From NCBI GenBank assembly GCA_018335695.1, contig JAGXRV010000094.1, positions 1-64,000 of the forward strand: a DNA stretch of 64,000 bases. The letters run 5' to 3'. This document shows positions 1-64,000 of the stretch, piece after piece. The notes beneath the pieces are model-generated. The model saw only the letters and a list, made by a program, of their open reading frames with translations. It was not told the origin of the DNA and searched no databases. How positions within the stretch are numbered: position 1 is the stretch's first letter; each line of letters opens with the position of its first letter. A program made the position numbers and the translations under genes. This stretch comes from Clostridium sp. Lineage in GTDB: Bacteria > Bacillota > Dethiobacteria > Dethiobacterales > Dethiobacteraceae.

Positions 1-410
1 AAAAACCACTTCACCTTTTAGGCTTATAGGTTTCCACTTTACAAGTCTTCCTTGTGCAGGGGAGGGTCTCCCCAGTTCACTGCCTTATCTTTGTTACCAT
101 ACCGTTCCCTTTACGCCGAGAGATTCTTCGGTGCTGCTTCCAAGCTCTTTGCACCTTCCATGGTCTTCGCCCATTAGCACGAGGCTCGACTTCTCCTTTT
201 CCCCCTTGCGAGGCCTTTTTGTCGACGCGGCAGGATTCACTTAATGTTGCGGTCTGGCAACTTGCTCGCCCTGTCTCTGACAGGTACTTCTGTCGATACG
301 CTTCTACGCACGGATTTCTCCCTACATAGGTATCCTAGCTATGGGGCGTCTTGGCACTTACCCCAACCGGACTTGCACCGGCAAGATAACACGTGCTTAT
401 CTGGGCACGC
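1..410 (-). mobile_element. Group II intron, 5' part only
   Basis: Read on the minus strand from about 410 leftwards, this non-coding stretch resembles the 5' ribozyme portion of a bacterial group II intron. It has a GCGUGCCC-like 5' end (near the usual GUGYG), the 'GGTGCAAGTCC' element near position 375, and 'GAACTGGGGAGACCC' near position 75. Short reading frames here have no credible protein content. The reverse transcriptase ORF and domains V/VI would lie beyond the left edge. The exact 5' junction could be 408 or 410. Insertion right behind a terminator fits class C introns. The call rests on remembered motif patterns, not on a covariance search. Confidence 0.65.
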
Positions 411-414
411 TGCT

Positions 415-446
415 AAAAAAAGCGCTGCTAGATAAAACGCAGCGCT
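415..446 (-). terminator. Rho-independent terminator of the ABC transporter operon
   Basis: An 8-bp perfect stem (AGCGCTGC at 439-446 pairing with 421-428 on the minus strand) with a 10-nt loop is followed by a run of T. The loop contains the stop codon of the upstream permease gene. The intron begins a few bases after the T run. Confidence 0.8.
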
Positions 447-1717
447 TCTGCCGGATCAAGCTTTACTGCCTGCCGAGCCGGGATAATACCTGCTAAAAGG
501 CTAATCAGGATAGCAAGCAAAACGGACAAGCCAAACAAATCAAGCCTCCATGGCACCTGAATAGACATATCGGCCAGCAGCGGTCCGGCGTAGTAAGCCA
601 CAGCCATCCCCGCAAAGTATCCTAACATCCCGCCAAACAGACTGACTATGAGACCTTCCAGTAAAATAATTTTTACCACATCTGCTTTGCGGAAACCAAT
701 GGCGCGAAAAATGCCGATTTCGCGGGTTCGTTCCCGAACGGCTCCGGACATGGTAAGCCCCACCACCAGCATCCCCACAAAGAGAATCAGTACCGATACC
801 GATGTCCCGAACCTTACCAGCCTGGTAATCATTTCATCCCGACGAAGAGCTTCCTGACGCAGACTGGTGACTTCCACGTTGGGCAGCGCCTCTTGCAGTT
901 CGGCAAGCAGCACTTCCTCGGAACCTAAGCTATAATCTGCTGCCATTTCAATCAATGTCACTTGATCAGGGCGTCCCAAAAGTGCCTGAGCTGCGCTAAG
1001 ATTTAAGAGAATCTGCTCATCTTCGGCAGAACCACTATCTTTAAGAACGGCAAACACTTGAAATTCCCGCCCCGAGAGCGTCAACAAGTCACCCTCCATT
1101 ACACCCAAAGCAGCGGCTAGATTTGAACCGACCAAAATTTGCTCATCGCTTAACACTAAGCGGCTTAGATCCTCCCGCGCTAGATCCAGCATCGCAAAAT
1201 CCATTTCTTTTTCTGCTGCGGGCTCGGTCCCCTCAGTGTTGTTTCCGCTTTCGCTATACATTTCCTCCTCACTGCGCAAGCGCAACCAAGGCTTCACCAT
1301 AAATTCCTGCTGCGGATTTACGCCTACCACCACTACGTTCTGCCCTTCGGCATCGCCCGGATGTCCGCCGCCTGCGGTGGCCAGACCCAATAATTTTGGC
1401 GCCACCGCGCGAATTACTTCGCGTGAAGGGATATTTTCAATGGCAGCCACATCCTCGCCGCTCAACTGTTCGACATCAAAGAGCACTGCCGGCAATGTGA
1501 TGCCTCCGTAAGAAAAGGTTAGCTCTCCCGCATCCGGCATAATAATTACATTGGCGCCGAATTTAGCCACCTGTCTGGTCATTTCCGTTCTCATAGCTTC
1601 CACAACGCCGTAGACAGAAACCATAGTCGCTATCCCTATCAGCAAACCTAACAGCACAAAGAGCATTTTTGCCTTGCGTCGCCTGATGTTATTTAAGGCA
1701 ATATGATAAAGTTGCAT
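428..1717 (-). CDS. FtsX/MacB-type ABC transporter permease
   Basis: This 429-residue membrane protein has one N-terminal transmembrane helix (about residues 15-40), a large extracytoplasmic MacB-PCD-like domain (about 45-300) and three C-terminal helices (about 300-420) of the FtsX family. It carries the family-typical 'REIGIFRAIGFRKADV' segment and ends 'PAEALRFI'. It is the last gene of the five-gene operon and lies 12 nt after the ATPase gene. It is a paralogue of the permease at 2473-3672, so the two probably form a heterodimer with the ATPase between them. FtsX-type permeases usually act mechanically on periplasmic or extracellular partners rather than importing small solutes. The substrate is unknown; see the DUF2318 entry for context. 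Confidence 0.85.
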   Translation of the reverse strand: MQLYHIALNNIRRRKAKMLFVLLGLLIGIATMVSVYGVVEAMRTEMTRQVAKFGANVIIMPDAGELTFSYGGITLPAVLFDVEQLSGEDVAAIENIPSREVIRAVAPKLLGLATAGGGHPGDAEGQNVVVVGVNPQQEFMVKPWLRLRSEEEMYSESGNNTEGTEPAAEKEMDFAMLDLAREDLSRLVLSDEQILVGSNLAAALGVMEGDLLTLSGREFQVFAVLKDSGSAEDEQILLNLSAAQALLGRPDQVTLIEMAADYSLGSEEVLLAELQEALPNVEVTSLRQEALRRDEMITRLVRFGTSVSVLILFVGMLVVGLTMSGAVRERTREIGIFRAIGFRKADVVKIILLEGLIVSLFGGMLGYFAGMAVAYYAGPLLADMSIQVPWRLDLFGLSVLLAILISLLAGIIPARQAVKLDPAEALRFI

Positions 1718-1729
1718 TATATCCCTCCG

Positions 1730-2446
1730 TTACCGTTTGCCGGCAGAAACCAATTGTAAAAGCTCCGCTTTGTCCGTACACAGCCGGCCGTCCTTCATAA
1801 TAATCGTGCGGCTCATATAGCGAGTGTTCTCCGGATTGTGAGTCACCATCAGCACCGTCAGCCCGTCTTCATTCAGACGCTGAAACAATGCCATAATTTC
1901 ATCACCTGTTTTTGTATCCAGGCTGCCTGTCGGCTCGTCGGCAAGCAACACAGGAGGCTCATTAACAATCGCCCGGGCGATAGCCACCCGCTCCTGCTCA
2001 CCGCCCGACAACTGATTTGGCAGCCTGTTCATTTTTCCGGCCAACCCCACCCGGCAAAGAACGCTTCCCGCCATTTCACGCTTTTCTTTATTAGACTTTT
2101 TGACGGTCGTCAAAGGGAGCATTACATTTTCGAGAGCCGTTAAATATGGGATTAACTGAAACTGTTGAAAGACAAAACCCAAGTATTCCCGCCGAAAATC
2201 GGCGCGCTTTTCCTGCGAAAGGGCGTAGACGTCAATCCCGTCAACCTCCACACTGCCGGATGTCGGCGGATTAAGTGCGCCAAGAATGGAAAGCAGCGTA
2301 CTCTTACCCGAACCGGATTGACCCATCACAGCCACCGATTCTCCCTTGTCAATATTCAAGCTTACGCCACGCAGCGCTTGTACTTCATCGCCCATCGATT
2401 TATATACTTTTGTCAGGTTCTTCATTGCAATCATAACTTCAGCCAT
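1730..2446 (-). CDS. ABC transporter ATP-binding protein (LolD/MacB type)
   Basis: Cytoplasmic ATPase subunit of the operon's ABC transporter, 238 residues. Visible motifs are Walker A 'GQSGSGKST', Q-loop '[11 protein letters not shown]', signature '[14 protein letters not shown]', Walker B '[12 protein letters not shown]' and the H-loop 'VTHNPE', the layout of the MacB/LolD subfamily that pairs with FtsX-type permeases. A TTG start at 2476 would add ten residues, but the ATG at 2446 has a strong AAAGGAGG about 7 nt upstream and gives the usual length. The gene sits between its two permease genes, which supports a heteromeric transporter. Confidence 0.92.
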
Positions 2447-2472
2447 CCTCTTTCCTCCTTTACTTTGTTCGC

Positions 2473-3672
2473 TCAAATGTAGCGCAGTGCCTCAGCCGGG
2501 TCAAGCTGAGCAGCTTTTACTGCCGGGTAAGCGCTCGCGAGAACAGCCAACACGGCGGACAACAAAACAGCAGGCAGAATCAGCTCGGTCCGCAGAGGAA
2601 CGTCTCCTTGAATCTGAGCCAAAAACGGCCCGGCCACCTGAGCTACGGCGCTGCCCAAAATATATCCTGCCAAGCCTCCCATTGCGCTTACTATTGCCGC
2701 CTCCAGGAAGATAATTTCCATCACATGAACCCGACGGAAGCCGATAGCTCTAAAAATTCCAATTTCGCGTGTTCGTTCGTTAACAGAGGAAAGCATGGTT
2801 GTCAAAACCACCAGCGCCGCAATCAACAAAACTACTCCGGAGAGCGCAAAACCAAAAGCTGAAAACTGATCAATAGTCTGATAGCGAAACATGGCGGCTT
2901 GCCTCAGAGCAATAACCCTGCCGTTAGGCAAAGCTGCGGAAAGTCCCGCCACAACTTCTTCAATAGGACAGAAATTGCACCAAGCAGAAACCTCAATCAT
3001 CGACAATTGACCCGGACGGCCCAAAAGTCCTTGCACAGCGGCTAAGTCGGCATAAATCAAACCATCTTCCTCAGCACCAAGCTCATTTAGGATGCCAAAT
3101 ACAGAAAAAGTACGCTCATTAATGACCAGCGTGTCGCCCACCCTTTTCTCCAGGTGCTGCGCCGCCGAAGAGCCTAAAATCACGCCGTCTTCAGGCACAT
3201 CCAATAGAGCCAAATCGCCCACCTTGCCTCCGGCCGGCACGCCTGCCTGTTCACGCAGAGAAAACCAAGGCTTCTGGGTAAACTCTTGTTTTGCTTCCAC
3301 GCCCACAATCAGCGCGTTTTGCCCGTCAGCCTTAACAGCGCCAACCAGCTTAGGAGAAACAATATTAATGTATTCCGCGACTACTGACTGGCGAATCTTA
3401 GGCAGGTCAGCCATCGTCAATTCCTGCACATCAAAGATCACATCAGATACTACTGTGTCGCCAAAGCTTAATTCAACCCCTTCGGAACGCGGCACAATCA
3501 CAGCGTTGGCACCAAACTCGTCAATTCTGTCACCCAACTCCAGACGCATGGCTTGGACTATACTCATGAGAGCGACTACGGTAGCAACCCCCACCACCAG
3601 ACCTAAAGTCAGAAAGAGCATTTTCATTCTGCGTCGTTTCAGGTTGTTAGCGGCAATCTGCAATAGATTCAT
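2473..3672 (-). CDS. FtsX/MacB-type ABC transporter permease
   Basis: This 399-residue permease has the same layout as the protein at 428-1717: one N-terminal helix (about 15-40), a MacB-PCD-like outer domain, then three helices (about 270-395) with 'REIGIFRAIGFRRVHV' and the end 'PAEALRYI'. One difference is 'CNFC' (about residues 232-235) in the outer domain, a possible redox or metal-binding pair that its paralogue lacks. It is followed closely by the ATPase gene and preceded by the small Cys-rich gene. In the Campylobacter P19 cluster, two such permeases also stand next to a DUF2318 gene. Confidence 0.85.
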   Translation of the reverse strand: MNLLQIAANNLKRRRMKMLFLTLGLVVGVATVVALMSIVQAMRLELGDRIDEFGANAVIVPRSEGVELSFGDTVVSDVIFDVQELTMADLPKIRQSVVAEYINIVSPKLVGAVKADGQNALIVGVEAKQEFTQKPWFSLREQAGVPAGGKVGDLALLDVPEDGVILGSSAAQHLEKRVGDTLVINERTFSVFGILNELGAEEDGLIYADLAAVQGLLGRPGQLSMIEVSAWCNFCPIEEVVAGLSAALPNGRVIALRQAAMFRYQTIDQFSAFGFALSGVVLLIAALVVLTTMLSSVNERTREIGIFRAIGFRRVHVMEIIFLEAAIVSAMGGLAGYILGSAVAQVAGPFLAQIQGDVPLRTELILPAVLLSAVLAVLASAYPAVKAAQLDPAEALRYI

Positions 3673-3700
3673 CTATTCACCCCCATCCCCTGCGAAACCG

Positions 3701-4090
3701 TCAGGACATCCGGAAGAGTTGACCGGAAGCATAGCCTATCCGCATCACTCTTCTTCCGCCTTTGTAAATATAAATCTCCTGGTGACAGCCAAAATCCCGA
3801 ACCCTCGCCTGCACATCAGCTATTTCCGTATCGCCGCTGTTCTCCGCATAGAATTCCAGCCCAATCCGTACCAATTCCTCTTCTGTGAGGCTGGACGCAG
3901 CTCCGCTTGCGACACCGCACCCGCCGCAACCACCTGCGCCGGAGCCGGCGCGGGCGTCGATGTAATTGTTAATGCCCATCATCGCTACCAAAGCAATTAG
4001 AGTGATTAAAAGGTAATCCTTAAAACTGCCGCCGCCCCTTTTTGCCGTTGTGCCGACTAATTCCTCTTCTTGGTAAATTTCCTTTGTCAT
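3701..4090 (-). CDS. Small membrane-anchored Cys-rich protein, function unknown
   Basis: This 129-residue protein is not recognised as a named family. It has a hydrophilic start, one transmembrane helix (about 28-42, 'YLLITLIALVAMMGI'), then a Gly/Cys stretch 'GGCGGCG' around residue 55 and a folded-looking C-terminal part with one more Cys ('FGCHQEIYIY'). The tail is probably extracytoplasmic. It lies between the DUF2318 gene and the first permease gene, all in one direction, so it probably works with the transporter. The Cys cluster could bind a metal or undergo thiol chemistry; this is inference from composition and context. Confidence 0.7.
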   Translation of the reverse strand: MTKEIYQEEELVGTTAKRGGGSFKDYLLITLIALVAMMGINNYIDARAGSGAGGCGGCGVASGAASSLTEEELVRIGLEFYAENSGDTEIADVQARVRDFGCHQEIYIYKGGRRVMRIGYASGQLFRMS

Positions 4091-4120
4091 AACTATCCGC
4101 CTCTCTTTTCTTTCTGTTTT

Positions 4121-4711
4121 TTAGAGCGCACGAATCCGCCAGTTAAGCACTTCCTGCAAGTCAATAACGACCATCCCGTCTGCTACTCTGCCATTCATAT
4201 TAACCGGCGGATAAGAGCCGCAGACCACCGCACCCGAAATAAATTGGTGATCCTCAATAGTATAAGTGGTCCGGCATGCATCACACACAAGCGTTTCACC
4301 GGCCAAGGAAAAAGTTTGACCGCGGCATGGCTCACACATGCTGCTGCCGACAAATAGCCGTCCGGTAGGAGTAAGATAAGCCATTAGCGGCACTAGCGTC
4401 CCCTGGTCATTTTCCGCGCTGAAAGAAACGATGCTGTAACGCTCTAAATCAGCGAGTGGAAACTTGATCTGACCGCCTTCAATCAACGGTTCTATCGCCG
4501 TCATGGAAATAAAACGTCCTACATATGAACGCTCCGCCGTCACCGGTTCCCCAAAATATACCACTTCAGCCTGAGTATCATTACCAACAAATTGAGAATA
4601 GACAAATCCAAGCGCCAGGAGGATAACCACAATCCCGGCAATCAGCGGCAACTTACTTTTATCCGGCTGAACAAACTGCTCTTTTTTCCCAATCGCTCTC
4701 TTCTTAGTCAC
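4121..4711 (-). CDS. DUF2318 domain protein, membrane anchored
   Basis: First gene of the transporter operon, 196 residues. There is one N-terminal transmembrane helix (about 22-40), then an extracytoplasmic domain with two CxxC pairs ('SSMCEPCRGQTF' and 'LVCDACRTTY') and a later 'VVCGSYPP', the DUF2318 pattern. In Campylobacter jejuni a DUF2318 gene sits beside two FtsX-type permease genes and an ATPase gene in the P19 iron-uptake locus. FTR1 permease and P19 are both missing here. A role in metal or thiol handling is inferred. A sigma-A-like promoter and a BlaI-like dyad lie upstream. Confidence 0.8.
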   Translation of the reverse strand: MTKKRAIGKKEQFVQPDKSKLPLIAGIVVILLALGFVYSQFVGNDTQAEVVYFGEPVTAERSYVGRFISMTAIEPLIEGGQIKFPLADLERYSIVSFSAENDQGTLVPLMAYLTPTGRLFVGSSMCEPCRGQTFSLAGETLVCDACRTTYTIEDHQFISGAVVCGSYPPVNMNGRVADGMVVIDLQEVLNWRIRAL

Positions 4712-4743
4712 AAATAGCCCCCCTGAATTTTTTACTTATTTTC

Positions 4744-4797
4744 TACTAACCATTGTAGTAGATGATTTTATTATACGGCAGCGGCTGAGGAAATACA
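4744..4797 (-). promoter_or_regulatory. Promoter and BlaI-like operator of the DUF2318/ABC operon
   Basis: On the minus strand TTGTAT (4792-4797) and TATAAT (4769-4774) are separated by 17 nt. Just downstream of the -10 lies the dyad TACTA-N7-TAGTA (4744-4760), placed to block initiation. The same pattern, TACTA-N7-TAGTT, occurs at the promoter of the BlaI-type gene 1.8 kb away, and the two sites share the 12-mer CATCTACTACAA on opposite strands. Confidence 0.6.
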
Positions 4798-4871
4798 ATA
4801 GCTAATTTGCGGTCAATCAACTTTATTTCATCCTTCTATCATCCGCTCCTACTTAACGCTCTCCTCAAGCC

Positions 4872-5023
4872 CCCTCACCCTAGCCCTCTCCCCCTGAAGG
4901 GGGAGAGGGGAGAAAGCCAACAATTCCCCTCTCCCTCTGGGAGAGGCCGTGCTCAATCCCCTCTCCCTCTGGGAGAGGCCGTGCTTAATCCCCTCTCCCT
5001 CTGGGAGAGGGTTAGGGTGAGGG
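4872..5023. repeat. MITE-like element with internal 32-bp tandem repeats
   Basis: The gap 4712-5077 holds no gene. It contains an element bounded by 21-bp inverted repeats (4872-4892 and 5003-5023, one mismatch) of the CCCTCACCCTAACCCTCTCCC type. Inside are two full 32-bp units (4926-4957, 4958-4989) and a partial third, each with the short palindrome CCCTCTCCCTCTGGGAGAGG. Related sequence occurs near 19468-19540 and 36380-36460. This is a common REP-like intergenic family; no transposase is encoded here. Confidence 0.8.
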
Positions 5024-5077
5024 CAAAAATGAGAAGGATTACATGCAACGAGGACACATCTCTATCGAAATAACAGC

Positions 5078-6049
5078 TTAGCAAATCAGACCCAAAAAGA
5101 GAATGGTCATGACAAACATGGAGGAATTGAGCATTGAGAACAAATAACCAGGCAACGCAGCTTTTTGCTCATTTCCTGCCAAAAGAGCCGTAACCCGCTG
5201 CTCCATCTCACGCTCTCTCCCTGTGAAGTTTGCAAAAAACCCGGGACGGAGCTGTTGCCGGTCAAGCAACAGGCGCCACACTTTAAGCAGTGTAGCCGCA
5301 TACTGACGCTGACTGCCTAACAATTCCGCAGTCTCCAAATCACAGAGTCTCTCCCGCTCCAACATGTACCTGTCGAGCAAAATAGTACTAAAAGGAGTAA
5401 AAATCATCATGTCGCGCAGTAAATGCAGCAACCAGCCAATCAGCATATCTTTGCGCCGGATATGAACCAATTCATGAGTCAAAACTCCCGCCAATTCAGC
5501 ATCGGTAAGCTGCGGCAAGATAAATGTATTCACTACGACCACCGGACGATAAAATCCAGCCGCAAAAGCGGCAAATCCCCTTTGACCGGTAAAGATCAGC
5601 CTCGGCACAGCTATCCGCCACCGGCGGCAGCAGTTTCGGATAATTGACTCTACACGATGCCGCTCTTCTTTAGTAGGCTCCAGAGAAGAAGCCTGCGTCC
5701 GCCAAAGATAGATACTGCCGGCCAAAGCTTTCAGCAGACCAACAATTATGAGCAAAACCAAGAGCGGCGCTAAAAAACTAATCGCCGCTTTGCCGATGTT
5801 GCAAAGCGCCTCAAAATAAACCCAGAAAAGACCCCCAGGCAGTAATCCTGTCTGGCATCTTTTTTCCAACACAGTATGGTAAAGGGCAAAACCGGCAAAA
5901 GGAGCAATAAGTACCATTAAATAGAGGCTCTTGCGCTGTTTTGGATGTTTGATATTAAAAAGTTTAAGCGCAATGCAGAGAGCGGGGAAAATAAAAAAAT
6001 AGCCAAAGAAAACATAGATAAAGAATGAGTGCAGGTCAGTTGCCCTCAT
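5078..6049 (-). CDS. M56 (BlaR1/MecR1-type) membrane metallopeptidase
   Basis: This roughly 320-residue integral membrane peptidase has several hydrophobic segments in its first 120 residues, a zinc motif 'LTHELVHIRRKD' (HExxH) in the middle and a last helix at the C-terminus. It lacks the penicillin-binding sensor domain of true BlaR1/MecR1, so the signal it senses is unlikely to be a beta-lactam. Its start overlaps the end of the BlaI-type repressor gene. In this pairing the peptidase normally triggers inactivation of the repressor. ATG 6049 is preferred to GTG 6058 because AAGGTGG lies 5 nt upstream of it. Confidence 0.88.
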   Translation of the reverse strand: MRATDLHSFFIYVFFGYFFIFPALCIALKLFNIKHPKQRKSLYLMVLIAPFAGFALYHTVLEKRCQTGLLPGGLFWVYFEALCNIGKAAISFLAPLLVLLIIVGLLKALAGSIYLWRTQASSLEPTKEERHRVESIIRNCCRRWRIAVPRLIFTGQRGFAAFAAGFYRPVVVVNTFILPQLTDAELAGVLTHELVHIRRKDMLIGWLLHLLRDMMIFTPFSTILLDRYMLERERLCDLETAELLGSQRQYAATLLKVWRLLLDRQQLRPGFFANFTGREREMEQRVTALLAGNEQKAALPGYLFSMLNSSMFVMTILFLGLIC

Positions 6050-6467
6050 CTGTGCCACCTTCCTTGTGCTCTGCCAATAATCTCTCCAGTTTAGCTATTG
6101 TCTCCCGGTCATGGCGACCAACACGGGAAAGAAAATGCGACATGGTCGCCTCCGCAAAATCTTCCAGCAAACTATCTACCACGCTGCCGACTACGTTTAC
6201 TGTGAATTCATCCCGGCTTAAAGCAGGCTCATAGAAAGCCACATTGCCATTCTTGCGTTTGCGGAGAATCTTTTTATCTGAAAGACGCGCCATAATTGTC
6301 ATCACAGTGGTATAGGCAATTTCACGTCGAGACGACAGCTCTTCAAAAACATCTCTCACGCAGACCTCACAGCCTTTGCGCCAGATAATATCCATAACTT
6401 CGCTCTCCAGGCTGCCGAGCACTTTATTTAGACCATTCTGCCCCGGCTTAAAATCCATAGATTTCAC
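6036..6467 (-). CDS. BlaI/MecI/CopY family transcriptional repressor
   Basis: This 143-residue winged-helix repressor has the typical BlaI layout: DNA-binding part about 10-85 ('LGSLESEVMDIIW', 'IAYTTVMTIMARLSDKKILRKRKNGNVAFYEP') and a C-terminal dimerisation helix region. Start is GTG 6467 with AAGGAGG 8 nt upstream. It is followed by the M56 peptidase gene with overlap. Matching dyads at its own promoter and at the DUF2318/ABC operon suggest autoregulation and control of that operon; this is inference from sequence. Some BlaI-family repressors respond to copper (CopY) rather than through a peptidase, but the adjacent M56 gene argues for the peptidase route. Confidence 0.92.
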   Translation of the reverse strand: MKSMDFKPGQNGLNKVLGSLESEVMDIIWRKGCEVCVRDVFEELSSRREIAYTTVMTIMARLSDKKILRKRKNGNVAFYEPALSRDEFTVNVVGSVVDSLLEDFAEATMSHFLSRVGRHDRETIAKLERLLAEHKEGGTDEGN

Positions 6468-6493
6468 TTCGCCACCTCCTTGTTCCTGTCTCT

Positions 6494-6527
6494 ATTATAC
6501 TGCTCACATCTACTACAAGCAATAGTT
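6494..6527 (-). promoter_or_regulatory. Promoter and operator of the BlaI/M56 operon
   Basis: TATAAT (6494-6499, minus) is preceded at 17 nt by TTGCTT (6517-6522). The dyad TACTA-N7-TAGTT (6511-6527) overlaps the -35 and spacer. It matches the dyad at 4744-4760. Confidence 0.6.
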
Positions 6528-6577
6528 AAATAAGGAAAAAAGACGGTTGCAGAAACTTCGGGCAGAAAATCTCTCCG

Positions 6578-7153
6578 CTATTTACGGCTGCCTGGTTTAA
6601 CGGCAGGGATTCCTTCTTTGCAAAGGGGGCAGTCTGCGGCATGATAGGAGACTACATCTAAGCGAATGAGCGAAGAATATGGCACACCAAAATCTGCGCT
6701 GCCGCCGCTGCGATCGACAATCGTCCCCACACCCACCACATTGCCGCCCATACTGCCGACCAGTTCCAGCACTTCTTTAACCGAGCCGCCGGTCGTCACC
6801 ACATCCTCAAGGACGAGCACCCGCTCACCGGGCTGAATCACAAAGCCCCGGCGCAGCGCCATCGTTCCCTCTTTATCCCGCTCGGCAAATAATCCGCGCT
6901 TGCCCAAGGCTCGGGCAGTTTCATAGGCTATCACCACCCCGCCAAGAGCCGGACCTATACATAAATCAACATTAGCCGTTTTAAACGCTTCCGCCAAGGC
7001 GCCGCATAGTTCCTCCGCATATTGCGGGTGCTGAAAAACACGGGCACACTGCAAATAGGCGTTGCTGTGGCGTCCCGAAGTGAGCAGAAAATGTCCTTCC
7101 AACAGCACACCCGTTTCTTGAAAAATCTCCAGTACTCGATTTTTCGTCAACAT
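6578..7153 (-). CDS. pyrE: Orotate phosphoribosyltransferase
   Basis: Converts orotate and PRPP to orotidine 5'-monophosphate, fifth step of UMP synthesis. At 191 residues it has the usual length. The PRPP-binding loop '[13 protein letters not shown]' is near residues 110-122, and '[15 protein letters not shown]' near residue 23 is typical of the Thermus/Clostridia branch that carries extra C-terminal cysteines ('CPLCKEG'). It is the last gene of the pyrimidine operon, starting one base after the pyrF stop. Start ATG 7153 has a GGAGGG ribosome site overlapping the end of pyrF. Confidence 0.95.
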
Positions 7154-7154
7154 T

Positions 7155-7865
7155 TTAACCCTCCAGTTCTAATAACAGCCGCTTGACAGCTTCCAGCGGA
7201 TGGCTAGCGGCAGTAAGCGGCCGCCCAATCACTAAGTAATCGGCGCCCAGCCGCAAAGCCTCTTTGGGTGTTGCAACTCGGCTCTGATCATTGCCTGCAG
7301 CCCAGGCAGGCCTGATACCCGGCGTAACAATCAAAAAATTATTCCCGCAAACTGCGCGAATATACGGAATTTCCCCAGCGGCAGCAACAACACCATCCAA
7401 GCCTGCATCAAGGCAAAGCCGAGCAAGAGAGGCAACCTGTTCCTCCAGTGGTCGGGAAACACCGATTTCTTCTCGCATTTCCTCTGACGACATAGATGTA
7501 AGCACTGTCACGCCAAGCAGCAAAGGCGCGGCAACACCAAGTTTCTCGGCTCGTTTCTTTGCTGCCGCAGCCGTATCAGCCATCATTTTCTTGCCGCCGG
7601 CAGCATGAACGTTGAACATGAAAGCACCCAGACCCACTACAGCTTCCGCAGCGCGGGCAGTCGTATTAGGGATATCATGAAACTTTAAGTCAAGAAATAT
7701 TTTAATGCCGCTGTCGGCCAGTTTTTTTACCATCGCCGGTCCGCCGTTGTTATAGAGTTGCAAGCCGACTTTAAAGGCGCCTACGTAGCTTCCCAGTGTT
7801 GCCGTCAGCGAAAGCGCTTCTTGCTCTGTCTCCACATCCAGCGCCACAATTATTTTTTCCCGCAC
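7155..7865 (-). CDS. pyrF: Orotidine 5'-phosphate decarboxylase
   Basis: Final step of UMP synthesis, decarboxylating OMP. The 236-residue TIM barrel begins '[14 protein letters not shown]' and carries the catalytic '[12 protein letters not shown]' (Lys-Asp pair) near residues 56-67, plus the phosphate-binding end '[10 protein letters not shown]'. The start is GTG at 7865 with GGAG about 11 nt upstream. It lies between pyrD and pyrE in one operon. Confidence 0.95.
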
Positions 7866-7888
7866 CCGGATTCAACTCCTGTTTTCTA

Positions 7889-8806
7889 TCATTTCTTTTT
7901 TGCCAACCCGACAATTTCCTTAACCGAAGCAAAGCCGTTCTCTTTCAGATAAGCGCTGATTCCTTCCACCGTTTCCGGACAAACAAGCGGATTTGTAAAA
8001 TTGGCTGCGCCAATGGCCACTGCACTGGCTCCTGCCATGAGAAACTCGATAGCATCCCTGGCGCCGGCAATGCCACCCATACCGATCACCGGAATCTCCA
8101 CTGCCTCGGTCACCTGCCAAACCATACGCAGCGCCACCGGTTTGATGGCAGGGCCGGACAAACCACCGGTCAGGTTGGCTAGTATCGGTCGCCGCCGCTC
8201 GACATCTATCGCCATGCCTAGCAATGTATTGATTAAGGAGAGCGCATCAGCCCCTCCCTCTGCGGCTGCCCGGGCAATCACCGTAACGTCGGTGACATTA
8301 GGGGAAAGCTTAATAATTAACGGTTTTTTTGTTGCCCCCCGCAATTCCCGCACCAAAGCGGCGACCACCAACGGATCGGTACCGAACGCCATACCTCCGG
8401 CTTTCACATTGGGGCAAGAAATATTGATTTCATAGGCTGCCACCACAGTCAAATCATCGAGCAGCTCGATAACAGCGCGATACTGAGCTGCACTGTGGCC
8501 GGACACATTAACGATTACCGGTACAGACCACTGCTGCAGCGCAATAATTTTTTCTCTGGCTGCCGCAGCTCCGGGGTTTTGCAGGCCAATAGCGTTTAAC
8601 ATTCCGCCCGTGGTTTCCGCCAAGCGCGGCGGAGGATTCCCCGCACAAGCTTCTGCTGTAGTTCCCTTGACTACCACAGCGCCCAAACGACGCAAATCGA
8701 AATATGGGACATACTCTTCACCGTAGCCAAAGCAACCTGAAGCGGGCATCACCGGATTAGCTAAGGAAACACCGGCAATTTTGACTGTCAAATCCGGTAT
8801 CAGCAA
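7889..8806 (-). CDS. pyrD: Dihydroorotate dehydrogenase, catalytic subunit (class 1B)
   Basis: FMN-containing subunit that oxidises dihydroorotate to orotate and works with PyrK to pass electrons to NAD+. The 305-residue barrel has 'LANPVMPASGCFGYGEEY', the active-site Cys region 'YEINISCPNVKAGG' and 'VIGMGGIAGARDAIEFLMAGA'. The start is TTG 8806, overlapping the last codons of pyrK. The ribosome site and start form GGAGGTG-T7-GCTG, identical over 18 nt to the start of the gene at 15537. Confidence 0.94.
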   Translation of the reverse strand: MLIPDLTVKIAGVSLANPVMPASGCFGYGEEYVPYFDLRRLGAVVVKGTTAEACAGNPPPRLAETTGGMLNAIGLQNPGAAAAREKIIALQQWSVPVIVNVSGHSAAQYRAVIELLDDLTVVAAYEINISCPNVKAGGMAFGTDPLVVAALVRELRGATKKPLIIKLSPNVTDVTVIARAAAEGGADALSLINTLLGMAIDVERRRPILANLTGGLSGPAIKPVALRMVWQVTEAVEIPVIGMGGIAGARDAIEFLMAGASAVAIGAANFTNPLVCPETVEGISAYLKENGFASVKEIVGLAKKK

Positions 8807-9561
8807 AAAAACACCTCCCCGGCAGCAAAGACCGGCCCATCAACACAAACTCGCCTATATTTTTCGCTCCCCTTTACAGGCACAACGCAACCAAGACAAG
8901 CTCCCACGCCGCAAGCCAACTGCGCCTCCAACGAAACAAAACAACTTCTGTCAAAACAATCTGCCAGGCGAGCTACTTCCCTTAACATGGGCAACGGACC
9001 ACAGGCGTAAACGGCAGCATCCAAGCCGGCTATAATCGGAGCAGCCAAATCAGTAACCAAGGCACGGCTGCCGGCGGAACCGTCGTCGGTGGCCTCGCTA
9101 TAATTTGCCGCCAATTCCCTGTATTCTTCCCGCAGGAGCAACTCAGTTTTATTGCGCGCTCCATAAACAAAAGATACCTGTTTGCCGGCTTTTTTTAAAG
9201 TGCGCAACAGATAATAGAGCGGCGCGGCACCAATCCCCCCCGCCACCACCACAACCTGCTTTTGGTCGGTAAGAGGGAATCCGTTGCCTAACGGGCCGAG
9301 CAAATCCAATGTTTCGCCTGCTTTTTTAGCTGCCAAAAGCGCTGTGCCGCGGCCTGCAGTGCGATAGAGCAAAACAAGCCTGTCCTCTGCAGCGTCATGA
9401 ATACTGATAGGACGGCGCAAAAATGGGTCATACGTCGCAGAAACCCGCACCTGCACAAACTGACCCGCCAAAGCGTTGATTTCGCCCGCCAGCGTGAGGC
9501 GCTGATACCCCGGTGCGACCGTTTCCTGTTTTATTATCTCAAGCATATGCATTTTTGACAT
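8800..9561 (-). CDS. pyrK: Dihydroorotate dehydrogenase electron-transfer subunit
   Basis: FAD and [2Fe-2S] subunit of the class 1B enzyme. From ATG 9561 ('MSKMHMLEIIKQE', AGAGGG upstream) it is 253 residues. The FAD-binding 'DPFLRRPISIHDA' is near residue 50, the NAD-binding 'VVVAGGIGAAPLYYLLR' near 105, and the cluster cysteines 'CGVGACLGCVVPVKG' plus a later Cys near the C-terminus. Upstream in-frame codons overlap pyrC and lack a ribosome site. It overlaps pyrD by seven bases, fitting equal production of the two subunits. Confidence 0.94.
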   Translation of the reverse strand: MSKMHMLEIIKQETVAPGYQRLTLAGEINALAGQFVQVRVSATYDPFLRRPISIHDAAEDRLVLLYRTAGRGTALLAAKKAGETLDLLGPLGNGFPLTDQKQVVVVAGGIGAAPLYYLLRTLKKAGKQVSFVYGARNKTELLLREEYRELAANYSEATDDGSAGSRALVTDLAAPIIAGLDAAVYACGPLPMLREVARLADCFDRSCFVSLEAQLACGVGACLGCVVPVKGSEKYRRVCVDGPVFAAGEVFFC

Positions 9562-9575
9562 CTTCTGCCCTCTGA

Positions 9576-10862
9576 CTAGCCGACACGGCTGTTTTTCATT
9601 ACAATGCGTCCGCCCACCATGGTAAGCGCAGGCACTCCGTAAACAGACCAACCATGAAACGGGCTATTTTTTCCCTTCGAGAAAAAAGCATGGCGGTCAA
9701 TTACCCATGACGCAGTCGTGTCAATAATTACCAAGTCAGCGGCTGCGCCCGGCCGAAGCGTTCCGCCCGGTACTCCCAGAATAGCCGCCGGACGAGTAGA
9801 CATTCTCTCTACAAGTTGCATAAGACTAAGCCGTCCGGTTTTTACCAAGTGAGTATAGAGCAGAGGGAAAGCGGTCTCTAAGCCGACTATTCCAAAAGGT
9901 GCAGAATTAAAGTCGCCCGATTTCTCAATTTCCGTGTGCGGCGCATGGTCGGTTGCCACCGCATCAATCGTGCCATCGGCAAGAGCCTTGCAGAGAGCGG
10001 CAGTATCCTCGGCGGCACGCAAAGGAGGTTTCATCTTTGCATTTGTATTATAGCCGTCGGCCGCCGCCTCAGTTAAGAGTAAATGATGAGGGGTAACTTC
10101 GGCAGTGACTGATACGCCGGCTGCTTTGGCACAGCAAATCATTTCCGCACTTTCTTGGCAGGAAAGATGCATGATATGCAGGCGGCAGCCTGTTTCCTTA
10201 GCCAAGATTAAGTCGCGAGCCAACATGACGGTTTCTGCGCTCTTTGTAATCCCCGGCAGACCCAGTTTTGCGGAAACAACTCCTTCATGCAGTTGACCCT
10301 TGCCCGCCAGAGAATCATCTTCACAATGCTCAAAAAACGGCACACCTAAGGCTTGGCAGTAAAGCATCGCGTTTCTTGTCAAGAATGCATCTGCCACACC
10401 TCGCCCGTCATCTGTAAAAGCGCGGGCACCCGCCCGATGCATCAAGGCAAGCTCCGCCAATTCCTTTCCCGCCGAACCTTTAGTCACCGTGCCGACAGGC
10501 CAGACACGCACATGACTTGACTTGGCAGCCAAGGCAAGCATTTCGGAAATCTTCCTGGGGTCGTCCAAAACCGGGTTCGTGTTTGGCATAGCCGTGATAC
10601 CTGTAAACCCGCCGGCAGCAGCGGCCAGACTTCCTGTTTCAACAGTTTCTTTCGCTTCTCCCCCCGGCTCCCGCAGATGCGTATGCAAATCAATCAAACC
10701 AGGAATCACTATTTTATCCGCCGCATCAAGCACCAGGCAGCCTGCCGCAGGTATATCCGCAGCAATCGCGGCAATCTGACCGTTGCTAATCAAAATATCA
10801 AAGCGGCCGTTAATATTTTGACTGGGGTCCAGAACCGTTCCCCCTCTGATTAACTGCTCCAT
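9576..10862 (-). CDS. pyrC: Dihydroorotase
   Basis: Cyclises carbamoyl-aspartate to dihydroorotate. The 428-residue class I amidohydrolase shows the metal-binding 'GLIDLHTHLREPG', 'FFEHCEDD', 'LHIMHLSC' and the 'ATDHAPH' Asp/His motif, in the expected order. ATG 10862 is preferred because GACGGGGGGAAAAGA precedes it; the longer frame would run back into pyrB. It lies between pyrB and pyrK in the operon. Confidence 0.95.
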   Translation of the reverse strand: MEQLIRGGTVLDPSQNINGRFDILISNGQIAAIAADIPAAGCLVLDAADKIVIPGLIDLHTHLREPGGEAKETVETGSLAAAAGGFTGITAMPNTNPVLDDPRKISEMLALAAKSSHVRVWPVGTVTKGSAGKELAELALMHRAGARAFTDDGRGVADAFLTRNAMLYCQALGVPFFEHCEDDSLAGKGQLHEGVVSAKLGLPGITKSAETVMLARDLILAKETGCRLHIMHLSCQESAEMICCAKAAGVSVTAEVTPHHLLLTEAAADGYNTNAKMKPPLRAAEDTAALCKALADGTIDAVATDHAPHTEIEKSGDFNSAPFGIVGLETAFPLLYTHLVKTGRLSLMQLVERMSTRPAAILGVPGGTLRPGAAADLVIIDTTASWVIDRHAFFSKGKNSPFHGWSVYGVPALTMVGGRIVMKNSRVG

Positions 10863-10881
10863 TCTTTTCCCCCCGTCATAA

Positions 10882-11799
10882 CTAGTCATCAGCCAAGATC
10901 TGGTGCAAAACAGCCATTCTTGCCGCAACGCCATTATTTACCTGTGCTTCAATCCGAGAACGCGGCCATGCGTAGGCGGCGGCAGATAGCTCCACCCCCA
11001 CGTTAGCCGGTCCGGGATGAAGCAAAATAGCGTGACTTTGCATTAATGACAAGCGTTCCTCGCCCATACCGTAAAACTTGGAGTATTCCGACAGGGAAGA
11101 AACAAAACCGCTTTGTTGTCTTTCCCACTGAATTCGCAGCAGATAAACCACATCAGCCTCAGCTACCGCCCGGTCAATATCTGTAACAATTTCCGCTCCC
11201 AGTGCCTTCATCTCAGGCGGTACCAATGTGGGAGGGCCTGCCATGCGAACACTAATTCCCAAGGTTCGCATGGCAAATAGATTGGAACGGGCCACCCGGC
11301 TGTGACGGATATCCCCCAGAAACAATACATTAAGTCCCGCGAAAGATCTAAATTCTTGAAAAATGGTCAGCAGATCAAGCAGTGCCTGAGTTGGGTGCTC
11401 ATGCCAGCCGTCACCGGCATTAATCACCGGAATGTGAAGATTTTCTGCCAGAAATGCCGGCAGACCGGATGAAGCATGACGGACAATCAATGCATCTATC
11501 GCCATAGCCTGTAAAGTTCTCGCCGTCTCCAGCACGCTTTCACCTTTAATTATGCTGCTTGCGCCAATCTGCAAATCGATCAAATCGGCTCCCAGATTCC
11601 TCGCTGCCCGCTCAAATGAAACTTTTGTGCGCGTGCTGGCTTCAAAAAAAAGCGGCGCAATCATCTTGCCGCGCAAAAGAGTGTGGGGCAATAGCCTAGA
11701 ATTATTATTAACGCTACAATATTTTTCAGCGAGTGAGAGCAAATTGCTCAGCTCTGTACAACTCAAGTTTGCCGTGCTTAAAAGACTTCTGCCTTTCAT
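10882..11799 (-). CDS. pyrB: Aspartate carbamoyltransferase, catalytic subunit
   Basis: First committed step of pyrimidine synthesis: carbamoyl phosphate plus aspartate to carbamoyl-aspartate. The 305-residue protein has the carbamoyl-phosphate loop 'FFEASTRTKVSFE', the 80s-loop lysine region 'GASSIIKGES', 'HPTQALLDLLT' and 'LHPGPANVGVE'. No regulatory pyrI gene is nearby, as is usual in Firmicutes. ATG 11799 overlaps the stop of the upstream DUF3786 gene by one base (TGATG), implying translational coupling. Confidence 0.95.
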   Translation of the reverse strand: MKGRSLLSTANLSCTELSNLLSLAEKYCSVNNNSRLLPHTLLRGKMIAPLFFEASTRTKVSFERAARNLGADLIDLQIGASSIIKGESVLETARTLQAMAIDALIVRHASSGLPAFLAENLHIPVINAGDGWHEHPTQALLDLLTIFQEFRSFAGLNVLFLGDIRHSRVARSNLFAMRTLGISVRMAGPPTLVPPEMKALGAEIVTDIDRAVAEADVVYLLRIQWERQQSGFVSSLSEYSKFYGMGEERLSLMQSHAILLHPGPANVGVELSAAAYAWPRSRIEAQVNNGVAARMAVLHQILADD

Positions 11800-12410
11800 C
11801 AAGACCTCCCTTCCGCAGCAGCGGCAGCAATCAACCGCCTTGCAGCCTCAATGCCCAACACATATAAGGAAGCGGTAGGCAAATAGGTTTGCGACACAGA
11901 GTCAAACAAGATATTTGCCGCCGCAGGAAACTCGTCGTCCCCTCTCCAAAGCAGCAGCGCGAGCGGCAAGCGGGGGAATACTGGCAGGACAACAGCCACA
12001 TCTCCTAAGTCAGTCTGCACACCGCCCAGTGTTTTTGCCGCAGGCAAGAAAGAATCCGGTTGATCGGCAAACGCTTTTGCCAGCGGGAAAATTGCTTCAC
12101 ATTGAAAAGGCACAAAATGATGTGGACCTCCCGGCAAATCAAGAAAAGAGAGCCAGCTTGACCTGCATGGCAGGCCGCTTGCCCCGGCCAGATACTGTAG
12201 GGTGAGAATTTGCTCCTCATGACGCAGCTCCGGCCAGACAGAAGGCTGAATTATCCCGCCGGGGTGCGTCACACGGCAAAGCTGCCCCAAGTAAGCTATT
12301 TCAATCAGGTTCCCGTCCAAACATACGCCGCCGGCTAATTCGGCCATCAACGCCGGATCTTTTTTGCTAAACTCAAGCAAGGAGTCAAGATAGGCCTTTT
12401 CATATTTCAT
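11799..12410 (-). CDS. DUF3786 domain protein leading the pyrimidine operon
   Basis: This 203-residue protein matches the DUF3786 pattern of strict anaerobes, with landmarks such as 'YLAGASGLPCRSSW', 'FLDLPGGPHHFVPF', 'LPLALLLWRGDDEFPAAANILFD' and 'YLPTASLYVLG'. There are no transmembrane segments and no catalytic motif I can name. It has a good ribosome site (CCGGAGGAAATT before ATG 12410) and is coupled to pyrB by a one-base overlap, so it is made with the pyrimidine enzymes. In other genomes DUF3786 genes often sit near corrinoid or Wood-Ljungdahl genes; here it leads pyr genes. Its function is unknown. Confidence 0.8.
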   Translation of the reverse strand: MKYEKAYLDSLLEFSKKDPALMAELAGGVCLDGNLIEIAYLGQLCRVTHPGGIIQPSVWPELRHEEQILTLQYLAGASGLPCRSSWLSFLDLPGGPHHFVPFQCEAIFPLAKAFADQPDSFLPAAKTLGGVQTDLGDVAVVLPVFPRLPLALLLWRGDDEFPAAANILFDSVSQTYLPTASLYVLGIEAARRLIAAAAAEGRS

Positions 12411-12501
12411 AATTTCCTCCGGGTTAGCTAAAGATTGCCTAATTGTTCGCCATCTTGAGACAGGATTCCTTTTTTTTCCCGGATTTTCTGGAGTCCTCAG
12501 C

Positions 12502-12951
12502 TTAAATTAACGGCATAATAATTTTTCTGCCGGTCTTTCCTTTGCGAAAAAGCGGGTGGAACATCACCTCATGATTGACACGCCAGAGATTATCTTGATA
12601 ACGCAAAGCCAATTTCATGCAGTGAGCAGAAAACTGTTCATAGCGCAAAAGCGATGCTAACTGATAATAATACTCACGCCCCTCCCGGGTAAGTGCCATG
12701 CGCTGCAGGCAGATCATGCCGCCCTTCTTGAGATCTGCCAGAATGCTTTGCAGCTCGAAGCTGTAGACGGCAGATGAACCTTTATAAAATTCATATCGAT
12801 GACCGGTCCGTTCAGCCGCCGGACAACTGAGAGTGGCCAGAAAAAAAAAGTTATGAATAGTACGGGGACGGCAGAATGTGAAGGTGGACAACAGTTTCAG
12901 CAATAAAATATGTTGCAATGTATAGGTATATGTAAAGGAAGAAACAGTCAT
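12502..12951 (-). CDS. Hypothetical protein, possible winged-helix fold
   Basis: This 149-residue protein is not firmly recognised. The segment 'LQHILLLKLLSTF ... YEFYKGSSAVYSFELQSILADLKKGGMICLQRMALTREGREYYYQLASLL' has the rhythm of small winged-helix proteins of the YwgA type, with 'LTREGREYY' as the usual end of the wing. The frame extends upstream to 12996, but ATG 12951 has an AGAGAGGGCG ribosome site. It precedes the pyrimidine operon by 91 nt with no visible terminator between, so it may be co-transcribed. I see no PyrR-type attenuator in that gap. Confidence 0.55.
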   Translation of the reverse strand: MTVSSFTYTYTLQHILLLKLLSTFTFCRPRTIHNFFFLATLSCPAAERTGHRYEFYKGSSAVYSFELQSILADLKKGGMICLQRMALTREGREYYYQLASLLRYEQFSAHCMKLALRYQDNLWRVNHEVMFHPLFRKGKTGRKIIMPLI

Positions 12952-13027
12952 AATTATCGCCCTCTCTTTAAAGCTCCCCTTTAAGTTTGGGCGCAAAGCA
13001 GTTAAATTATGCCGTTACATCACAAAT

Positions 13028-13071
13028 AAAAAAGACGCTTCGCGTTTTCTTTCAACTGACGCGTCTTTTTT
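13028..13071. terminator. Bidirectional-type terminator hairpin
   Basis: An 11-bp perfect stem AAAAAAGACGC/GCGTCTTTTTT with a loop of about 22 nt. It has T runs on both sides and lies between the GGDEF gene and the gene at 12951. It probably ends transcription from 14472. The rest of the gap (12952-13263) holds a GC-rich palindromic stretch (about 13078-13150) and the elements listed at 13168 and 13199. Confidence 0.6.
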
Positions 13072-13167
13072 ATTCCGCTAGGGGCTGCCGCCCCTTCGGC
13101 GGGCCTGCCGGCCCTGAGCACCCCGCAAGAGTAAGGGGCACGCCCCTTACAAACCCCAACGCATAGG

Positions 13168-13198
13168 ATCGTAGCTTCCCTGAACGATATAATTTCCT
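13168..13198. repeat. 31-nt repeat, copy A
   Basis: This 31-nt sequence is identical, in inverted orientation, to 51857-51887 in front of the FliY-like gene. There it forms part of a SigD-like promoter. In this copy the -35 TAAA is replaced by TAGG, and the element lies within a short hairpin (CATAGGA/TCCTATG arms, flanking about 13162-13201). Confidence 0.85.
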
Positions 13199-13261
13199 AT
13201 GCTAAAATAAACCCTTCCGGAGTTTCAGCCGGTTGAGCTTATTTCTGTTTTAGCATTTTTT
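13199..13261 (+). terminator. Hairpin followed by T6, plus-strand sense
   Basis: Arms ATGCTAAAA (13199-13207) and TTTTAGCAT (13248-13256) pair perfectly, with further partial pairing inside, and are followed on the plus strand by a run of T. The U run is on the plus-strand side, opposite to the neighbouring genes. The preceding 31-nt repeat carries a -10-like element, so a short plus-strand RNA is conceivable but unproven. Confidence 0.35.
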
Positions 13262-13263
13262 GC

Positions 13264-14472
13264 TCAGGATGAAATCTTTCTCGCCTCTCGACTTACTTCT
13301 TTCATTCTATACAACTGTTGATCAGCAAGTCTTATCAGTTCGACTTTGCTTTTAGCCGGTTCGGGATAAGTGGAACTGCCCACAGAAACAGTCAAAGCCC
13401 CGCCGGCAATCTTTTCAAAACCAGGGAAACGGTGTTTGCTAAGCTGTTCAAGCACACGGGCAGACAACTGCGCCGCCCCCAAAACATCTGTTTGCGGCAG
13501 AATAACCGCAAATTCATCTCCGCCATAGCGTACTGCCACATCTGTTTCCCGGACCGAATCACGCAACACTTCGCCAAACTCTCTAAGAAGCATGTCTCCG
13601 GCCGGGTGTCCATACAGATCATTATAATCTTTAAAATAATTCAAATCCAGCATCAACAGACTGACATGCCCGCCTTCCCTGTCAACCCGTTTTACTTCTT
13701 TATCCAAATACTCGTTAAGATGACGATGGTTATACAAACCTGTTACTTCGTCAAGAATTGCCTGCTGCTGTACTTCCCGGTAAAGCATGGCGTTTTTGAT
13801 ATGCAATGACAACTGGTTCACAAAAGTCTGCAGCAACTCACGCCGCTCAGCTGTAAACTTATACTTTTTCAAGCTGCCCACTATTAACACGCCCAGCTTT
13901 TCTCCCTGGTGAATCAGGGGAAGAGCAGCCGCAGAACGATATTTAAGCTGGTTAAGCCAAGCCTTGTCCTCAATCCGCTTATCTGTCTGCGGCTCTTCGA
14001 TAAAGACTCCTTCGCCGCTTGAGAGAGCAAGACCGGGCAGACAGCGATCTGCCGGATAGGTGTCTGAAACCCCGAAAATAGGCGGCAAATTACTGGCGGC
14101 CAGGCGCAGGCTGTTCTCCCCTTCCAAAAGCCAGATATCGGCAAAGTCAAAGCCAAGAGTCTCTCGAATAATATCAAGACTCTGGTTTAATACCTCCTGA
14201 GGATTCAAGGAAAAAGCAAAAAGTTCACTTGCCGCAAAAAGAGATTTTAACTGTAAATTCTGTTCCTGTGCATCAGCCGCAGATCGGGAAAATCTGTCTA
14301 CTAAATTGCCCATAAAAAGCGCTATGGCTGTGGCAGCCAACAGAGCAAACAACCAATGCAGCATAGTAATGTTCATTAATGCGCCGATACTAAACAGATA
14401 AAAAATCATTCCCAGCACGGGGATAGTAAAAGCAGCCAACAACTTAATGCCCTTGCCGCCAAAATGATTCAT
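13264..14472 (-). CDS. Diguanylate cyclase with two TM helices and GAF domain
   Basis: Makes cyclic di-GMP from two GTP. The roughly 402-residue protein has two N-terminal transmembrane helices (about 10-55), a GAF-like sensor domain (about 80-225) and a GGDEF domain (about 235-400). The active motif is intact ('VAVRYGGDEFAVILP'), and the inhibitory I-site RxxD ('RETD') lies five residues before GGDEF, so product inhibition is expected. It is a single-gene unit with its own promoter. The flagellar cluster in this window encodes a PilZ protein, a possible receptor for the product. Start ATG 14472 has AGGTGG 5 nt upstream; GTG 14481 is an alternative. Confidence 0.92.
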   Translation of the reverse strand: MNHFGGKGIKLLAAFTIPVLGMIFYLFSIGALMNITMLHWLFALLAATAIALFMGNLVDRFSRSAADAQEQNLQLKSLFAASELFAFSLNPQEVLNQSLDIIRETLGFDFADIWLLEGENSLRLAASNLPPIFGVSDTYPADRCLPGLALSSGEGVFIEEPQTDKRIEDKAWLNQLKYRSAAALPLIHQGEKLGVLIVGSLKKYKFTAERRELLQTFVNQLSLHIKNAMLYREVQQQAILDEVTGLYNHRHLNEYLDKEVKRVDREGGHVSLLMLDLNYFKDYNDLYGHPAGDMLLREFGEVLRDSVRETDVAVRYGGDEFAVILPQTDVLGAAQLSARVLEQLSKHRFPGFEKIAGGALTVSVGSSTYPEPAKSKVELIRLADQQLYRMKEVSREARKISS

Positions 14473-14562
14473 ATCTCCCACCTGCCTTCCGCCTTGTACT
14501 CTTCTTCACAAAGAAGAGTACCCTTCTCTCATGCAAGTTTTATCAGCAGTCACGTTAATTTT

Positions 14563-14591
14563 ATTATACCAGGATTTGACGATTTTGTCAG
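14563..14591 (-). promoter_or_regulatory. Sigma-A-like promoter of the GGDEF gene
   Basis: On the minus strand CTGACA (14586-14591) and TATAAT (14563-14568) are 17 nt apart, about 90 nt upstream of the start codon. The -35 abuts the stop codon of the comFB-like gene. Confidence 0.6.
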
Positions 14592-14870
14592 CTAAAGCTT
14601 GCTGTCATGGTGAGGCTTTCTTTTTACCATATTTACAGCTTTTGTGACTGCGGCGACTACGTCCACATAACGCTGAATTTCCAGGATATCAGCTTTGGAA
14701 AATGTCTCGCCGCGCTGCGTGACTACATAGCGCGGCGGCAATTGATTAAGAGAAAGCGCGGCAATATCCAGTCGGCACTGCTCACAGGCACAATACTCGG
14801 CTCCCTGCTCTTTTAATACTTCATCCAGTCGTTGCCAGACTAACTTCTCCGTTAGATTGCGCAGCTCCAT
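14592..14870 (-). CDS. comFB: ComFB family protein
   Basis: This 92-residue protein has the family pattern 'YCACEQCRLDIAALSLNQLPPRYVVTQRGE', including three cysteines that may bind zinc. ComFB is named from the B. subtilis late-competence comF operon, and in cyanobacteria ComFB-type proteins bind c-di-nucleotides. Here it lies between a possible ComK-like gene and a diguanylate cyclase gene, which fits a nucleotide-signalling role as well as the name. Start ATG 14870 has AGGGG about 8 nt upstream; GTG 14879 is possible. Confidence 0.85.
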   Translation of the reverse strand: MELRNLTEKLVWQRLDEVLKEQGAEYCACEQCRLDIAALSLNQLPPRYVVTQRGETFSKADILEIQRYVDVVAAVTKAVNMVKRKPHHDSKL

Positions 14871-15003
14871 CTCCGGCACCCCTTTTTTCTTTTTCTCTTG
14901 CTACTATTCCAGCTAAGCGCTGTTTTTCCTGCCGGTGTGCCGCTAATCATTGGCAAAAGAAAATGGGAAGAGCGTTTGGATGGTGAGGGACGCTCTTACA
15001 TCC

Positions 15004-15537
15004 CTACTGCTGCGTATGAACGCCGTGTAATTTTTTGCACAAAAACATAGCACAGGACTCGCTCTCCATTACTTGACAAAGCTGCTCGAGCGCGTGCGCT
15101 TCCAGCTTGCGGGCGGAGCGCAAGCGAGTACGGACTGTGCGCGCGGCTTGAATAACAGCAATTTGTTGCCCTCCTTCCAAATGAAGCGTGCAAAGTCCGG
15201 GTGTCACAGCCACTTGCAGCACGGAGCGCAAGCGAAAATAACCATATGCCGGGTCACCTTTTATCAGAGGAGTTTTTACTTTTATAGGCACATAAACAAG
15301 AAATGGCTCAAAAACCAAAGGAATTAAATTTTTCTGCCCCACCAGCGGCGCATATTTTTGGCGCGCTTCCTGCACATTTACTGTAAAAACACGGGCCATG
15401 CGGCGAATATATGAATGCAGACTTACGCCCTGCCAACCAACGGTGCCGTCACGAAAATATATTTCCAACCCTTGGCCCGATCCGTCTGCATAACTTGGCA
15501 CAAAGGCAGCAACCTGCAAAACATCTTTTAACAGCAA
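15004..15537 (-). CDS. Hypothetical protein, possible ComK-like regulator
   Basis: This 177-residue soluble protein is not firmly recognised. Its layout weakly recalls ComK: a beta-rich centre 'PFLVYVPIKVKTPLIKGDPAYGYFRLRSVLQV', then 'LEGGQQIAVIQAARTVRTRLRSARKLEAHALEQL', comparable to the ComK region with a gene-specific 'NG..x..P' turn and a following RTxxLR helix. The comFB-like gene next to it adds some weight. This is inference and could be wrong. The start is TTG 15537 within T7 after TAAGGAGGTG. A stem-loop (15541-15575) can pair with that ribosome site. Confidence 0.5.
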   Translation of the reverse strand: MLLKDVLQVAAFVPSYADGSGQGLEIYFRDGTVGWQGVSLHSYIRRMARVFTVNVQEARQKYAPLVGQKNLIPLVFEPFLVYVPIKVKTPLIKGDPAYGYFRLRSVLQVAVTPGLCTLHLEGGQQIAVIQAARTVRTRLRSARKLEAHALEQLCQVMESESCAMFLCKKLHGVHTQQ

Positions 15538-15578
15538 AAAAACACCTCCTTAGCTGCTATGTAAGGAGGATTTTTGTA
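15535..15578 (-). promoter_or_regulatory. Hairpin over the ribosome site, or an attenuator
   Basis: On the minus strand CCTCCTTA pairs with TAAGGAGG across a 9-nt loop, with A5 and T7 flanks extending the stem. The 3' arm is the Shine-Dalgarno of the gene starting at 15537, and the T run contains its TTG start. The structure could mask the ribosome site or terminate transcription arriving from the TPR gene upstream. Confidence 0.5.
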
Positions 15579-15614
15579 TTATACGCTCTTGATTACTCGT
15601 TTGTGCCGCAAAAG

Positions 15615-16769
15615 TCAATCATACTCACTTTTTAGATAATCCAACATATTTCTATGTCCTTTTTCGTCTATCTGTAGAATCTCGTTGATTTTCTGGTACT
15701 TATCAGAAATGCTTGTCACAGACACTCCATACTCCTCAGCAAGCTCCTTCTGGGTAATATTCAAAAAATGGAAGCGCGCCAAACTGTATTCCAAAGCAGC
15801 CGCCCATGTAGCTGTTTTTACAATACGGGGAGTCTGCGGGTAAACAGTATTGATAAAATCGGACCAGATAGCTTGCACATCAACAAAAAAACCCTCTGCG
15901 TAACAATCACTTCTCCGCATATTTTTCATTGTGCAATCCAGCACTTGCTGCCACTCTTTGCGCCAAGCAGGTTTTTCGTTTTGATAATTCTCCAGATCCA
16001 GTTCTTGCCGCTCACCGTTAACAAAAATCTGCACTTTATTGCAGCCTTCCATGCCCTTTAACTCAAGCAAAGCCAATTGACGAAAACGTTCCTTGATCCA
16101 CGGGTTTTTAACAAACTCCCGCAATGTCTGCTCTGCTCCCAGTCCGTTCATGGCTCCGTAAAAACGGATAATATCCTCTTTAAACTGGTCTGAACCATGG
16201 TATAGACGATTACTTAGCGCTCTGCGAAAGCCTTGACTGCTGCTGTATAATCTGTTTAATTCCTCCGCCCTTCCTGCTTGCAAAACTTTCTCCAGCGCCA
16301 GATCACGCTCGGAATAGGCCGGAAAACCGGTAAAAGCAAAATCCTCATCAATGCTTGTCAACAGCTCTATGGCCTCTGCGGACATCTCCCCCTCAGGCTC
16401 CTCCTGCAAGTAGCGCATTAAATACTCCCTTGATTTATCCAAATCTTCCAGCATTCCGTAATTAATGGCCAGCAGAAAATAACAGTCCGCCATCATACCA
16501 TCAAGCTCGCTGACAATATGCAGAAAAATCTTGTTTGCCTCTTTAAGACGGCCTAGTTTACTTAGAACACAGGCAAGATTGTAATGGGTAAATGGATTCT
16601 TTGGCTCAACGCTCACCGCTTTTCGAAAAAAACGTAAAGCTTTGTCAGAGCGATTTTTTTGGTAATAGAACATGCCTTTTTGCAGATAAAACCTGGCGTC
16701 CTGCTCAAAGGGTACCACATTAGCCACCTTTTTCCCGCTTGCCGCAGTTTTACTCTTAGCTTCTTTCAT
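15615..16769 (-). CDS. TPR protein with C-terminal helix-turn-helix
   Basis: A 384-residue cytoplasmic protein. TPR repeats run from about residue 20 to 140 ('LQKGMFYYQKNRSDKALRFFRKAVSVEPKNPFTHYNLACVL'). A middle region of unknown type follows, and a segment near 350-375 ('LAEEYGVSVTSISDKYQKINEIL') looks like a DNA-binding helix-turn-helix. Similar TPR/HTH proteins are common in Clostridia but have no assigned function known to me. ATG 16769 is chosen over 16802 because AAGGTGGTG lies just upstream. Confidence 0.7.
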   Translation of the reverse strand: MKEAKSKTAASGKKVANVVPFEQDARFYLQKGMFYYQKNRSDKALRFFRKAVSVEPKNPFTHYNLACVLSKLGRLKEANKIFLHIVSELDGMMADCYFLLAINYGMLEDLDKSREYLMRYLQEEPEGEMSAEAIELLTSIDEDFAFTGFPAYSERDLALEKVLQAGRAEELNRLYSSSQGFRRALSNRLYHGSDQFKEDIIRFYGAMNGLGAEQTLREFVKNPWIKERFRQLALLELKGMEGCNKVQIFVNGERQELDLENYQNEKPAWRKEWQQVLDCTMKNMRRSDCYAEGFFVDVQAIWSDFINTVYPQTPRIVKTATWAAALEYSLARFHFLNITQKELAEEYGVSVTSISDKYQKINEILQIDEKGHRNMLDYLKSEYD

Positions 16770-16901
16770 GTTCTTCACCACCTTATTATGACTATATAAC
16801 ACTTATTACATTATTCAGCAACTCCGGTAAATTTCCTTTTTTGAAACAGTTTTTCTTTTTGCATTTTCATTTCTTGTTTCCGACAAGCAAGCAAGGCGCT
16901 G

Positions 16902-17549
16902 TCATTCCTTTTTGCTAAAGCTTGATTTGCGCTGAGCGACATAGGCCGCAGCCGCAGCCCGATTAGCCAGATTCAGTTTGGCAAATATCTTGGAAACATA
17001 ATTGCGCACAGTTTTTTCCGCCAAAAAGAGCTGGCCGGCAATCTGCTGATTAGTATGCCCTTCTGCGATGCGTTGCAATATTTTTCTTTCAGTTTCAGTC
17101 AGCTTTGCCTCATTTTCTTTTTCCGCGGCGACTGCTTTCATCCGGCTAAGTGCTCTTGCGGCAATACCGGGATCAAGCAATGATTCACCCCGCGCCACAC
17201 GTTCGATAGCATCAAGCAGCTTGTCGTTTCCTACCTGTTTTAGCAGATAACCGGAGGCACCCGCCATGATGGAAGCATAGACGGCTTCATCATCAGCATA
17301 AGAAGTAAGCATAATAACCTTAATCTCAGGAAACTCTGCTCTGATTTCCCGGCATGCTTCAATGCCGCTCATTCCCGGCAAACGAATATCCATAATAACT
17401 ACAGACGGCTTTTCCCGCCGGGCTAACTCCACCGCCTCTTCCCCGCTTTCAGCCTCTCCTACCACAGTAAAATTATCATACAGTTCAAGCAAAGTTTTTA
17501 GACCCATCCTTACGACTGCATGGTCATCAACAACCAAGACTCTAATCAC
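16902..17549 (-). CDS. NarL/LuxR family response regulator
   Basis: A 215-residue protein with an N-terminal receiver domain (acidic pair in 'VLVVDDH', phospho-acceptor Asp in 'VVIMDIRLPG', switch 'MLTSY', Lys in 'YLLKQ') and a C-terminal LuxR-type helix-turn-helix ('LTETERKILQRIAEGHTNQQIAGQLFLAEKTVRNYVSKIFAKLNL'). GTG 17549 gives the normal family start and has AAAGGGGG upstream. It begins two bases before the stop of the sensor kinase gene, so the two form a coupled pair. Its targets are unknown. Confidence 0.93.
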   Translation of the reverse strand: MIRVLVVDDHAVVRMGLKTLLELYDNFTVVGEAESGEEAVELARREKPSVVIMDIRLPGMSGIEACREIRAEFPEIKVIMLTSYADDEAVYASIMAGASGYLLKQVGNDKLLDAIERVARGESLLDPGIAARALSRMKAVAAEKENEAKLTETERKILQRIAEGHTNQQIAGQLFLAEKTVRNYVSKIFAKLNLANRAAAAAYVAQRKSSFSKKE

Positions 17550-17550
17550 G

Positions 17551-19041
17551 CTATTTACCCCCTTTCTGCTCTCCCGGGACATCTGCCTCGAAATATTTAG
17601 GGTCTTCTACGAAGACGGATTGCAAATAACTGACTTTACTGTATGGGAATGTAAACTCAAAATGTGTGCCTTGGCGTGGTGCAGAATAAAACATACTTTT
17701 CCCCTGCAAAATCATCACGCGGTGGAAAATATTTTCCAGCCCACGTTTGCCACCCGGATGTTCCATATTTTTCACTTTATCCGGTTCAAAACCTATGCCG
17801 TCATCACTGACATGAACAATTAACTCTTGTTCACCAAATATTGCCTTAATCCGCACTTTAGAGGCGCGAGAATGCTTCGCGGCGTTCGAGAGCAATTCCC
17901 GCATAATTTGCAAAATATGATTTACTTGCAAGACATTAAGTACGCCCCCTTGTTTCCCCTGAACAGAAAACTCGACATCCATCATCGCATTTTCTCTGAA
18001 TTCGCTCACCATCTGCGTCATTGCTTCCTTTAATGAAACGCACTTATATTCATCAAACTGAAGTTCTTCAATATAGGCGCGGATATCTTGGATAATCTGG
18101 TTCAATTCTTTCTTGGCCATCTCCATTTGCTTGTCGGCTTCAGCAATTTTCTTCTCCCGTAAAATTGAAAACTGTTGCAATTTTAAACCGACGCCGTAAA
18201 TAGACTGAATAATCCCATCATGCAGTTCTCTCGCAATCCGATCCCGCTCTTCTGCCAACACTTGCCTCCTAAGAGCCTCCTCTAAACGATGTTCTCTCTC
18301 CAGCTCAAAAACACTCACAATTTTTATCACAAAATAAGTCATAAAAACCAAATGAATGGAGCGGAAAAAAATTATCGGCAAACCGACCGCATTAAAAAAA
18401 GTTTCGACGTTTAAAATACGTGCCGGCCACAATACCGGCTGATTTGCAATCATCCCCACCAAAAAAACACCGACAAAAAACATGTACGCCAGTCCCTTGA
18501 TATTTTTAACCAGCGCTGGGACTTTATACCTTTCAACTTCCTTCACATGAAGCATTAACCCATAGCCGGACAAAAACATGCCCGGCAAGGCGAAAACATA
18601 ACGGGAAAGATTATCCATCAGTGCAATATACAATCCCTCTTTGCTGAAAAGAAGAAAAATGATTGCCGATAGCGTCCAGGCAACACTCATTGACAATCCT
18701 CCCCAGTAGAGCGCCTTGATGGGGTAGATTTCAAGCACAAGACGGATACCCAGCCAAAAAATCATCATAAAAGCAAAGGCAATTAAACCAAGCGAGAGAC
18801 TACGCAACGCAAATAATGCCTGCTCAGCTAAATACGGTTCTCTAAGCTGCAGAATAATAAGCACAAGAATATACAAACCAAAAGAGATAGCATATAAAGC
18901 CAATAACCACAGCCACTTGGCGATTTTCAGTTCACTGCCGCGATTTAATTTCATGAAAATGGCAAAACCCATAAAAAAAAACAGGTTTGTATAAATGATC
19001 CTCAGCAAAACAAGATTCTCTGCAAAAAAAGTACTGATCAT
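17551..19041 (-). CDS. DegS/NarX-type sensor histidine kinase, multi-TM
   Basis: A 496-residue membrane kinase. The first about 240 residues contain roughly seven or eight hydrophobic helices, a 7TM-like sensor. A coiled linker follows, then a HisKA_3 domain with the phospho-His in 'IARELHDGIIQSIYGVGLKL', and a HATPase domain ('LSNAAKHSRASKV', 'DDGIGFEPDK', 'GKRGLENIFHRV'). This is the family that partners with NarL/LuxR regulators such as the one directly downstream. The signal is unknown. The start is GTG 19044 or ATG 19041, with AAAGGATG upstream. Confidence 0.92.
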   Translation of the reverse strand: MISTFFAENLVLLRIIYTNLFFFMGFAIFMKLNRGSELKIAKWLWLLALYAISFGLYILVLIILQLREPYLAEQALFALRSLSLGLIAFAFMMIFWLGIRLVLEIYPIKALYWGGLSMSVAWTLSAIIFLLFSKEGLYIALMDNLSRYVFALPGMFLSGYGLMLHVKEVERYKVPALVKNIKGLAYMFFVGVFLVGMIANQPVLWPARILNVETFFNAVGLPIIFFRSIHLVFMTYFVIKIVSVFELEREHRLEEALRRQVLAEERDRIARELHDGIIQSIYGVGLKLQQFSILREKKIAEADKQMEMAKKELNQIIQDIRAYIEELQFDEYKCVSLKEAMTQMVSEFRENAMMDVEFSVQGKQGGVLNVLQVNHILQIMRELLSNAAKHSRASKVRIKAIFGEQELIVHVSDDGIGFEPDKVKNMEHPGGKRGLENIFHRVMILQGKSMFYSAPRQGTHFEFTFPYSKVSYLQSVFVEDPKYFEADVPGEQKGGK

Positions 19042-19140
19042 CACTAATCATCCTTTTGCACATTTTATCTGCCAACATAATTCCTCACTTAAACAATAAA
19101 TTCCTGCTGCCGTTTAAATGCACTTTATCCCATTGATTTT

Positions 19141-19165
19141 GTAGGGGCGGGTTTTAAACCCGCCC
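19141..19165. repeat. REP-like palindrome (GGGCGGGTTTNAAACCCGCCC)
   Basis: An almost perfect palindrome in the 580-nt gene-free gap 19042-19622. A second copy in the opposite sense is at 19375-19399. The gap also holds a copy of the three-member repeat (19231-19306) and a CCCTCACCCTAACCCTCTCCC-type element (about 19468-19540). No gene is supported there. Confidence 0.8.
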
Positions 19166-19230
19166 GAAAGGGATGCCACCCCAGCAACCACTCATTACAT
19201 CGGAAACTATCTAATTTCCTGCTACAAAAA

Positions 19231-19306
19231 TTCCCCTCCCTTGGAGGGGTGCCCGCAAGGGCGGGGTGGTCGCGTGGACAAGTGGGACAAATCACCTGTC
19301 CCCCTG
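19231..19306. repeat. Three-copy dispersed repeat, copy 1
   Basis: Shares about 76 nt with 38618-38693 and 40059-40128. The core is a palindromic 'CCCTCC..GGAGGGG' followed by 'TGCCCGCAAGGGCGGGGTGG' and 'GTGGGACAAATCACC'. It is non-coding and intergenic in all three cases. The other two copies form part of a longer repeat around the dehydrogenase gene. Confidence 0.85.
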
Positions 19307-19374
19307 CCACCCAAAAACGTGCGAGCGAAGCAGTTGGGTGAGTATGCAAAGCTACGCGCTCATTCTGTTAGAAA

Positions 19375-19399
19375 GGGCGGGTTTCAAACCCGCCCCTAC
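19375..19399. repeat. REP-like palindrome, second copy
   Basis: GGGCGGGTTTCAAACCCGCCCCTAC, the inverted counterpart of 19141-19165. Confidence 0.75.
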
Positions 19400-19467
19400 G
19401 GGTAATCCCCATAAGCACAGTGAAGGGCAACACCAACCTACCCTGAAAATTATTACTACTCACCCTG

Positions 19468-19545
19468 CCCTCACCCTAACCCTCTCCCTGAGGGAGAGGG
19501 GATCTATGTCCAAAACCAGAGGGAGAGGGGATCTGTGTCCAAAAA
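19468..19545. repeat. CCCTCACCCTAACCCTCTCCC-type REP element
   Basis: Carries the same 21-nt arm as the element at 4872-5023, followed by GAGGGAGAGGGGATCT. The GAGGGAGAGGGGATC-type piece is repeated once more about 30 nt on. Confidence 0.75.
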
Positions 19546-19584
19546 AACGCTCCGTTTTGATATAATTTTCTGGCTGTGATAAAA

Positions 19585-19615
19585 GTGAGAGCCTGATTTT
19601 CATCAGGCCCTTCAC
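19585..19615 (-). terminator. Terminator after metF
   Basis: On the minus strand GCCTGAT-GAAA-ATCAGGC forms a 7-bp stem with a tetraloop, extended by GTGA/TCAC, and is followed by CTTTTA. It lies 8 nt after the metF stop and probably ends the Wood-Ljungdahl operon. Confidence 0.65.
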
Positions 19616-19622
19616 AAAAAGT

Positions 19623-20540
19623 TTAATCAAATTTGGGGCGCGGCAGAAGTCCGGCTCTCTCCGTAATTTCAGGGACAATTTCTTCCCAGGCCACAGCCAT
19701 AATGTGTACCCCGGCCACTCCTTCCACAGTTTTGAGATGCTTAATCATCTCAACGCAGAGCTTAACCCCTTCCTCTTTCTTGTTTTCGGCAGCTTTAATC
19801 CTGTCAATGATTTCATCAGGGACAATCATGCCTGAAACATTATTTTTCATATAACGTGCGGCCCCCAAAGACTTGATGGGAATGACGCCGGCCATGATCG
19901 GTACTTTTTTGTGAATGCCAAGCTGACGCACTTTCTCCATCCAAAGCTCAAAGCGATCCATATCAAAAATCGCCTGCGTCTGAATAAAGTCGGCACCTGC
20001 TTCCACTTTTTTTGCCAAACGATAAGCGCGATACTCAAACGGATCGGCAAAGGGATTCTCCACCGCGCCAATAAAGAGATCGATTGGAGCCTCGAGTTTT
20101 TCGCCGCCAATAAAAAGCTGCTCGTCACGCATCCTCCGCAATGACTGAATCAAGTTCATGGAATCCAGATCATTAACATTCTTGGCGCTGGGTTCGTTGC
20201 CAAAGTTGGCATGGTCTCCCTGCAGACAGAGGACATTCTTCATGCCAAGCGCCACCGCGCCTAAGACATCAGACTGGATGGCGATACGATTGCGATCGCG
20301 GCAGGTAATCTGGATTACGGGATCCAGTCCTTCTTCAATCAGGATTCTGCCGCAGGCAATGCTTGATGTGCGGACGATAGCCGTCTGATTATCTGTTAAG
20401 TTAACGGCGTCCACACATTCTTTCAGTAAATGGGCGTGATGCTCAATCTTCTTCCGTTCGGCGCTTTTGGGAGGACCAAGTTCTCCGGTAACGGCAAACG
20501 CTCCGCTGGCAAACACTCTTTGCAAATTGCTCATACTCAT
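19623..20540 (-). CDS. metF: Methylenetetrahydrofolate reductase, catalytic subunit
   Basis: Reduces 5,10-methylene-THF to 5-methyl-THF, a central step of the methyl branch. It is about 305 residues from ATG 20540, which overlaps the metV stop (TAATG) with GGGAGG upstream; the longer frame lies inside metV. Family landmarks are 'AVTGELGPPKSAERKK', 'NLTDNQTAIVRTS', 'QGDHANFGNEPSAKNV' and 'GADFIQTQAIFDMD'. The short bacterial MetF form with adjacent metV is the acetogen arrangement. It is probably the last gene of the operon. Confidence 0.93.
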   Translation of the reverse strand: MSMSNLQRVFASGAFAVTGELGPPKSAERKKIEHHAHLLKECVDAVNLTDNQTAIVRTSSIACGRILIEEGLDPVIQITCRDRNRIAIQSDVLGAVALGMKNVLCLQGDHANFGNEPSAKNVNDLDSMNLIQSLRRMRDEQLFIGGEKLEAPIDLFIGAVENPFADPFEYRAYRLAKKVEAGADFIQTQAIFDMDRFELWMEKVRQLGIHKKVPIMAGVIPIKSLGAARYMKNNVSGMIVPDEIIDRIKAAENKKEEGVKLCVEMIKHLKTVEGVAGVHIMAVAWEEIVPEITERAGLLPRPKFD

Positions 20541-21208
20541 TACAGCTTCACATCCTCCCTGACCATTTTTCTCGGTCCACCGGAATGGGACGTTGCCCAA
20601 TCTTTAGGAGGTTTAACTTCCGAAAGAGCAGACAATTTATCAAACTTCATCATCCGTTCCACAATCAGATGCCAGCCGCATTCCGTTTCCTTACTGACCT
20701 CACACTTGCCATCCTGAGAACCGCCGCAAGGACCGTTAAGCATACTTTTGGAACAGCGCGCTATGGGGCAAATCCCCACCGTTTCTTCCAGAACACAGTT
20801 GCCGCAGCCCAGACAGTTTTCTACCCAAACTCCCTGCCGGAGGGGCAAGCCCATAAAAGTAGTGTTCACACCGGGGAGCGTCTGCACTTCGGCATAATGC
20901 ATGTTCATAGTCTGAATCCCCACCCCGCAGGCCAAAGATACGACTACGTCAGCTTCTTCCACCAGCTTGCGAACCGATTCCAGATATTCAAATTCACACT
21001 GGCGTTCAACCGTCTGGGTTTTCACAACGAGCGTTTTCCCGGCTTTTTTACGGGCGATTGCCATGGCGGCAGCAGTTTCTTTAACTTCCTTGTCGCCGCC
21101 CGCCATACAGACGGTGACACATTCGCCGCAACCAAGGACAAGCACCTTCTCAAATGGCGCTACTGCTTTAATAATTTCAGATAAAGGTTTACGTTCAGCC
21201 ACAATCAT
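20540..21208 (-). CDS. metV: MetV, zinc-binding subunit of methylene-THF reductase
   Basis: A 222-residue protein of the methylene-THF reductase C-terminal family. It has many cysteines: 'VLGCGECVTVC', 'ENCLGCGNCVLEETVGICPIARCSKSMLNGPCGG' and 'KCEVSKETECGW'. In Moorella, MetV partners MetF in a larger complex with Hdr-type proteins. It overlaps metF by one base, and its ATG overlaps the stop of the upstream flavoprotein gene (TAATG), so all three should be made together. Confidence 0.9.
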   Translation of the reverse strand: MIVAERKPLSEIIKAVAPFEKVLVLGCGECVTVCMAGGDKEVKETAAAMAIARKKAGKTLVVKTQTVERQCEFEYLESVRKLVEEADVVVSLACGVGIQTMNMHYAEVQTLPGVNTTFMGLPLRQGVWVENCLGCGNCVLEETVGICPIARCSKSMLNGPCGGSQDGKCEVSKETECGWHLIVERMMKFDKLSALSEVKPPKDWATSHSGGPRKMVREDVKL

Positions 21209-23301
21209 TATTCTGCACCCCCCTGACCATTGAGCAAGGAATCAACCTTAGTCAGAAACCTTTCAGCAACCGGAGCAAAGTCCCTAACTTCGGCGGGTGT
21301 AAGACTCAGATATTCAATGCGCTCTTTTTCCAGCCCAAGCTCTGCCAAGATTTCCTGAGCACGGCCGGCCCGTTTGGCTGCCCATTTGGCCGCATCAAGA
21401 TAAGTGCATTCTTCCTCCTGCTCGCAGCCGGCCAGAAAAACGCCTTCCGCACCAAGCGCAAAAGCCTCCAGAATGTTTTGCACCTCCACTTTCGCCACAC
21501 AAGGAACACGAACGACTGCCAAGTTTTGCGGTTTGCCGTTACTGAGATACTTTTGGAAATTACGCTCCGCAAAAGCGCCGTAGCTGCAGCAAAAGACAAC
21601 TGTGGCCGGATTGCCGTTGCTTTTGGCTTGTTTTAAGGCATCATCCAACTGCTCGAGCGCGTGCTCGACATAGTTATTCCGGAAGCGAATTGCCCGCGCA
21701 GGGCAAATGCCAACGCAAAGACCGCAAGCCTGACACTCTTCGTTGCGAATAGTGAAAATTCCGTCTTCATTAATCGTAGGCACGCCGTAAGGGCAGGTGC
21801 GCAAGCAGGTCAGGCAAACGGCACAAATTTGCTCGATACATTCCGCCCCGGCTGCGCAGTCCATACAGCGGCGGCTTTCACAAAGCGCTTGCCGCTCATC
21901 ATAGCCAATCTCCACATGTTCGTTATGCTGCGCACGAGTGTGTTCGTCAAGGAACGGCACAGCAAGCCGCGGGCTGCGCTTCACCTTTTCTGCCGTAGCG
22001 GCAGAAAGCATGCCAAGCACATCATAACGGTCAGCCAAATTAGCGTCAAAGGGTAATTTATCTAAGAAGTATTGTACGGCCAGAGCCGCTTTTTGACCGC
22101 TGGACATTGCTTTCACCGCAGAGCCTGGCCCGAAAACCAACTCACCGCAGGCAAACACACCGGGTCTTGTGGTCTGCATCGTACGCAGATCATATTTTAA
22201 AATACCTCGCTCAGTCAACTCAATCCCGGATTCTGTCAGGTAAGACAAGTTATCATTGCCTTGCCCAATAGCGAAAATTACAGTGTTAACCGGAATGATG
22301 TTTAAATTAGTACCAAAGCGGGGATTAAAACGTTTCTGTTCATCAAAGACGGAGAGGACTTCCTGCACTTCCATCCCTTCAATATTGCCGGCCTCGTCAA
22401 TCATAATCCGTTTCGGTCCCCAGGCAGGAAACATCTCCACTCCCTCTTCCAGAGCTTCAGCTATTTCCCACTTAAAGGCAGGCATAGTGCCGGCGCACTC
22501 AAGACATGCCAGTTTAACACTTTCGGCACCGCAGCGTATGGCTTGACGAGCCACGTCCATAGCTACGTTACCGCCACCGATGACAAGAATTTTTCTCCCC
22601 GGAGCAAATTTAAAGTTATGGTACTTGGCGCTATTTAAAAACGGCAGCGCCAAAAGCACATCTTTGGCATCGGAGCCGGGAATGGGAATGCTTCGGCTGG
22701 TGGGCAGACCCAATGCCAACACTACAGCTTGATACTCCGAGGCTAAGGCGTCGATGGAAATATCTTTGCCAAGTTCCACCCCTGTCTTAATTTCGACGCC
22801 CAAAGCAGCGACACGAGAGACGTCTTTGCGCATGGAATCCATGGGCAGCCGATAATGGGGAATAAAGTTAGTGATCGCACCGCCCGCTTCGGCGGAGCGC
22901 TCGAAAATGGTTACCGCCACACCCGCTTCCGCCAGTGCCCGGGCTGCGGCTAAACCGGCGGGACCGCCGCCTACTACGGCGACTCTTTCAGGACGGGTCA
23001 CTGCCGCTTTTTCAACTTCCGGCCAATTTCCGTTTTCCAGCGCAAATCGCTTAAGAGCGCGGATGGAAACAGCTTCATCCACATCTTTGCGCCGGCATTC
23101 CGTTTCGCACGGATGAGCACAAATCATGCCGCAGACGGACGCCAACGGATTAGGCGCTGTAATAGCCGCCACCGCCTTGTCATAGTCGCCGACAGAAATC
23201 TGTCGAACGTACTCCTGAACGTCCGTATGGACCGGGCAGCCACCCTGACAGGGCGGATACTGGGTCACAGCGGAAGACTCATTGTAAACAATTTTACTCA
23301 A
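21208..23301 (-). CDS. Fused FAD/NAD(P) oxidoreductase with ferredoxin and MvhD-like domains
   Basis: A 697-residue protein joining three parts. First is a GltD-like section: N-terminal Fe-S cysteines ('CQGGCPVHTDVQEYV', 'CGMICAHPCETECRR'), FAD site 'VAVVGGGPAGLAAARAL' and NAD(P) site 'KILVIGGGNVAMDVARQA'. Second are two 4Fe-4S motifs ('CAVCLTCLRTCPYGVP' and 'CQACGLCVGICP'). Third is a C-terminal MvhD/HdrA-delta-like domain ('VVFCCSYGAFAERN', 'GCEQEEECTY'). Coupled to metV-metF, it probably supplies electrons for methylene-THF reduction, taking the place of the HdrABC-MvhD partners known in Moorella. The start is TTG 23301, with AAGGGAGG 6-7 nt upstream; earlier codons overlap acsE. The electron donor is not known. 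Confidence 0.85.
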   Translation of the reverse strand: MSKIVYNESSAVTQYPPCQGGCPVHTDVQEYVRQISVGDYDKAVAAITAPNPLASVCGMICAHPCETECRRKDVDEAVSIRALKRFALENGNWPEVEKAAVTRPERVAVVGGGPAGLAAARALAEAGVAVTIFERSAEAGGAITNFIPHYRLPMDSMRKDVSRVAALGVEIKTGVELGKDISIDALASEYQAVVLALGLPTSRSIPIPGSDAKDVLLALPFLNSAKYHNFKFAPGRKILVIGGGNVAMDVARQAIRCGAESVKLACLECAGTMPAFKWEIAEALEEGVEMFPAWGPKRIMIDEAGNIEGMEVQEVLSVFDEQKRFNPRFGTNLNIIPVNTVIFAIGQGNDNLSYLTESGIELTERGILKYDLRTMQTTRPGVFACGELVFGPGSAVKAMSSGQKAALAVQYFLDKLPFDANLADRYDVLGMLSAATAEKVKRSPRLAVPFLDEHTRAQHNEHVEIGYDERQALCESRRCMDCAAGAECIEQICAVCLTCLRTCPYGVPTINEDGIFTIRNEECQACGLCVGICPARAIRFRNNYVEHALEQLDDALKQAKSNGNPATVVFCCSYGAFAERNFQKYLSNGKPQNLAVVRVPCVAKVEVQNILEAFALGAEGVFLAGCEQEEECTYLDAAKWAAKRAGRAQEILAELGLEKERIEYLSLTPAEVRDFAPVAERFLTKVDSLLNGQGGAE

Positions 23302-23332
23302 CAGATCTTCCTCCCTTACGGTAGTATTGCTT

Positions 23333-24151
<819 letters not shown>

Positions 24152-24173
24152 TCAAATGAAGCTCCCGAAAGAG

Positions 24174-25154
24174 TTAATTTTCAAGCTCGGATTTTTGCAT
24201 CAGTTCAGCAATATTTTCTTTTACTAAAGCAGCAGCCTTCGGATGACGCATGACAAGAATATTCATTCCTCCTTGCAGGAGCGCTGTCGCTGTAGTGGTT
24301 TCCCAGAGAATGCCGCGCGTTTCCTGCTGTCCCCAGCCGGGAAAATCCTCAATGGAGGAGTTCGCTTCTTTGATTTTCCACACTTCGTAGCCTACGTTGC
24401 CAATCATCGGCATCGCCAGCATACTGTCGCCCTGCAATGCTCCGTTGCGGGCACGCTCCATGATCGAGTAGCCGTACTCCAAGCCATACCCGACTGCAGC
24501 AATGGTGGGGTCGATAACTATTCGGTTAGCCGGCAGATTCATTTCTGTAATCAGAATGTTGAGTTGCTTGCAGATATTGATGTCAATCGGAGATTGAGCA
24601 ATAATATTATGCTTATGAACCATGCAGGCAGCAGTCAGCGATTTATAATTTTCTTGTTCCGCAACCCCAATCAACAAATTCTCACCGGCAGCCGCTTCGG
24701 CTACAGCAGGTAACACTTTGTTATCCTTCTCCGCTTTGCCGCAGCCAAAAACGACCAGCGGACACTCTACGGCAGCCAACACATTCCGAACCACCTTGGC
24801 ACAATCCTCAGGAGAGGCATCTTTGCCGTCGGGATCGGCTCCTTCCAGATGGAGCACAATCAGGTCGGCGGCAAATTCGTCCACACATTTTTTAGCCCAA
24901 GCGGCAGGGTCTGCGAAAACGTCTCCGTAATAAGCGGAAAAACAGGCGTGCCAATCTGTGGGAGCCACATCTCTTACCTCTAAGGCTACCACCGGCCGGT
25001 TTGGAATTTCGCCCTCAAAATGCAGAAAAGGTAAGGCACTCTCACCGCCTACTGTAATGGTGTGCCCGCGGGTGCCACCCTGTGATTTTGTAGCTCCTAA
25101 GATAACTTCGCCAACCTTGCTCCTGTATTTTTCTTTTACTGCTCTGAAGGTCAT
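24174..25154 (-). CDS. acsD: Corrinoid/iron-sulfur protein, small subunit
   Basis: Small (beta) subunit of CFeSP, 326 residues, a barrel that helps hold the corrinoid. Landmarks include '[22 protein letters not shown]', '[15 protein letters not shown]' and '[20 protein letters not shown]'. It works with AcsC to carry the methyl group to AcsB. It is separated from acsC by the activator gene at 25179. GGGAGG lies 7 nt before the ATG. Confidence 0.95.
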
Positions 25155-25178
25155 CAGTCTGCCTCCCTTCTTCTTGTA

Positions 25179-27083
25179 TCATTTCTGTTTGTTTACCGAG
25201 GGGAAAAGAGTCATATCTGTATGCGGCAAAAAAAGTGCCGCCATAAATTCATCCATAAAATCGTTGCCGGCAGACAATTCCAGGTAAGTAATCTTTTTGC
25301 CCAGCTCTTGCGCTTCATGGAAAGCCTCTTGGGAAAGCAGAGCCAGCCGCGCGCCTTTCACTGAGGAGTTACCGATAAAGCTGTATTTTTCCGCCGGTAA
25401 ATCAGGAAGGAGACCGATCACAATAGCATCGCGGATGTTGAGGTAGTTGCCAAAGCCGCCTGCGATAAGCACTCTGTCTATACTCTCTTCGCCAAGCTGA
25501 ACTGCTTTCAACATGCTGCGAATCCCGGCATAGACGGCTCCTTTAGCCCGCAACAAATTCTTAACGTCATTTTCCGTGACAACAATATCCTTGCCGCATT
25601 CCGCCGCTTCGCTAAAGACGAGCACAAACTCCCAACCGTCATCTCCTTGCCGCATTCTCGGGGTAACAATATCTGCCTGCATCTTGCCCGCCCGGTCAAT
25701 GATCCCGGCTTCACGAAATTGAGCCAAACAGTCAATGAGACCTGAACCACAAATTCCCACCGCCTTTAACCCGCCTATCGTGGAAACAGTAACATCATAG
25801 CTGGTCCGGTCAATAACTACCCTTTCAATCGCTCCTTGCATCGCGCGCATCCCAAAGGTAATGCCTCCCCCTTCAAAAGCGGGACCGGCAGAACAGGCGG
25901 ATGATACTAACCAATCTCGATTGCCAAGCACCATTTCGCCGTTTGTCCCAATATCAATAAACAGGACAACTTCCTCAGCTTTAGCCATCTTAGTCACCAA
26001 AGTCCCGGCGACGATATCACCGCCTACATAAGAAGCGACCGAGGGGAAGCAAACAACGTAAGCACCGGGGCTAATCTGCAACCCTAATTCCTGCGCCCGA
26101 ACGGGCGGTGGAGCTGTGGCCAGAGGGATATAGGGTTCCAGCCGCAGATATTTTGGACTCAAACGCAAAAAGAGGTGGGTCATAGTGGTATTGCCGGCCA
26201 CCACCGCCAACTGCACATCATAACTATTTACCTGATGCTGAGCAAGCAACTCGACGACAAGCTGGTTGACGGTGTCAAGCACAGCTTTGTGCAGATCATC
26301 CAAGCCGTTTGGCTTTTCACTGGCGTGAATCATTCGGCTGATAACATCATCACCGAAGCGGGCTTGTTTGTTATAAGACCCTTTTTTTCCTATGCTTTGA
26401 CCTGTATCTAAATCGACAAGATATACTACTACAGTTGTAGTGCCAATATCGACCGCCAAGCCAAAGAATTTGCCGTCGTCATGGCCTGCTTCCACCTGCA
26501 CCACATCGGCACAACCGTTTAACTCTGCCACCGTCACCGTCACACGCCAGTCTTTGGCTCGCAGATTTTCCGGCAGTAAGCGTAAAACAGGCAGACTAAT
26601 ATTAACAGCCTGGCAATTTAACCGATTCCGTAACGCCAACTGCAAACGCGTCCAATCAGAGGCGTTTTCCGTCAAAGTAGGCTCAGGCAAACTTAGCTTA
26701 ATTTTGCGGCAGAGAGGATTTAAGGGATATTCCGCTGCCAAAGACTCTTCTTCTTCGAGTAAAATATTTTTCTTATCAAGGAGCACTTGATGCTGTTCGA
26801 GGCGGGAATCTCTTGGGATATCGACCACAATATTGCCGTCTGCCAACGTTTTGCAGGCAAGTACCAACCCGGCTTGTTTCGCTCTTTTAGAGATATTACC
26901 GGTACTCTCAGCTTTAACGCGGCCATCCTTAACTTTTACCAGACAGCGGCCGCAGGTGCCTTCACCACCGCAAGTAGTTTTTAGCTCTACACCGGCCAGT
27001 GAAGCCGCACGCAACAATGAGGTGCCGGGCTCTACGTGAGCCACTAAGTTGTCGGGAAAGAAAAAGACGGTTACTTTATCCAT
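25179..27083 (-). CDS. acsV: Reductive activator of CFeSP (RACo-like, AcsV)
   Basis: An ATP-dependent activator that reduces inactive Co(II) in the corrinoid protein. The roughly 634-residue protein has an N-terminal [2Fe-2S] ferredoxin domain (cysteines in 'TTCGGEGTCGRCLVKV' and a later Cys), a linker and a C-terminal ASKHA-type ATPase ('GLAVDIGTTTVVVYLVDLDTG', 'VVAGNTTMTHLFL', 'LFIDIGTNGEMVLG', 'IGGLKAVGICGSGLID'). It lies between acsC and acsD, the usual acetogen position. ATG 27083 with AAGGTGG upstream is preferred to GTG 27092. Confidence 0.9.
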   Translation of the reverse strand: MDKVTVFFFPDNLVAHVEPGTSLLRAASLAGVELKTTCGGEGTCGRCLVKVKDGRVKAESTGNISKRAKQAGLVLACKTLADGNIVVDIPRDSRLEQHQVLLDKKNILLEEEESLAAEYPLNPLCRKIKLSLPEPTLTENASDWTRLQLALRNRLNCQAVNISLPVLRLLPENLRAKDWRVTVTVAELNGCADVVQVEAGHDDGKFFGLAVDIGTTTVVVYLVDLDTGQSIGKKGSYNKQARFGDDVISRMIHASEKPNGLDDLHKAVLDTVNQLVVELLAQHQVNSYDVQLAVVAGNTTMTHLFLRLSPKYLRLEPYIPLATAPPPVRAQELGLQISPGAYVVCFPSVASYVGGDIVAGTLVTKMAKAEEVVLFIDIGTNGEMVLGNRDWLVSSACSAGPAFEGGGITFGMRAMQGAIERVVIDRTSYDVTVSTIGGLKAVGICGSGLIDCLAQFREAGIIDRAGKMQADIVTPRMRQGDDGWEFVLVFSEAAECGKDIVVTENDVKNLLRAKGAVYAGIRSMLKAVQLGEESIDRVLIAGGFGNYLNIRDAIVIGLLPDLPAEKYSFIGNSSVKGARLALLSQEAFHEAQELGKKITYLELSAGNDFMDEFMAALFLPHTDMTLFPSVNKQK

Positions 27084-27121
27084 TGGCGCCACCTTTTCTC
27101 CGGTCTCTCGGGGACAGGCTC

Positions 27122-28453
27122 CTATTTGGCAAATTTTTCTTTTGCAAACTTGCTGATTCCGGAAGCTTCACGCGGGCCGACTAAAACTTTCCAACCGCTT
27201 GCTTCTTCTGTGCTGCCTGAAAGCACCGCAACATAGCCGGGCAAGACAAGTGTCTTATGCTTAACTTTTGCCTCCATCTCATTTTCCTTTAAGGCCTTGT
27301 TGATAGAATCACCCGTCAGCTTACCGGCAGCCCAACCGGTAAGGACGGAAACACCGCCGGTATCAACCGGCAAAATATAAGCCGGTATTTTGCTTGCTTC
27401 CACTTCACTTTCAACAATATAGTAAGTGAGAGAAAAATTGGTAGTGATATAAACCGGAGAATCGGGAGTCACATCGCCTATTGCCACCGCTTTTGCTTCC
27501 ACCTGAATCGGTTTTTGCGGGTCGGTAAAAAGATTCTGCCGCCAAGAGAGCAGCGGTAACAGTTCCGCTTTTTCACCGGCACGCAAAACGATTAATCCGG
27601 CATACTTAGTAAGATAGACAACAGCCTGTGTTATTTCTGCCAGAGAGTCCTCTTTGGCAGTAAAGGTCATCGCAGGGTAAGCAAAGGGACGAAAACGTTT
27701 CCGTACGGCCAAACGCCGCATCTGAGTCAGGTCGGCCAACACTTGGGCTGTTTCCCGGTTGCCGCTATCCAAAACCAGCTCCTTATGACCCAGCTTAGTA
27801 ATTTTTTCTACCAATTCTGAGAGATCCGCCAATCCTTTGCCTTTGACAGCCAGCGGACAGGCAAGCTCTCGGGCAAGCGAGGTCATCTCCTCATAGTTCT
27901 CATTCGTAGCCGCGTAGAGAAGAGGTTTCTTGTCAGCCACGGCAGCAGCAGCCGCCGACATCACATCTGTGTTTTCGCAGATTAACAAGAAAGGTTTGCT
28001 TGTATTTGCAGCCACTGTTTGAGCGGCAGCTTTAAACTTGGCGGCATCCCCGGAAACACATTCTAAAGCTACCAGATCAGTAACATAATGCATCCCCACA
28101 CGGTCAAACTCCAGTTGATTAAAAGAAGCCAAACAGGCAGCCACATCTTCTGTGTCTTTTATGATTACCGCTATGGCGGTAGGATGATAGAATCGCTTGT
28201 CGTGACGAAACAACTCTGTTTCTTCACCCATTTCCACAGTATAATCACCGGTACCCACTTTAACCAGCTTTATCGGCGGTGCGGCAGCCGCCCCCAACAC
28301 TTCTTTCGCTTCTTCGGAAACGTGAGGACACTTATCGAGAGAAGTTTTGCCCGCAGACAGTGCCATGGCAAAAGCTAAGCAGGTGGGGAAGCCACAGTCA
28401 CCGGTGTTAGTTTTAGGCAGCTGTTTAAAAATCTCAAGACCGGTTAACCCCAT
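27122..28453 (-). CDS. acsC: Corrinoid/iron-sulfur protein, large subunit
   Basis: Large (gamma) subunit of CFeSP, 443 residues. The N-terminal 4Fe-4S motif 'CGFPTCLAFAMALSAGKTSLDKCP' receives electrons for cobalt reduction, and the remaining barrel and C-terminal corrinoid-binding domain fit AcsC. ATG 28453 is preferred to 28519 because AAAGGAG precedes it and the normal N-terminus 'MGLTGLEIFKQLPKTNCG'-like region starts there (this protein has 'NTGDCGFP'). It is separated from acsB by a terminator-like hairpin. Confidence 0.94.
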   Translation of the reverse strand: MGLTGLEIFKQLPKTNTGDCGFPTCLAFAMALSAGKTSLDKCPHVSEEAKEVLGAAAAPPIKLVKVGTGDYTVEMGEETELFRHDKRFYHPTAIAVIIKDTEDVAACLASFNQLEFDRVGMHYVTDLVALECVSGDAAKFKAAAQTVAANTSKPFLLICENTDVMSAAAAAVADKKPLLYAATNENYEEMTSLARELACPLAVKGKGLADLSELVEKITKLGHKELVLDSGNRETAQVLADLTQMRRLAVRKRFRPFAYPAMTFTAKEDSLAEITQAVVYLTKYAGLIVLRAGEKAELLPLLSWRQNLFTDPQKPIQVEAKAVAIGDVTPDSPVYITTNFSLTYYIVESEVEASKIPAYILPVDTGGVSVLTGWAAGKLTGDSINKALKENEMEAKVKHKTLVLPGYVAVLSGSTEEASGWKVLVGPREASGISKFAKEKFAK

Positions 28454-28525
28454 GATTCGGACTCCTTTCACTAACTTTGAGTTTAGCAAAAAATGACAAC
28501 CCAGACATTTCTTACGCAAAAAAAA

Positions 28526-28558
28526 GAGACGGGCGGACTTAACCCCGACCCGGCCTCT
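28526..28558 (-). terminator. Terminator-like hairpin between acsB and acsC
   Basis: On the minus strand the AGAGGCCGGG and CCCGTCTCT arms (one mismatch region) flank a loop of about 12 nt and are followed by T8. It lies 3 nt after the acsB stop. It probably acts as a partial terminator or processing site inside the operon, lowering acsC expression relative to acsB. Confidence 0.6.
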
Positions 28559-28561
28559 CTG

Positions 28562-30745
28562 TTACAGCAACGGATCCATGGTCAAAGCCGGATGCCCTTT
28601 TTCTTCCAGGAAAGGCAGAATTTCTTCCCCCGTAGTACCCACAGTTTCATCGGCTATCTTATCAACAAAGTCAGCGCCTAAGCCTTCTTCTTCGGCACGC
28701 TGGCGCAGGTCGTCCCCTAAGAAAGCTTTTAACTCTTTAGGCATCCAAACGATACGGGCCAAACCACCGTCAGCTTTGAGAAATTTTTTGGACAAGAGGT
28801 AGGAGCGCCCAATCCCCAAAAACCCGGGTGCCTGTACGCCGCCGCCCACGGAGCCTGCCAAGGTGGAGAAAGTCATGCCACAAGGGGTAGCTCCGGAATG
28901 CTCGCGAGTTGTTACCATCAATCCGTTTGCCTCAGGCACAATCGCAAGAATAGCCTCGAAGCAGCCGCACGATGTCATCGGCTGATCCATCAGCGTGTAG
29001 AGATTGACTTCTTCCACGCTTCGATTGGAGTTGTTATAAACATATTCGTTTACTGACTCCCACATCCCTTTTTCAGCATCAATCAGACCCTCTTTCTTAA
29101 TCGGACGGTTCGGACCGTTAGGGTCAATTTCATAGGAAGCTTTAGCATCAAGCCAACTTACGGCACCGCAAAGACCTACTCTTTCAGGAGCGACTACGCA
29201 AATATGATTCGGGGCAAAGGACTGGCAAAGAATACAGGAATAAAGCTCATCGACCGCCTCATCGGTAAGGCCGCGGAGACGCTTATCACGTTCTGCGTAG
29301 CGGGCGCGGGCAATTTTAATGTTCTCCTCCACCTGTTCCCTATCGGTAATCAAAGTAACTTCCACGCGGTCAACAATGGCGGGGAATTCATCTTTAAATT
29401 TAGCAATCAGTATTTCACCATAATGCTTCAGGCGGAAACCCTTAGCGATAGCATCTTTAGAAACACGCAACCAGCAAATATCACGCTGGGCAACGTGCCA
29501 TAGCCCTTCGCCATAGTTAATGAAATAGTGAATCCGTCGCTCCAGCACACCTTCAAAATCTACCTGCATCTTCCTGCCATAGATTTTAACCATGATCCCT
29601 AAGGGCAACCTGGCGCCTTCTTCAACTTCATCAAAATCGGGCCCGATTACAGTTATCTTACCGTCAACAATTTCATCTTCAGACACCATTTGCACAAGCT
29701 CAAAAGCAGTAGTCCTGCCGCCGCCCATTTCCACATACATATCGCCTTTGCGAATAGTCTCGCCCTCGAAGGCGGGACCGATAGTGATGGGCACAGGAAT
29801 TTCGAGGATTTTTAATTTAATACCCCGCAACTCCAGGCTGTATTTAACAAGCGTATCATAATCAGTGTGGGAAACGTACCAATCAGGAATTTCTTCTTCC
29901 AGTTTTGTATCGCAAATGACAGGAAACCCCAGGAAGATGGCAGCAAAGTGGGCTGCAACCTGCACATCATCAATTTCTCCCAAATGCAGCACAAAAGCCC
30001 GGACACGACGACGCTGATAGTCACGATGCTCTTCGCGCAAACCTGGGGCAATACCACCAAAAGACATCCCGGCACGCAAGGCATAATTCACAGCATGAAT
30101 AACTTGAGTAAAATTCCCCAGAGGAAAAGCAATATAATCCACGCCAAGCTTCATATTTTGTTCCAGCAACTGCTCGATGACTTCGTTAACCAAAAAAATC
30201 ATCATCCCTTTTGCCTGCAGTTCCTGTACTATTTTTGCGGCAGCTTCACTCGATTTAGCTTTACCAATAATAATGGCCTGTCCGGGAATAGTCCAATCAA
30301 CAAGTTGAATCCCGAATTTACGCAGAATTGGATCGGGCAAATAGCCGGTCCACGGGGCGACATGGGGCTGTGCTCCGTTAATATAGCGGAGCACCTCGAT
30401 AATTTCTGCGGCATAGGCGGTAGCCTCACCGGCAAGACGGGCATTTTCAAAAGTCAAACTTTCTTTAATCTGATGGCGCATCTTGTTGAGAATAGGCGGC
30501 AGTTCACCAAGTTTAGTCACTTTAACGCCGGAAAGCGAACTGATAACCGGCAGATAGTAAGCAGTATCCGGATAAGCAACCGGCTGATTCGGACCATACT
30601 TACGAATTGCCTTGCTCAACAGAATCTCAGCATAACCGGTAGCAATAATCGCACCGTTATACACACGCTGGAGCAGCTTTTTCGGGGCTTTCGACTGGTC
30701 AGTTATCGCCCCTGCGTAAATTTCATCAAAGGCTGTCATCGACAT
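28562..30745 (-). CDS. acsB: Acetyl-CoA synthase (CODH/ACS alpha subunit)
   Basis: Makes acetyl-CoA from CO, the CFeSP methyl group and CoA. The 727 residues match the full length of the Moorella protein. The A-cluster cysteines are present: 'CILC' then Cys 9 and 19 residues on ('HICVVAPERVGLCGAV'), and 'TSCGCFEAI' (Cys-Gly-Cys). The start ATG 30745 has GGGAGG upstream. No CO dehydrogenase catalytic gene (acsA) is in the window, although AcsA normally binds AcsB. Confidence 0.96.
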   Translation of the reverse strand: MSMTAFDEIYAGAITDQSKAPKKLLQRVYNGAIIATGYAEILLSKAIRKYGPNQPVAYPDTAYYLPVISSLSGVKVTKLGELPPILNKMRHQIKESLTFENARLAGEATAYAAEIIEVLRYINGAQPHVAPWTGYLPDPILRKFGIQLVDWTIPGQAIIIGKAKSSEAAAKIVQELQAKGMMIFLVNEVIEQLLEQNMKLGVDYIAFPLGNFTQVIHAVNYALRAGMSFGGIAPGLREEHRDYQRRRVRAFVLHLGEIDDVQVAAHFAAIFLGFPVICDTKLEEEIPDWYVSHTDYDTLVKYSLELRGIKLKILEIPVPITIGPAFEGETIRKGDMYVEMGGGRTTAFELVQMVSEDEIVDGKITVIGPDFDEVEEGARLPLGIMVKIYGRKMQVDFEGVLERRIHYFINYGEGLWHVAQRDICWLRVSKDAIAKGFRLKHYGEILIAKFKDEFPAIVDRVEVTLITDREQVEENIKIARARYAERDKRLRGLTDEAVDELYSCILCQSFAPNHICVVAPERVGLCGAVSWLDAKASYEIDPNGPNRPIKKEGLIDAEKGMWESVNEYVYNNSNRSVEEVNLYTLMDQPMTSCGCFEAILAIVPEANGLMVTTREHSGATPCGMTFSTLAGSVGGGVQAPGFLGIGRSYLLSKKFLKADGGLARIVWMPKELKAFLGDDLRQRAEEEGLGADFVDKIADETVGTTGEEILPFLEEKGHPALTMDPLL

Positions 30746-30777
30746 GCTCTTTCCTCCCAGACAAGCAATTTTTTTGC

Positions 30778-31539
30778 TTATTTTTCCTCCAAGATGCTAT
30801 CTACAAGAGCGTCTATCCCGGGCATCACACCGGAGCCTGCCAACAAACCGCTTTCTTCTTCAACAGCATTTTCCAAGACACCTTCATCAAAAGGAATCAT
30901 TCCTAAGAGTTCCTCTTCAGTAAACTGTGAGCGGACAAACTCTCTCTCTCGGTCATTTCTGACTTTATTGACTAAGACTTTAATCTTGCGGATCTTTAAT
31001 TCACTCGCCAGTTTCTGAACAACCTTGGCCGTAGCCACAGATACACGAGTCGGTTCGGTCACAATAATAATCAGGTCTACTCCGCGTGCCGTCCCCCGGG
31101 TAAGATGCTCAATCCCGGCGCTCATATCCAAAACTACCATGTCACTTTTGTCTAACAACAGGCTGGCCAGGACTGCGTACAGAAAGGAATTTTCTTTGCA
31201 GTAACAGGCTGTGCCGCCCTGCTTAATAGCACCCATGCGCAAAAACCTGATTTTATCCTGTTTAATCGAGAAGTCATCAATCAGGTCATCAACTTTGGGG
31301 TTGAGCGAAAAAAAGGCGCCGCCACCGCCTGCACGCTCATCAATTAATGCTTTCATTTCAATAATCGGACGCAGCGAAGCCAGCTCATGAGCAGGCAAGC
31401 CCAAAGTGGCGCCTAAGCTCACATCGGGATCAGCGTCTACTGCATAAACATTAAAGCCACGCTTGGCAAAAGCACGAATCAAATTAGCGGAAAAAGTAGT
31501 TTTACCCACACCACCCTTGCCGGAAACAGCTATCTTCAT
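30778..31539 (-). CDS. cooC: CooC/AcsF-type nickel-insertion ATPase
   Basis: A 253-residue MinD-type ATPase with deviant Walker A 'MKIAVSGKGGVGKTTFSANL', a switch region 'VVLDMSAGIEHLTRG' and a Walker B-like Asp. CooC/AcsF proteins help put nickel into CO dehydrogenase or acetyl-CoA synthase. It directly precedes acsB, which supports a maturation role. It lies about 120 nt after the clpC stop, where I see an AT-rich stretch but no convincing promoter. The start ATG 31539 has GGTAGGTG upstream. Confidence 0.88.
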   Translation of the reverse strand: MKIAVSGKGGVGKTTFSANLIRAFAKRGFNVYAVDADPDVSLGATLGLPAHELASLRPIIEMKALIDERAGGGGAFFSLNPKVDDLIDDFSIKQDKIRFLRMGAIKQGGTACYCKENSFLYAVLASLLLDKSDMVVLDMSAGIEHLTRGTARGVDLIIIVTEPTRVSVATAKVVQKLASELKIRKIKVLVNKVRNDREREFVRSQFTEEELLGMIPFDEGVLENAVEEESGLLAGSGVMPGIDALVDSILEEK

Positions 31540-31658
31540 AAAAGCACCTACCCAAAAGGAAGATCTAAAAATAATTTAAAATAAAACAACACTTGCTCTT
31601 ACTTCAACGAAGTCGATGAAAATCCTTTTTTTCAGAAAAATTAGTTTAGTAAAAAAAC

Positions 31659-34115
31659 TTACCCCTGCTTTTCGACAGCCGGTTCATCCTTTGAAAAAAC
31701 CAACCGTCCATCAGCCGCATCCACCAAAATGATGTCATTTTGAGTATATTCGCCGCGCAAAATTTTCTCCGAAACTTCGTCCTCAATGCGCTTTTGCAGC
31801 ACTCTGCGCAGCGGCCTGGCACCAAATGTGGGGTCATATCCTTCTTTCGCCAGCAATGCCTTAGCAGCCTCGCTGACTTTTAGCACCATTTTATAATCAC
31901 TCAGACGGTTAGCTAATTCAAGCAGCATCAGCTCGACAATTTCCGTTAAATGTTCTTCTGCAAGTGGGTGGAAAACGATTACTTCATCAATCCGGTTTAA
32001 AAATTCCGGACGGAAAGAGCGCTTCAGCTCATCCATCACCTTGCTCTTCATATCCTCATAGGTCTTTTCCCGATCTCCGGTCCTAAAACCCATAGTGGCC
32101 TGTTTTTTCAATTCGGCGGCGCCCACGTTTGATGTCATGATAATTACGGCGTTGCGGAAATCGACTGTGCGTCCCTTGCTATCTGTAAGACGTCCGTCTT
32201 CCAGTACCTGCAGCAAGATATTAAACACTTCCGAATGCGCTTTTTCAATTTCATCAAAAAGGATAACAGAATAAGGCTTGCGCCGCACTTTCTCCGTCAG
32301 CTGCCCTCCCTCATCATAACCTACATAACCCGGAGGCGCGCCCACCAAACGAGCTGTAGTATGCTTTTCCATATACTCAGACATATCCAAACTAGTCATA
32401 GCATCTTCATCGCCAAAGAGACTCTCCGCTAAAGCCCGGGCTAATTCCGTTTTGCCCACACCGGTAGGACCAAGGAAGATAAACGAACCAATCGGCCGCT
32501 TAGGACTCTTAAGACCGGCGCGTGCCCTGCGAATAGCTCGCGACACAGCTTTTACCGCTTCGTCCTGACCTATTACCCGCTGATGAAGAATAGACTCCAT
32601 ATTTAAAAGTCTTTCCGTTTCTTCTTCCTCGAGGCGTTTAACCGGTATGCCAGTCCAAGCCGCCACAATTTGAGCAATATCTTCAGAGCCTACAGAGCGG
32701 GTGTCGGATGATTTGCGCTGTTCCCATGATCTCTTCAAATTCTGCAGTTCTTCCTTCATCAGATGTTCTTTGTCCCGCAGCTTGGCTGCCAGCTCAAACT
32801 CCTGACTGCGAACAGCCGCTTCCTTTTCATTACGCAGCGTTTCCACCTTAGACTCAAGCTCTTTTAAATCCGGCGGAGCGGTATAAGCCTTCATCCTAAC
32901 CCGGGAGGCTGCCTCATCGATTAAATCAATAGCTTTATCAGGCAAAAATCGATCGCTAATATAGCGATCCGCCAAAGTAACAGCCGCATTTAACGCTTCA
33001 TCCGTTATCTTTACCCGATGGTGAGCTTCGTAACGGTCACGAAGTCCTTTGAGAATTTCCAGCGACTCTTCTTTTGTCGGCTCGCCCACCGTTATCGGTT
33101 GAAAACGGCGTTCCAACGCCGGGTCACGCTCGATATGCTTTCTGTACTCATCCAAAGTGGTTGCACCGATAGCCTGCATTTCGCCGCGGGCCAGCGCCGG
33201 CTTTAAAATATTGGAAGCATCGATAGCGCCTTCGGCTGCGCCGGCGCCGATTAAAGTATGAAGTTCATCAATAAATACGATCACATTGCCGGCGGAGCGC
33301 AACTCTTCCATCAGCTTACGCAACCGCTCCTCAAATTCGCCCCGGTATTTCGTGCCGGCCACCACCGCAGCCAATTCAAGCGTAACCACCCGTTTATCCT
33401 TAAGTGTTTCCGGAACACGCACTTCAATAATCCGTTGCGCCAACCCTTCGGCAATAGCAGTTTTTCCCACGCCTGGCTCCCCAATTAAGCAAGGATTGTT
33501 CTTTGTCCGCCGCGATAAAACCTGAATAACGCGTTCAATTTCAGTCTCCCGCCCAACAACAGGATCAAGTTTTCCTTCTTTAGCCAATTTGGTTAAATCC
33601 CGCCCAAACTGATCTACTGTAGGCGTAGCAGAAGTGCGGCCGGCAGATTCTTCTTGCAGCCGCGTATCGTCACTGCTGCCAAGCAAAGCAAGCACAGATT
33701 TGCGGCCCCGGGTCAGGTCAATACCCAAATTTGTTAACACCTGCGCCGCAATTCCTTCCCCTTCACGAATCAGACCAAGCAGCAGATGTTCCGTACCGAC
33801 ATAGTTATGCCCTAAGCTTTGCCCTTCTTCAATAGCCAATTCTATCACTTTTTTGGCGCGCGGAGTATAGTTTACTCCCTGCGGACCGGAACGCTGGTCA
33901 CCTTTGCCAATCAATTTCTCAATTTCGGAACGGACGCTATCAAGCTCCACCCCAAGCGACAGCAGAACTTTAGCCGCAATTCCTTCCCCTTCCCTTACTA
34001 AGCCAAGCAGAATATGCTCTGTGCCTACAAAACTATGGTGAAACCGCTTAGCCTCGTCCTGAGCAAGCACCAAAACTTTTTGCGCTCTTTCGGTAAACCG
34101 GCCAAACATAAACAT
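31659..34115 (-). CDS. clpC: ClpC, AAA+ unfoldase of the ClpCP protease
   Basis: An 818-residue class 1 Clp/Hsp100 protein. There are two N-terminal Clp_N repeats (residues about 5-145), a first AAA+ module with '[13 protein letters not shown]', a UVR-like middle segment ('[18 protein letters not shown]') and a second AAA+ module with '[16 protein letters not shown]'. It unfolds proteins for ClpP; in Gram-positives it takes arginine-phosphorylated substrates made by McsB, encoded just upstream. Start ATG 34115 follows AGGAGG overlapping the mcsB stop. It is the last gene of the CtsR operon. Confidence 0.96.
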
Positions 34116-35204
34116 TTAATTTCCTCCTCCCATTTGTTCCGCATCTTCTTGCGGCGCAAGCCATCTTCTCATTAAGCGGGCCCGCTCCCGTTCACGGTCA
34201 ACGCCTTCCAGCACATGACCCGCTTCCAGTTGCAAACAGGCCGGTCGCAAAAGCACCATAAGTTCCTTTAAAATGGTGCCCGGCACTTCTCTGATCAAGC
34301 CTAAGTCAACACCCAGACGCACATCCGATAATAACTGCATAGCTTCCTGAGACGACATCAACCAGGAATGCTTCAGTATGCCAAAAGCTCTGTTGACACG
34401 GTCGCACACCCGGTCCCGTCCCTCATTTAACAGCATCTGCCTGGCATGCGCTTCCTGCTCGACGACTTGCCGCGTCACACCGGAGAGATTCTTAACTATT
34501 TCATCTTCGCTTTGCCCCAGCGTAATCTGGTTGGAAATCTGGACAAGGTTTCCCGTAACTTCTGACCCCTCACCATACATCCCGCGTACCGCCAAGCCTA
34601 CTTGGGCAATGGCTGAGAGCACCCTATTAATCTGCTTTGTCAACACCAGTGCCGGGAGATGAACCATAACTGAGGCTCGTAGTCCTGTTCCTGCATTAGT
34701 TGGACAGGTAGTTAAATATCCCCATTGCCCGTCATAAGCATAATCCAGACTGGCTTCCAGCAAATCATCGCAAAAATTTGCTTCCTCGAGCGCCGTCTCC
34801 AACTGGAGGCCGGGCAAGAGACATTGAATACGCAAATGGTCTTCCTCATTTACCATAATACTGAGAGCCTCGTCGCTGCGCAATAAAACGGCGGAAATGT
34901 GCGTTTCTTTGCTTAACAGTGGGCTAATCAAATGTTTTTCAACTAAGACCTGTCTTTGCAGAGGTTCGAGATGATCCATCCTTAAAAAATTCAGATCTCC
35001 CATTTTCTCCCGCAGCAAACAACTTGCTGCCTGCACTTGTTCCGCAACTTTGTTCAATTGACTGTCTGTTGCCAAAAAAGGAGCGGGAAATTGCTGAATA
35101 TTTCTCGCTAAACGAACACGGCTGCTCATCACAATTTCTCCGTCAGGCCCCGAGCTGCTCATCCAGTTGCTGCTCTGCAGCCCGACACCTTCAGCGCTTT
35201 TCAT
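34116..35204 (-). CDS. mcsB: Protein arginine kinase McsB
   Basis: Phosphorylates arginines to mark proteins for ClpCP, and in B. subtilis inactivates CtsR. The 362-residue guanidino-kinase fold shows 'IVMSSRVRLARNI', 'INEEDHLRIQC'-type segment ('MVNEEDHLRIQCLLPG'), the active-site cysteine area 'LTTCPTNAGTGLRASVMVHLPAL' and 'RGMYGEGSEVTGNLVQISNQITLGQSE'. ATG 35204 has GGGGGTG upstream and overlaps the mcsA end. Confidence 0.95.
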   Translation of the reverse strand: MKSAEGVGLQSSNWMSSSGPDGEIVMSSRVRLARNIQQFPAPFLATDSQLNKVAEQVQAASCLLREKMGDLNFLRMDHLEPLQRQVLVEKHLISPLLSKETHISAVLLRSDEALSIMVNEEDHLRIQCLLPGLQLETALEEANFCDDLLEASLDYAYDGQWGYLTTCPTNAGTGLRASVMVHLPALVLTKQINRVLSAIAQVGLAVRGMYGEGSEVTGNLVQISNQITLGQSEDEIVKNLSGVTRQVVEQEAHARQMLLNEGRDRVCDRVNRAFGILKHSWLMSSQEAMQLLSDVRLGVDLGLIREVPGTILKELMVLLRPACLQLEAGHVLEGVDRERERARLMRRWLAPQEDAEQMGGGN

Positions 35205-35730
35205 ATTCTTCACCCCCATTTAGGGCACTAGCTTCCAACTCTCTGATTTTATCTCGCACCTGTGCCGCCTGTTCAAACTCCTCCCGTTCAACGAGGCTTT
35301 GCAGGTGCTCCCTCATCTCAGCGATACTTCTGCGCAACTTAATTGAACCCCCTGCCCTAAGCGGCACTTTTCCCACATGCTGCGTTGAACCATGGATGCG
35401 CCGCATCAAAGATGACAGCCGATCTGCAAAAGTCTGGTAGCAACAACTGCAGCCAAACCGTCCAATCTGACCAAACTGAGCATAGGTTAGGCCGCAGTTT
35501 TCGCACTGCATCTTTACCGTATGTCCCATTACTTGCGCAGCCGGCTGATTATCAAGATTCATTAAGCCGGTCAACAAATTATGAATAGAAAATGGAGGAT
35601 GCGAATCAAAATGGAAATCTCCCTTTTCCCGTGCGCACTGTTCACAAAGATGCTGCACAGTCTGCTCATGGTCAATAATGTATGTTAAATGAACCTTTGC
35701 CGGTCTTTTTTTACATTCGTTACATAACAT
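35191..35730 (-). CDS. mcsA: McsA, zinc-binding activator of McsB
   Basis: A 179-residue protein with four CxxC zinc pairs ('MLCNECKKRP', 'QHLCEQCAREKG', 'MQCENCGLTYAQ', 'FGCSCC') and a C-terminal UVR motif ('LVEREEFEQAAQVRDKIRELE'). McsA binds and activates the McsB arginine kinase. It has the normal operon position after ctsR. A RBS of AGGAGG type precedes ATG 35730. Confidence 0.93.
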   Translation of the reverse strand: MLCNECKKRPAKVHLTYIIDHEQTVQHLCEQCAREKGDFHFDSHPPFSIHNLLTGLMNLDNQPAAQVMGHTVKMQCENCGLTYAQFGQIGRFGCSCCYQTFADRLSSLMRRIHGSTQHVGKVPLRAGGSIKLRRSIAEMREHLQSLVEREEFEQAAQVRDKIRELEASALNGGEEYEKR

Positions 35731-35745
35731 TTTTACCGCCTCCTG

Positions 35746-36213
35746 TTAAGTTTCATGCAATAAGACTTCAATCATACGGGCCAGCATAACCCCACGGATT
35801 ATTTCCAGCACATCATCCCTCTTCTGCTGTTCTAAGCTAATTACAGCTTTCATTAGAAGGCCCTCACGACGGGTCACGAGTCGTGCCTCTACCAGGCGGT
35901 GGACAAAATCAGTCGCTTTTTGCAGAGAAAGATTTTGCCCTGCCAAGCTCTGGCGCATCTCAAGCAATTGAAGCACTTTGTCACGGTTCAAATCCAACCT
36001 GCGAATGCGCAGGTATCCGCCGCCACCGCGCCGACTCTCCACCAAATAACCACGCTCAAGAGTAAAGCGGGTTGAAAGGACATAATTTATCTGGGAAGGA
36101 ACACAAGCAAAATGTGCCGCTAATTCTCTCCGTTGCAGGCAAATAGTAACATTCGGACTGGCATCCAGCAGCCGTCTGATATAAAGCTCTATACTGCTCG
36201 CCAAATTACTCAT
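35746..36213 (-). CDS. ctsR: CtsR, class III heat-shock repressor
   Basis: A 155-residue winged-helix repressor with the Gly-rich thermosensing wing 'VESRRGGGGYLRIRRL' near residues 55-70 and the N-terminal 'SNLASSIELYIRRLLDAS'. It represses its own operon (ctsR-mcsA-mcsB-clpC). A CtsR box sits over its own ribosome site, which directly supports the call. ATG 36213 has AGAGG within that box. Confidence 0.95.
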   Translation of the reverse strand: MSNLASSIELYIRRLLDASPNVTICLQRRELAAHFACVPSQINYVLSTRFTLERGYLVESRRGGGGYLRIRRLDLNRDKVLQLLEMRQSLAGQNLSLQKATDFVHRLVEARLVTRREGLLMKAVISLEQQKRDDVLEIIRGVMLARMIEVLLHET

Positions 36214-36217
36214 CGCA

Positions 36218-36279
36218 GACCTCTCTTTGACCTTAGCTGACTATATCCCCATTATAGCTTTTTCCAAAAATGCTCTCAA
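36218..36279 (-). promoter_or_regulatory. Promoter and CtsR operator of the ctsR operon
   Basis: On the minus strand TTGAGA (36274-36279) and TATAAT (36251-36256) are 17 nt apart. The CtsR box GGTCAAAGAGAGGTC (36218-36232) matches the direct heptad repeat GGTCAAA-N3-GGTC(AAA) closely. Its second half contains the ribosome site of ctsR, so bound CtsR would lie in the 5' untranslated part. Confidence 0.85.
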
Positions 36280-36458
36280 TAATCAGAACTGACACAAATG
36301 CCGCCTGGCTTACTATTTTCAGCCAATAAAGCTATTTTGCTCACTTTAGCTTATTTTTTTACACCTTGTCTCAGGAAATACCTCACCCTCTCCCAGGAGA
36401 ACTGACTTTGGGATTGCCAAATTGCAGGCCTTCGCTGCCCTCTCACCCGCAGGAGGAG

Positions 36459-36560
36459 AGAGCTAAGCAGCCGGGCAAGGCTGTATCAGCTCCTTTTCGC
36501 AAAAACATAGACTCTCACAGAATAGCAAAGAGAGCAAAGCAACCGAACAAGGCTGCATCA
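36459..36560. repeat. Imperfect direct repeat pair downstream of mgtC
   Basis: The gap 36280-36570 has no supported gene. It holds two 30-nt segments (36459-36488 and 36531-36560) about 83% identical and a REP-like CCCTCTCCC stretch (36380-36460). Origin unknown. Confidence 0.55.
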
Positions 36561-36566
36561 CCCAAA

Positions 36567-36592
36567 CAAAAAGATGCCTCTTATGAGACACC
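36567..36592 (-). terminator. Terminator after the MgtC-type gene
   Basis: GGTGTCTC-ATAA-GAGGCATC forms an 8-bp stem with two G-T pairs, followed by T5 on the minus strand. It is about 80 nt downstream of the stop at 36671. Confidence 0.55.
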
Positions 36593-36670
36593 TTGTGGCC
36601 ATTTTTTAGTTACAGTCGCATGAATACTAAAAACTTCCTTCGCTTATTTTTTAAAGCTGATTTCACCGGC

Positions 36671-37390
36671 TCAAGTCTGCGGCAGCTCGCATATACCCGT
36701 ATCTTCCCCTTCCCAGGAAACTTCCAACATCCCGGGAATACGCAGCAGATGCTCCATCAGTCTGCGCGAGCTAAAGCCCGCCGGCACACTGACCAACATT
36801 TCAATGACCACCGTTTGAGTATTATAAGCCTCCATAAAATTGGTCTCAGAAAGATTAACACTCGTGATCCCCACATTGTGCTCACCTAAGACTGTACCCA
36901 CGCGACCCAGCAAACCAGGCTGGTCAACTGCTCTCAACCAGAGCGATTTGCGGGAACGATCTTTTGCCATTCTTTCTTCAATTCTGGCGAGCGAAAACAG
37001 ACTGATTAAAATTAAAGCCGTCGTTGAAATTGCCGCCAGATATAAACCGATGCCTGTCGCCAAACCAACAGCAGCCACAACCCAGAGACTTGCCGCCGTA
37101 GTAAGCCCCCGTACCGAACTCCCCTGACGCATAATTGTACCTGCACCCAAAAAGCCGATTCCGCTCACAACCTGTGCGGCAATCCGTGCCTGATCTCCTC
37201 GCGGACCCAAAGCACCGCTAAAACCCACAACAGAAACGATCATCACAAGAGCGGAGCCCAAGCAGACCAGAATATGAGTACGAAGCCCGGCAGGACGATT
37301 ATGTCGCTCCCTTTCAAAACCGACTGCACCTCCCAAGATGCCGGCTAGGATCAAACGCAACAGCAATTCTCCATTTGATAACTCGGCCAT
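36671..37390 (-). CDS. MgtC/SapB family membrane protein with ACT-like tail
   Basis: A 239-residue protein. Residues 1-140 form about five transmembrane helices with the family motifs 'GGAVGFERERHNRPAGLRTHILVCLGSAL', 'RIAAQVVSGIGFLGAGTIM' and 'VRGLTTAASLWVVAAVGLA'. The C-terminal about 80 residues ('GLLGRVGTVLGEHNVGITSVNLSE') resemble an ACT domain, which is seen in some family members. MgtC proteins are tied to low magnesium and acid tolerance, but their direct activity is not settled. It stands alone, apart from a small gene 125 nt upstream in the same direction with its own terminator. Confidence 0.9.
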   Translation of the reverse strand: MAELSNGELLLRLILAGILGGAVGFERERHNRPAGLRTHILVCLGSALVMIVSVVGFSGALGPRGDQARIAAQVVSGIGFLGAGTIMRQGSSVRGLTTAASLWVVAAVGLATGIGLYLAAISTTALILISLFSLARIEERMAKDRSRKSLWLRAVDQPGLLGRVGTVLGEHNVGITSVNLSETNFMEAYNTQTVVIEMLVSVPAGFSSRRLMEHLLRIPGMLEVSWEGEDTGICELPQT

Positions 37391-37498
37391 GCCCCCACCC
37401 TTTCTCTCTCTGATTTAGATATATTATATGTAATTGTAGACACTCCTTCACAATCCGTCAATCTTTTATCTTATTCGCACGCGGCACAAAAAAGAAAA

Positions 37499-37517
37499 AC
37501 CGGCTTTCCCCGCCGGT
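37499..37517 (-). terminator. Terminator of the 47-codon gene
   Basis: On the minus strand ACCGGC-GGGGAAA-GCCGGT is a 6-bp stem followed by TTTTCTTTTTT. It overlaps the stop codon of the small gene. Confidence 0.8.
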
Positions 37518-37660
37518 TAGTTTTTTCTTTCTTCTATTTCTTCATCTAAATCAATAATTTTAGCCAGGATTTCTGCTTTATGAGCTCCTGAGGCCAGCAT
37601 AAACTCGCGTAAGAGTTCGTCCCTCGCATCGGAGAGGACATAAATCTGCTGAATTGCCAT
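37517..37660 (-). CDS. Small protein of 47 residues, function unknown
   Basis: A short gene with strong support: AAAGGAGGTAAACAGC before the ATG, a clean 47-residue frame and a terminator directly at its stop. The protein begins 'MAIQQIYVLSDARDELLREF', is amphipathic and mostly helical, and ends in a charged tail 'DEEIEERKN'. It lacks cysteine and transmembrane segments. I do not recognise the family. It stands alone between the amidase and the MgtC-type gene. Its size and charge pattern would suit a regulatory or adaptor peptide, but nothing here proves it. Confidence 0.65.
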   Translation of the reverse strand: MAIQQIYVLSDARDELLREFMLASGAHKAEILAKIIDLDEEIEERKN

Positions 37661-37886
37661 GCTGTTTACCTCCTTTGTTCGTTATTTATACCGCTTGCCA
37701 CTATTTTCCCTAATCGCTGAAGTAATTATGCCTCTGGACATTACTCAATTCAGCCATATTCACAAAGCCTCAGCATACAGAGCCAAACACAAGAGGCCTT
37801 GTTGACTACTAAAACCTTTGCTTGTTATAATTTTAACATGATGCAAATATTTTGTCTATACTTTCGCGAAGAAAAGTTTAACTTTT

Positions 37887-38492
37887 TTAAATATTTTGCG
37901 AGACAACAAGTAGCTGTCCCACGCGAATCACACCGGAGGACAAATTATTCCACTGTCGCAGTTGTTCAACTGTCACGCCATACCTGCGCGCCAAACTAAA
38001 GAGAGTATCTCCTCTCACAACCAGATGGGTGCGCTGTTGAATTCTTCTCAGCATTTCCTCCCAGGGGAAAAGCCGCCCAGGGCACGCTGTTGCTTGTAAA
38101 TCTCTGTGTCTAATCAGCGTAAGTTCGCCATAACGGGAGTGAATATCGCGAATCAACCAGACGAGTGCGTCCAATTGGTCGGCGGCAGGCGGGGCAAGCT
38201 CGAAATTTCCTGCTAGGGCAATGGCTATACTGTCGGCGTTAGCCGCCGGAGCATGAATCCCTCGCAACTCTTCCGCCCTACCACGCTCTATATCGCCGGA
38301 CTGCCGGACAAGATAATGATAACCAATCCCCATCCAACCGCGGTTGCGGTGCCAGCCATGAACTGTTTCTGCGGAAACATCGCCTGACGCGGTATGATGA
38401 ATAGCAATGCGCTGCGTAGAACGCCTTGCCGACAAACGTCTCTCTACTCTTCCGGAAGTGAACACCAAATTGCTTTCAACTATTTTCACCAT
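37887..38492 (-). CDS. N-acetylmuramoyl-L-alanine amidase with LysM domain
   Basis: A roughly 201-residue protein with an Amidase_2/PGRP domain (about 20-145) followed by one LysM motif ('HLVVRGDTLFSLARRYGVTVEQLRQWNNL', about 155-200). Zinc ligands are seen in 'IAIHHTAS', 'ALAGNFE' and 'LIRHRDLQATACPG' (His and Cys). It cuts the amide bond between MurNAc and the stem peptide. There is no signal peptide in the first residues, so export is not obvious. Start ATG 38492 has GGAGGAGG upstream. Confidence 0.9.
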   Translation of the reverse strand: MVKIVESNLVFTSGRVERRLSARRSTQRIAIHHTASGDVSAETVHGWHRNRGWMGIGYHYLVRQSGDIERGRAEELRGIHAPAANADSIAIALAGNFELAPPAADQLDALVWLIRDIHSRYGELTLIRHRDLQATACPGRLFPWEEMLRRIQQRTHLVVRGDTLFSLARRYGVTVEQLRQWNNLSSGVIRVGQLLVVSQNI

Positions 38493-38574
38493 TATCTCCT
38501 CCTCCAACGCTTGTGATACCGAAAATTAGCCGCAATTCAATATATGCTGCACACCGCAAAAGGCAAACGCCCTG

Positions 38575-38736
38575 CCGAAGCGTTGCTCTAGTCTCATAGT
38601 AGCCTGACTTACAAATATTCCCCTCCGGTGGAGGGGTGCCCGCAAGGGCGGGGTGGTCGCGTGGACGAGTGGGACAAATCACCTGTCCCCCTGTAAATAA
38701 AAATCCTTAGAATCTCTATGATTCTAAGGATTTTAT
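38575..38736. repeat. Long direct repeat, left copy (about 160 bp)
   Basis: Matches 40017-40171. It begins with the last bases of the dehydrogenase coding sequence ('CCGAAGCGTTGCTCTA'), continues through the three-copy repeat (38618-38693) and ends with a 15-bp-stem hairpin. It lies about 320 nt upstream of the dehydrogenase start, so the gene is bracketed by direct repeats. Confidence 0.85.
38700..38734. terminator. Perfect hairpin in the left repeat copy
   Basis: 15-bp arms AAAATCCTTAGAATC and GATTCTAAGGATTTT around a 5-nt loop. It is the same hairpin as at 40135-40169 and may work in either direction. Confidence 0.7.
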
Positions 38737-38915
38737 TTCACCTTTTCTATTTCGTCAGCTCGGTATTCATGCGCCACAGGCTTATAATCTGTCTTGTATT
38801 TTTCATATTTCTCACCTTGCGGAGTTGATTCCTCCTGGCCTAAATCATCGCCATACTCAATCGGCTCAGTGCATATGGCATCCAAAAGGATCTTTTCGTC
38901 ATGGATATTCAGCAA
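38733..38915 (-). CDS. Possible small acidic protein or gene remnant
   Basis: A 60-codon frame lies in the 547-nt gap between the amidase and the dehydrogenase, encoding a very charged peptide ('EPIEYGDDLGQEESTPQGEK..'). It begins at a TTG with no ribosome site, and its end overlaps the repeat hairpin. It could be a remnant of a longer gene or a chance frame. The rest of the gap (38916-39055) holds the leader of the dehydrogenase gene. Confidence 0.2.
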   Translation of the reverse strand: MLNIHDEKILLDAICTEPIEYGDDLGQEESTPQGEKYEKYKTDYKPVAHEYRADEIEKVK

Positions 38916-39055
38916 ATTGCGTATGATTATTTGTCCTGAAGAGTATCAGCGCTATTATTGAGGGCAATATATTGCCGTGTTCAAGAAATTTCATGTAAAT
39001 AGAGCGTAGAAGTGATTACATTGGTGGTTTAAATTAGCACAGGGATGGTGTTACG

Positions 39056-40033
39056 ATGAACAGACCTAAAGTCTATGTTACTCGGAAAATTCCACAGATA
39101 GCCCTGGAGATGATTGCCGCTGAATGCGAGCTGCAAATCAATCCGCATGATCGGGTTATGAGCAGGCAGGAACTGACAGAGGCAATTAAAGACTTGGACG
39201 GTATGCTCTGCCTTTTAACAGACACGATAGATGCCAAACTTCTCGCTTTAAGCTCCAAGTTAAAAGTATTGGCTAACTATGCGTCAGGATATAACAATAT
39301 TGACGTGGCCGCCTGTACCAAACGTCGCATTCTCGTCTCCAACACTCCGGGAGTTGGAGCCGAAACATCGGCTGATCTTACCTGGGCTTTGATTATGTCG
39401 GTTGCACGCAGACTAATTGAGGCAGACCGTTTTACTCGCGCAGGAAAATTTGACGGTTGGGCGCCTATGCTGTTTATGGGCGGCGACGTCTATGGCAAAA
39501 CTTTAGGAGTTGTAGGAACAGGCCATATCGGAGAGGCCGTAATCAGACGTTCCAGAGGATTTGGGATGAAGGCAATCTACTACGATACCAGAAAGAAAAG
39601 CGAAGAAGAAGAGAACTCTTTGGGAGTTGAATTCCGGGAGTTGAACGTTCTGTTACGAGAAGCCGACTTTATATCAATCCACGTACCCCTGACGCCTGAA
39701 ACAGTTCATCTGATTGGTGAAAAAGAACTAAAGATGATGAAAAAAACGGCCTATTTGATCAACACAGCGCGCGGCCCGGTTGTTGATGAGAAGGCTCTGG
39801 TCAAAGCCTTAAAAACGGGAGAAATTGCCGGTGCAGGCCTTGACGTTTTTGAGGAGGAGCCAAAACTGACTGCAGGCTTAGCAACACTGGACAATGTGGT
39901 CATCCTCCCCCATATCGGCAGCGCCAGCATTGAAAGCAGAACCAAAATGTCGGTAGTGGCAGCGGAAAACCTGCTGGCAGGACTCAAAGGTGAAAAAATG
40001 CCCAATCTTATCAACCCCGAAGCGTTGCTCTAA
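39056..40033 (+). CDS. D-2-hydroxyacid dehydrogenase (glycerate/glyoxylate type)
   Basis: A 325-residue NAD(P)-dependent enzyme that reduces 2-oxoacids such as glyoxylate or hydroxypyruvate. The Rossmann motif is 'GVVGTGHIGEAVIRR' near 150, and the catalytic Arg, Glu and His lie in 'NTARGPVVDEKAL', 'GLDVFEEEP' and 'ILPHIGSAS'. It is one of only two plus-strand genes in the window. GGGATGG lies before ATG 39056. It sits between about 160-bp direct repeats, and its last five codons belong to the right copy. That makes duplication or transfer of this segment plausible. Its exact substrate cannot be told from sequence. Confidence 0.9.
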   Translation: MNRPKVYVTRKIPQIALEMIAAECELQINPHDRVMSRQELTEAIKDLDGMLCLLTDTIDAKLLALSSKLKVLANYASGYNNIDVAACTKRRILVSNTPGVGAETSADLTWALIMSVARRLIEADRFTRAGKFDGWAPMLFMGGDVYGKTLGVVGTGHIGEAVIRRSRGFGMKAIYYDTRKKSEEEENSLGVEFRELNVLLREADFISIHVPLTPETVHLIGEKELKMMKKTAYLINTARGPVVDEKALVKALKTGEIAGAGLDVFEEEPKLTAGLATLDNVVILPHIGSASIESRTKMSVVAAENLLAGLKGEKMPNLINPEALL

Positions 40034-40171
40034 TCTCATAGTACCTGACTTACAAATATTCCTCTCCTCTGGAGGGGTGCCCGCAAGGGCGGGGTGGTCG
40101 CGTGGACGAGTGGGACAAATCACCCCTGTAAGTAAAAATCCTTAGAATCTTTATGATTCTAAGGATTTTAT
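40017..40171. repeat. Long direct repeat, right copy
   Basis: Second copy of the repeat at 38575-38736, with a short deletion ('CTGTCC') in the three-copy core (40059-40128). It covers the last coding bases and the terminator of the dehydrogenase and stops 6 nt before the tRNA-Thr end. Confidence 0.85.
40135..40169. terminator. Shared terminator of the dehydrogenase and tRNA genes
   Basis: 15-bp perfect stem with loop TTTAT and A/T-rich flanks, lying between two convergent transcripts. It probably ends the plus-strand dehydrogenase and the minus-strand tRNA. Confidence 0.75.
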
Positions 40172-40176
40172 GTCAT

Positions 40177-40251
40177 TGGAGCTGGTGGCGAGAATTGAAC
40201 TCGCAACCTGCGGTTTACGATACCGCTGCTCTGCCTTTGAGCCACACCAGC
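40177..40251 (-). tRNA. tRNA-Thr (anticodon CGT)
   Basis: The cloverleaf is complete: acceptor GCTGGTG/CACCAGC, D-arm GCTC/GAGC with a short loop, anticodon arm GCGGT/ACCGC with loop ATCGTAA, T-arm GCGAG/CTCGC with TTCAATT, and encoded TCCA at the 3' end. Positions 34-36 read CGT, which decodes ACG threonine. It has its own promoter. Confidence 0.95.
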
Positions 40252-40264
40252 ACATCTTAAAATC

Positions 40265-40293
40265 ATTATAGCCGAAAAATGTTGCCGCATCAA
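40265..40293 (-). promoter_or_regulatory. Sigma-A promoter of tRNA-Thr
   Basis: TTGATG (40288-40293) and TATAAT (40265-40270) on the minus strand, 17 nt apart and about 14 nt before the tRNA. Confidence 0.75.
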
Positions 40294-40396
40294 GAGGTTA
40301 AAAACTCAGCAAAAGCTACAGCAGCCAAAGCTAAGGAAGCTTGAAGTTTGGCAATCGCCGTGTTAAAAAAAGATTTCAAAGCGCCTGTCAGTCCGG

Positions 40397-40858
40397 TTAA
40401 TCGCTTTTAACTCTCAGTTCGCCGCCAATTCTTAAATAAACAAACGCCATAATTGCCCCATATAAAGTTGCGTTAATTGATGCTGACAGAGCAGTTTCGA
40501 TGGCTACTTGCAGCTTTGCATCAACCAAGCGAATAATTAAAATGTCGATCAGGATATACCAAGCTGCCCAACTGTAGACGATTGCTTTTAAATAGAGATG
40601 CTTAATGCCAATCAGCAAAATAAGAAAAGAAAAGATTATGCCTATAGCGATAGCAAAACAAAGCGCGCCAACTCCACCCCAAACGTAATGAATAAGCTCC
40701 AGCTCATTAGGCAATCTGTTGAAAGTCAACGCCGCGCCATATTCCGCAATACTAAGCTTAGCAAAGCCAAGAACATGTCGCGAGAAAAGACTCCATGAAA
40801 GGTAAACCGTGCCGGCAGCAAGTCCAGATATAAGTCCTACTGTAAATCTGTCGCTCAT
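40397..40858 (-). CDS. Hypothetical four-helix membrane protein
   Basis: A 153-residue integral membrane protein not recognised as a named family. Hydrophobic helices are visible at about 7-28, 55-85, 90-112 and 120-145, linked by short loops. It has no Cys-rich or enzymatic motifs. ATG 40858 has ACGGAGCC upstream. It is not clearly linked with neighbours: the tRNA gene lies downstream and the aminotransferase gene about 160 nt upstream. The gap 40252-40396 holds the tRNA promoter. Confidence 0.7.
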   Translation of the reverse strand: MSDRFTVGLISGLAAGTVYLSWSLFSRHVLGFAKLSIAEYGAALTFNRLPNELELIHYVWGGVGALCFAIAIGIIFSFLILLIGIKHLYLKAIVYSWAAWYILIDILIIRLVDAKLQVAIETALSASINATLYGAIMAFVYLRIGGELRVKSD

Positions 40859-41016
40859 TATATTGGCTCCGTTTCTGCAAATTATTGGTTAACTTTTGTC
40901 TTAGTATATTCTTAACCTTAGCCAACCAACAAATACAGCCGGTTTTTACTGCTCCTCCAATCAGCCTGTTCATAAAACTTTTGGCTCATACGTCTTACAG
41001 CTTTACAGCATAACGA

Positions 41017-42240
41017 TTAAGCTGATCTTGCCTTAAAAACAGCCATTTCTTGGTGCATCAGTTCTCCAAGTATTTTCATGCCGCGCGTGATTTTTTCCTC
41101 GCTCGCCTCGGAGAAAGCAAAACGGGCAGTATTTTTTCCGTTGTTATTAACGAAGAAGCCGGCACCGTCCACATAAGCCACTTTACGCTCCACAGCCTTT
41201 AGCAGCACTTCACGCGCACTCATTCCTTCCGGCAATGTTACCCAGACAAAAAACCCGCCCTCAGGACGCGTCCAAGTTACACCTTGAGGAAAATACTGCT
41301 CAAAACAGGAAAGCATTAAGTCACGTTTAGCCTTGTAAAGAGAAATTAAGGAGGAGACATGCTGTTCGATATAGCCGCTGGCTGCAAAACGGCAAGCCAT
41401 TCTCTGACCGAGAGAGTTGGAGCAGAGGTCAGTAGCCTGCTTCGCACAAGCAATTTTCTGGATTAGTGTTTCTTCCGCCACAATCCAGCCCACGCGAATA
41501 CCGGGTATAAAAGTTTTAGAGAAGGAACCAAGATAAATCACCCGGCCTTCGGTATCCATCGACTTAATGCTCTGTACCGGTTCCCCCTCGTAGCGGATTT
41601 CTCCATAGGGGTTATCTTCAATAATGATAAAGTTATATTCCTGAGCCAATGCCAACATCTTTTTGCGCCGCTCAAGCGACATGGAAATCCCGGTAGGGTT
41701 CTGAAAATTGGGAACCAAATAAGCAAATTTAGGCGTCCGCCCTTCCATTTGCATCTTACGCAGCTTTACAGCCAAAAGATCGGTGCGGATTCCTTCCGCG
41801 TCAAGAGGGATAGCCACTCGGTCGCCTTGGTAGTTATGAATAGCTCCCAAACCGCCTACGTAGCCAGGTTCTTCCACGACAACCAAATCACCTGGGTTTA
41901 CAAACACTTTTGCCAAAAGATCCATGCCCTGTTGGGAGCCGTTTGTAATTAGCAAGTTTTCCACAACGGAAGGGATACCTTCGCTTGTCATCTTCTTAGC
42001 TAAATAAGCACGCAACTCAAGATTTCCTTCTGTAGGTCCGTACTGAAGTGCAGATTTGCCTTCCTCGTTAATCAGTTCATGCATCACTTCGGCAATTTTT
42101 CCCATGGGAAAAAATTCAGCACTGGGAAACCCGCCCGCAAAAGACATCACATCCGGTTGTTCAGTCAGTTTAAAGAACTCACGAATTTCTGAAGTCTTCA
42201 TCAATTTCGCCCGATCGGCATACATTTGGTCAAAAAGCAT
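41017..42240 (-). CDS. PLP-dependent aminotransferase (MocR/LysN type, no DNA-binding domain)
   Basis: A 407-residue fold-type I aminotransferase. The active lysine is in 'VIYLGSFSKTFIPGIRVGW', with 'NFQNPTGISMSLERR' and 'IIEDNPYGEIRYEG' for PLP binding and 'GGFFVWVTLPEG' near the C-terminus. Family members include 2-aminoadipate and alanine-type aminotransferases. A T-box leader directly upstream means the gene responds to an uncharged tRNA; the apparent specifier is GCC (Ala), suggesting a role in alanine supply. This rests on one reading of the stem. GGAGGTG precedes ATG 42240. Confidence 0.9.
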   Translation of the reverse strand: MLFDQMYADRAKLMKTSEIREFFKLTEQPDVMSFAGGFPSAEFFPMGKIAEVMHELINEEGKSALQYGPTEGNLELRAYLAKKMTSEGIPSVVENLLITNGSQQGMDLLAKVFVNPGDLVVVEEPGYVGGLGAIHNYQGDRVAIPLDAEGIRTDLLAVKLRKMQMEGRTPKFAYLVPNFQNPTGISMSLERRKKMLALAQEYNFIIIEDNPYGEIRYEGEPVQSIKSMDTEGRVIYLGSFSKTFIPGIRVGWIVAEETLIQKIACAKQATDLCSNSLGQRMACRFAASGYIEQHVSSLISLYKAKRDLMLSCFEQYFPQGVTWTRPEGGFFVWVTLPEGMSAREVLLKAVERKVAYVDGAGFFVNNNGKNTARFAFSEASEEKITRGMKILGELMHQEMAVFKARSA

Positions 42241-42268
42241 TGCTCACACCTCCGTTTAATGTTGTTAG

Positions 42269-42510
42269 AAAAAAACAACACCCGTCTCTAAAAAACGCAG
42301 AGACGGGCGCTATACCCCGTGGTACCACTCTGATTACCGGAATTTCCGGTCACTCAAGCACATGCTTTCTGGATAACGGCAGCACCGGCCACGCTTACTA
42401 ATCTTCGGCAGGCAGCTCCGGGGTGGCTCACCTCTCACGCTTCCGAGGAACTTCTCAGCTTTCAGTTCCCTCTCTGTCGGTCGATACAGGCTTTTTCCCC
42501 ATCTTCGCTT
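42269..42510 (-). ncRNA. T-box riboswitch leader upstream of the aminotransferase
   Basis: On the minus strand the leader shows the T-box core AGAGTGGTACCACGG (42317-42331), a stem I with a GGGAACT/AGTTCC distal hairpin and a terminator (42269-42310: CCCGTCTCT/AGAGACGGG, then T-rich). In stem I the bulge between AGGT (42430-42433) and CCCC reads GAGCCA, so the apparent specifier is GCC (42425-42427), alanine. The discriminator-pairing base is T in TGGT, which fits A73 of tRNA-Ala. Uncharged tRNA would switch on the downstream gene. Confidence 0.85.
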
Positions 42511-42570
42511 TTATTTTCAATATATGGCCTAACTTCAAACTAAGTGTCAAAAAAATAAAACTTGATAGTC

Positions 42571-42599
42571 ATTATAGCAAAGTATACGCCAAAAAGCAA
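42571..42599 (-). promoter_or_regulatory. Promoter of the T-box leader
   Basis: TTGCTT (42594-42599) and TATAAT (42571-42576), 17 nt apart on the minus strand, about 60 nt before stem I. It overlaps the region before the ACR3-like gene stop. Confidence 0.65.
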
Positions 42600-42601
42600 G
42601 C

Positions 42602-43597
42602 CTATATTTTTCGATAATGTGTCAACAACCCCGTCCCCTTGTCACCTTTTTTGCGAAGAAGCAACAATAATTGTGCTATCATAGTCAAGATTGGCAATTC
42701 AATTAATGGGCCAATGACCAATGAAAGGGCAATTAATGGCCGGTCGGGGAAAGCATAAACCGCGATAGCCAAAGATAGCGGAGAATTCCGGGCAAGTGTC
42801 GTAAAATTAAAGCAGACAACGTTTTCATAAGAAAACTTTAAAACCCGCCCAAGACCCTGACCTATAATAAAGTTTATGATATAGAATAATACAATCGGTG
42901 GCAAGAGTTGTAACACAAAGATAGGATTTTGCAGTAGTGTTTCACCCTGTGACGCAAACATCGCCGTTATAGCCGAAGCCAGGAATATAAATTGCCCAAC
43001 GGATGCTATTGGCAAAACCTTTTCTTCCAACCAGGTTCCTTTTTTCAAACCAAATAAAAGCTGCCGAGATATAAAAGCTAAAAGAAAGGGTATAACCAGC
43101 ACCTTTACAATACTTGAAAGCAGTATGCCGGTATCAATAGCAACAAGTGCACCGGCCAGAATAAAAAGATAAAATGGCAAAAGCAATAACTGCAGTAGCA
43201 GCTTCCATGGTAACTGCACTGCGGCAAGCGGAACGTTTCCGCGTGCTATGTTTGTAAAAACTATATACCAATCTGTGCACGGCGTAACCATGAGCATTAT
43301 AAGGCCAACCCGAAGATCGGGAGCCTCACGAAGAAAAAGAAAGCCAAGAATATCAGCCAGTATGGGAGTCCAGATAAAATTCATGCCCAAGCTTAACCCT
43401 GTAAACTTAAAGTCTTTCAATGCCTTACCCAAATGGTGCAACGGAACCTGGAGAAAAACAACAAACAACATAACCGTTAAAAACGGGGCAACAAATGATG
43501 CCGCGTTCACTGAGAACCAATAAAACTGTCCAAGAAACAATCCTAATGCCACTGCGATCAATATAAAAAGTGACTGAAACCTCTCAAATAAGGTCAT
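42602..43597 (-). CDS. ACR3-like arsenite/BASS-family transporter
   Basis: A 331-residue membrane protein with about ten helices of the bile acid:sodium symporter superfamily. The motif 'PCTDWYIVFTNIARGN' resembles the active-site Cys region of ACR3 arsenite efflux proteins. No arsR or arsC gene is next to it, so arsenic export is an inference. ATG 43597 with AGAGGAG upstream is preferred to 43645. The C-terminal 'KKGDKGTGLLTHYRKI' is encoded by a REP-like repeat (42615-42640), suggesting the stop was lost and replaced. Confidence 0.75.
   Translation of the reverse strand: MTLFERFQSLFILIAVALGLFLGQFYWFSVNAASFVAPFLTVMLFVVFLQVPLHHLGKALKDFKFTGLSLGMNFIWTPILADILGFLFLREAPDLRVGLIMLMVTPCTDWYIVFTNIARGNVPLAAVQLPWKLLLQLLLLPFYLFILAGALVAIDTGILLSSIVKVLVIPFLLAFISRQLLFGLKKGTWLEEKVLPIASVGQFIFLASAITAMFASQGETLLQNPIFVLQLLPPIVLFYIINFIIGQGLGRVLKFSYENVVCFNFTTLARNSPLSLAIAVYAFPDRPLIALSLVIGPLIELPILTMIAQLLLLLRKKGDKGTGLLTHYRKI
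42615..42640. repeat. REP-like repeat, copy 1 (AATGTGTCAACAACCCCGTCC..)
   Basis: A 26-nt segment identical to 43781-43806, with TGTCAA/TTGACA ends in the second copy. It lies inside the 3' end of the ACR3-like gene. Such elements resemble REP sites tied to IS200-type (RAYT) transposases. Confidence 0.8.
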
Positions 43598-43780
43598 GTT
43601 GTCTCCTCTTAACCGATATTTAAAAGGCGCACTATTATTAAACACAAAGACGTGCCCCGTAGCAACGAACGCAAAAGAGGGCGTCGCGAACTAACAAATA
43701 TCAGAAGGTGCTTCTTTTTATTGACAGCAGTATATACTGAAAAATTCAGCAAAGCCTTATCACACTAATACAAAGTTGGC

Positions 43781-43806
43781 AATGTGTCAACAACCCCGTC
43801 CCCTTG
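43781..43806. repeat. REP-like repeat, copy 2
   Basis: Second 26-nt copy, in the same orientation, covering the 3' end of the ACT-domain gene. With the other copy it brackets the transporter gene. Confidence 0.8.
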
Positions 43807-44194
43807 ACACATTTAAGACACTGATCGCTTTGTCGCTGTCATCAACACGAAAGATAACTTGTGCTTTGTCAGAATTTTGACCGATAAAGGCATAGAGATA
43901 TTCAATATTAATCCCTGCCTGCCCCAAAGTTGCCAAAATATCAGCAAGACCGCCCGGACGATCGGGAACTTCCACCGCAATAACTGTTGTTTCACTCACC
44001 ATAAAACCTTCAGCCCGCAAAATGCTGTTTGTTTCCTCCGGCTTGTCAACAATTAAACGCAAAATGCCAAAATCAGTCGTATCTGCTATAGAAAGAGCAC
44101 GAATATTTATCTGGTTATCCCCTAAAACTCTGGTTACCTGGGCAAGGCGGCCCGATTTATTCTCCAAAAACACAGAAATTTGTTTAACCTTCAC
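43787..44194 (-). CDS. Tandem ACT-domain protein
   Basis: A 135-residue protein with two ACT domains: 'QISVFLENKSGRLAQVTRVLGDNQINIRAL' (about 4-60) and 'VIAVEVPDRPGGLADILATLGQAGINIEYLYAF' (about 70-125). Such proteins bind amino acids and often act as regulators. GTG 44194 with AAAGGGGG upstream is preferred to 44263. The last residues 'SRGRGC' come from a REP-like repeat. The upstream neighbour is cheR, but I see no functional link. Confidence 0.85.
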   Translation of the reverse strand: MKVKQISVFLENKSGRLAQVTRVLGDNQINIRALSIADTTDFGILRLIVDKPEETNSILRAEGFMVSETTVIAVEVPDRPGGLADILATLGQAGINIEYLYAFIGQNSDKAQVIFRVDDSDKAISVLNVSRGRGC

Positions 44195-44263
44195 GAAAAC
44201 TCCCCCTTTCGTAAACTCTCTGCTTGAATTCGCCAAATAAGCAATCGTTCCTGCCGCAAGCAA

Positions 44264-45046
44264 TCACTTCATTTTACGGTAAACAGCCGGCTGGATTTTC
44301 TCCAGACCGAAGCGGGCAGGACTGGTAATCATTTCCGCGCAACCAATCACAAACCAGCCGTCAGTCTTCAGCGATTGGGAAAAACGCTGGATCAATTCTT
44401 CCTGAGTTTCTACCGTAAAATAAATAAATACATTGCGACAGAGAATTAAATCACAAGCAGTTTCAAAACTGTCTGTTAATAGATTTTGCCGCCTAAATTG
44501 CACCAATGATTTAAGCTGACTATCCAAATAAAAATAGCCATTCTGCTCACTGAAGTGGCGCTGGCGAAAACGCGCAGGCAATGTAGCCAAAACATTTTCC
44601 GCATACTTTCCCTCCTGCGCTTTAAGCAAGATATTGGCATCAAAATCTGTCGCAAGTATCCTCCACCTGCCGGATGGAGCTAATTCTTTCAGCAACATAG
44701 CCAAAGAATATGGTTCAGCGCCAATCGAACAACCGGCACTCCAAATCTTCAGCGCTTCTCCTTTGCGCAGCAATTCCGGCAAAACCTTTGTTTCCAGCGC
44801 CTGATATACTGCCAAGTCACGAAAAAATTGGGACGTATTAATTGTTAAGTAATCTGTAAAGTGCGCGAGAATCGAACGGTCACAATCAAGGAGAGCGAGA
44901 AAGGCAGGATAGTCTTCAACGTGATGGCGCTGCATCAACTGATGAATCCGGCGTTTCATCTGTTGCTCTTTGTAGCTGCTCAAATCAAGACCAATGCGAA
45001 TTTTCACCTTTTCTTTAAACTGCTCATAATCCATGACCTTGACCAT
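44264..45046 (-). CDS. cheR: Chemotaxis protein methyltransferase CheR
   Basis: Methylates glutamates of chemoreceptors using S-adenosylmethionine. The roughly 260-residue protein has the N-terminal helical domain ('GLDLSSYKEQQMKRRIHQLMQRH') and the SAM-binding domain ('LKIWSAGCSIGAEPYSLAMLL', 'LILCRNVFIYF'). ATG 45046 has GGAGGG upstream, and the gene overlaps the cheB end. It ends the chemotaxis run of genes in the direction of transcription. Confidence 0.94.
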   Translation of the reverse strand: MVKVMDYEQFKEKVKIRIGLDLSSYKEQQMKRRIHQLMQRHHVEDYPAFLALLDCDRSILAHFTDYLTINTSQFFRDLAVYQALETKVLPELLRKGEALKIWSAGCSIGAEPYSLAMLLKELAPSGRWRILATDFDANILLKAQEGKYAENVLATLPARFRQRHFSEQNGYFYLDSQLKSLVQFRRQNLLTDSFETACDLILCRNVFIYFTVETQEELIQRFSQSLKTDGWFVIGCAEMITSPARFGLEKIQPAVYRKMK

Positions 45047-46085
45047 CTGCACTCCCTCCGCACAAAGCAATTACCGCTTTGGCTATCTCCGCTAGTGGCA
45101 AAACCCGCTCAACAGCCCCCGCTTGGATTGCTGCCTTTGGCATACTGAAAATCACTGCTGAAGCCTCATCCTGAGCCAGGGTATGCCCACCACAGTTTTT
45201 AATCTCCACCATCCCCGCTGCGCCGTCTTTACCCATCCCTGTCAAAATAACGCCCACGCTTTCTTTGCCGTAAACCGAAGCTACAGATAACATCATCACA
45301 GTTGCCGACGGGCGGACATGCTCAACCGGCGGATCCTGAGTCAAGCGGATTTTCCTGTCTGCGGCTATCTCCAAATGATAATTGCCGGGCGCGAGATAGA
45401 CGACCCCTGTCTGCACCGGTTCGCCATGTTCGGCTTCTTTGATACGGATGGCAGATAACTTATTCAACCTCTCCGCCAAAGCCAAGGTAAATTTAGGAGG
45501 CATGTGCTGTGTAACAAATACGGCAGCCGGCAAATTGGCGGGCAACGAAAGCAGAATAACTTCCAAAGCACGGGGTCCGCCCGTAGATGCGCCGATGGCG
45601 ACTGCTCTAACCGCCTGCTGCCTAAATAATACCGGCTTAATCGCCATTTCAGCCCGCACTACTTGCAATGGTTCAACCTGCACACGCAAGCTAGCGGCCA
45701 CGGCAGCTTTACGTAACAGCTCCGCCTGGAGATCAGCCCTGCCCTCAGTGGAAAGCTTGTCCGGCTTGGCAATAAAATCGACAGCCCCAAGCGAGAGAGC
45801 TTCCATCGTAACATGGCTTCCTCTTTTAGTAAGGCTTGATAGCATAATTACAGGAACTTTATGGCGGCGAACAATTTCTTTCAATGTCTGCAACCCATCA
45901 AGACGAGGCATCTCCACATCAAGAGTAATCAGGTCAGGTTTCAACTTAATCGTTTTCTCGAGCGCATCAATCCCGTCTCGTGCTGTATCTACCACGGCAA
46001 ACCGGGAGTCAGCGGAAAAGATATCACTAATAATTTTTCTCATTAGTGCTGAGTCATCCACCACTAATACCTTTATCTGCTCCAT
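45024..46085 (-). CDS. cheB: Chemotaxis response regulator and methylesterase CheB
   Basis: A 353-residue protein. The receiver domain (1-120) has 'VLVVDDSALMRKI', the phospho-Asp in 'ITLDVEMPRLDGL' and a 'KP' end. The C-terminal methylesterase domain has the catalytic Ser in 'AIGASTGGPRALE', His in 'VTQHMPPKF' and Asp in 'LTGMGKDGA'. It removes methyl groups from receptors and deamidates them. It lies 14 nt after cheD and overlaps cheR. Confidence 0.95.
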   Translation of the reverse strand: MEQIKVLVVDDSALMRKIISDIFSADSRFAVVDTARDGIDALEKTIKLKPDLITLDVEMPRLDGLQTLKEIVRRHKVPVIMLSSLTKRGSHVTMEALSLGAVDFIAKPDKLSTEGRADLQAELLRKAAVAASLRVQVEPLQVVRAEMAIKPVLFRQQAVRAVAIGASTGGPRALEVILLSLPANLPAAVFVTQHMPPKFTLALAERLNKLSAIRIKEAEHGEPVQTGVVYLAPGNYHLEIAADRKIRLTQDPPVEHVRPSATVMMLSVASVYGKESVGVILTGMGKDGAAGMVEIKNCGGHTLAQDEASAVIFSMPKAAIQAGAVERVLPLAEIAKAVIALCGGSADGQGHGL

Positions 46086-46099
46086 GACATTCTCCTGCC

Positions 46100-46579
46100 T
46101 CAGATTTCCCTCTCTTCTGAACCAACGGTAGAAATCACTACTTTTCCGTGTTGTACAAACAGTTTCATAGTTCGCCCCATACTGCCGCCTACTTCTTCAC
46201 CCGTAATCGGAATACGCAGGATGGCAAGCACATTACGCACAGCACAGATATTTTTTTCACCAACGGAAGTCGCACTTCGCTCAAAAGAAAAAAGCTGGCT
46301 TCCGCCGGCAATTTTCGCCTTCAGCCGAGAAGGTTTCGCTCCAATGCTGACCATCTGCTCCAAGAGCAGGGGAATTGCCGTATCTGCAAACTTGGCAGGG
46401 TTGGAAGGCGTCTTGAACAGAGTACTGTCAGAAAGAAGAATATGAGCCAACCCCGCAACCTTGGTAAAAGAATCGTATAATGCCACGCCCACGCAAGAGC
46501 CTAATCCTACCGTAATCAACATTCCCTCTTCTTTTTTGACGGCATAATCCGCAATCTTTACCCGGATTTGTTCACTCAT
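46100..46579 (-). CDS. cheD: Chemoreceptor glutamine deamidase CheD
   Basis: Deamidates receptor glutamines and binds CheC. The 159-residue protein has the active-site Cys and His in 'GLGSCVGVALYDSFTKVAGLAHILLSDS' and later 'KIAGGSQLFSF', 'NVLAILRIPITGEEVGGSMGRTMK'. ATG 46579 overlaps the cheC stop (ATGA) and has CGGAG upstream. The cheC-cheD pair marks Bacillus-type chemotaxis. Confidence 0.94.
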   Translation of the reverse strand: MSEQIRVKIADYAVKKEEGMLITVGLGSCVGVALYDSFTKVAGLAHILLSDSTLFKTPSNPAKFADTAIPLLLEQMVSIGAKPSRLKAKIAGGSQLFSFERSATSVGEKNICAVRNVLAILRIPITGEEVGGSMGRTMKLFVQHGKVVISTVGSEEREI

Positions 46580-47193
46580 TGGCACGCTCCGTTTACAAGC
46601 ATTCTGACTATAATATCCAAAGTATGCTGATCAGGAATGATCAGAAAATTGCCTTCAATTTTCCCCGTTGCCGTCACAAATGCTGTCTTTAAAACCAAGA
46701 TATAATCTTCCGCCGCGTTTGTTTCCGCCAGCACCGTACCAAGAATTGCTCCAGCCATATCAACCACCAACAAAGGCGGCTCCGGCAGAAATGTCAAGTT
46801 GATTAAATGAGAAAGCGCGTTCAAATATGATGCTGTCACAATGTTGCCGACTTCCAGCAATACTGAACGTCCCATTTCTTCCATGACAGGATAATCTTCT
46901 CCGGTAAGGCTTGTGACAAGAGTCTGCGCACTTTCGAAATCAATCAAAAAAACAGCATAAAACGATAATTCGCTAAACACTCTGATATAAATTCCGATGA
47001 CAGACTTCTCAGCACCGCCCATCAAATCCGGAATATCGACCAGTGGACAAAGAGCCACTTCCGGAACATGCATATTCACCCGTTCATAATTCAAAAGGGT
47101 GGACAAAGCGGTTGTAGCATTACCTGCCCCAATATTGCCCATTTCCTTTAGGACATCAAGCTTAAACTCCTCACTAATCGGCAACTCAGGCAC
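46576..47193 (-). CDS. cheC: CheY-P phosphatase CheC
   Basis: A 205-residue protein with the two phosphatase helices typical of CheC: 'VLKEMGNIGAGNATTALSTLL' and 'VLLEVGNIVTASYLNALSHL' (both E-x2-N). GTG 47193 gives the usual length and has AGAGGTG upstream. CheC dephosphorylates CheY-P and is stimulated by CheD, whose gene overlaps it. Confidence 0.93.
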   Translation of the reverse strand: MPELPISEEFKLDVLKEMGNIGAGNATTALSTLLNYERVNMHVPEVALCPLVDIPDLMGGAEKSVIGIYIRVFSELSFYAVFLIDFESAQTLVTSLTGEDYPVMEEMGRSVLLEVGNIVTASYLNALSHLINLTFLPEPPLLVVDMAGAILGTVLAETNAAEDYILVLKTAFVTATGKIEGNFLIIPDQHTLDIIVRMLVNGACQ

Positions 47194-47218
47194 CCTGCTC
47201 ACCTCTATTCTTTTCACC

Positions 47219-47581
47219 TTAACCGATAACTTTCTGAACGGCATTGATAATCCGCTCTGCCTGAAAAGGTTTAACAATAAAATCCTTTGCCCCGGCGCTT
47301 AATGCTTCAATCACCAGAGACTTTTGCCCCATAGCGCTGCAGACCACAATTTTAGCTTCCGGGTCAGCCTCAATGATTTTCTTTATGGCGGTGATACCAT
47401 CCATCCGGGGCATGGTAATATCCATGGTTACTAAATCCGGACGAAGCTCCAGATATTTATCAACCGCAACCTGACCGTCCTCAGCTTCACCCACAACCTG
47501 ATAACCGTTCTTTTCCAATATGTTTTTCAAAGTCATCCGCATAAACGCCGTATCGTCTGTAATCAATACCTGTCTACCCAC
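47219..47581 (-). CDS. cheY: Chemotaxis response regulator CheY
   Basis: A stand-alone receiver domain of 120 residues with 'VLITDDTAFMRMTLKNILE', the phospho-Asp in 'LVTMDITMPRMDGI', Thr/Ser switch 'VVCSAMG' and the Lys in 'FIVKPF'. In this Bacillus-type system CheY-P binds the motor switch. It follows cheA after 80 nt and precedes cheC. The ATG has AAAGGAGGGATTT upstream. Confidence 0.94.
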   Translation of the reverse strand: MGRQVLITDDTAFMRMTLKNILEKNGYQVVGEAEDGQVAVDKYLELRPDLVTMDITMPRMDGITAIKKIIEADPEAKIVVCSAMGQKSLVIEALSAGAKDFIVKPFQAERIINAVQKVIG

Positions 47582-47661
47582 TGAAATCCCTCCTTTGCTC
47601 TCCTATCCTTTTAGCCTAGGGTGGTTATTTTCAGAGCAACGCCGGCTGAAGGCTGCAAACC

Positions 47662-49659
47662 TCAGATGAGGCTTGAAACGTCTAAGATCAGCGCCACACG
47701 CCCGTTGCCCAGCACCGTAGCTCCCGCCACTCCGCGAATTCCTTCCACCGCCCTGCTCAGAGACTTAATGACAATTTCCTGTTGTCCGAGCAAGACGTCT
47801 ACTACAAGTCCGGTTTTGCGTTCCGCGGCTTCTACTACTACCACCGAAAGAATTTCTTCACTGCTGCCGGATTTCATGCCGAGCATTTCACCCAGATAGA
47901 TCAGCGGCAGCACTTCACTGCGCACATTGACAACTTTCTCTCCCTGAATAGTCTTAATGTCTTGAGGAGCGACATAAAGATTCTCACGGATTGCCTCAAT
48001 GGGTATAGCATAGATCTCGCCCGCAACTTCCACAAGCATAGCTTTAATAATTGCTAAGGTAAGGGGCAGCCGTACATAGAAACGAGTTCCTTCTCCCGGG
48101 CTGGTCTTAATATCAACGCTGCCGTTCATACTTTCAATCACCGTTTTTACCGCATCCATCCCTACTCCCCGCCCGGAAATATCAGTTACCTGCTCGGCAG
48201 TAGAAAAACCGTTCCTAAAAATCAGCCGCAACGCTTCTTCATCGCTCATCCGTTGTGCTTCCGTACTGCTAAGCAAGCCCTTCTCCACTGCCTTTTGCAG
48301 CATTTCCTCAGTAGCGATGCCGCGCCCATCATCGCTGACACGGATTAGCACATAAGAGCCTTCGTGCCGCGCTTCCAGCACAATAGTTCCTTCCTCAGGC
48401 TTGCCGTTTTGCACCCGCACCCCGGGCGGTTCAATCCCATGGTCTACCGAGTTGCGCAACAAATGGACAAGCGGGTCGCCAATTTGATTAACAATAGAGC
48501 GATCCAATTCAGTTTCCTCGCCGCGAACTTCCAAGTTAACTTTTTTTCCTTTTTCCTGGCTTAAATCCCGAACCATCCGCGGGAAACGGTCAAAAACTTG
48601 CTTGATCGGCACCATGCGCAGCTTCATAACCGCACTCTGCAAATCGGTCGTAATCCTGTCCAACTGTTCTACCGCACTGACTAATTCTGCCGCCACATCA
48701 GTTCTGCCAAGCTCCACCACCCGCGTACGGTTTACCACCAATTCCCCCACCAAGTTAATCAGCTTATCCAGCTTGTCTGTTTCCACACGAATTGTTTTTT
48801 CCGCTGCGCGGCGGATATTTCTCCGCTCCCCGTTTAGCTCTTCCTGACTGATGGCCGTCTCTGAAACCAGTTCCACCCTCCGCGCTGCCGCCGGTTCCAA
48901 TCCGGCTGAAGTCTCGACCATCTCAGGCACATCCCGTACCGACACAGCAGCCACTTCCGCTATCTGCAACAGCTCCGCCCGAATAGTCTCATCAGCGGCT
49001 TGCGTGAGGATAACCAGTTGAAACCGATCTTCAAACTGTTCTTCTTCTAATTCCTGCGTCCCCGGCACAGCTTTTACAATATGCCCGAATTTTTCCATCA
49101 ATTTAAAGACCATATATGCTCGCACAGATTTGAGCAGGCAGGAAGCATCCAGAACCACTTCCAAATGCCTGGCGCGTTCACCGGCGGCGCAGCCCACCCT
49201 AATCATTTCCTTCTCAAATTCATCAAGCGACAAATTATCTCCGTCAGCCGCATTGCCGACAAAGTCAGCCTCATCCTTACTGCCTTCGCAAGCCGCACGG
49301 AGCTTGCCAACTACTCTGTCGACCTGCTCTAAGCAGGACGCCGGTTCATCAAGGCGCCCAAGTAAGAGCTCCAGCAAATCGAGCGACTCAAACAGTATAT
49401 TGGCCACGTCTCTATCGGCACGCAATGTGCCCTGCCGCAAAAAATCCAACACATTCTCCATCTGGTGTGTCAAATTGGCGAGCAGTTGATAACCCATGGT
49501 GGCAGACATACCTTTAAGACTATGTGCTGCCCGAAACATTTCCTGCAAAACTTCCCTGTCCGCAGGGTCACTCTCCAATTGCAGGAGTGCAATGTTTAGA
49601 CCCTGCAAATATTCCCTGGCTTCAGCAAGAAAGAGATCTCTATATTCGCTGGTGTCCAT
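47662..49659 (-). CDS. cheA: Chemotaxis histidine kinase CheA
   Basis: A 665-residue kinase with the P1 phosphotransfer domain (His in 'FRAAHSLKGMSATMGY'), P2 CheY-binding region (about 150-250), P3 dimerisation, P4 ATP-binding ('HLLRNSVDHGIEPPG', 'VSDDGRGIATEEM', 'GRGVGMDAVKTVIE') and P5 CheW-like domain at the C-terminus. All standard domains are present and full length. It sits between cheW and cheY. An AGGTGAAG-type ribosome site precedes ATG 49659. Confidence 0.96.
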   Translation of the reverse strand: MDTSEYRDLFLAEAREYLQGLNIALLQLESDPADREVLQEMFRAAHSLKGMSATMGYQLLANLTHQMENVLDFLRQGTLRADRDVANILFESLDLLELLLGRLDEPASCLEQVDRVVGKLRAACEGSKDEADFVGNAADGDNLSLDEFEKEMIRVGCAAGERARHLEVVLDASCLLKSVRAYMVFKLMEKFGHIVKAVPGTQELEEEQFEDRFQLVILTQAADETIRAELLQIAEVAAVSVRDVPEMVETSAGLEPAAARRVELVSETAISQEELNGERRNIRRAAEKTIRVETDKLDKLINLVGELVVNRTRVVELGRTDVAAELVSAVEQLDRITTDLQSAVMKLRMVPIKQVFDRFPRMVRDLSQEKGKKVNLEVRGEETELDRSIVNQIGDPLVHLLRNSVDHGIEPPGVRVQNGKPEEGTIVLEARHEGSYVLIRVSDDGRGIATEEMLQKAVEKGLLSSTEAQRMSDEEALRLIFRNGFSTAEQVTDISGRGVGMDAVKTVIESMNGSVDIKTSPGEGTRFYVRLPLTLAIIKAMLVEVAGEIYAIPIEAIRENLYVAPQDIKTIQGEKVVNVRSEVLPLIYLGEMLGMKSGSSEEILSVVVVEAAERKTGLVVDVLLGQQEIVIKSLSRAVEGIRGVAGATVLGNGRVALILDVSSLI

Positions 49660-49673
49660 CTCTTCACCTCAGT

Positions 49674-50195
49674 CTATCTGTTTAAGGGCATTCTCTCCGG
49701 TTCCGCCAGCTGCAAATGCTCCAACTCCAGCTGTTCTTCGGTAGAAAGAATCTTTTCCAGACGTAAAATAATAATCAGACGCTCTCCCAGCTTGCCCACA
49801 CCGGAAATAAATTCAGTTCTCGTGCCGGCAAGCCGACGCGGCGGCAATTCAATGGCAGAGGGATTAAGATGGAGCACCTCGGTAACTGAATCCACAATCA
49901 GACCTACCATGCCTTCCTCAATCTCGACAATAATGATGCGCGCTTTATCGCTTTTAGCCGCATCCGCCAGACGGAAGCGCTTGCGCAAATCAACCACAGG
50001 GATAACTTCGCCCCGCAAATTAATGACGCCCTCAATAAACTCAAGCGATTGCGGCAATGGCGTAATCGGAGGCAACTTCAATACTTCCCGTACTTTCTGG
50101 ATATCCACAGCAAATTCCTCACCCTGCAGAAAAAAAGCTACCAATTGCAGCTCATCTTGGGGCTGCTCCTCCGTTTTTTCCATCAGGCTCTTCAT
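49674..50195 (-). CDS. cheW: Chemotaxis coupling protein CheW
   Basis: Couples receptors to CheA. The 173-residue protein is one CheW domain ('LVAFFLQGEEFAVDIQKVREVL', 'FIEGVINLRGEVIPVVDLRKRF', 'VGLIVDSVTEVLHL'). It precedes cheA by 14 nt in the same operon. The start ATG 50195 has AAAGGATGG upstream. Confidence 0.95.
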   Translation of the reverse strand: MKSLMEKTEEQPQDELQLVAFFLQGEEFAVDIQKVREVLKLPPITPLPQSLEFIEGVINLRGEVIPVVDLRKRFRLADAAKSDKARIIIVEIEEGMVGLIVDSVTEVLHLNPSAIELPPRRLAGTRTEFISGVGKLGERLIIILRLEKILSTEEQLELEHLQLAEPERMPLNR

Positions 50196-50216
50196 GCCGA
50201 CACCATCCTTTTTATT

Positions 50217-51812
50217 TCAATTGCGCTGCCATGGCTCAACTATATCAGTGATTCTAATGCCAAAACGATTGCTATAAACAACAACCTCACCTCTGGCAAC
50301 CAACTTGCCGTTCGCCAAAATGTCAACGGGAACATCGGCGGTACTCTCAAGTTCCAGCACCGAACCGGCAGTTACAGCCATTAAATCCTTTAATTTCACG
50401 GTTCGACGTCCCAGCAAGCCGGTAACCACCACAGGAATGTCACGGATTAAATCTAACTGCACCGTCCCTTCTTGGCAGTACGTTAAAGCAGCTTCCTGCC
50501 GCCGGCGCGGCACAGCTGCTGCGAGAAGCGGTTCACAATCAAGCGGAGCCGATATCGGTTCCTGAGGCAGTTCCAGAAGAGACTCAAACGCAGACTGGGG
50601 CAACTGCGGCTCATGTCCTCCCATGGCCTCCAGCAGAACTTTTACCATCTCCCGGGCGAAAACAAAAGGAATCAACTGGACAATTTCACTATCAATCAGG
50701 CCGTTAACTTGCAGGCGAAACGAAAGCTTTACAAGCAACTCATCTGATTTTTTTCCCGCGCCGTTATCCACACCCAGCGCACGGCATTCAGTTTGCGGCG
50801 GCGAAATCTCAATATGCCGATAGAAAATTTCGGCTAATGAAGTACAAGCGGCACCAGCCATCTGATTCATCGCTTCACTCACAGCGCTGATTCTGATATC
50901 ATCCAGATCCGCCGGGCTATCTGCTTCCTCCCCCATCATCAGCGCTGCAATCACAGTCGCATCCCGTCTGCTGATAATCAACAGATTATCACCCGCCAGC
51001 CCCTGCAGATACTCCACGGTTACTACCACACAAGGTTCGGGAAACTGTTCTCTGATTTGTCGCAGCGTACTGACAGAAACCCGGGGGGTAGTAATATTGA
51101 CCTGCTTAGCCAATAGTTGCGAAAGCGCAGTGGCGGCAGAGCCCATGAAAATATTCCCAATCTCAGCCAACGTGTCAGCTTCATCGGCGGTAAGTACCGG
51201 TTCTTCCGGCAAACTTTCCTCGTTGATCACACATAAAAGTTCATCCACCAGTTGCTTGGCAAAATCAAGCGTCAGGATTTGCAGCATCTGACTCGCAATA
51301 TAGTCTCCAACCTTCAAATCAAAAGCGATCTGAATGACCTCGGTATTTTCGGCAAATTCTCCGATTGGGGTATCCTCGCCAAGATTTACATATTCCATTT
51401 CAGGCGGTGTAATATCGACCACACGGCAAAACATCTCCGACATTGCCGTTGCGGAAGAGCCCATCATTTGATTCATCGCTTCGCTTACGGCGCTAAGATA
51501 CAAATCATCCAGCTCGTCCGGCAACGGCAAATCCGGATCTCCCATCATCATGTTGGCAACCATCCCCGCATCACGATCAGAAAGAATAAACAGATTACTG
51601 CCTTCCAGTCCCTTATGGTAATGGACACGGACCAAAATGCACGGCAACGGATACGATGCCCTAATTTGTTCAAGCGTGGTATATGATAAGCGGGGAGTTG
51701 TTATTTCTACTTTATAGCCCAAAAGATGAGACAGCGCTGTGGCGGCAGAGCCCATTGAGATATTGCCGCTTTCCGCCAGCGCGTCCAACTGCATGGCTGT
51801 GAGTCTATTCAC
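50217..51812 (-). CDS. FliY-like switch protein with duplicated CheC domain
   Basis: The 531-residue protein has two similar units of about 200 residues, each with the paired CheC/FliY helices: 'ALAESGNISMGSAATALSHLL' and 'AVSEAMNQMMGSSATAM' in the first, 'TLAEIGNIFMGSAATALSQLL' and 'AVSEAMNQMAGAACTSL' in the second. The C-terminus (about 450-531) is a SpoA/FliN domain ('VVVTGLLGRRTVKLKDLMAV'). B. subtilis FliY (378 residues) has one CheC-type unit and one SpoA domain, so this protein carries an extra copy and four apparent phosphatase helices. GTG 51812 with GGAAAGG upstream is preferred to 51836. Confidence 0.85.
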   Translation of the reverse strand: MNRLTAMQLDALAESGNISMGSAATALSHLLGYKVEITTPRLSYTTLEQIRASYPLPCILVRVHYHKGLEGSNLFILSDRDAGMVANMMMGDPDLPLPDELDDLYLSAVSEAMNQMMGSSATAMSEMFCRVVDITPPEMEYVNLGEDTPIGEFAENTEVIQIAFDLKVGDYIASQMLQILTLDFAKQLVDELLCVINEESLPEEPVLTADEADTLAEIGNIFMGSAATALSQLLAKQVNITTPRVSVSTLRQIREQFPEPCVVVTVEYLQGLAGDNLLIISRRDATVIAALMMGEEADSPADLDDIRISAVSEAMNQMAGAACTSLAEIFYRHIEISPPQTECRALGVDNGAGKKSDELLVKLSFRLQVNGLIDSEIVQLIPFVFAREMVKVLLEAMGGHEPQLPQSAFESLLELPQEPISAPLDCEPLLAAAVPRRRQEAALTYCQEGTVQLDLIRDIPVVVTGLLGRRTVKLKDLMAVTAGSVLELESTADVPVDILANGKLVARGEVVVYSNRFGIRITDIVEPWQRN

Positions 51813-51856
51813 GGCAAACCGCCTTTCCTGCAGCATAGGACACTATCTTGTAGCAA

Positions 51857-51890
51857 AGGAAATTATATCGTTCAGGGAAGCTACGATTTA
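51857..51890 (-). promoter_or_regulatory. SigD-like promoter of the FliY-like gene, in 31-nt repeat copy B
   Basis: On the minus strand TAAA (51887-51890) precedes AACGATAT by 14 nt, close to the SigD pattern TAAA-N14-16-CCGATAT. It ends about 50 nt before the gene start. The repeat 51857-51887 is identical to 13168-13198. The gap 51837-52026 also holds the terminator below. Confidence 0.55.
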
Positions 51891-51968
51891 ATCACTTCGA
51901 CGGTAATTTACAAATTCCTGCCTTAGTTGGTAATAATAGAGCTAAGCAGTTACACAAAAAACAGAAAG

Positions 51969-51987
51969 ACAGGCCGATTGCACCTGT
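51969..51987 (-). terminator. Possible terminator after fliN
   Basis: ACAGG-N9-CCTGT followed on the minus strand by CTTTCTGTTTTTT. Short stem, so only moderate support. Confidence 0.4.
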
Positions 51988-52026
51988 ATTTCAGGAATTA
52001 TGTCTAATTATAATAAATATGGGCGA

Positions 52027-52434
52027 CTAAACCATTTTTCTGACTCTTTCCAGAGGACTGATAATCTGTGTGATGCGCACACCAAAATGCTCCTCAACCA
52101 CCACCACTTCACCGCGCGCGATTAGCTTCCCGTTAAGCAAAATGTCCACCGGTTCAGCCACATTCCGTTCAAATTCTACGATGGCACCCGGCATAAGGCT
52201 CAGCACTTCCTTAACCGAGCGAGCGCCTTGACCTAAAATTACTTTGATCTGCAGCGGAATATCCAGAATCCTCTCCAAGTTGGGATGACTGCCGGACGGT
52301 ACTATTTTTTCACTTTCAGACTGCAGCGGCTGGATTAACTTGGTCTTGCCAAGCTGATTCTCCTCTTCAACCGACGAAGGTATCTGAGCAAAAAGCGCAT
52401 CGATTTCTGCTTGGGAAAGCAATGAACCGCTCAT
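52027..52434 (-). CDS. fliN: Flagellar switch protein FliN
   Basis: A 135-residue C-ring protein: a short variable N-terminus and a SpoA/FliN domain ('LERILDIPLQIKVILGQGARSVKEVLSLMPGAIVEFERNVAEPVDILLNGKLIARGEVVVVEEHFGVRITQII'). It overlaps fliM (ATGA). The window thus has both a plain FliN and the FliY-like protein, each with a SpoA domain. Confidence 0.93.
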   Translation of the reverse strand: MSGSLLSQAEIDALFAQIPSSVEEENQLGKTKLIQPLQSESEKIVPSGSHPNLERILDIPLQIKVILGQGARSVKEVLSLMPGAIVEFERNVAEPVDILLNGKLIARGEVVVVEEHFGVRITQIISPLERVRKMV

Positions 52435-53414
52435 TTAGCCTCTCCCCCTTTCGCTTCAAGAAAGCGTACCGCCCGCCGCCCCATGGAGATACCCGCCTGA
52501 ATCTGAAACATTGGCTTATTCTCCACCAAGAGCGACATGGGGGTATCCACCTGTTGATCTAAAAGAATAACATCACCTACTTCAAACTGAAGAAAGTCTT
52601 CCATCTTGACGGTCGTTTCACCAAGCACTGCCGCTAACGAAACTTCCACCGTCTCCAGCCCCGCTTGCACTAGGCGGCTGTCAATGCTGCCTACCCGCTG
52701 CGAAGCAGAGAACCAATGCTGCGCAGTAAGTTTGGCTATCACCGGCTCCAGCGTGATAAACGGGAAGCAAACATTGATTAACCCTACTGATTTGCGAATT
52801 TTAGTGCTCAACGTCATTAAAGCCACTATTTCGTTAGAGGCAATCATCTGATTGAATTGCGGATTTGTATCCATGGTTTCAATCCGCGGCAGCAAAGTTA
52901 CAATATCTTCCCAGGCATAGCGTAAATTTTCCAGGATTTTTGTCATAATGCGACGCATCACAGTCAATTCAATCTCTGTGAGTTCACGGATTTTCTTTGG
53001 CGTTTCTCCTTCTCCGCCAAAAAGCAGGTCGATAATAGGAAAAACAAATTGCGGGTTAGTCTCCAGCATGGCACTGCCCATATCTTCCGCTGCATTAAAA
53101 ATGCTCATTAGCGTTGGCGTAGGCAATGAAAAAATAAACTCCTCAAATGTCACCTGCGAAACAGATTCCAATTTGACCTGCACAGGTGTGCGCAGGTAAG
53201 CAGTCAGGAAATTGGCAAGCACACGCGCAAAGTTTTCATGGACGATTTGCAGTGTACGCATCTGTTCTTTTGAAAATTTATTCGGTCTGCGAAAATCGTA
53301 TAACTTGACAGCACCGGCTGCAAAATTCCCGCCTTCCGCTTCCTCGGCAATCTGTCCTTTTGAGAGCGCCTGAATCAAAGAGTCGATTTCCGACTGAGAC
53401 AATACCTCTTTCAT
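52431..53414 (-). CDS. fliM: Flagellar motor switch protein FliM
   Basis: A 327-residue protein. It has the N-terminal CheY-binding segment 'VLSQSEIDSLIQALSKG', the middle CheC-like domain with 'LETNPQFVFPIIDLLFGG' and 'NPQFNQMIASNEIV', and a C-terminal SpoA domain. It binds CheY-P at the C-ring. ATG 53414 has AAAGGTGGTGAGG upstream. A weak SigD-like TAAA-N16-GCCGGCGA lies about 45 nt upstream. Confidence 0.95.
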   Translation of the reverse strand: MKEVLSQSEIDSLIQALSKGQIAEEAEGGNFAAGAVKLYDFRRPNKFSKEQMRTLQIVHENFARVLANFLTAYLRTPVQVKLESVSQVTFEEFIFSLPTPTLMSIFNAAEDMGSAMLETNPQFVFPIIDLLFGGEGETPKKIRELTEIELTVMRRIMTKILENLRYAWEDIVTLLPRIETMDTNPQFNQMIASNEIVALMTLSTKIRKSVGLINVCFPFITLEPVIAKLTAQHWFSASQRVGSIDSRLVQAGLETVEVSLAAVLGETTVKMEDFLQFEVGDVILLDQQVDTPMSLLVENKPMFQIQAGISMGRRAVRFLEAKGGEAK

Positions 53415-53641
53415 TACCTCACCACCTTTGGTACTGTATATTTCGCCGGCATAGGCCGATTTCCTGTTTAGTCGCCAGATTTTTCAGCTTTTTGGACAAA
53501 CCGGAAAATAAAGCAGGATTATGAAATTTTCAGACGAATTATAACCTATTACGGCGCTTTTAGGCGATTTCTTGCAGCACAGGAATATATCTCGTCTGCC
53601 CATAAACGAAATACCGCAAAGAAAGAAAGAGAGGTCTGTCT

Positions 53642-55123
53642 ATGGCTCAGGATAACGAGTGGACGCTTACCGTCAGCCAAAATGCTATGTTAGCAGCGCT
53701 TTCTGTAAATCAAGAAGCCGACGTTGAAGCCGGGCAGATTCTTGCTGCCCTGAGTAAAGCCGGTATTTGTTATGGTATCAGGGAGACGGCGATTGAGCAA
53801 GCTCTGGCACAACGCAATAAACCGCTTACTGTGGCAAAAGGAACTCCCTTAATCCCGGGCACAGCCGACAGCCTGACATTTCATCTGCCGGAGAGCCTCC
53901 TCTCAGAAGAAATCGCTTTTACCATCCGCAAAGATATGCACCGCTCTGCTGAAATTCCTTTTGTAAAGGCGGGAGAAAAACTTGTCACGAGAATACCAGG
54001 CAATCCCGGTGTTGCCGGAAAAGACATTTTCGGCAAACCACTGAAACCGCCTGTCTTCCCCCAGATTCAGCTGCGCGCAATGAGCGGCACAGCCTTAAGC
54101 GAGGACGGCCAAACGATACTGGCCACAATCAGCGGGCGACCTCATCTGCGCCGAGAAGGGAATATCTTTCGCTTGCAAGTAATGCCGACATTTATCCACA
54201 AAGGCGATCTTACCATAGAGGCAGGACATCTCTCTTTCCAGGGAGACATCACCATTACAGGCTGTGTCTTAGAGAACGTCTCTGTTTTGGCGAGCGGCAG
54301 CGTAGACGTTCTTGGCAATGTGATCGAAGCGCGCATCAAAGCCGGTCAAACAATACAAATTAGAGGCAACGCTATCGCCTGCCACCTTTCTGCCGGCGCT
54401 GCCCTGCCTGTCTCGGCTGAGATTAGTCCCATAATAGCTGAAATAATCCTGGAACTAGCCTCCTTTTTTGACGTTCTAGAACAATTAGATAAGCGCGGAC
54501 AACTGTCCGTCTTGCCGTTTCCGACTATTGCCGCGCAGCTGCTGTCAATAAAGTTTCCGCGCTATGCTGAACTGCTCCGGCAACTAAACGAACTATTACG
54601 AGAACAAACAAACACAGCGGAAAAAAATGCGACTGTAGCAGAAGCGCTCATGCTGGCGGAAAGCCTTCAGCCTCAGTCTTGGGCAGACCGCGAGCAACTG
54701 CAAGACGCTGTTTCCCGTGCCTTAGAATTGCGCAATAAGCTTGACAAGGCTGCTCTGCAGCTTGGCGATATTTATTTGTCATATGCGCTAAACAGCACCA
54801 TTTCTGCCACCGGCAAGATTATGATTCGCGGACAAGGCTGCATCCATTCCACTTTAGAAGCAGGCCAAGAAGCGCATATCCAGGGAAAGCTGCGCGGCGG
54901 TACGGTACGCGCTAAAACGATATATGTCAAGGAAGCCGGCTCGGAGGCCGGTGCGGTCACGACTCTCCAGGCGAGCGGCAAAGGCTGGATTGATGTGGAC
55001 AAGGCTTACGAAAATACAGTCTTTATCGTTGGCAAAGGAGTCCTGAAAATCAGCGAGACTGTAGGCAAAAGCCGTTTTGTCATCGATAAAGAAGGGTATG
55101 CAGCCTTACTTAACCGTCACTGA
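53642..55123 (+). CDS. FapA-type (DUF342) protein
   Basis: A 493-residue protein of the DUF342/FapA family, with the beta-rich repetitive middle ('LSFQGDITITGCVLENVSVLASGSVDVLGNVIEARI') and long helical segment (about 280-370) typical of this group. FapA-type proteins occur near flagellar genes but their role is unclear. It is the only plus-strand gene in the flagellar region. GAGAGGT lies before the start, and its 3' end overlaps the convergent TPR gene by 14 nt. Confidence 0.9.
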   Translation: MAQDNEWTLTVSQNAMLAALSVNQEADVEAGQILAALSKAGICYGIRETAIEQALAQRNKPLTVAKGTPLIPGTADSLTFHLPESLLSEEIAFTIRKDMHRSAEIPFVKAGEKLVTRIPGNPGVAGKDIFGKPLKPPVFPQIQLRAMSGTALSEDGQTILATISGRPHLRREGNIFRLQVMPTFIHKGDLTIEAGHLSFQGDITITGCVLENVSVLASGSVDVLGNVIEARIKAGQTIQIRGNAIACHLSAGAALPVSAEISPIIAEIILELASFFDVLEQLDKRGQLSVLPFPTIAAQLLSIKFPRYAELLRQLNELLREQTNTAEKNATVAEALMLAESLQPQSWADREQLQDAVSRALELRNKLDKAALQLGDIYLSYALNSTISATGKIMIRGQGCIHSTLEAGQEAHIQGKLRGGTVRAKTIYVKEAGSEAGAVTTLQASGKGWIDVDKAYENTVFIVGKGVLKISETVGKSRFVIDKEGYAALLNRH

Positions 55124-55628
55124 TTCGTCTTTCCGCAATGCGCATGCTTGCTTTGTAATCGGCATTATGGGGGTCCAAGCGAAAAGCTTTGTTATACCAG
55201 TGCCAGGAGAGCCCCCACTCTCCAAGCCCAAAATAGGCGAACCCCAGCGCGGCGGAGCACTTTGCGTCTGTGGGGTCTAAGCGCAAAGCCTGTTCAAGAT
55301 ATGGCAACGCCCGTTTGGCCTGTCCTTCCCGGCAACAAACAATTCCTAAATTTAAAAAGAGCGGCGCATGATGGTGACAATTTCGGACAGCCTGTTCATA
55401 AGCCCAAAGTGCCGCTTGATTTTCTTTGCGTTTAGCCCAACAGTTCCCTAAATTATAAAAGGCGAGCCAATAATCAGGCTCACAAACTGCGGCTGAGAGC
55501 AGATAATAAATCGCTTCATGGTCTGCGCCGCGCAGTATGGCCAATACGCCTTGCCTGTTATATTCTGCCGCCGAATCTTTGAGACTTCCTCTTTGCTGTT
55601 TTTGATTTTGTTGAAGAGAAAAACGCAT
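55110..55628 (-). CDS. TPR repeat protein
   Basis: A roughly 172-residue soluble protein with about four TPR units ('AIYYLLSAAVCEPDYWLAFYNLGNCWAKRKENQAALWAYEQAV', 'LFLNLGIVCCREGQAKRALPYLEQALRLDPTDA', 'GLGEWGLSWHWYNKAFRLDP'). No other domain is seen. It follows flgG with a 19-bp stem (55624-55692) between them that covers the CCGGAGGGAT ribosome site and ATG 55628. The frame continues upstream, but that start is best supported. Its role is unknown; it could be a flagellar scaffold or chaperone. Confidence 0.75.
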   Translation of the reverse strand: MRFSLQQNQKQQRGSLKDSAAEYNRQGVLAILRGADHEAIYYLLSAAVCEPDYWLAFYNLGNCWAKRKENQAALWAYEQAVRNCHHHAPLFLNLGIVCCREGQAKRALPYLEQALRLDPTDAKCSAALGFAYFGLGEWGLSWHWYNKAFRLDPHNADYKASMRIAERRISDG

Positions 55629-55692
55629 AAATATCCCTCCGGCAAATTTTTCCTTACAGGAAAGTATAATCACCGGAGGGATTATTTATGCG
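55624..55692 (-). promoter_or_regulatory. 19-bp inverted repeat masking the TPR gene start
   Basis: Arms 55624-55642 and 55673-55692 pair over 10 and 9 bp with a one-base bulge. On the minus strand the 3' arm contains CCGGAGGGA and the ATG start. A smaller hairpin (TTTCC/GGAAA) lies in the loop. The structure could block ribosome entry or act as a REP-like element. Confidence 0.6.
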
Positions 55693-55703
55693 AAAAAATC
55701 TTT

Positions 55704-56480
55704 CTAGCGCCGGATTTGATTTGCGATACTCCACATTTCATCTGATGTCCGCAACGCTCTGGAATTTAACTCAAAAGCCCGCTGACTCGCCAAAAGATTC
55801 ACTAATTCTTCACTCAGATCTACATTAGAACTTTCTAAGTAGCCCTGCATAAGCTTTGTCGCATTCCCCGGCGCTCTGTTTTCCGCCTCGCCGGAGGCTT
55901 CCGTAGCAAGCAGCAGATTTCCCCCAAGATGTTCAAGTCCCTGAGGATTGTTAAAAAAGGCTAACGTCACCGTCCCCAACGCCACCTGATCTCCATCAGC
56001 TTCAACCGCGAATACCTGCCCCTGTGGCGAGATATTTATTTCCTGTTGCCCCACAGGCAAACCGGGAAAGATCACCCGTTTGCCCTCTGCAGTCACCAAG
56101 TTTCCCGCCGCGTCCAAAGAAAAAGAGCCGTCACGGGTATAAGCTATTCTGCCGTCCGGCAGTTGCACCCGGAAAAATCCTTCGCCCACCACGGCCACGT
56201 CCAACGCCCTGCCGGTCTGCAGATAGGTACCTGCCCGCAGATCGGCACGAACTGCGCCAACAGCGCTGCCTACACCCGCGGTACTCGGCCGCTCCCCCGC
56301 TGCGACAGGCGCCACCGCATTGCCCCGACGCTCCAAAGACTGGTAGAGAAGATCATGAAAAACTGTTGTTTTCTTCTTGAAGCCGGTGGTGTTCACATTG
56401 GCAATGTTATTGGCAGTCACATCAATTTTTTCCTGTTGCGCCCTCATACCTGAAGCCGCATTCCAAAGGCTGCGTAACAC
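55704..56480 (-). CDS. flgG: Flagellar distal-rod protein FlgG
   Basis: A 258-residue rod protein of the FlgF/FlgG family: N-terminal 'LWNAASGMRAQQEKIDVTANNIANVNTTGFKK', middle 'VVGEGFFRVQLPDGRIAYTRDGSFSLDAAGNLV' and C-terminal 'GYLESSNVDLSEELVNLLASQRAFELNSRAL'. The start is GTG 56480, with AAGGGGGAA upstream, 13 nt after the flgF stop. Assignment of FlgG versus FlgF between the two neighbours is by overall pattern; in B. subtilis the equivalents are flhO and flhP. Confidence 0.85.
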   Translation of the reverse strand: MLRSLWNAASGMRAQQEKIDVTANNIANVNTTGFKKKTTVFHDLLYQSLERRGNAVAPVAAGERPSTAGVGSAVGAVRADLRAGTYLQTGRALDVAVVGEGFFRVQLPDGRIAYTRDGSFSLDAAGNLVTAEGKRVIFPGLPVGQQEINISPQGQVFAVEADGDQVALGTVTLAFFNNPQGLEHLGGNLLLATEASGEAENRAPGNATKLMQGYLESSNVDLSEELVNLLASQRAFELNSRALRTSDEMWSIANQIRR

Positions 56481-56493
56481 CAGCTATTCCCCC

Positions 56494-57252
56494 TTAACGA
56501 AGTGAACCGATTTCATTAACAGCTTTGCCAAGTAACTCATCATGGGCTTGCAGTGCGCGTTGGTTTGTTTCATAAGCGCGCTGCGTGGCGATCATTTTTA
56601 CCATTTCCTGAATAACCTGGATATTGGCAGACTCAAGAAATCCCTGTTGTACTTGAGCTGCAGACGGCAGTATAGCCTGTCCGCCGGCGTCAAACAATGT
56701 TTCTCCCTGTTTGCTTAGCAATTCCTGTTCGGCAAACCCCACCAGCCGCAACTGACCAACCGGTGCTCCGTCCACAAAAAGTCTGCCGTCATTATCCGCC
56801 GTCAGTTCCCCCGCCGGAATTTGCAGATATCCTTCCGTTCCCATCACCCGGTGTCCTGTGTCAGTCTGTAAAAACCCGTCGGCATCCACCGTGAAGGCGC
56901 CGTTACGTGTAAAGCGCAAACCTTGAGCCGTCTCTACCGTGAAAAAGCCGGAGCCCGCCAAGCCAAAATCGAGTTTTCTGCCTGTTTCCCGCAGTGCCCC
57001 TTGTTCATGGACGGTGTGAGTACCGGCAACCAGCGAACCTGTACCCAAAGTTCCGATAATCGGCTGCACCGGCAAGGGATTGCTATCTCCCACTCGCAGC
57101 ACCGGCAATTCTGCTTGGGCACGCTGCAGAGCCAGATCACGCTTAAATCCCGTCGTCTCACTGTTTGCCAAATTATTGGTGATTGTTTCCTGACGGGCAG
57201 ATTCAACCATCATTCCGCTTGCCGCTGTGTAAAGACCCCTAATCAAAATCAT
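56494..57252 (-). CDS. flgF: Flagellar rod protein, FlgF-like
   Basis: A roughly 252-residue FlgF/FlgG-family protein: 'RGLYTAASGMMVESARQETITNNLANSETTGFKRD', 'LAGSGFFTVETAQGLRFTRNGAFTVDADGFLQTD' and 'GFLESANIQVIQEMVKMIATQRAYETNQRAL'. It is a paralogue of the FlgG protein encoded next. ATG 57252 follows AAAGGCGGG; the longer frame to 57402 overlaps the small upstream gene. Confidence 0.82.
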   Translation of the reverse strand: MILIRGLYTAASGMMVESARQETITNNLANSETTGFKRDLALQRAQAELPVLRVGDSNPLPVQPIIGTLGTGSLVAGTHTVHEQGALRETGRKLDFGLAGSGFFTVETAQGLRFTRNGAFTVDADGFLQTDTGHRVMGTEGYLQIPAGELTADNDGRLFVDGAPVGQLRLVGFAEQELLSKQGETLFDAGGQAILPSAAQVQQGFLESANIQVIQEMVKMIATQRAYETNQRALQAHDELLGKAVNEIGSLR

Positions 57253-57277
57253 CCCGCCTTTCTTTGCGCAAAATTTG

Positions 57278-57457
57278 CTACTCTGTGACCGGCTCCTCCT
57301 CTGCGAAAGGAACAACTTCATGCGGATAGACCATGCCCTGTTCCCGTGCCATCCTTTCCAGTTCGGCAAGAGGAATAGGTCTTGCGCCCTGCAGCAAAAC
57401 AAGCAAAGCAGCCAGCAAGAGACCTAAGCCAAAACCCAACAAGAAATGCCAATTCAA
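57278..57457 (-). CDS. Small membrane protein of 59 residues in the sigD operon
   Basis: A short frame between the DUF6115-type gene and flgF with good support: TAGGAG about 6 nt before a TTG start, and tight spacing to both neighbours (5 and 25 nt). The protein has one N-terminal transmembrane helix ('FLLGFGLGLLLAALLVLL') and an acidic tail ('LERMAREQGMVYPHE'), resembling small proteins of similar position in other Clostridia flagellar operons. Its function is unknown. Confidence 0.65.
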   Translation of the reverse strand: MNWHFLLGFGLGLLLAALLVLLQGARPIPLAELERMAREQGMVYPHEVVPFAEEEPVTE

Positions 57458-57462
57458 TTCTC

Positions 57463-57918
57463 CTATTTTCGCAAGCCGAGTATTAATTCCACTTCACCCC
57501 GTCCTATTTCAAGCTCCACAGCCATATCCGCCACATCTTTGCCTTGATCTGCCAAGCGATAGATTTGCTCACGGCGATAGCGGTCTCCTTCCGGGGCAAC
57601 CCGTGCCACCGGATTATTCAAGACGGCTTCCGCCCGGCTGATAAGCCGCTCGAGTTGCTGCAACCTATGCTCTACTGCCGCACGCTGCTTTTCCAACCGT
57701 GACACCAAATGCTGAAAGACCTGATTTTTTTCATCCAACTCAGCCAAAGCGGCTTCCACCGACTCCTGCAACTCAAAGAGAATCACCAATTCACGATTCA
57801 ATGGTTTACCTACCTCTGCACGCAAAGCATCGTCAAACGGTTCCCTATTTTTTTGAACCAATTTGGCGGAAGCAAGCAACACCAGCGCTAAGCCGATTAA
57901 CAAAAGCAAGTATACCAT
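57463..57918 (-). CDS. DUF6115/SwrB-like protein
   Basis: A 151-residue protein with one N-terminal transmembrane helix (1-20), a long coiled coil (about 45-105, 'AELDEKNQVFQHLVSRLEKQRAAVEHRLQQLERLISRAE') and a C-terminal small helical domain ('EQIYRLADQGKDVADMAVELEIGRGEVELILGLRK') that matches the DUF6115 pattern. In B. subtilis the comparable gene after sigD is swrB, which promotes flagellar export assembly. Here it follows sigD too. The position supports the comparison, but sequence similarity to SwrB itself is weak. Confidence 0.75.
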   Translation of the reverse strand: MVYLLLLIGLALVLLASAKLVQKNREPFDDALRAEVGKPLNRELVILFELQESVEAALAELDEKNQVFQHLVSRLEKQRAAVEHRLQQLERLISRAEAVLNNPVARVAPEGDRYRREQIYRLADQGKDVADMAVELEIGRGEVELILGLRK

Positions 57919-57966
57919 AACTTCACTCCCGTGTTTTGGCTATTGTGATCACTATGCCACAACTGT

Positions 57967-58686
57967 TCACTCTTCTGTCAGGGCGGTGCGCAGGCGCGCT
58001 ACAATACGCGCATGCAACTGACAAACCCGCGATTCCGATACGCCAAGCACTAAGCCTACTTCCTTCAGCGTCAGTTCCTCCTGATAATAAAGAGCAAGTA
58101 ATTGTTGCTGACGTTCCGGCAATTCTTTAATGGCCGCCGCCAAGCGTTCTTTTTCCTCGACAGCTATCAGCCGCTCCAGTGTCGTTGTTTCCGGGCCTTC
58201 GGCCTCCGGTGCGGCAAACAAAGTGTCCTCCATAGACAACACTGCGCCGCAGTTAATCATCGTTAATGTCTTGCGCAGCTGCTCCACCGCCAGTTGTAAA
58301 TAGTCAGCCACTTCTTCCAGCTCCGGCTCTCTGCCCAGTTTAGCCGCCAAAAGCTGGGAAGCGCGATCCACTTCCCGCATCTGACGCAAAAGAGAGCGTG
58401 GCAGCCAACACAAACGACGCAGCTCATCCAGCATAGCGCCACGGATCCTCAGTGTGGCAAAAGACTCAAAGCGAACTCCTCTGTTGGGGTCGAATCGTTG
58501 CATAGCCTCCAGCAAGCCGAGCACACCGGCTTGCACCAAGTCGTCACGATTAACATGAGCCGGCAAGCCCAACGCCAGACGCCCCGCGTGCAAACGCACA
58601 AGCGGCAGGTATTGACTTACCAGTTCACTTTGCACCCCTGCTGCTTTTGTTTCCTGGTATTTCAACCAGAGGTTAGTTCCGCTCAT
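57967..58686 (-). CDS. fliA: Flagellar sigma factor SigD/FliA
   Basis: A 239-residue sigma-28-type factor: 'YLPLVRLHAGRLALGLPAHVNRDDLVQAGVLGLLEAMQRFDPNRGVRFESFATLRIRGAMLDELRRL' (region 2), region 3 'EPELEEVADYLQL', region 4 'ALYYQEELTLKEVGLVLGVSESRVCQLHARIVARLRTAL'. It directs late flagellar genes. ATG 58686 has GGGGGCG upstream. It is in the flhF-flhG-pilZ operon. Confidence 0.94.
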   Translation of the reverse strand: MSGTNLWLKYQETKAAGVQSELVSQYLPLVRLHAGRLALGLPAHVNRDDLVQAGVLGLLEAMQRFDPNRGVRFESFATLRIRGAMLDELRRLCWLPRSLLRQMREVDRASQLLAAKLGREPELEEVADYLQLAVEQLRKTLTMINCGAVLSMEDTLFAAPEAEGPETTTLERLIAVEEKERLAAAIKELPERQQQLLALYYQEELTLKEVGLVLGVSESRVCQLHARIVARLRTALTEE

Positions 58687-58700
58687 CGATTTCGCCCCCG

Positions 58701-59360
58701 TCAAATTTGGGTTCTTTGGCGCATCATGCTAAAGACATAGGAGATAATTCGTTCCTGCGCTGCTTCACTAATTCCCTGGAAACAAACACCAAAGCGAAAA
58801 GAGCGCTGCCACTCGTCTTCTGTAACCCAGCTAACTTTACCGCTTAAAATCAATTCCTGGGGATTGCCGTCATTTAGCTTGAGGCGCAGCAAAACCTGTG
58901 ACCCCATTTGCACGGCGGTGCTTGTATAAATCTGCAGTCCGCCGCCGGAAATATCAATTATTTTTCCTGTTTTTTCCTCACAGCCTTCCGGCATCAGAGT
59001 AACGTCCGACTGAGAATAAAAATAAAAGCGCACCGGAAGGGTGATGGGAAAGCGAACAAAGCTGCGGCGCTGCTTGCGGGTAAAAAATGCAGGGCGGGAA
59101 AGCAGCACCAGCGGCACATGATTTGACTTTCTCCGGCCAAGCACTTTAGCCTGAAAACCGTAGAAAGCATCGCTGACAGCAAATTCCACGCTGACTATTT
59201 CGCCTGTATGAAGAAGAAGGTATTTACCTTGCCTGTAAGGAACCGTCACAGAAATTGTTTCTCCATCAAGTTCTTGAATTAAACTCTTAAAACGCTCGCC
59301 GTCCGGCAGTTGCATGATTTCAATTTTTTGTTGTACATGTAACCACTTCTTCTTTGTCAT
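58701..59360 (-). CDS. PilZ domain protein (YcgR-like)
   Basis: A 219-residue protein with an N-terminal YcgR-like domain (about 1-100) and a PilZ domain ('RRSFVRFPITLPVRFYF' as the RxxxR switch and 'IDISGGGLQIYTS' as D/NxSxxG). Such proteins bind c-di-GMP and slow or alter the flagellar motor. It lies between flhG and sigD, linking the second messenger (see the GGDEF gene at 13264) to motility. A start ATG is at 59360. Confidence 0.9.
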   Translation of the reverse strand: MTKKKWLHVQQKIEIMQLPDGERFKSLIQELDGETISVTVPYRQGKYLLLHTGEIVSVEFAVSDAFYGFQAKVLGRRKSNHVPLVLLSRPAFFTRKQRRSFVRFPITLPVRFYFYSQSDVTLMPEGCEEKTGKIIDISGGGLQIYTSTAVQMGSQVLLRLKLNDGNPQELILSGKVSWVTEDEWQRSFRFGVCFQGISEAAQERIISYVFSMMRQRTQI

Positions 59361-59380
59361 CACCCAACCATCCTTCCGGC

Positions 59381-60259
59381 TCAGTTTTCCAGCAGTTTTG
59401 TCAGCCGGCTCAAAAAACCGCTGATTCCTCGCGATTTTTCCGGAACAATTTCTAATAGTTTACCGGCAATATTTTGCACATCCTGGGTTGCCCTGGTACG
59501 GGGAAAAAGGGTCAGGAATGGCTGTTGCTGTTTGACAGCATGAACCACCTGTTGGTCACTGCAGATTTCCCCCAAGAAACGCACATCAAGCTGTAAAAAT
59601 TTGCGGCTCACTTCCGCAAAGCGTTCCGCGATATTAACAGCCTCGCGGTGACCGCTCACCTGGTTAACTACCAGCTTTACCTGTTGGTGAAGCTTATGCT
59701 TTGCCACCACTTTAATCAATCCGTAGGCATCGGTAATGGCAGTAGGTTCAGGAGTTGTGATTACAATCAGTTCATCTGCGGCGGAAACAAAAGACAAAAC
59801 GGCACGAGAGAGACCGGCGCCGGTATCAATCAAAAGAATATCCGCCATATTCTCCAGTCCGATTAAATTGTCCATCAGTCGCTCTCGTTGCACTGACGAC
59901 AAATTTGCCATTTCCGTCAAACCGGAGCCGCCAGGCACAATTTTAAGCCCGTCCGGCCCGCTGATGATAATTTCTTCCAAGGATTTAGTCCCTTGCACCA
60001 CATCATACAAGTTATGCAACGGCAAAAGCCCCAAAATAATATCCACATTTGCCAGACCCAAGTCGGCATCCATAATCGCCACCCGCTTGCCCAAACGGGA
60101 AAGGGCAATAGCTAAGTTAACCACCAGATTTGTTTTGCCGACTCCCCCTTTACCGCTGGTGACAGTAATCACCCTGGGGATTCTTTTTTGTTTAATAATC
60201 ACCCGCCTTGAGTCTGCCGCCAAGGCAAGTTGACGAAAACGCTCCGCTTGGTCAGACAT
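59381..60259 (-). CDS. flhG: Flagellar number regulator FlhG (MinD-like ATPase)
   Basis: A 292-residue ParA/MinD-type ATPase with Walker A 'VTSGKGGVGKTNLVVNLA', 'VAIMDADLGLANVDIILG' and 'ILLIDTGAGLSRAVLSF'. FlhG controls flagellar number with FlhF. ATG 60259 overlaps the flhF end. Confidence 0.93.
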   Translation of the reverse strand: MSDQAERFRQLALAADSRRVIIKQKRIPRVITVTSGKGGVGKTNLVVNLAIALSRLGKRVAIMDADLGLANVDIILGLLPLHNLYDVVQGTKSLEEIIISGPDGLKIVPGGSGLTEMANLSSVQRERLMDNLIGLENMADILLIDTGAGLSRAVLSFVSAADELIVITTPEPTAITDAYGLIKVVAKHKLHQQVKLVVNQVSGHREAVNIAERFAEVSRKFLQLDVRFLGEICSDQQVVHAVKQQQPFLTLFPRTRATQDVQNIAGKLLEIVPEKSRGISGFLSRLTKLLEN

Positions 60260-61337
60260 GCTGCTCAACCCCTAGGATCAGTTTTGCCAGCCTTTCCGCG
60301 TTGGCTCCTTCCAGATCATCAGGCACATTCTGGCCGGTAGTAATATATGTCAACGGCAAGCTGGTTGAGGAAGAGGTATTTAACAGCACGCCAAAAGTAT
60401 CTGTCTCATCCAGCTTAGTGAAGATCAGCCGGTTAAAATTGACTTTGGCGAAATTAGCCATAATCCGGTATAAATCTTTTGTTTTTGTAGTGGCACTCAA
60501 AACAAGAAATATTTCCGGACTTAGGAGACCAGCCATGAACGAGGAAAGTTCTGACACCTGCATAGAGTTTTTTGAGTTGCGCCCCGCCGTATCCACTAAA
60601 ATCAGTTCACGGTCTGCCAGACGCTCCAGTGCGCGCGGCATATCTTTCGGTGTCATCACTACTTCGATAGGCATGCCGGTAATGTCGGCATAGGTGCGCA
60701 GTTGTTCAACCGCCCCGATACGGTAGGTATCAATAGTAATCATTCCTACCTGCTTATTATGATACAGCGCAAAGCGCGCTGCCAGTTTCGCAAGCGTAGT
60801 AGTTTTTCCGACACCTGTCGGTCCGACGAAAGCTAAGATGCGGGCAGTATCCGGCAAGTCGGCAACGCGCAGCCTTTCGCGCACTTTTTTCAACAGAATC
60901 AACTCAATTACTTCGTCAGAAAGGGCATTTTCAACCGCAAAATCTTCGTGAATTTCTGTTAGAATTTGCTGTGCCAGCGCCGGTTCCACATCATTTTCAA
61001 TCAGACGCTGCATCCAACGGTAAAAAGGACCTTTCTCCTCAATATTTTGTTTCTGCTGCCGATTTACCAGCTGGTTTACCAGCTTTTTCAGTTCGCTAAG
61101 CTCTCCTTGCAATTTTTGTTCCTGAAAATCTCTTTCCCGGGCGGCACCGGCCTGCCAAGGTGACGGCGTGGAGTCCACAGCGGCAGTAATTTCAACCTTC
61201 ACAGGTGCGAAAAAACCGCGCAAACCTTTTTCACGCACTTTACGGCTATCGATAATAACGGCTTCAGGTCCCAATTCCTTTTTGATCTGCAGCATGCCTT
61301 CCTGCACATTTTCCACACAATATTTTTTGATCTTCAC
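60252..61337 (-). CDS. flhF: Flagellar GTPase FlhF (SRP-type)
   Basis: A 361-residue protein with an N-terminal basic region, an N-like domain (about 115-165) and a G domain ('[24 protein letters not shown]', 'VGMITIDTYRIGAVEQLRTYAD', 'LILVDTAGRNSKN', 'IFTKLDETDTFGVLLN'). FlhF helps site and number flagella. The start is GTG 61337, overlapping the flhA stop. Confidence 0.94.
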   Translation of the reverse strand: MKIKKYCVENVQEGMLQIKKELGPEAVIIDSRKVREKGLRGFFAPVKVEITAAVDSTPSPWQAGAARERDFQEQKLQGELSELKKLVNQLVNRQQKQNIEEKGPFYRWMQRLIENDVEPALAQQILTEIHEDFAVENALSDEVIELILLKKVRERLRVADLPDTARILAFVGPTGVGKTTTLAKLAARFALYHNKQVGMITIDTYRIGAVEQLRTYADITGMPIEVVMTPKDMPRALERLADRELILVDTAGRNSKNSMQVSELSSFMAGLLSPEIFLVLSATTKTKDLYRIMANFAKVNFNRLIFTKLDETDTFGVLLNTSSSTSLPLTYITTGQNVPDDLEGANAERLAKLILGVEQHV

Positions 61338-63376
61338 CCTTGGCTCACCATCCCTACCGATTCTACTTCTAATCCGGGAATAATTTCATTGAAAGAGAGG
61401 ACGGCCAGACTTGGCAGAAACCTTTCTGTCAATCGCTTAAACGGTAACCTGATTCGCGCCGATGTAAGCACCACCGGACTGCGTCCCTGGGAGATCACCT
61501 GTTCTGCCCGCACCGAAAGTTCAGCCATCATCTTCTGCAGCATTTGCGGATCGATCACCGGGTAAATACCTGTCGACGTCGCTTGCAAAGAGTCTGCCAA
61601 CTTCTGTTCAAGCCGCGGATCAAGAGAAATAACTTGCAGTTTGCCGTCGTGGACATATTGACGGCAAATAGTCCGCGCCAACGATTGCCGCACATAATCA
61701 GTCAACAAATCAGTCTCGCGGCTTGTACGCGCGTAGTCAGCCATTGTCTCAAAAATTGTTACCAAATCGCGGATTGAGACGCGTTCCTTTAATAAATTTT
61801 GGAGTACTTTCTGAACTTCTCCCACAGTCAGCAGCTCAGGCAGCAACTCATCGATTACTGCAGGCTGTTTTTCCTTTACCAGGTCAATCAGCGACTTTAC
61901 TTCCTGACGCCCTAAAAGCTCATGGGCATAAGCTTTAACCGTTTCGGTAAGATGTGTGATCAGCACGGTGATTACATCGACCACAGTATAACCCAGCATC
62001 TCAACCGCTTCTCTCTTCTCAGCAGGAATCCAAGTGGCCGGCAGACCGAAAGTCGGCTCCCTGGTGGGGTAACCTTCAAGTTGATGATGACTATCAAAAT
62101 CCAGCGGATTCATGGCGAGATAATAACCGGGTCGCAACTCACCGCGGGCGATCTCATTGCCCTTTAATTTGAAAACATAATTTCCCGGAGGCAGTTGCAA
62201 ATTATCGCGAATACGAATGGGCTGCACCACAATTCCGAGCTCGAGCGCACATTGTCTGCGGCTGGCGGTGATCCTCTCCAAAAGGTCTCCGCCTTGGTCC
62301 TGGTCTGTGAGCGAAATCAGACTGTAGCCGATTTCAATTTCCATTGGTTCTACCGCCAGCAGATTCATCACATTTTCAGGCGGAGCAGGCGTTGCTTCTT
62401 TTTTGGCGGATGCCTGGGAAATGGCGCGCTTTTCATCCTCTTTTTGTTCATCGAGCAAGATATATGCCGCAAAAGCGGTGGCAAGCGAAAGCAGGAAAAA
62501 CGGGAAGAAAGGAATCTGAGGAACCAAAGCGAGCGCGAGCAAAATTCCGCTGCTAAGCATCATCACACGTGGGAAGCTTAGCAATTGCTTGGACAAATCC
62601 CGGCCAAAACTTCCTTGCGAGGTATTGCGCGTCACCAACAAACCTGCCGCGGTCGCAACCAAAAGCGCCGGAATTTGCGTCACCAAGCCGTCTCCTACCG
62701 TGAGCAGAATATACTTTTGCAGCGCTTCCTCAAAGGAAAAGCCCAATTGTATCATCCCGATGGCAAACCCTCCGAGGATGTTGACGAGTACAATTACAAT
62801 CCCGGCAATGGCATCACCCCGCACAAATTTGCTGGCACCGTCCATCGCCCCGTAAAAATCTGCTTCCGCTTGCAATGTTTGTCGTCTGCTTCTAGCCGTA
62901 TGTTCGTCAATCAAGCCGGCGTTAAAATCGGCATCTATACTCATTTGCTTACCGGGCATAGCATCGAGCGTAAAGCGGGCGGACACTTCAGCCACGCGTC
63001 CGGCGCCGCTGGTAATAACCACAAACTGAATTACTGTGATAATAATAAAAATGATTAGACCGACCGCATAATTGTTACCCGCCACAAAATTACCGAAAGC
63101 GGCAATCATCGCGCCTGCTTCACCGCGACTAAGTATCAGTCTGGTGGAAGAAACATTTAAAGAAAGACGGAAAAGGGTAATCACGAGCAGCAAGGAAGGA
63201 AAGACAGAAAACTGTAAAGTTTGCGTTGTAAATAATGTTAAAAGCATGATCGTCAGCGACAAGGCAATAGACAAGGTTAAGAGTAAATCCAATAGCAAGG
63301 GAGGAATAGGGATGATAATAATCATCACCACCGCCACCACCGCAGCCGCCACGAGCATATCTGCATTTTGCATCAT
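61334..63376 (-). CDS. flhA: Flagellar export apparatus protein FlhA
   Basis: A roughly 680-residue export-gate protein. N-terminal about 320 residues hold eight membrane helices with the FHIPEP-type motif region 'KFVRGDAIAGIVIVLVNILGG'. The long cytoplasmic C-terminal domain carries 'VTVLITHLTETVKAYAHELLGRQEVKSLID'. Full length. ATG 63376 has GGATGGCT upstream; an earlier start at 63412 has no ribosome site. Confidence 0.95.
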   Translation of the reverse strand: MMQNADMLVAAAVVAVVMIIIIPIPPLLLDLLLTLSIALSLTIMLLTLFTTQTLQFSVFPSLLLVITLFRLSLNVSSTRLILSRGEAGAMIAAFGNFVAGNNYAVGLIIFIIITVIQFVVITSGAGRVAEVSARFTLDAMPGKQMSIDADFNAGLIDEHTARSRRQTLQAEADFYGAMDGASKFVRGDAIAGIVIVLVNILGGFAIGMIQLGFSFEEALQKYILLTVGDGLVTQIPALLVATAAGLLVTRNTSQGSFGRDLSKQLLSFPRVMMLSSGILLALALVPQIPFFPFFLLSLATAFAAYILLDEQKEDEKRAISQASAKKEATPAPPENVMNLLAVEPMEIEIGYSLISLTDQDQGGDLLERITASRRQCALELGIVVQPIRIRDNLQLPPGNYVFKLKGNEIARGELRPGYYLAMNPLDFDSHHQLEGYPTREPTFGLPATWIPAEKREAVEMLGYTVVDVITVLITHLTETVKAYAHELLGRQEVKSLIDLVKEKQPAVIDELLPELLTVGEVQKVLQNLLKERVSIRDLVTIFETMADYARTSRETDLLTDYVRQSLARTICRQYVHDGKLQVISLDPRLEQKLADSLQATSTGIYPVIDPQMLQKMMAELSVRAEQVISQGRSPVVLTSARIRLPFKRLTERFLPSLAVLSFNEIIPGLEVESVGMVSQG

Positions 63377-63448
63377 ACCCAGCCATCCGCGGCGGGCAAA
63401 AGTTCTCGCCAAGATTATGCCATCCTCTCAAAGCAGGCAGTCACTGCT

Positions 63449-64000
63449 TTAGCGCAACTTATAAACAAGCGCCAGAATTTCCGCCACTGCTTGGTAAAGT
63501 TCCACCGGGATCTCCTGCCCAATCTCCACCTGGTCATAAAGCATTCTTGCCACCTGCTTGTTTTCCACCAGGGAAACGCCATGTTCCGTCGCCACATCGC
63601 GAATCCTTTTTGCCATCAGCGCTGCTCCTTTTGCTACCACCACCGGCGCTTCATCCTCTGTTTCACGGTAGCGAACTGCAACCGCCAAAGCTGTAGGGTT
63701 TGTGATTACTACTGTGGCACTCGGCACATCCTGCATCATGCGTTGCATAGCAATTTTGCGCTGTTGTTCTCGCAGACGGCCACGCAATTGCGGATCTCCT
63801 TCTGTCTGCTTAAATTCCTCTTTGACTTCCTGTTTTGTCATTTTCAGATTCTGGTTATGCTCATAGCGTTGATAAAGATAATCCATCAGCGAAAGGGCGA
63901 AAAAAACTGCGGCGATTCTAAGCGACATATTCAAGGTAAGTGAGCGGATTGTTTCCCACAGACCGCCGGCGTCCTGGTAAAGCGTAAGCAGCAGTGTCTC
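63449..64000 (-). CDS. flhB: Flagellar export protein FlhB, 5' part beyond the window
   Basis: The frame runs to the right edge without a start, so at least half of the protein lies outside. The visible part holds the last membrane helix, the helical linker ('KMTKQEVKEEFKQTEGDPQLRGRLREQQRKIA') and the autocleavage domain with 'VVITNPTALAVAVRYRETED'. The canonical motif NPTH is NPTA here. The Asn-Pro cleavage pair is kept. It precedes flhA by about 70 nt and leads the flhB-flhA-flhF-flhG-pilZ-fliA run. Confidence 0.93.
   Translation of the reverse strand, partial: ETLLLTLYQDAGGLWETIRSLTLNMSLRIAAVFFALSLMDYLYQRYEHNQNLKMTKQEVKEEFKQTEGDPQLRGRLREQQRKIAMQRMMQDVPSATVVITNPTALAVAVRYRETEDEAPVVVAKGAALMAKRIRDVATEHGVSLVENKQVARMLYDQVEIGQEIPVELYQAVAEILALVYKLR

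Follow-up and report, generated by a model that had tools for sequence, protein, structure and literature searches.

Conserved dyads at both promoters link a BlaI–M56 pair without a beta-lactam sensor to a DUF2318/ABC operon in Dethiobacteria

In the BlaI-BlaR1 and MecI-MecR1 systems of Staphylococcus and Bacillus licheniformis, a repressor is encoded beside an M56 peptidase, a dyad lies at the repressor's own promoter, and the operators are of the TACA/TGTA type. BlaI–M56 pairs that lack a beta-lactam domain have been described, and to our knowledge hardly any of them has an established signal. The BlaI regulators of Clostridium thermocellum have small autoregulated regulons, consisting of small operons around the pair itself, with a GTCTAT-repeat motif, and the reported targets of the Mycobacterium tuberculosis BlaI are ATP synthase and cell division genes. 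In Campylobacter, growth at limiting iron requires FetA, a DUF2318 protein, and likewise each of the ABC proteins FetBCD; thioredoxins are believed to supply FetA/FetBCD with reducing power (PMC10783030). In gut Firmicutes, CsoR, a copper regulator, is predicted to control DUF2318 and DsbD-type genes (PMC4938975). We found no mention of DUF2318 and BlaI together in the open-licence papers searched, which is not proof of novelty.

In this study, the window is the whole stretch of 64,000 nucleotides that was analysed; it comes from a 2.35-Mb genome with a single BlaI-family gene, and the host organism is close to the Dethiobacter MAGs of the CROMO series, among which a 94% identical FtrD occurs. 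All genes of the locus lie on the minus strand. The reading frame of blaI (6036..6467; BlaI-family repressor of 143 residues, Penicillinase_R, Pfam PF03965, E=5e-26) overlaps that of m56 (5078..6058; membrane metallopeptidase of 326 residues, Pfam Peptidase_M56). These two genes are followed by ftrD (4121..4711; FtrD-like/DUF2318 protein, PF10080, E=5e-11, with invariant cysteines), by the gene for P129, a small membrane-anchored cysteine protein of 129 residues outside any Pfam family (3701..4090), and by an FtsX/MacB-type permease (2473..3672), an ABC ATPase of the LolD/MacB type (1730..2476; PF00005) and a second FtsX/MacB-type permease (428..1717), both permeases matching PF02687 and PF12704. 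The best NCBIfam match of the ATPase is LolD, with a score under the LolD cut-off. The gap between m56 and ftrD holds three tandem 32-nt copies of a palindromic sequence of the CCCCTCTCCCTCTGGGAGAGG type (4925-5020); one further copy occurs at 19479-19501, and the element looks like a dispersed REP-like repeat, a relative of which sits between the promoter and blaI in two other genomes (G001 and G003). A group II intron fragment (Rfam D1-D4-4, 103 bits) is found at the window start, downstream of the operon (242-384, minus strand).

According to the sequence-only reading of this window, a TACTA-N7-TAGTA dyad lies directly downstream of the -10 of the DUF2318 operon, a TACTA-N7-TAGTT dyad overlaps the -35 of blaI, and the two share a 12-mer on opposite strands. 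All three features are present. The former dyad, predicted operator O2 (TACTACAATGGTTAGTA on the minus strand), occupies 4744-4760, 9 nt past the -10 of the ftrD promoter (4770..4798, minus strand; -35 TTGTAT at 4793-4798, 17-bp spacer, -10 TATAAT at 4770-4775). The latter, predicted operator O1 (AACTATTGCTTGTAGTA on the minus strand), occupies 6511-6527 and encloses the -35 of the blaI promoter (6494..6522, minus strand; -35 TTGCTT at 6517-6522, 17-bp spacer, -10 TATAAT at 6494-6499). The 12-mer CATCTACTACAA is found at 6507-6518 on the plus strand and at 4753-4764 on the minus strand with 0 mismatches. Both promoters were read by eye and are backed by conservation; a sigma-70 scan flagged neither. 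By chance, 0.04 matches to TACTA-N7-TAGTW are expected within the window. The proposed form of the site required an adjustment: the dyads stand, and their best register is TACTACA-N3-TGTAGTA (17 bp, with an odd centre), slightly unlike TACTA-N7-TAGTW.

TACTA-N7-TAGTW is not frequent away from promoters, as would be expected of the proposed operators, and the genome scan returned two further places only, one inside an ORF on contig C74 and one upstream of cysK on contig C60. Neither was accepted as a further BlaI target. The match on contig C74 lies within an ORF, and the cysK match belongs to a different conserved element that is also present in G002, a genome where no BlaI was found, and that occurs in G012 without TACTA. 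This element, CTACTAAACTAATAGAATTAGTAGGAATT, is located just after the cysK -10 (L001, 1480-1525, contig C60 of G000), is conserved in congeners and partly in G012, and looks like the site of another regulator, possibly of the CymR type. Matches with one mismatch were also rejected as extra targets: three congeners show no excess over a reversed-pattern control, and in the window genome most such matches fall inside ORFs. The 2.35-Mb genome contains exactly two matches to the refined WACTA-N5-TGTAGTA, both at this locus, and no third operator was seen in the window genome by pattern scan, one-mismatch matches included.

Our survey of relatives covered 98 genomes of the class. FtrD is present in 19 and BlaI of this type in 22; both occur in 17 genomes, FtrD alone in 2, BlaI alone in 5 and neither in 74 (Fisher p=9e-13, from a 2x2 test that ignores phylogeny and thus overstates independence). 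Several of the seven single-gene genomes represent contig edges, including G083, in which a cut-off M56 and a dyad lie at the end of a contig, and two genomes in which blaI itself is at a contig end (G056 and G071). In nearly all genomes that hold both genes, the blaI-m56 pair adjoins the ftrD operon; about 14 kb of the same contig separates the two in G014, and G076 has them on separate contigs. The bearers of the locus are a group of mostly alkaline-habitat bacteria.

Conservation of the sites at both promoters, on which the sequence-only reading depended, was found throughout the BlaI-linked loci: the dyad precedes blaI in 23 of 23 (at most 2 mismatches) and ftrD in 20 of 20 (at most 1 mismatch). 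Shuffled upstream controls reached 1 mismatch in about 1% of cases and 0 mismatches never. Nine ftrD loci that lack BlaI (in Natronincola, Alkaliphilus and others, and in G088) serve as a natural control, and the dyad is absent from all nine, the best match having 3 to 5 mismatches; no Rfam elements were found upstream of these BlaI-less ftrD genes. Moreover, among 60 genomes, WACTA-N5-TGTAGTA was counted 39 times in the 15 with BlaI vs 5 times in the 45 without it, these counts being summed by hand with symmetric sites scored on both strands. Per-base information is about 2 bits across the dyad arms and falls toward zero outside them, where the flanking DNA has diverged. Upstream of blaI, the form ACTATTG-N2-3-TGTAGTA recurs in all 23 loci, the -10 (TATAxT) is 28 bases from the dyad start in most of them, and the -35 (TTGNCT and variants) lies within the operator. 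The blaI dyad is less symmetric because the -35 forms part of the operator. The ftrD dyad of the window's family starts close behind TATAAT, and the closest relatives have a similar ftrD promoter. The conserved dyads track the presence of BlaI, which supports the claim that the BlaI–M56 pair controls the DUF2318/ABC operon, and we consider a regulatory link from BlaI to both operons to be well supported by the sequence comparison.

Three loci of the survey deserve separate mention. The ftrD genes that occur without BlaI in Natronincola and Alkaliphilus have a different upstream motif in common, with TGTGTTA/TGACACA-like repeats (L103 and L108, about 7850-7930), which are possibly the site of an alternative regulator. 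In G054 (L043, 3959-4552), the ftrD start is joined in frame with the end of the ABC gene, which may reflect a deletion of the operon middle or an assembly fault. In G007 (L067), BlaI with its dyad is seemingly not accompanied by an M56 gene, and FtsX and the remaining transporter operon come directly after it.

The winged-helix domain PF03965 covers BlaI over its full length (model positions 1-114/115), and the best PDB match is 2g9w (E=5e-22), which we take to be M. tuberculosis Rv1846c. The dyad at the repressor's own promoter is of the TACA/TGTA type, with 3 bp, not 2, between the halves. The only cysteines of BlaI are C33 and C36, and membership in CopY was rejected on account of the missing C-terminal Cys-x-Cys and an NCBIfam score of 53 bits vs a cut-off of 122. 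In a profile alignment, His111-Phe112 aligns with Asn101-Phe102, the cleavage site of the Staphylococcus aureus BlaI; Asp103-Phe104 was therefore rejected as the cleavage site. At the predicted site, His or Ser takes the place of Asn at P1, and the Phe is kept in most relatives and replaced by Leu in two.

The M56 protein had been read as lacking a beta-lactam sensor, and indeed no penicillin-binding Pfam domain was found in it. It has four hydrophobic segments with a gluzincin motif, HELVH, at 195-199 between membrane helices, its predicted model finds its best PDB matches in BlaR1, and its last residue, 326, follows immediately on the fourth membrane helix, at the point where the penicillin-binding domain of BlaR1 is located. 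The self-cleavage residue Phe284 of BlaR1 aligns with F278, and this Phe is conserved. Proteolytic release of BlaI is plausible because, by sequence comparison, the cleavage-site Phe of both BlaR1 and BlaI align. The signalling loop EL1 of BlaR1 comprises residues 56-96 (PMC9834060), and C68 and C86 of M56 fall in the matching stretch, between TM2 and TM3. These two cysteines are invariant (11 of 11 in both alignments), and C326, the last residue, is present in 10 of 11 and 11 of 11, being missing at the end of one relative. The trio is kept down to 26-33% identity, including the 26%-identical M56 of G095, which is encoded beside another FtsX–ABC operon; the M56 of G012 is of another kind, with no Cys in the corresponding loop. 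From the BlaR1 topology and hydropathy, C68, C86 and C326 are predicted to face outwards, the loop being of low confidence in the model. The outer cysteines suggest that M56 is a thiol- or metal-based sensor, and our proposal that these three residues are themselves the sensor is a tentative one, which we rate a little short of even.

FtrD has one N-terminal membrane segment and a CxxC-x13-CxxC-x17-C motif (C126, C129, C143, C146 and C164). The Campylobacter DUF2318 motif is CxxC-x13-CxxC-x14/15-C (PMC6083913); CxxC-x13-CxxC is thus identical, and the last spacing is x17 instead of x14/15. The notion that the ABC module is metal- or thiol-related gains support from this homology between FtrD and the DUF2318 portion of FetA from Campylobacter. 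However, a full Fet iron system was rejected: an FTR1-type permease (PF03239) was detected in 0 of the 98 genomes, positive controls being detected. No P19 (FetP) was recognised beside the operon. Because FTR1 is absent from the class, a Campylobacter-like iron uptake is not implied and the module stands alone. In the alignment of relatives, the P129 family has a single membrane segment, a variable CC/CGGC stretch and an invariant GCH-x-E; its fold has no PDB match with E below 0.1, and no Pfam family was assigned. On balance, we believe that the module does extracytoplasmic metal/thiol redox work.

In some relatives, the dyads precede additional genes. In G014 (Dethiobacter CROMO_A_105), they are also found before an ABC/FtsX pair and before a cytochrome-c-maturation operon that encodes CcmE, CcmF, CcmB and a CcmC-type protein, plus paralogues of FtrD and FtsX. 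A DsbD/CcdA-like gene, assigned from Pfam scores just under the cut-off, has a dyad directly upstream in both G012 and G014; it is present in only these 2 of the 98 genomes and was rejected as a general member of the regulon. Furthermore, dyads lie upstream of an FMN-binding (FMN_bind) lipoprotein gene in G012, of other FtsX–ABC operons in G046 and G095, and of P129 in G046, where ftrD is missing. These extra genes fit an extracytoplasmic redox theme, each on the basis of one or two genomes.

Comparison of the loci shows the operators, how they are conserved and how they go with BlaI, and we infer BlaI binding, proteolysis, the signal and the substrate as follows. When no signal is present, a BlaI dimer would sit on operators of the TACTACA-N3-TGTAGTA type and so cover the blaI-m56 -35 as well as the region where the ftrD-P129-ftsX-ABC-ftsX operon starts; that BlaI represses both promoters is very probable. 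M56, a zinc protease of the inner face, would respond to an extracytoplasmic signal, most probably the state of C68, C86 and C326 (thiol/disulfide or metal-bound), by cutting BlaI before Phe112, so that both operons would be derepressed. Relief of repression through proteolysis by M56 has good odds in our judgement. The induced module would be a stand-alone relative of FetABCD, composed of an outward-facing CxxC protein and an FtsX/MacB-type ABC pump with a task in metal- or thiol-redox work, and related redox operons would join the regulon in some relatives. Overall, we consider it likely that a Fet-like redox/metal ABC module is under the control of an autoregulated BlaI–M56 switch, which probably senses the thiol/metal state outside the cytoplasm.

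Other readings of the dyads and of the signal must be weighed against this switch. The inverted repeats are able to form stems, and the ftrD site lies at the predicted transcript start, so that RNA hairpins, or chance repeats, might be seen in place of operators. However, the site at blaI extends over the -35 and thus lies outside the transcript from that promoter, and it is the primary sequence that is invariant, not pairing alone; we regard this explanation as barely credible. It is also very improbable that the dyads belong to another regulator, e.g., Fur, CsoR or CymR, and lie near blaI by happenstance. DUF2318 genes elsewhere are placed under Fur or CsoR, and the cysK match, one of the two other matches in the genome, resembles another regulator's site, but the sites track BlaI almost perfectly, with blaI's own promoter in every locus, and the repeat agrees with the known TACA/TGTA core of BlaI/CopY.

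With regard to the signal, the module could serve heme/cytochrome c maturation, with BlaI-M56 answering to heme or the state of cytochrome assembly. The dyad at the ccm operon of G014, with its FtrD and FtsX paralogues, and the DsbD/CcdA-like dyads of G012 and G014 point in this direction, as does the requirement of M. tuberculosis blaR (Rv1845c) for heme use in TnSeq (PMC7058343). Yet the ccm link is confined to one genome and the window genome shows no third operator, and we judge this reading unlikely, with perhaps a one-in-four claim on the evidence. A role in which BlaI-M56 senses envelope stress or peptidoglycan fragments, the ABC module being an envelope-maintenance or export pump and the cysteines structural, is rather improbable. 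The ABC subunits do resemble LolD/MacB, in a module that is FtsX/MacB/LolCDE-like, and the B. licheniformis BlaI is reportedly inactivated by peptidoglycan dipeptides (PMC3305447). Against this role, the first gene of the operon encodes a CxxC-rich DUF2318 protein, the co-regulated genes in relatives are of redox/cytochrome type, and the outer cysteines of M56 are kept down to 26-33% identity.

The redox/metal switch that we prefer has several consequences. The output is known from conserved operators and three specific cysteines are at hand; therefore, the question of what a sensor-less M56 responds to becomes directly testable. The DUF2318/MacB-type module, mainly known as an accessory of Campylobacter iron uptake, gains a redox context without an iron permease and, beyond Fur and CsoR, a third type of control. 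We also offer, as a conjecture that may well fail, the view that this M56 subfamily comprises extracytoplasmic thiol/metal sensors in which an outer three-cysteine cluster replaces the beta-lactam domain and gates BlaI cleavage. If true, the architecture of penicillin-resistance signalling would be a transmembrane redox/metal switch for an outer-face redox regulon (FtrD-MacB, Ccm, DsbD and FMN_bind).

The system belongs to the BlaI repressor family and to M56, and is a relative of FetABCD without FetM; it is not CopY. With CopY/TcrY it shares a BlaI-like repressor, the CopY operator being TACA-N2-TGTA, and CopY/TcrY is the best NCBIfam match of the present BlaI, far under the cut-off; unlike CopY/TcrY, the repressor has no C-terminal Cys-x-Cys metal motif and its partner is a protease. 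As in fetMP-fetABCDEF of Campylobacter jejuni, a DUF2318 protein is combined with two ABC permeases and an ATPase. However, C. jejuni Fet has an upstream Fur site, the FetM permease, the P19 protein FetP and thioredoxins, and its FetA is an 8-TM protein with YHS, whereas here the class has no FTR1, a P129 gene is present instead, control is by BlaI and DUF2318 is on a single-span protein. The gut Firmicutes genes likewise place DUF2318 and DsbD-type proteins under one metal-linked regulator (PMC4938975), but there the copper sensor CsoR regulates and here BlaI. BlaI (Rv1846c)-Rv1845c of M. tuberculosis and BlaI_0696/BlaI_1845 of C. thermocellum are similar in being BlaI-family regulators with non-classical targets, and the GTCTAT repeats of C. 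thermocellum differ from the present dyads. The system would operate in the manner of BlaI-BlaR1; with that pair and MecI-MecR1, the locus shares the repressor gene beside M56, the dyad at its own promoter and the TACA/TGTA-type operators, as well as, with BlaR1, the M56 fold in the model and a Phe that is largely kept at both cleavage positions. It is not a beta-lactam sensor system because the defining penicillin-binding domain is absent, and no beta-lactamase or PBP target adjoins it. In contrast to the staphylococcal and bacillar systems, the TACA/TGTA halves are 3 and not 2 bases apart, three cysteines are predicted on the outer face, and the target here is a redox/metal ABC operon.

Follow-up and report, generated by a model that had tools for sequence, protein, structure and literature searches.

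What donates electrons to MetVF in acetogens is a long-standing question that bears on the ATP yield of the pathway; the step concerned, the reduction of methylene-THF, yields the methyl group when acetate is made from CO2. The question is raised here by a flavoprotein gene coupled to metV and metF in an uncultured anaerobe, represented by a metagenome-assembled genome of the Dethiobacteria type (Bacillota), of which one contig stretch of 64,000 nucleotides (the window) was analysed. All genes of the operon lie on the reverse strand and are transcribed in the order cooC, acsB, acsC, acsV/RACo, acsD, acsE, fusion gene, metV, metF. They encode a CooC-like ATPase (30778..31539), acetyl-CoA synthase (acsB, 28562..30745), the large subunit of the corrinoid Fe-S protein (acsC, 27122..28519), a corrinoid activation/regeneration protein (AcsV/RACo, 25179..27092) whose gene sits between acsC and acsD, the small corrinoid Fe-S subunit (acsD, 24174..25154), the methyl-THF:corrinoid methyltransferase (acsE, 23333..24127), the fusion flavoprotein (21208..23301, 697 aa), MetV (20540..21208, 222 aa) and MetF (19623..20540, 305 aa from the ATG at 20540, with the reading frame open back to 20600). 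The fusion-metV-metF trio is thus the end of a longer acs operon that extends beyond the unit first described.

The fusion gene begins 31 bases downstream of acsE with a TTG at 23301, eight bases downstream of a Shine-Dalgarno sequence (GGGAGG, 23310-23315). The initial annotation had tied it to metV and metF by TAATG overlaps, and both joints are present, at bases 21210-21206 (fusion/metV) and 20542-20538 (metV/metF). MetF (PF02219, E=2e-43) and MetV (PF12225, E=2e-34) are encoded side by side, which by genes makes this a MetVF-type reductase.

Pfam finds four clearly significant domains in the fusion protein: the Fe-S domain Fer4_20, a single Pyr_redox_2, an Fer4 dicluster and FlpD/MvhD. The first two form a GltD module, with the N-terminal Fe-S domain at residues 15-90 (23032..23259; Cys 18, 22, 57, 61, 65 and 69) and the FAD/NAD(P) domain at residues 106-402 (22096..22986; CLE at 266-268). 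The 2[4Fe-4S] ferredoxin domain (residues 490-540; 21682..21834) carries eight invariant cysteines (493, 496, 499, 503, 523, 526, 529 and 533) and resembles the ferredoxin domain at the C-terminus of HdrA proteins of the Moorella type. It is followed by the MvhD/FlpD domain (residues 568-689; 21235..21600; E=2e-26), in which Cys 572, 601, 626 and 632 correspond to the four cysteines common to solved MvhD proteins; in addition, NF040770 matches residues 484-689. An AlphaFold model built with 54 aligned relatives gives one confident chain (pLDDT 91.2, pTM 0.88), and its best fold matches in the PDB are those chains of NfnABC and StnABC that contain GltD. The domains and the model therefore bear out the 697-residue GltD-ferredoxin-MvhD fusion described initially. 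The count of two 4Fe-4S motifs given at that time was too low: the GltD module has six further conserved N-terminal cysteines, and with them more Fe-S sites than these two motifs provide.

We consider it probable that the fusion protein, MetV and MetF form a compact, non-bifurcating NADH:methylene-THF reductase complex. NADH would reduce the GltD-bound FAD by hydride transfer, and single electrons would then pass to the lysine-type, FAD-proximal [4Fe-4S] cluster and on through the C-terminal ferredoxin clusters, the MvhD domain with its [2Fe-2S] site and MetV with its [4Fe-4S] clusters to the flavin of MetF, where methylene-THF would be reduced to methyl-THF and handed to AcsE. The domains, their motifs, the gene coupling, its conservation and the phylogeny are observed; we infer the four elements of this reading, namely complex formation, the NADH donor, the order of electron transfer and the absence of bifurcation. 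The earlier idea of a compact electron route through the fusion protein is supported, as are the fusion of the domains and the coupling to metVF.

The donor is suggested by the second Rossmann fold, where the window protein, all rows of its own family (f1), all members of the clade of CLE-type fusions (see below) and most Moorella-type HdrA proteins have CLE, while StnC, NfnABC and a NuoF-GltD protein have YRR at the same position. An arginine of the YRR motif reads the 2'-phosphate of NADPH in the GltD/DPD family. This NADPH-type motif is absent from all f1 rows, which have CLE instead, and NADPH is disfavoured as the donor. In the Moorella complex, NADH is oxidised by HdrA (PMC8760232), and NADH:benzyl viologen activity is 190 U/mg for Moorella HdrA vs. 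0.5 U/mg for the HdrA of S. ovata, which lacks the GltD domain (PMC9430772). The CLE motif together with the kinship to NADH-oxidising Moorella-type HdrA leads us to predict NADH as the donor of the fusion protein. Against the proposal, the partly purified Moorella complex was unable to couple NADH to methylene-THF (PMC8760232).

The point of contact with MetV is suggested by gene order. MvhD, free or fused, is encoded directly 5' of metV in family f1, in family f4, in the Moorella type and in loci L096/L097, L157, L039, L135, L141 and L143-L146, and so in most of the Chloroflexota loci; in L138 and L139 the fusion gene lies on the other side of metF. This nearly constant position beside Hdr- or fusion-type input genes suggests that the MvhD domain is likely the dock to MetV. 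Pulldowns in S. ovata identified MvhD-MetF and MetV-HdrA contacts and left the MvhD-MetV pair undetermined (PMC9430772), and we found no PDB entry matching MetV by sequence. A further point against the proposal is that an HdrBCA-MvhD-Flx-like cluster (L151), encoded elsewhere in the genome from which the window comes, could serve MetVF in trans.

Is the fusion protein dedicated to MetVF, or is it a general NADH-linked electron-transfer protein, such as an NADH:ferredoxin enzyme, that rides in the operon while MetVF uses reduced ferredoxin? The latter would speak against the proposed complex and has precedent, as the MetVF enzymes of several acetogens take electrons from reduced ferredoxin by themselves (PMC8760232). 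Homologues outside family f1 also point that way. In other families of the class, full-length homologues (44-49% identical) are orphans between housekeeping genes, and acsE is followed there directly by metV-metF; the protein is therefore not always bound to the operon. Moreover, four genomes (G041, G042, G044 and G057) have the homologue and no close MetV, so that another partner or role is possible.

By contrast, gene order within family f1 ties the protein closely to metVF. The genomes were placed taxonomically by the similarity of the fusion protein to named records (L021-L037: Dethiobacter sp., GPS1B09, HKB214 and others). In all 18 f1 loci with an intact gene, fusion, metV and metF are contiguous, and the fusion-metV stop and start overlap or directly abut (18/18), which argues for a coupling beyond chance. 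The trio is retained even where the acs genes have left: acsB, acsC, acsD and the activator gene are gone from the site in six f1 loci (L025, L027-L031), in one of which (L027) acsE is missing as well, and the trio in these acs-depleted loci sits downstream of clpC. In relatives of this kind, a more divergent acsB (about 47-50%) is encoded at another site, and the genes were therefore lost from the locus rather than the pathway from the organism. One f1 genome (G018) lacks both the fusion protein and MetV. An apparent counter-example, G004, was set aside, as its fusion reading frame loses all resemblance to the family from about residue 594 on, and the contig is probably chimeric.

Co-occurrence outside the family likewise argues against a general role. 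Outside family f1, a close MetV is found in 29 of the 33 genomes of the class with the homologue vs. 3 of the 7 without it (Fisher p=0.02, relatedness ignored), and these three belong to f4 and have their own HdrA-MvhD. Of 398 evenly sampled Bacillota genomes, 16 have the full-length fusion, and all of these have MetV (16/16 vs. 146/398 overall); among these 16 carriers, the fusion gene adjoins metVF only in f1 genomes. The arrangement recurs in a second phylum: in Dehalococcoidia (Chloroflexota), the fusion gene adjoins metV and/or metF in L039, L109, L135, L138, L139 and L141, and a second clade with the same domain order is followed by metV-metF (L143-L146). Given this recurrence, and MvhD beside metV as the rule, we regard a general electron-transfer role as unlikely for the window protein.

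A second alternative keeps the complex with MetVF and lets its single GltD FAD split the electrons of NADH between MetVF and ferredoxin, or work in reverse during acetate oxidation; one electron path would run over the N-terminal Fe-S branch and the other over the C-terminal one. It draws on the top fold matches, which are the bifurcating NfnABC and Stn complexes, on the GltD-type NfnB, which holds the bifurcating FAD of Nfn (PMC10482914), and on the bifurcation proposed for the Moorella complex (PMC8760232). However, Moorella HdrA has two TrxR-like flavin domains with the E/K signature of bifurcation (PMC9430772), and a Pfam search, with the layout compared to that published (PMC9430772), finds neither of them in the fusion protein. 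HdrA-type bifurcation is rejected on this ground; in addition, HdrB, HdrC and an NfnA-like partner are not encoded in the acs-fusion-metVF operon. NfnB-type bifurcation is weakened by a single residue. In NfnB, the FAD-proximal [4Fe-4S] cluster has a Glu ligand, whereas in StnC, whose GltD FAD is non-bifurcating, Lys170 can be a ligand of this cluster (PMC10482914). Lys84 of the fusion protein aligns with StnC K170 with no preceding gap, is invariant in all 54 aligned relatives, and stands where NfnB (4ylf_B) has Glu; the NfnB-type ligand is thus absent and replaced by the Stn-type lysine. Bifurcation is disfavoured because the flavin domain of bifurcating HdrA is missing and Lys84 is of the non-bifurcating Stn type. 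The electron bifurcation that the initial annotation had entertained is not supported by these features, and we hold this version of the complex to be improbable. A mainly oxidative direction, in which methyl-THF is oxidised to methylene-THF and NAD+ is reduced in an acetate- or methyl-oxidising organism, would fit syntrophic acetate oxidisers of the class such as Ca. Contubernalis alkaliaceticus (PMC10608574), yet it is the least probable reading, as methyl-THF could reduce NAD+ only in an uphill reaction (about -200 vs. -320 mV; PMC6295475) and a coupling module is absent.

The history of the NADH-oxidising module points to the Moorella-type complex. A careful tree with 65 rows places all CLE-type fusions in one clade (100/99), whose sister is the GltD domain of HdrA proteins of about 1490 residues (100/99); the Moorella-kind HdrA domain is also the closest GltD relative outside the fusion's own family. 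The genes of these long HdrA proteins stand in hdrC-hdrB-hdrA-mvhD-metV-metF clusters, and one of the proteins (L101) has 1487 residues, which is also what PMC9430772 implies for HdrA of M. thermoacetica. The YRR-type clade (L142-L146) branches outside. Family f1 is one clade on a long stem. A simple vertical relocation of the gene from the sister family f2 is rejected, as a tree with f1 and the f2 copy in one clade fails the AU test (p=0.009), a result to be read with the long f1 stem in mind. Within the CLE clade, the metVF-adjacent state needs three changes; three losses from an ancestral linkage would fit, although such a count by itself does not separate gain from loss.

The kinship to the Moorella complex also revises how the two were first contrasted. 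The partners of MetVF in Moorella had been given as separate HdrABC and MvhD subunits; these differ from the single chain of the window, but a GltD module is already inside Moorella's 162.8-kDa HdrA (PMC9430772). Nor can one polypeptide be said to do the job of HdrABC, as neither HdrB and HdrC nor the two TrxR-like flavin domains have a counterpart in the fusion protein. The proposed complex would instead correspond to the Moorella type minus HdrBC and the TrxR parts of HdrA, with MvhD joined to the NADH-oxidising module and with no bifurcation. If so, one fused protein would stand in for Moorella's four-subunit complex in feeding NADH electrons to MetVF, and a predicted NADH-specific, non-bifurcating enzyme of three polypeptides would be far less complex than the enzyme of Moorella with its six subunits. 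A comparison of the two would reveal what HdrBC and the TrxR parts contribute.

We found no description of such a fusion with MetVF in the literature searched, and the odds seem to us about even that GltD-ferredoxin-MvhD proteins with MetVF make up a separate class of methylene-THF reductase, "type V", that is NADH-driven, non-bifurcating and present in at least two phyla. The Dehalococcoidia clade with the NADPH-type YRR motif and the same gene order would be its parallel, and MvhD would be the plug through which NAD(P)H modules can be exchanged like cartridges.

Among other known systems, StnC and the GltD-type subunit of NfnABC are the best fold matches, and StnC shares the lysine near the FAD-proximal cluster; they differ in the YRR motif, a NuoG-like tail, the partner StnAB and the lack of an MvhD domain. 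HdrA2 and HdrA-MvhD fusions share a C-terminal ferredoxin domain followed by a fused MvhD domain, whereas the window protein has GltD and no TrxR-like flavin domain of HdrA. Within the class, f4 (one genome resembling Ca. Contubernalis alkaliaceticus) has acsE-HdrA-MvhD-metV-metF at the same operon position without the fusion, with a short HdrA and MvhD as separate proteins and no GltD module. The type IV (Hdr-type) complex of Moorella thermoacetica, HdrCBA-MvhD-MetVF, has the same position after acsE, MvhD before metVF, and a CLE-type GltD module and C-terminal ferredoxin domain, both within HdrA. In the window, GltD, ferredoxin and MvhD are in one chain, with the MvhD partner of type IV retained beside MetV as the C-terminal domain, while HdrB, HdrC and the TrxR-like domains are missing. 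The type III complex of Acetobacterium woodii, RnfC2-MetVF, is likewise encoded by three genes, only one of them for a partner that oxidises the nucleotide, and is NADH-dependent and non-bifurcating (PMC8760232), as proposed for the window complex; its input subunit has the RnfC fold rather than the GltD-MvhD type, and no RnfC domain was found among the operon proteins. We assign the window system, a MetVF-type reductase by its genes, to neither type, because two defining features of type IV and the gene of type III are absent. We propose that it works like type III, with one NADH-oxidising partner, and is built from type IV parts.

GltD-ferredoxin-MvhD proteins carrying the NADPH-type YRR motif form a distinct clade (loci L142-L146), and these proteins, found in Dehalococcoidia, also adjoin metV-metF. 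The fusion ORF at L035:2189-4309 is unrelated in sequence beyond about residue 594, and its contig is probably chimeric.

A 383-aa ferredoxin-MvhD tandem protein of two units overlaps a metV start (L039:3023-4174). In genome G007, a 543-aa protein with a C-terminal ferredoxin-MvhD portion lies directly 5' of a second metV-metF (L157:5933-9164); the N-terminal part of this protein appears to be HdrA-like. In family f5, a large FdhA-like protein, a NuoE-like protein, a 1021-aa NuoF-GltD-type fusion of the YRR type, MetV, and MetF are encoded in a row (L150:3398-11188), a second MetVF system that may be linked to formate dehydrogenase. The window's own genome encodes an hdrB-hdrC-hdrA-mvhD cluster with Flx-like genes on contig C73, separate from the acs operon (L151:4431-8095), and this cluster is a possible alternative MetVF partner.

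The CODH gene acsA is absent from the acs operon of the window's genus (window 30745-31659, beside acsB); in sister genera, acsA adjoins acsB (L026, L158). Other CODH-like genes are present outside the acs operon in the window's genome, where a pair on contig C13 resembles archaeal-type CdhA/CdhC.

Second metVF pairs in genomes G022 and G015 (L092 and L153, respectively) adjoin [NiFe]-hydrogenase genes, an arrangement also described for Ca. Contubernalis (PMC10608574).
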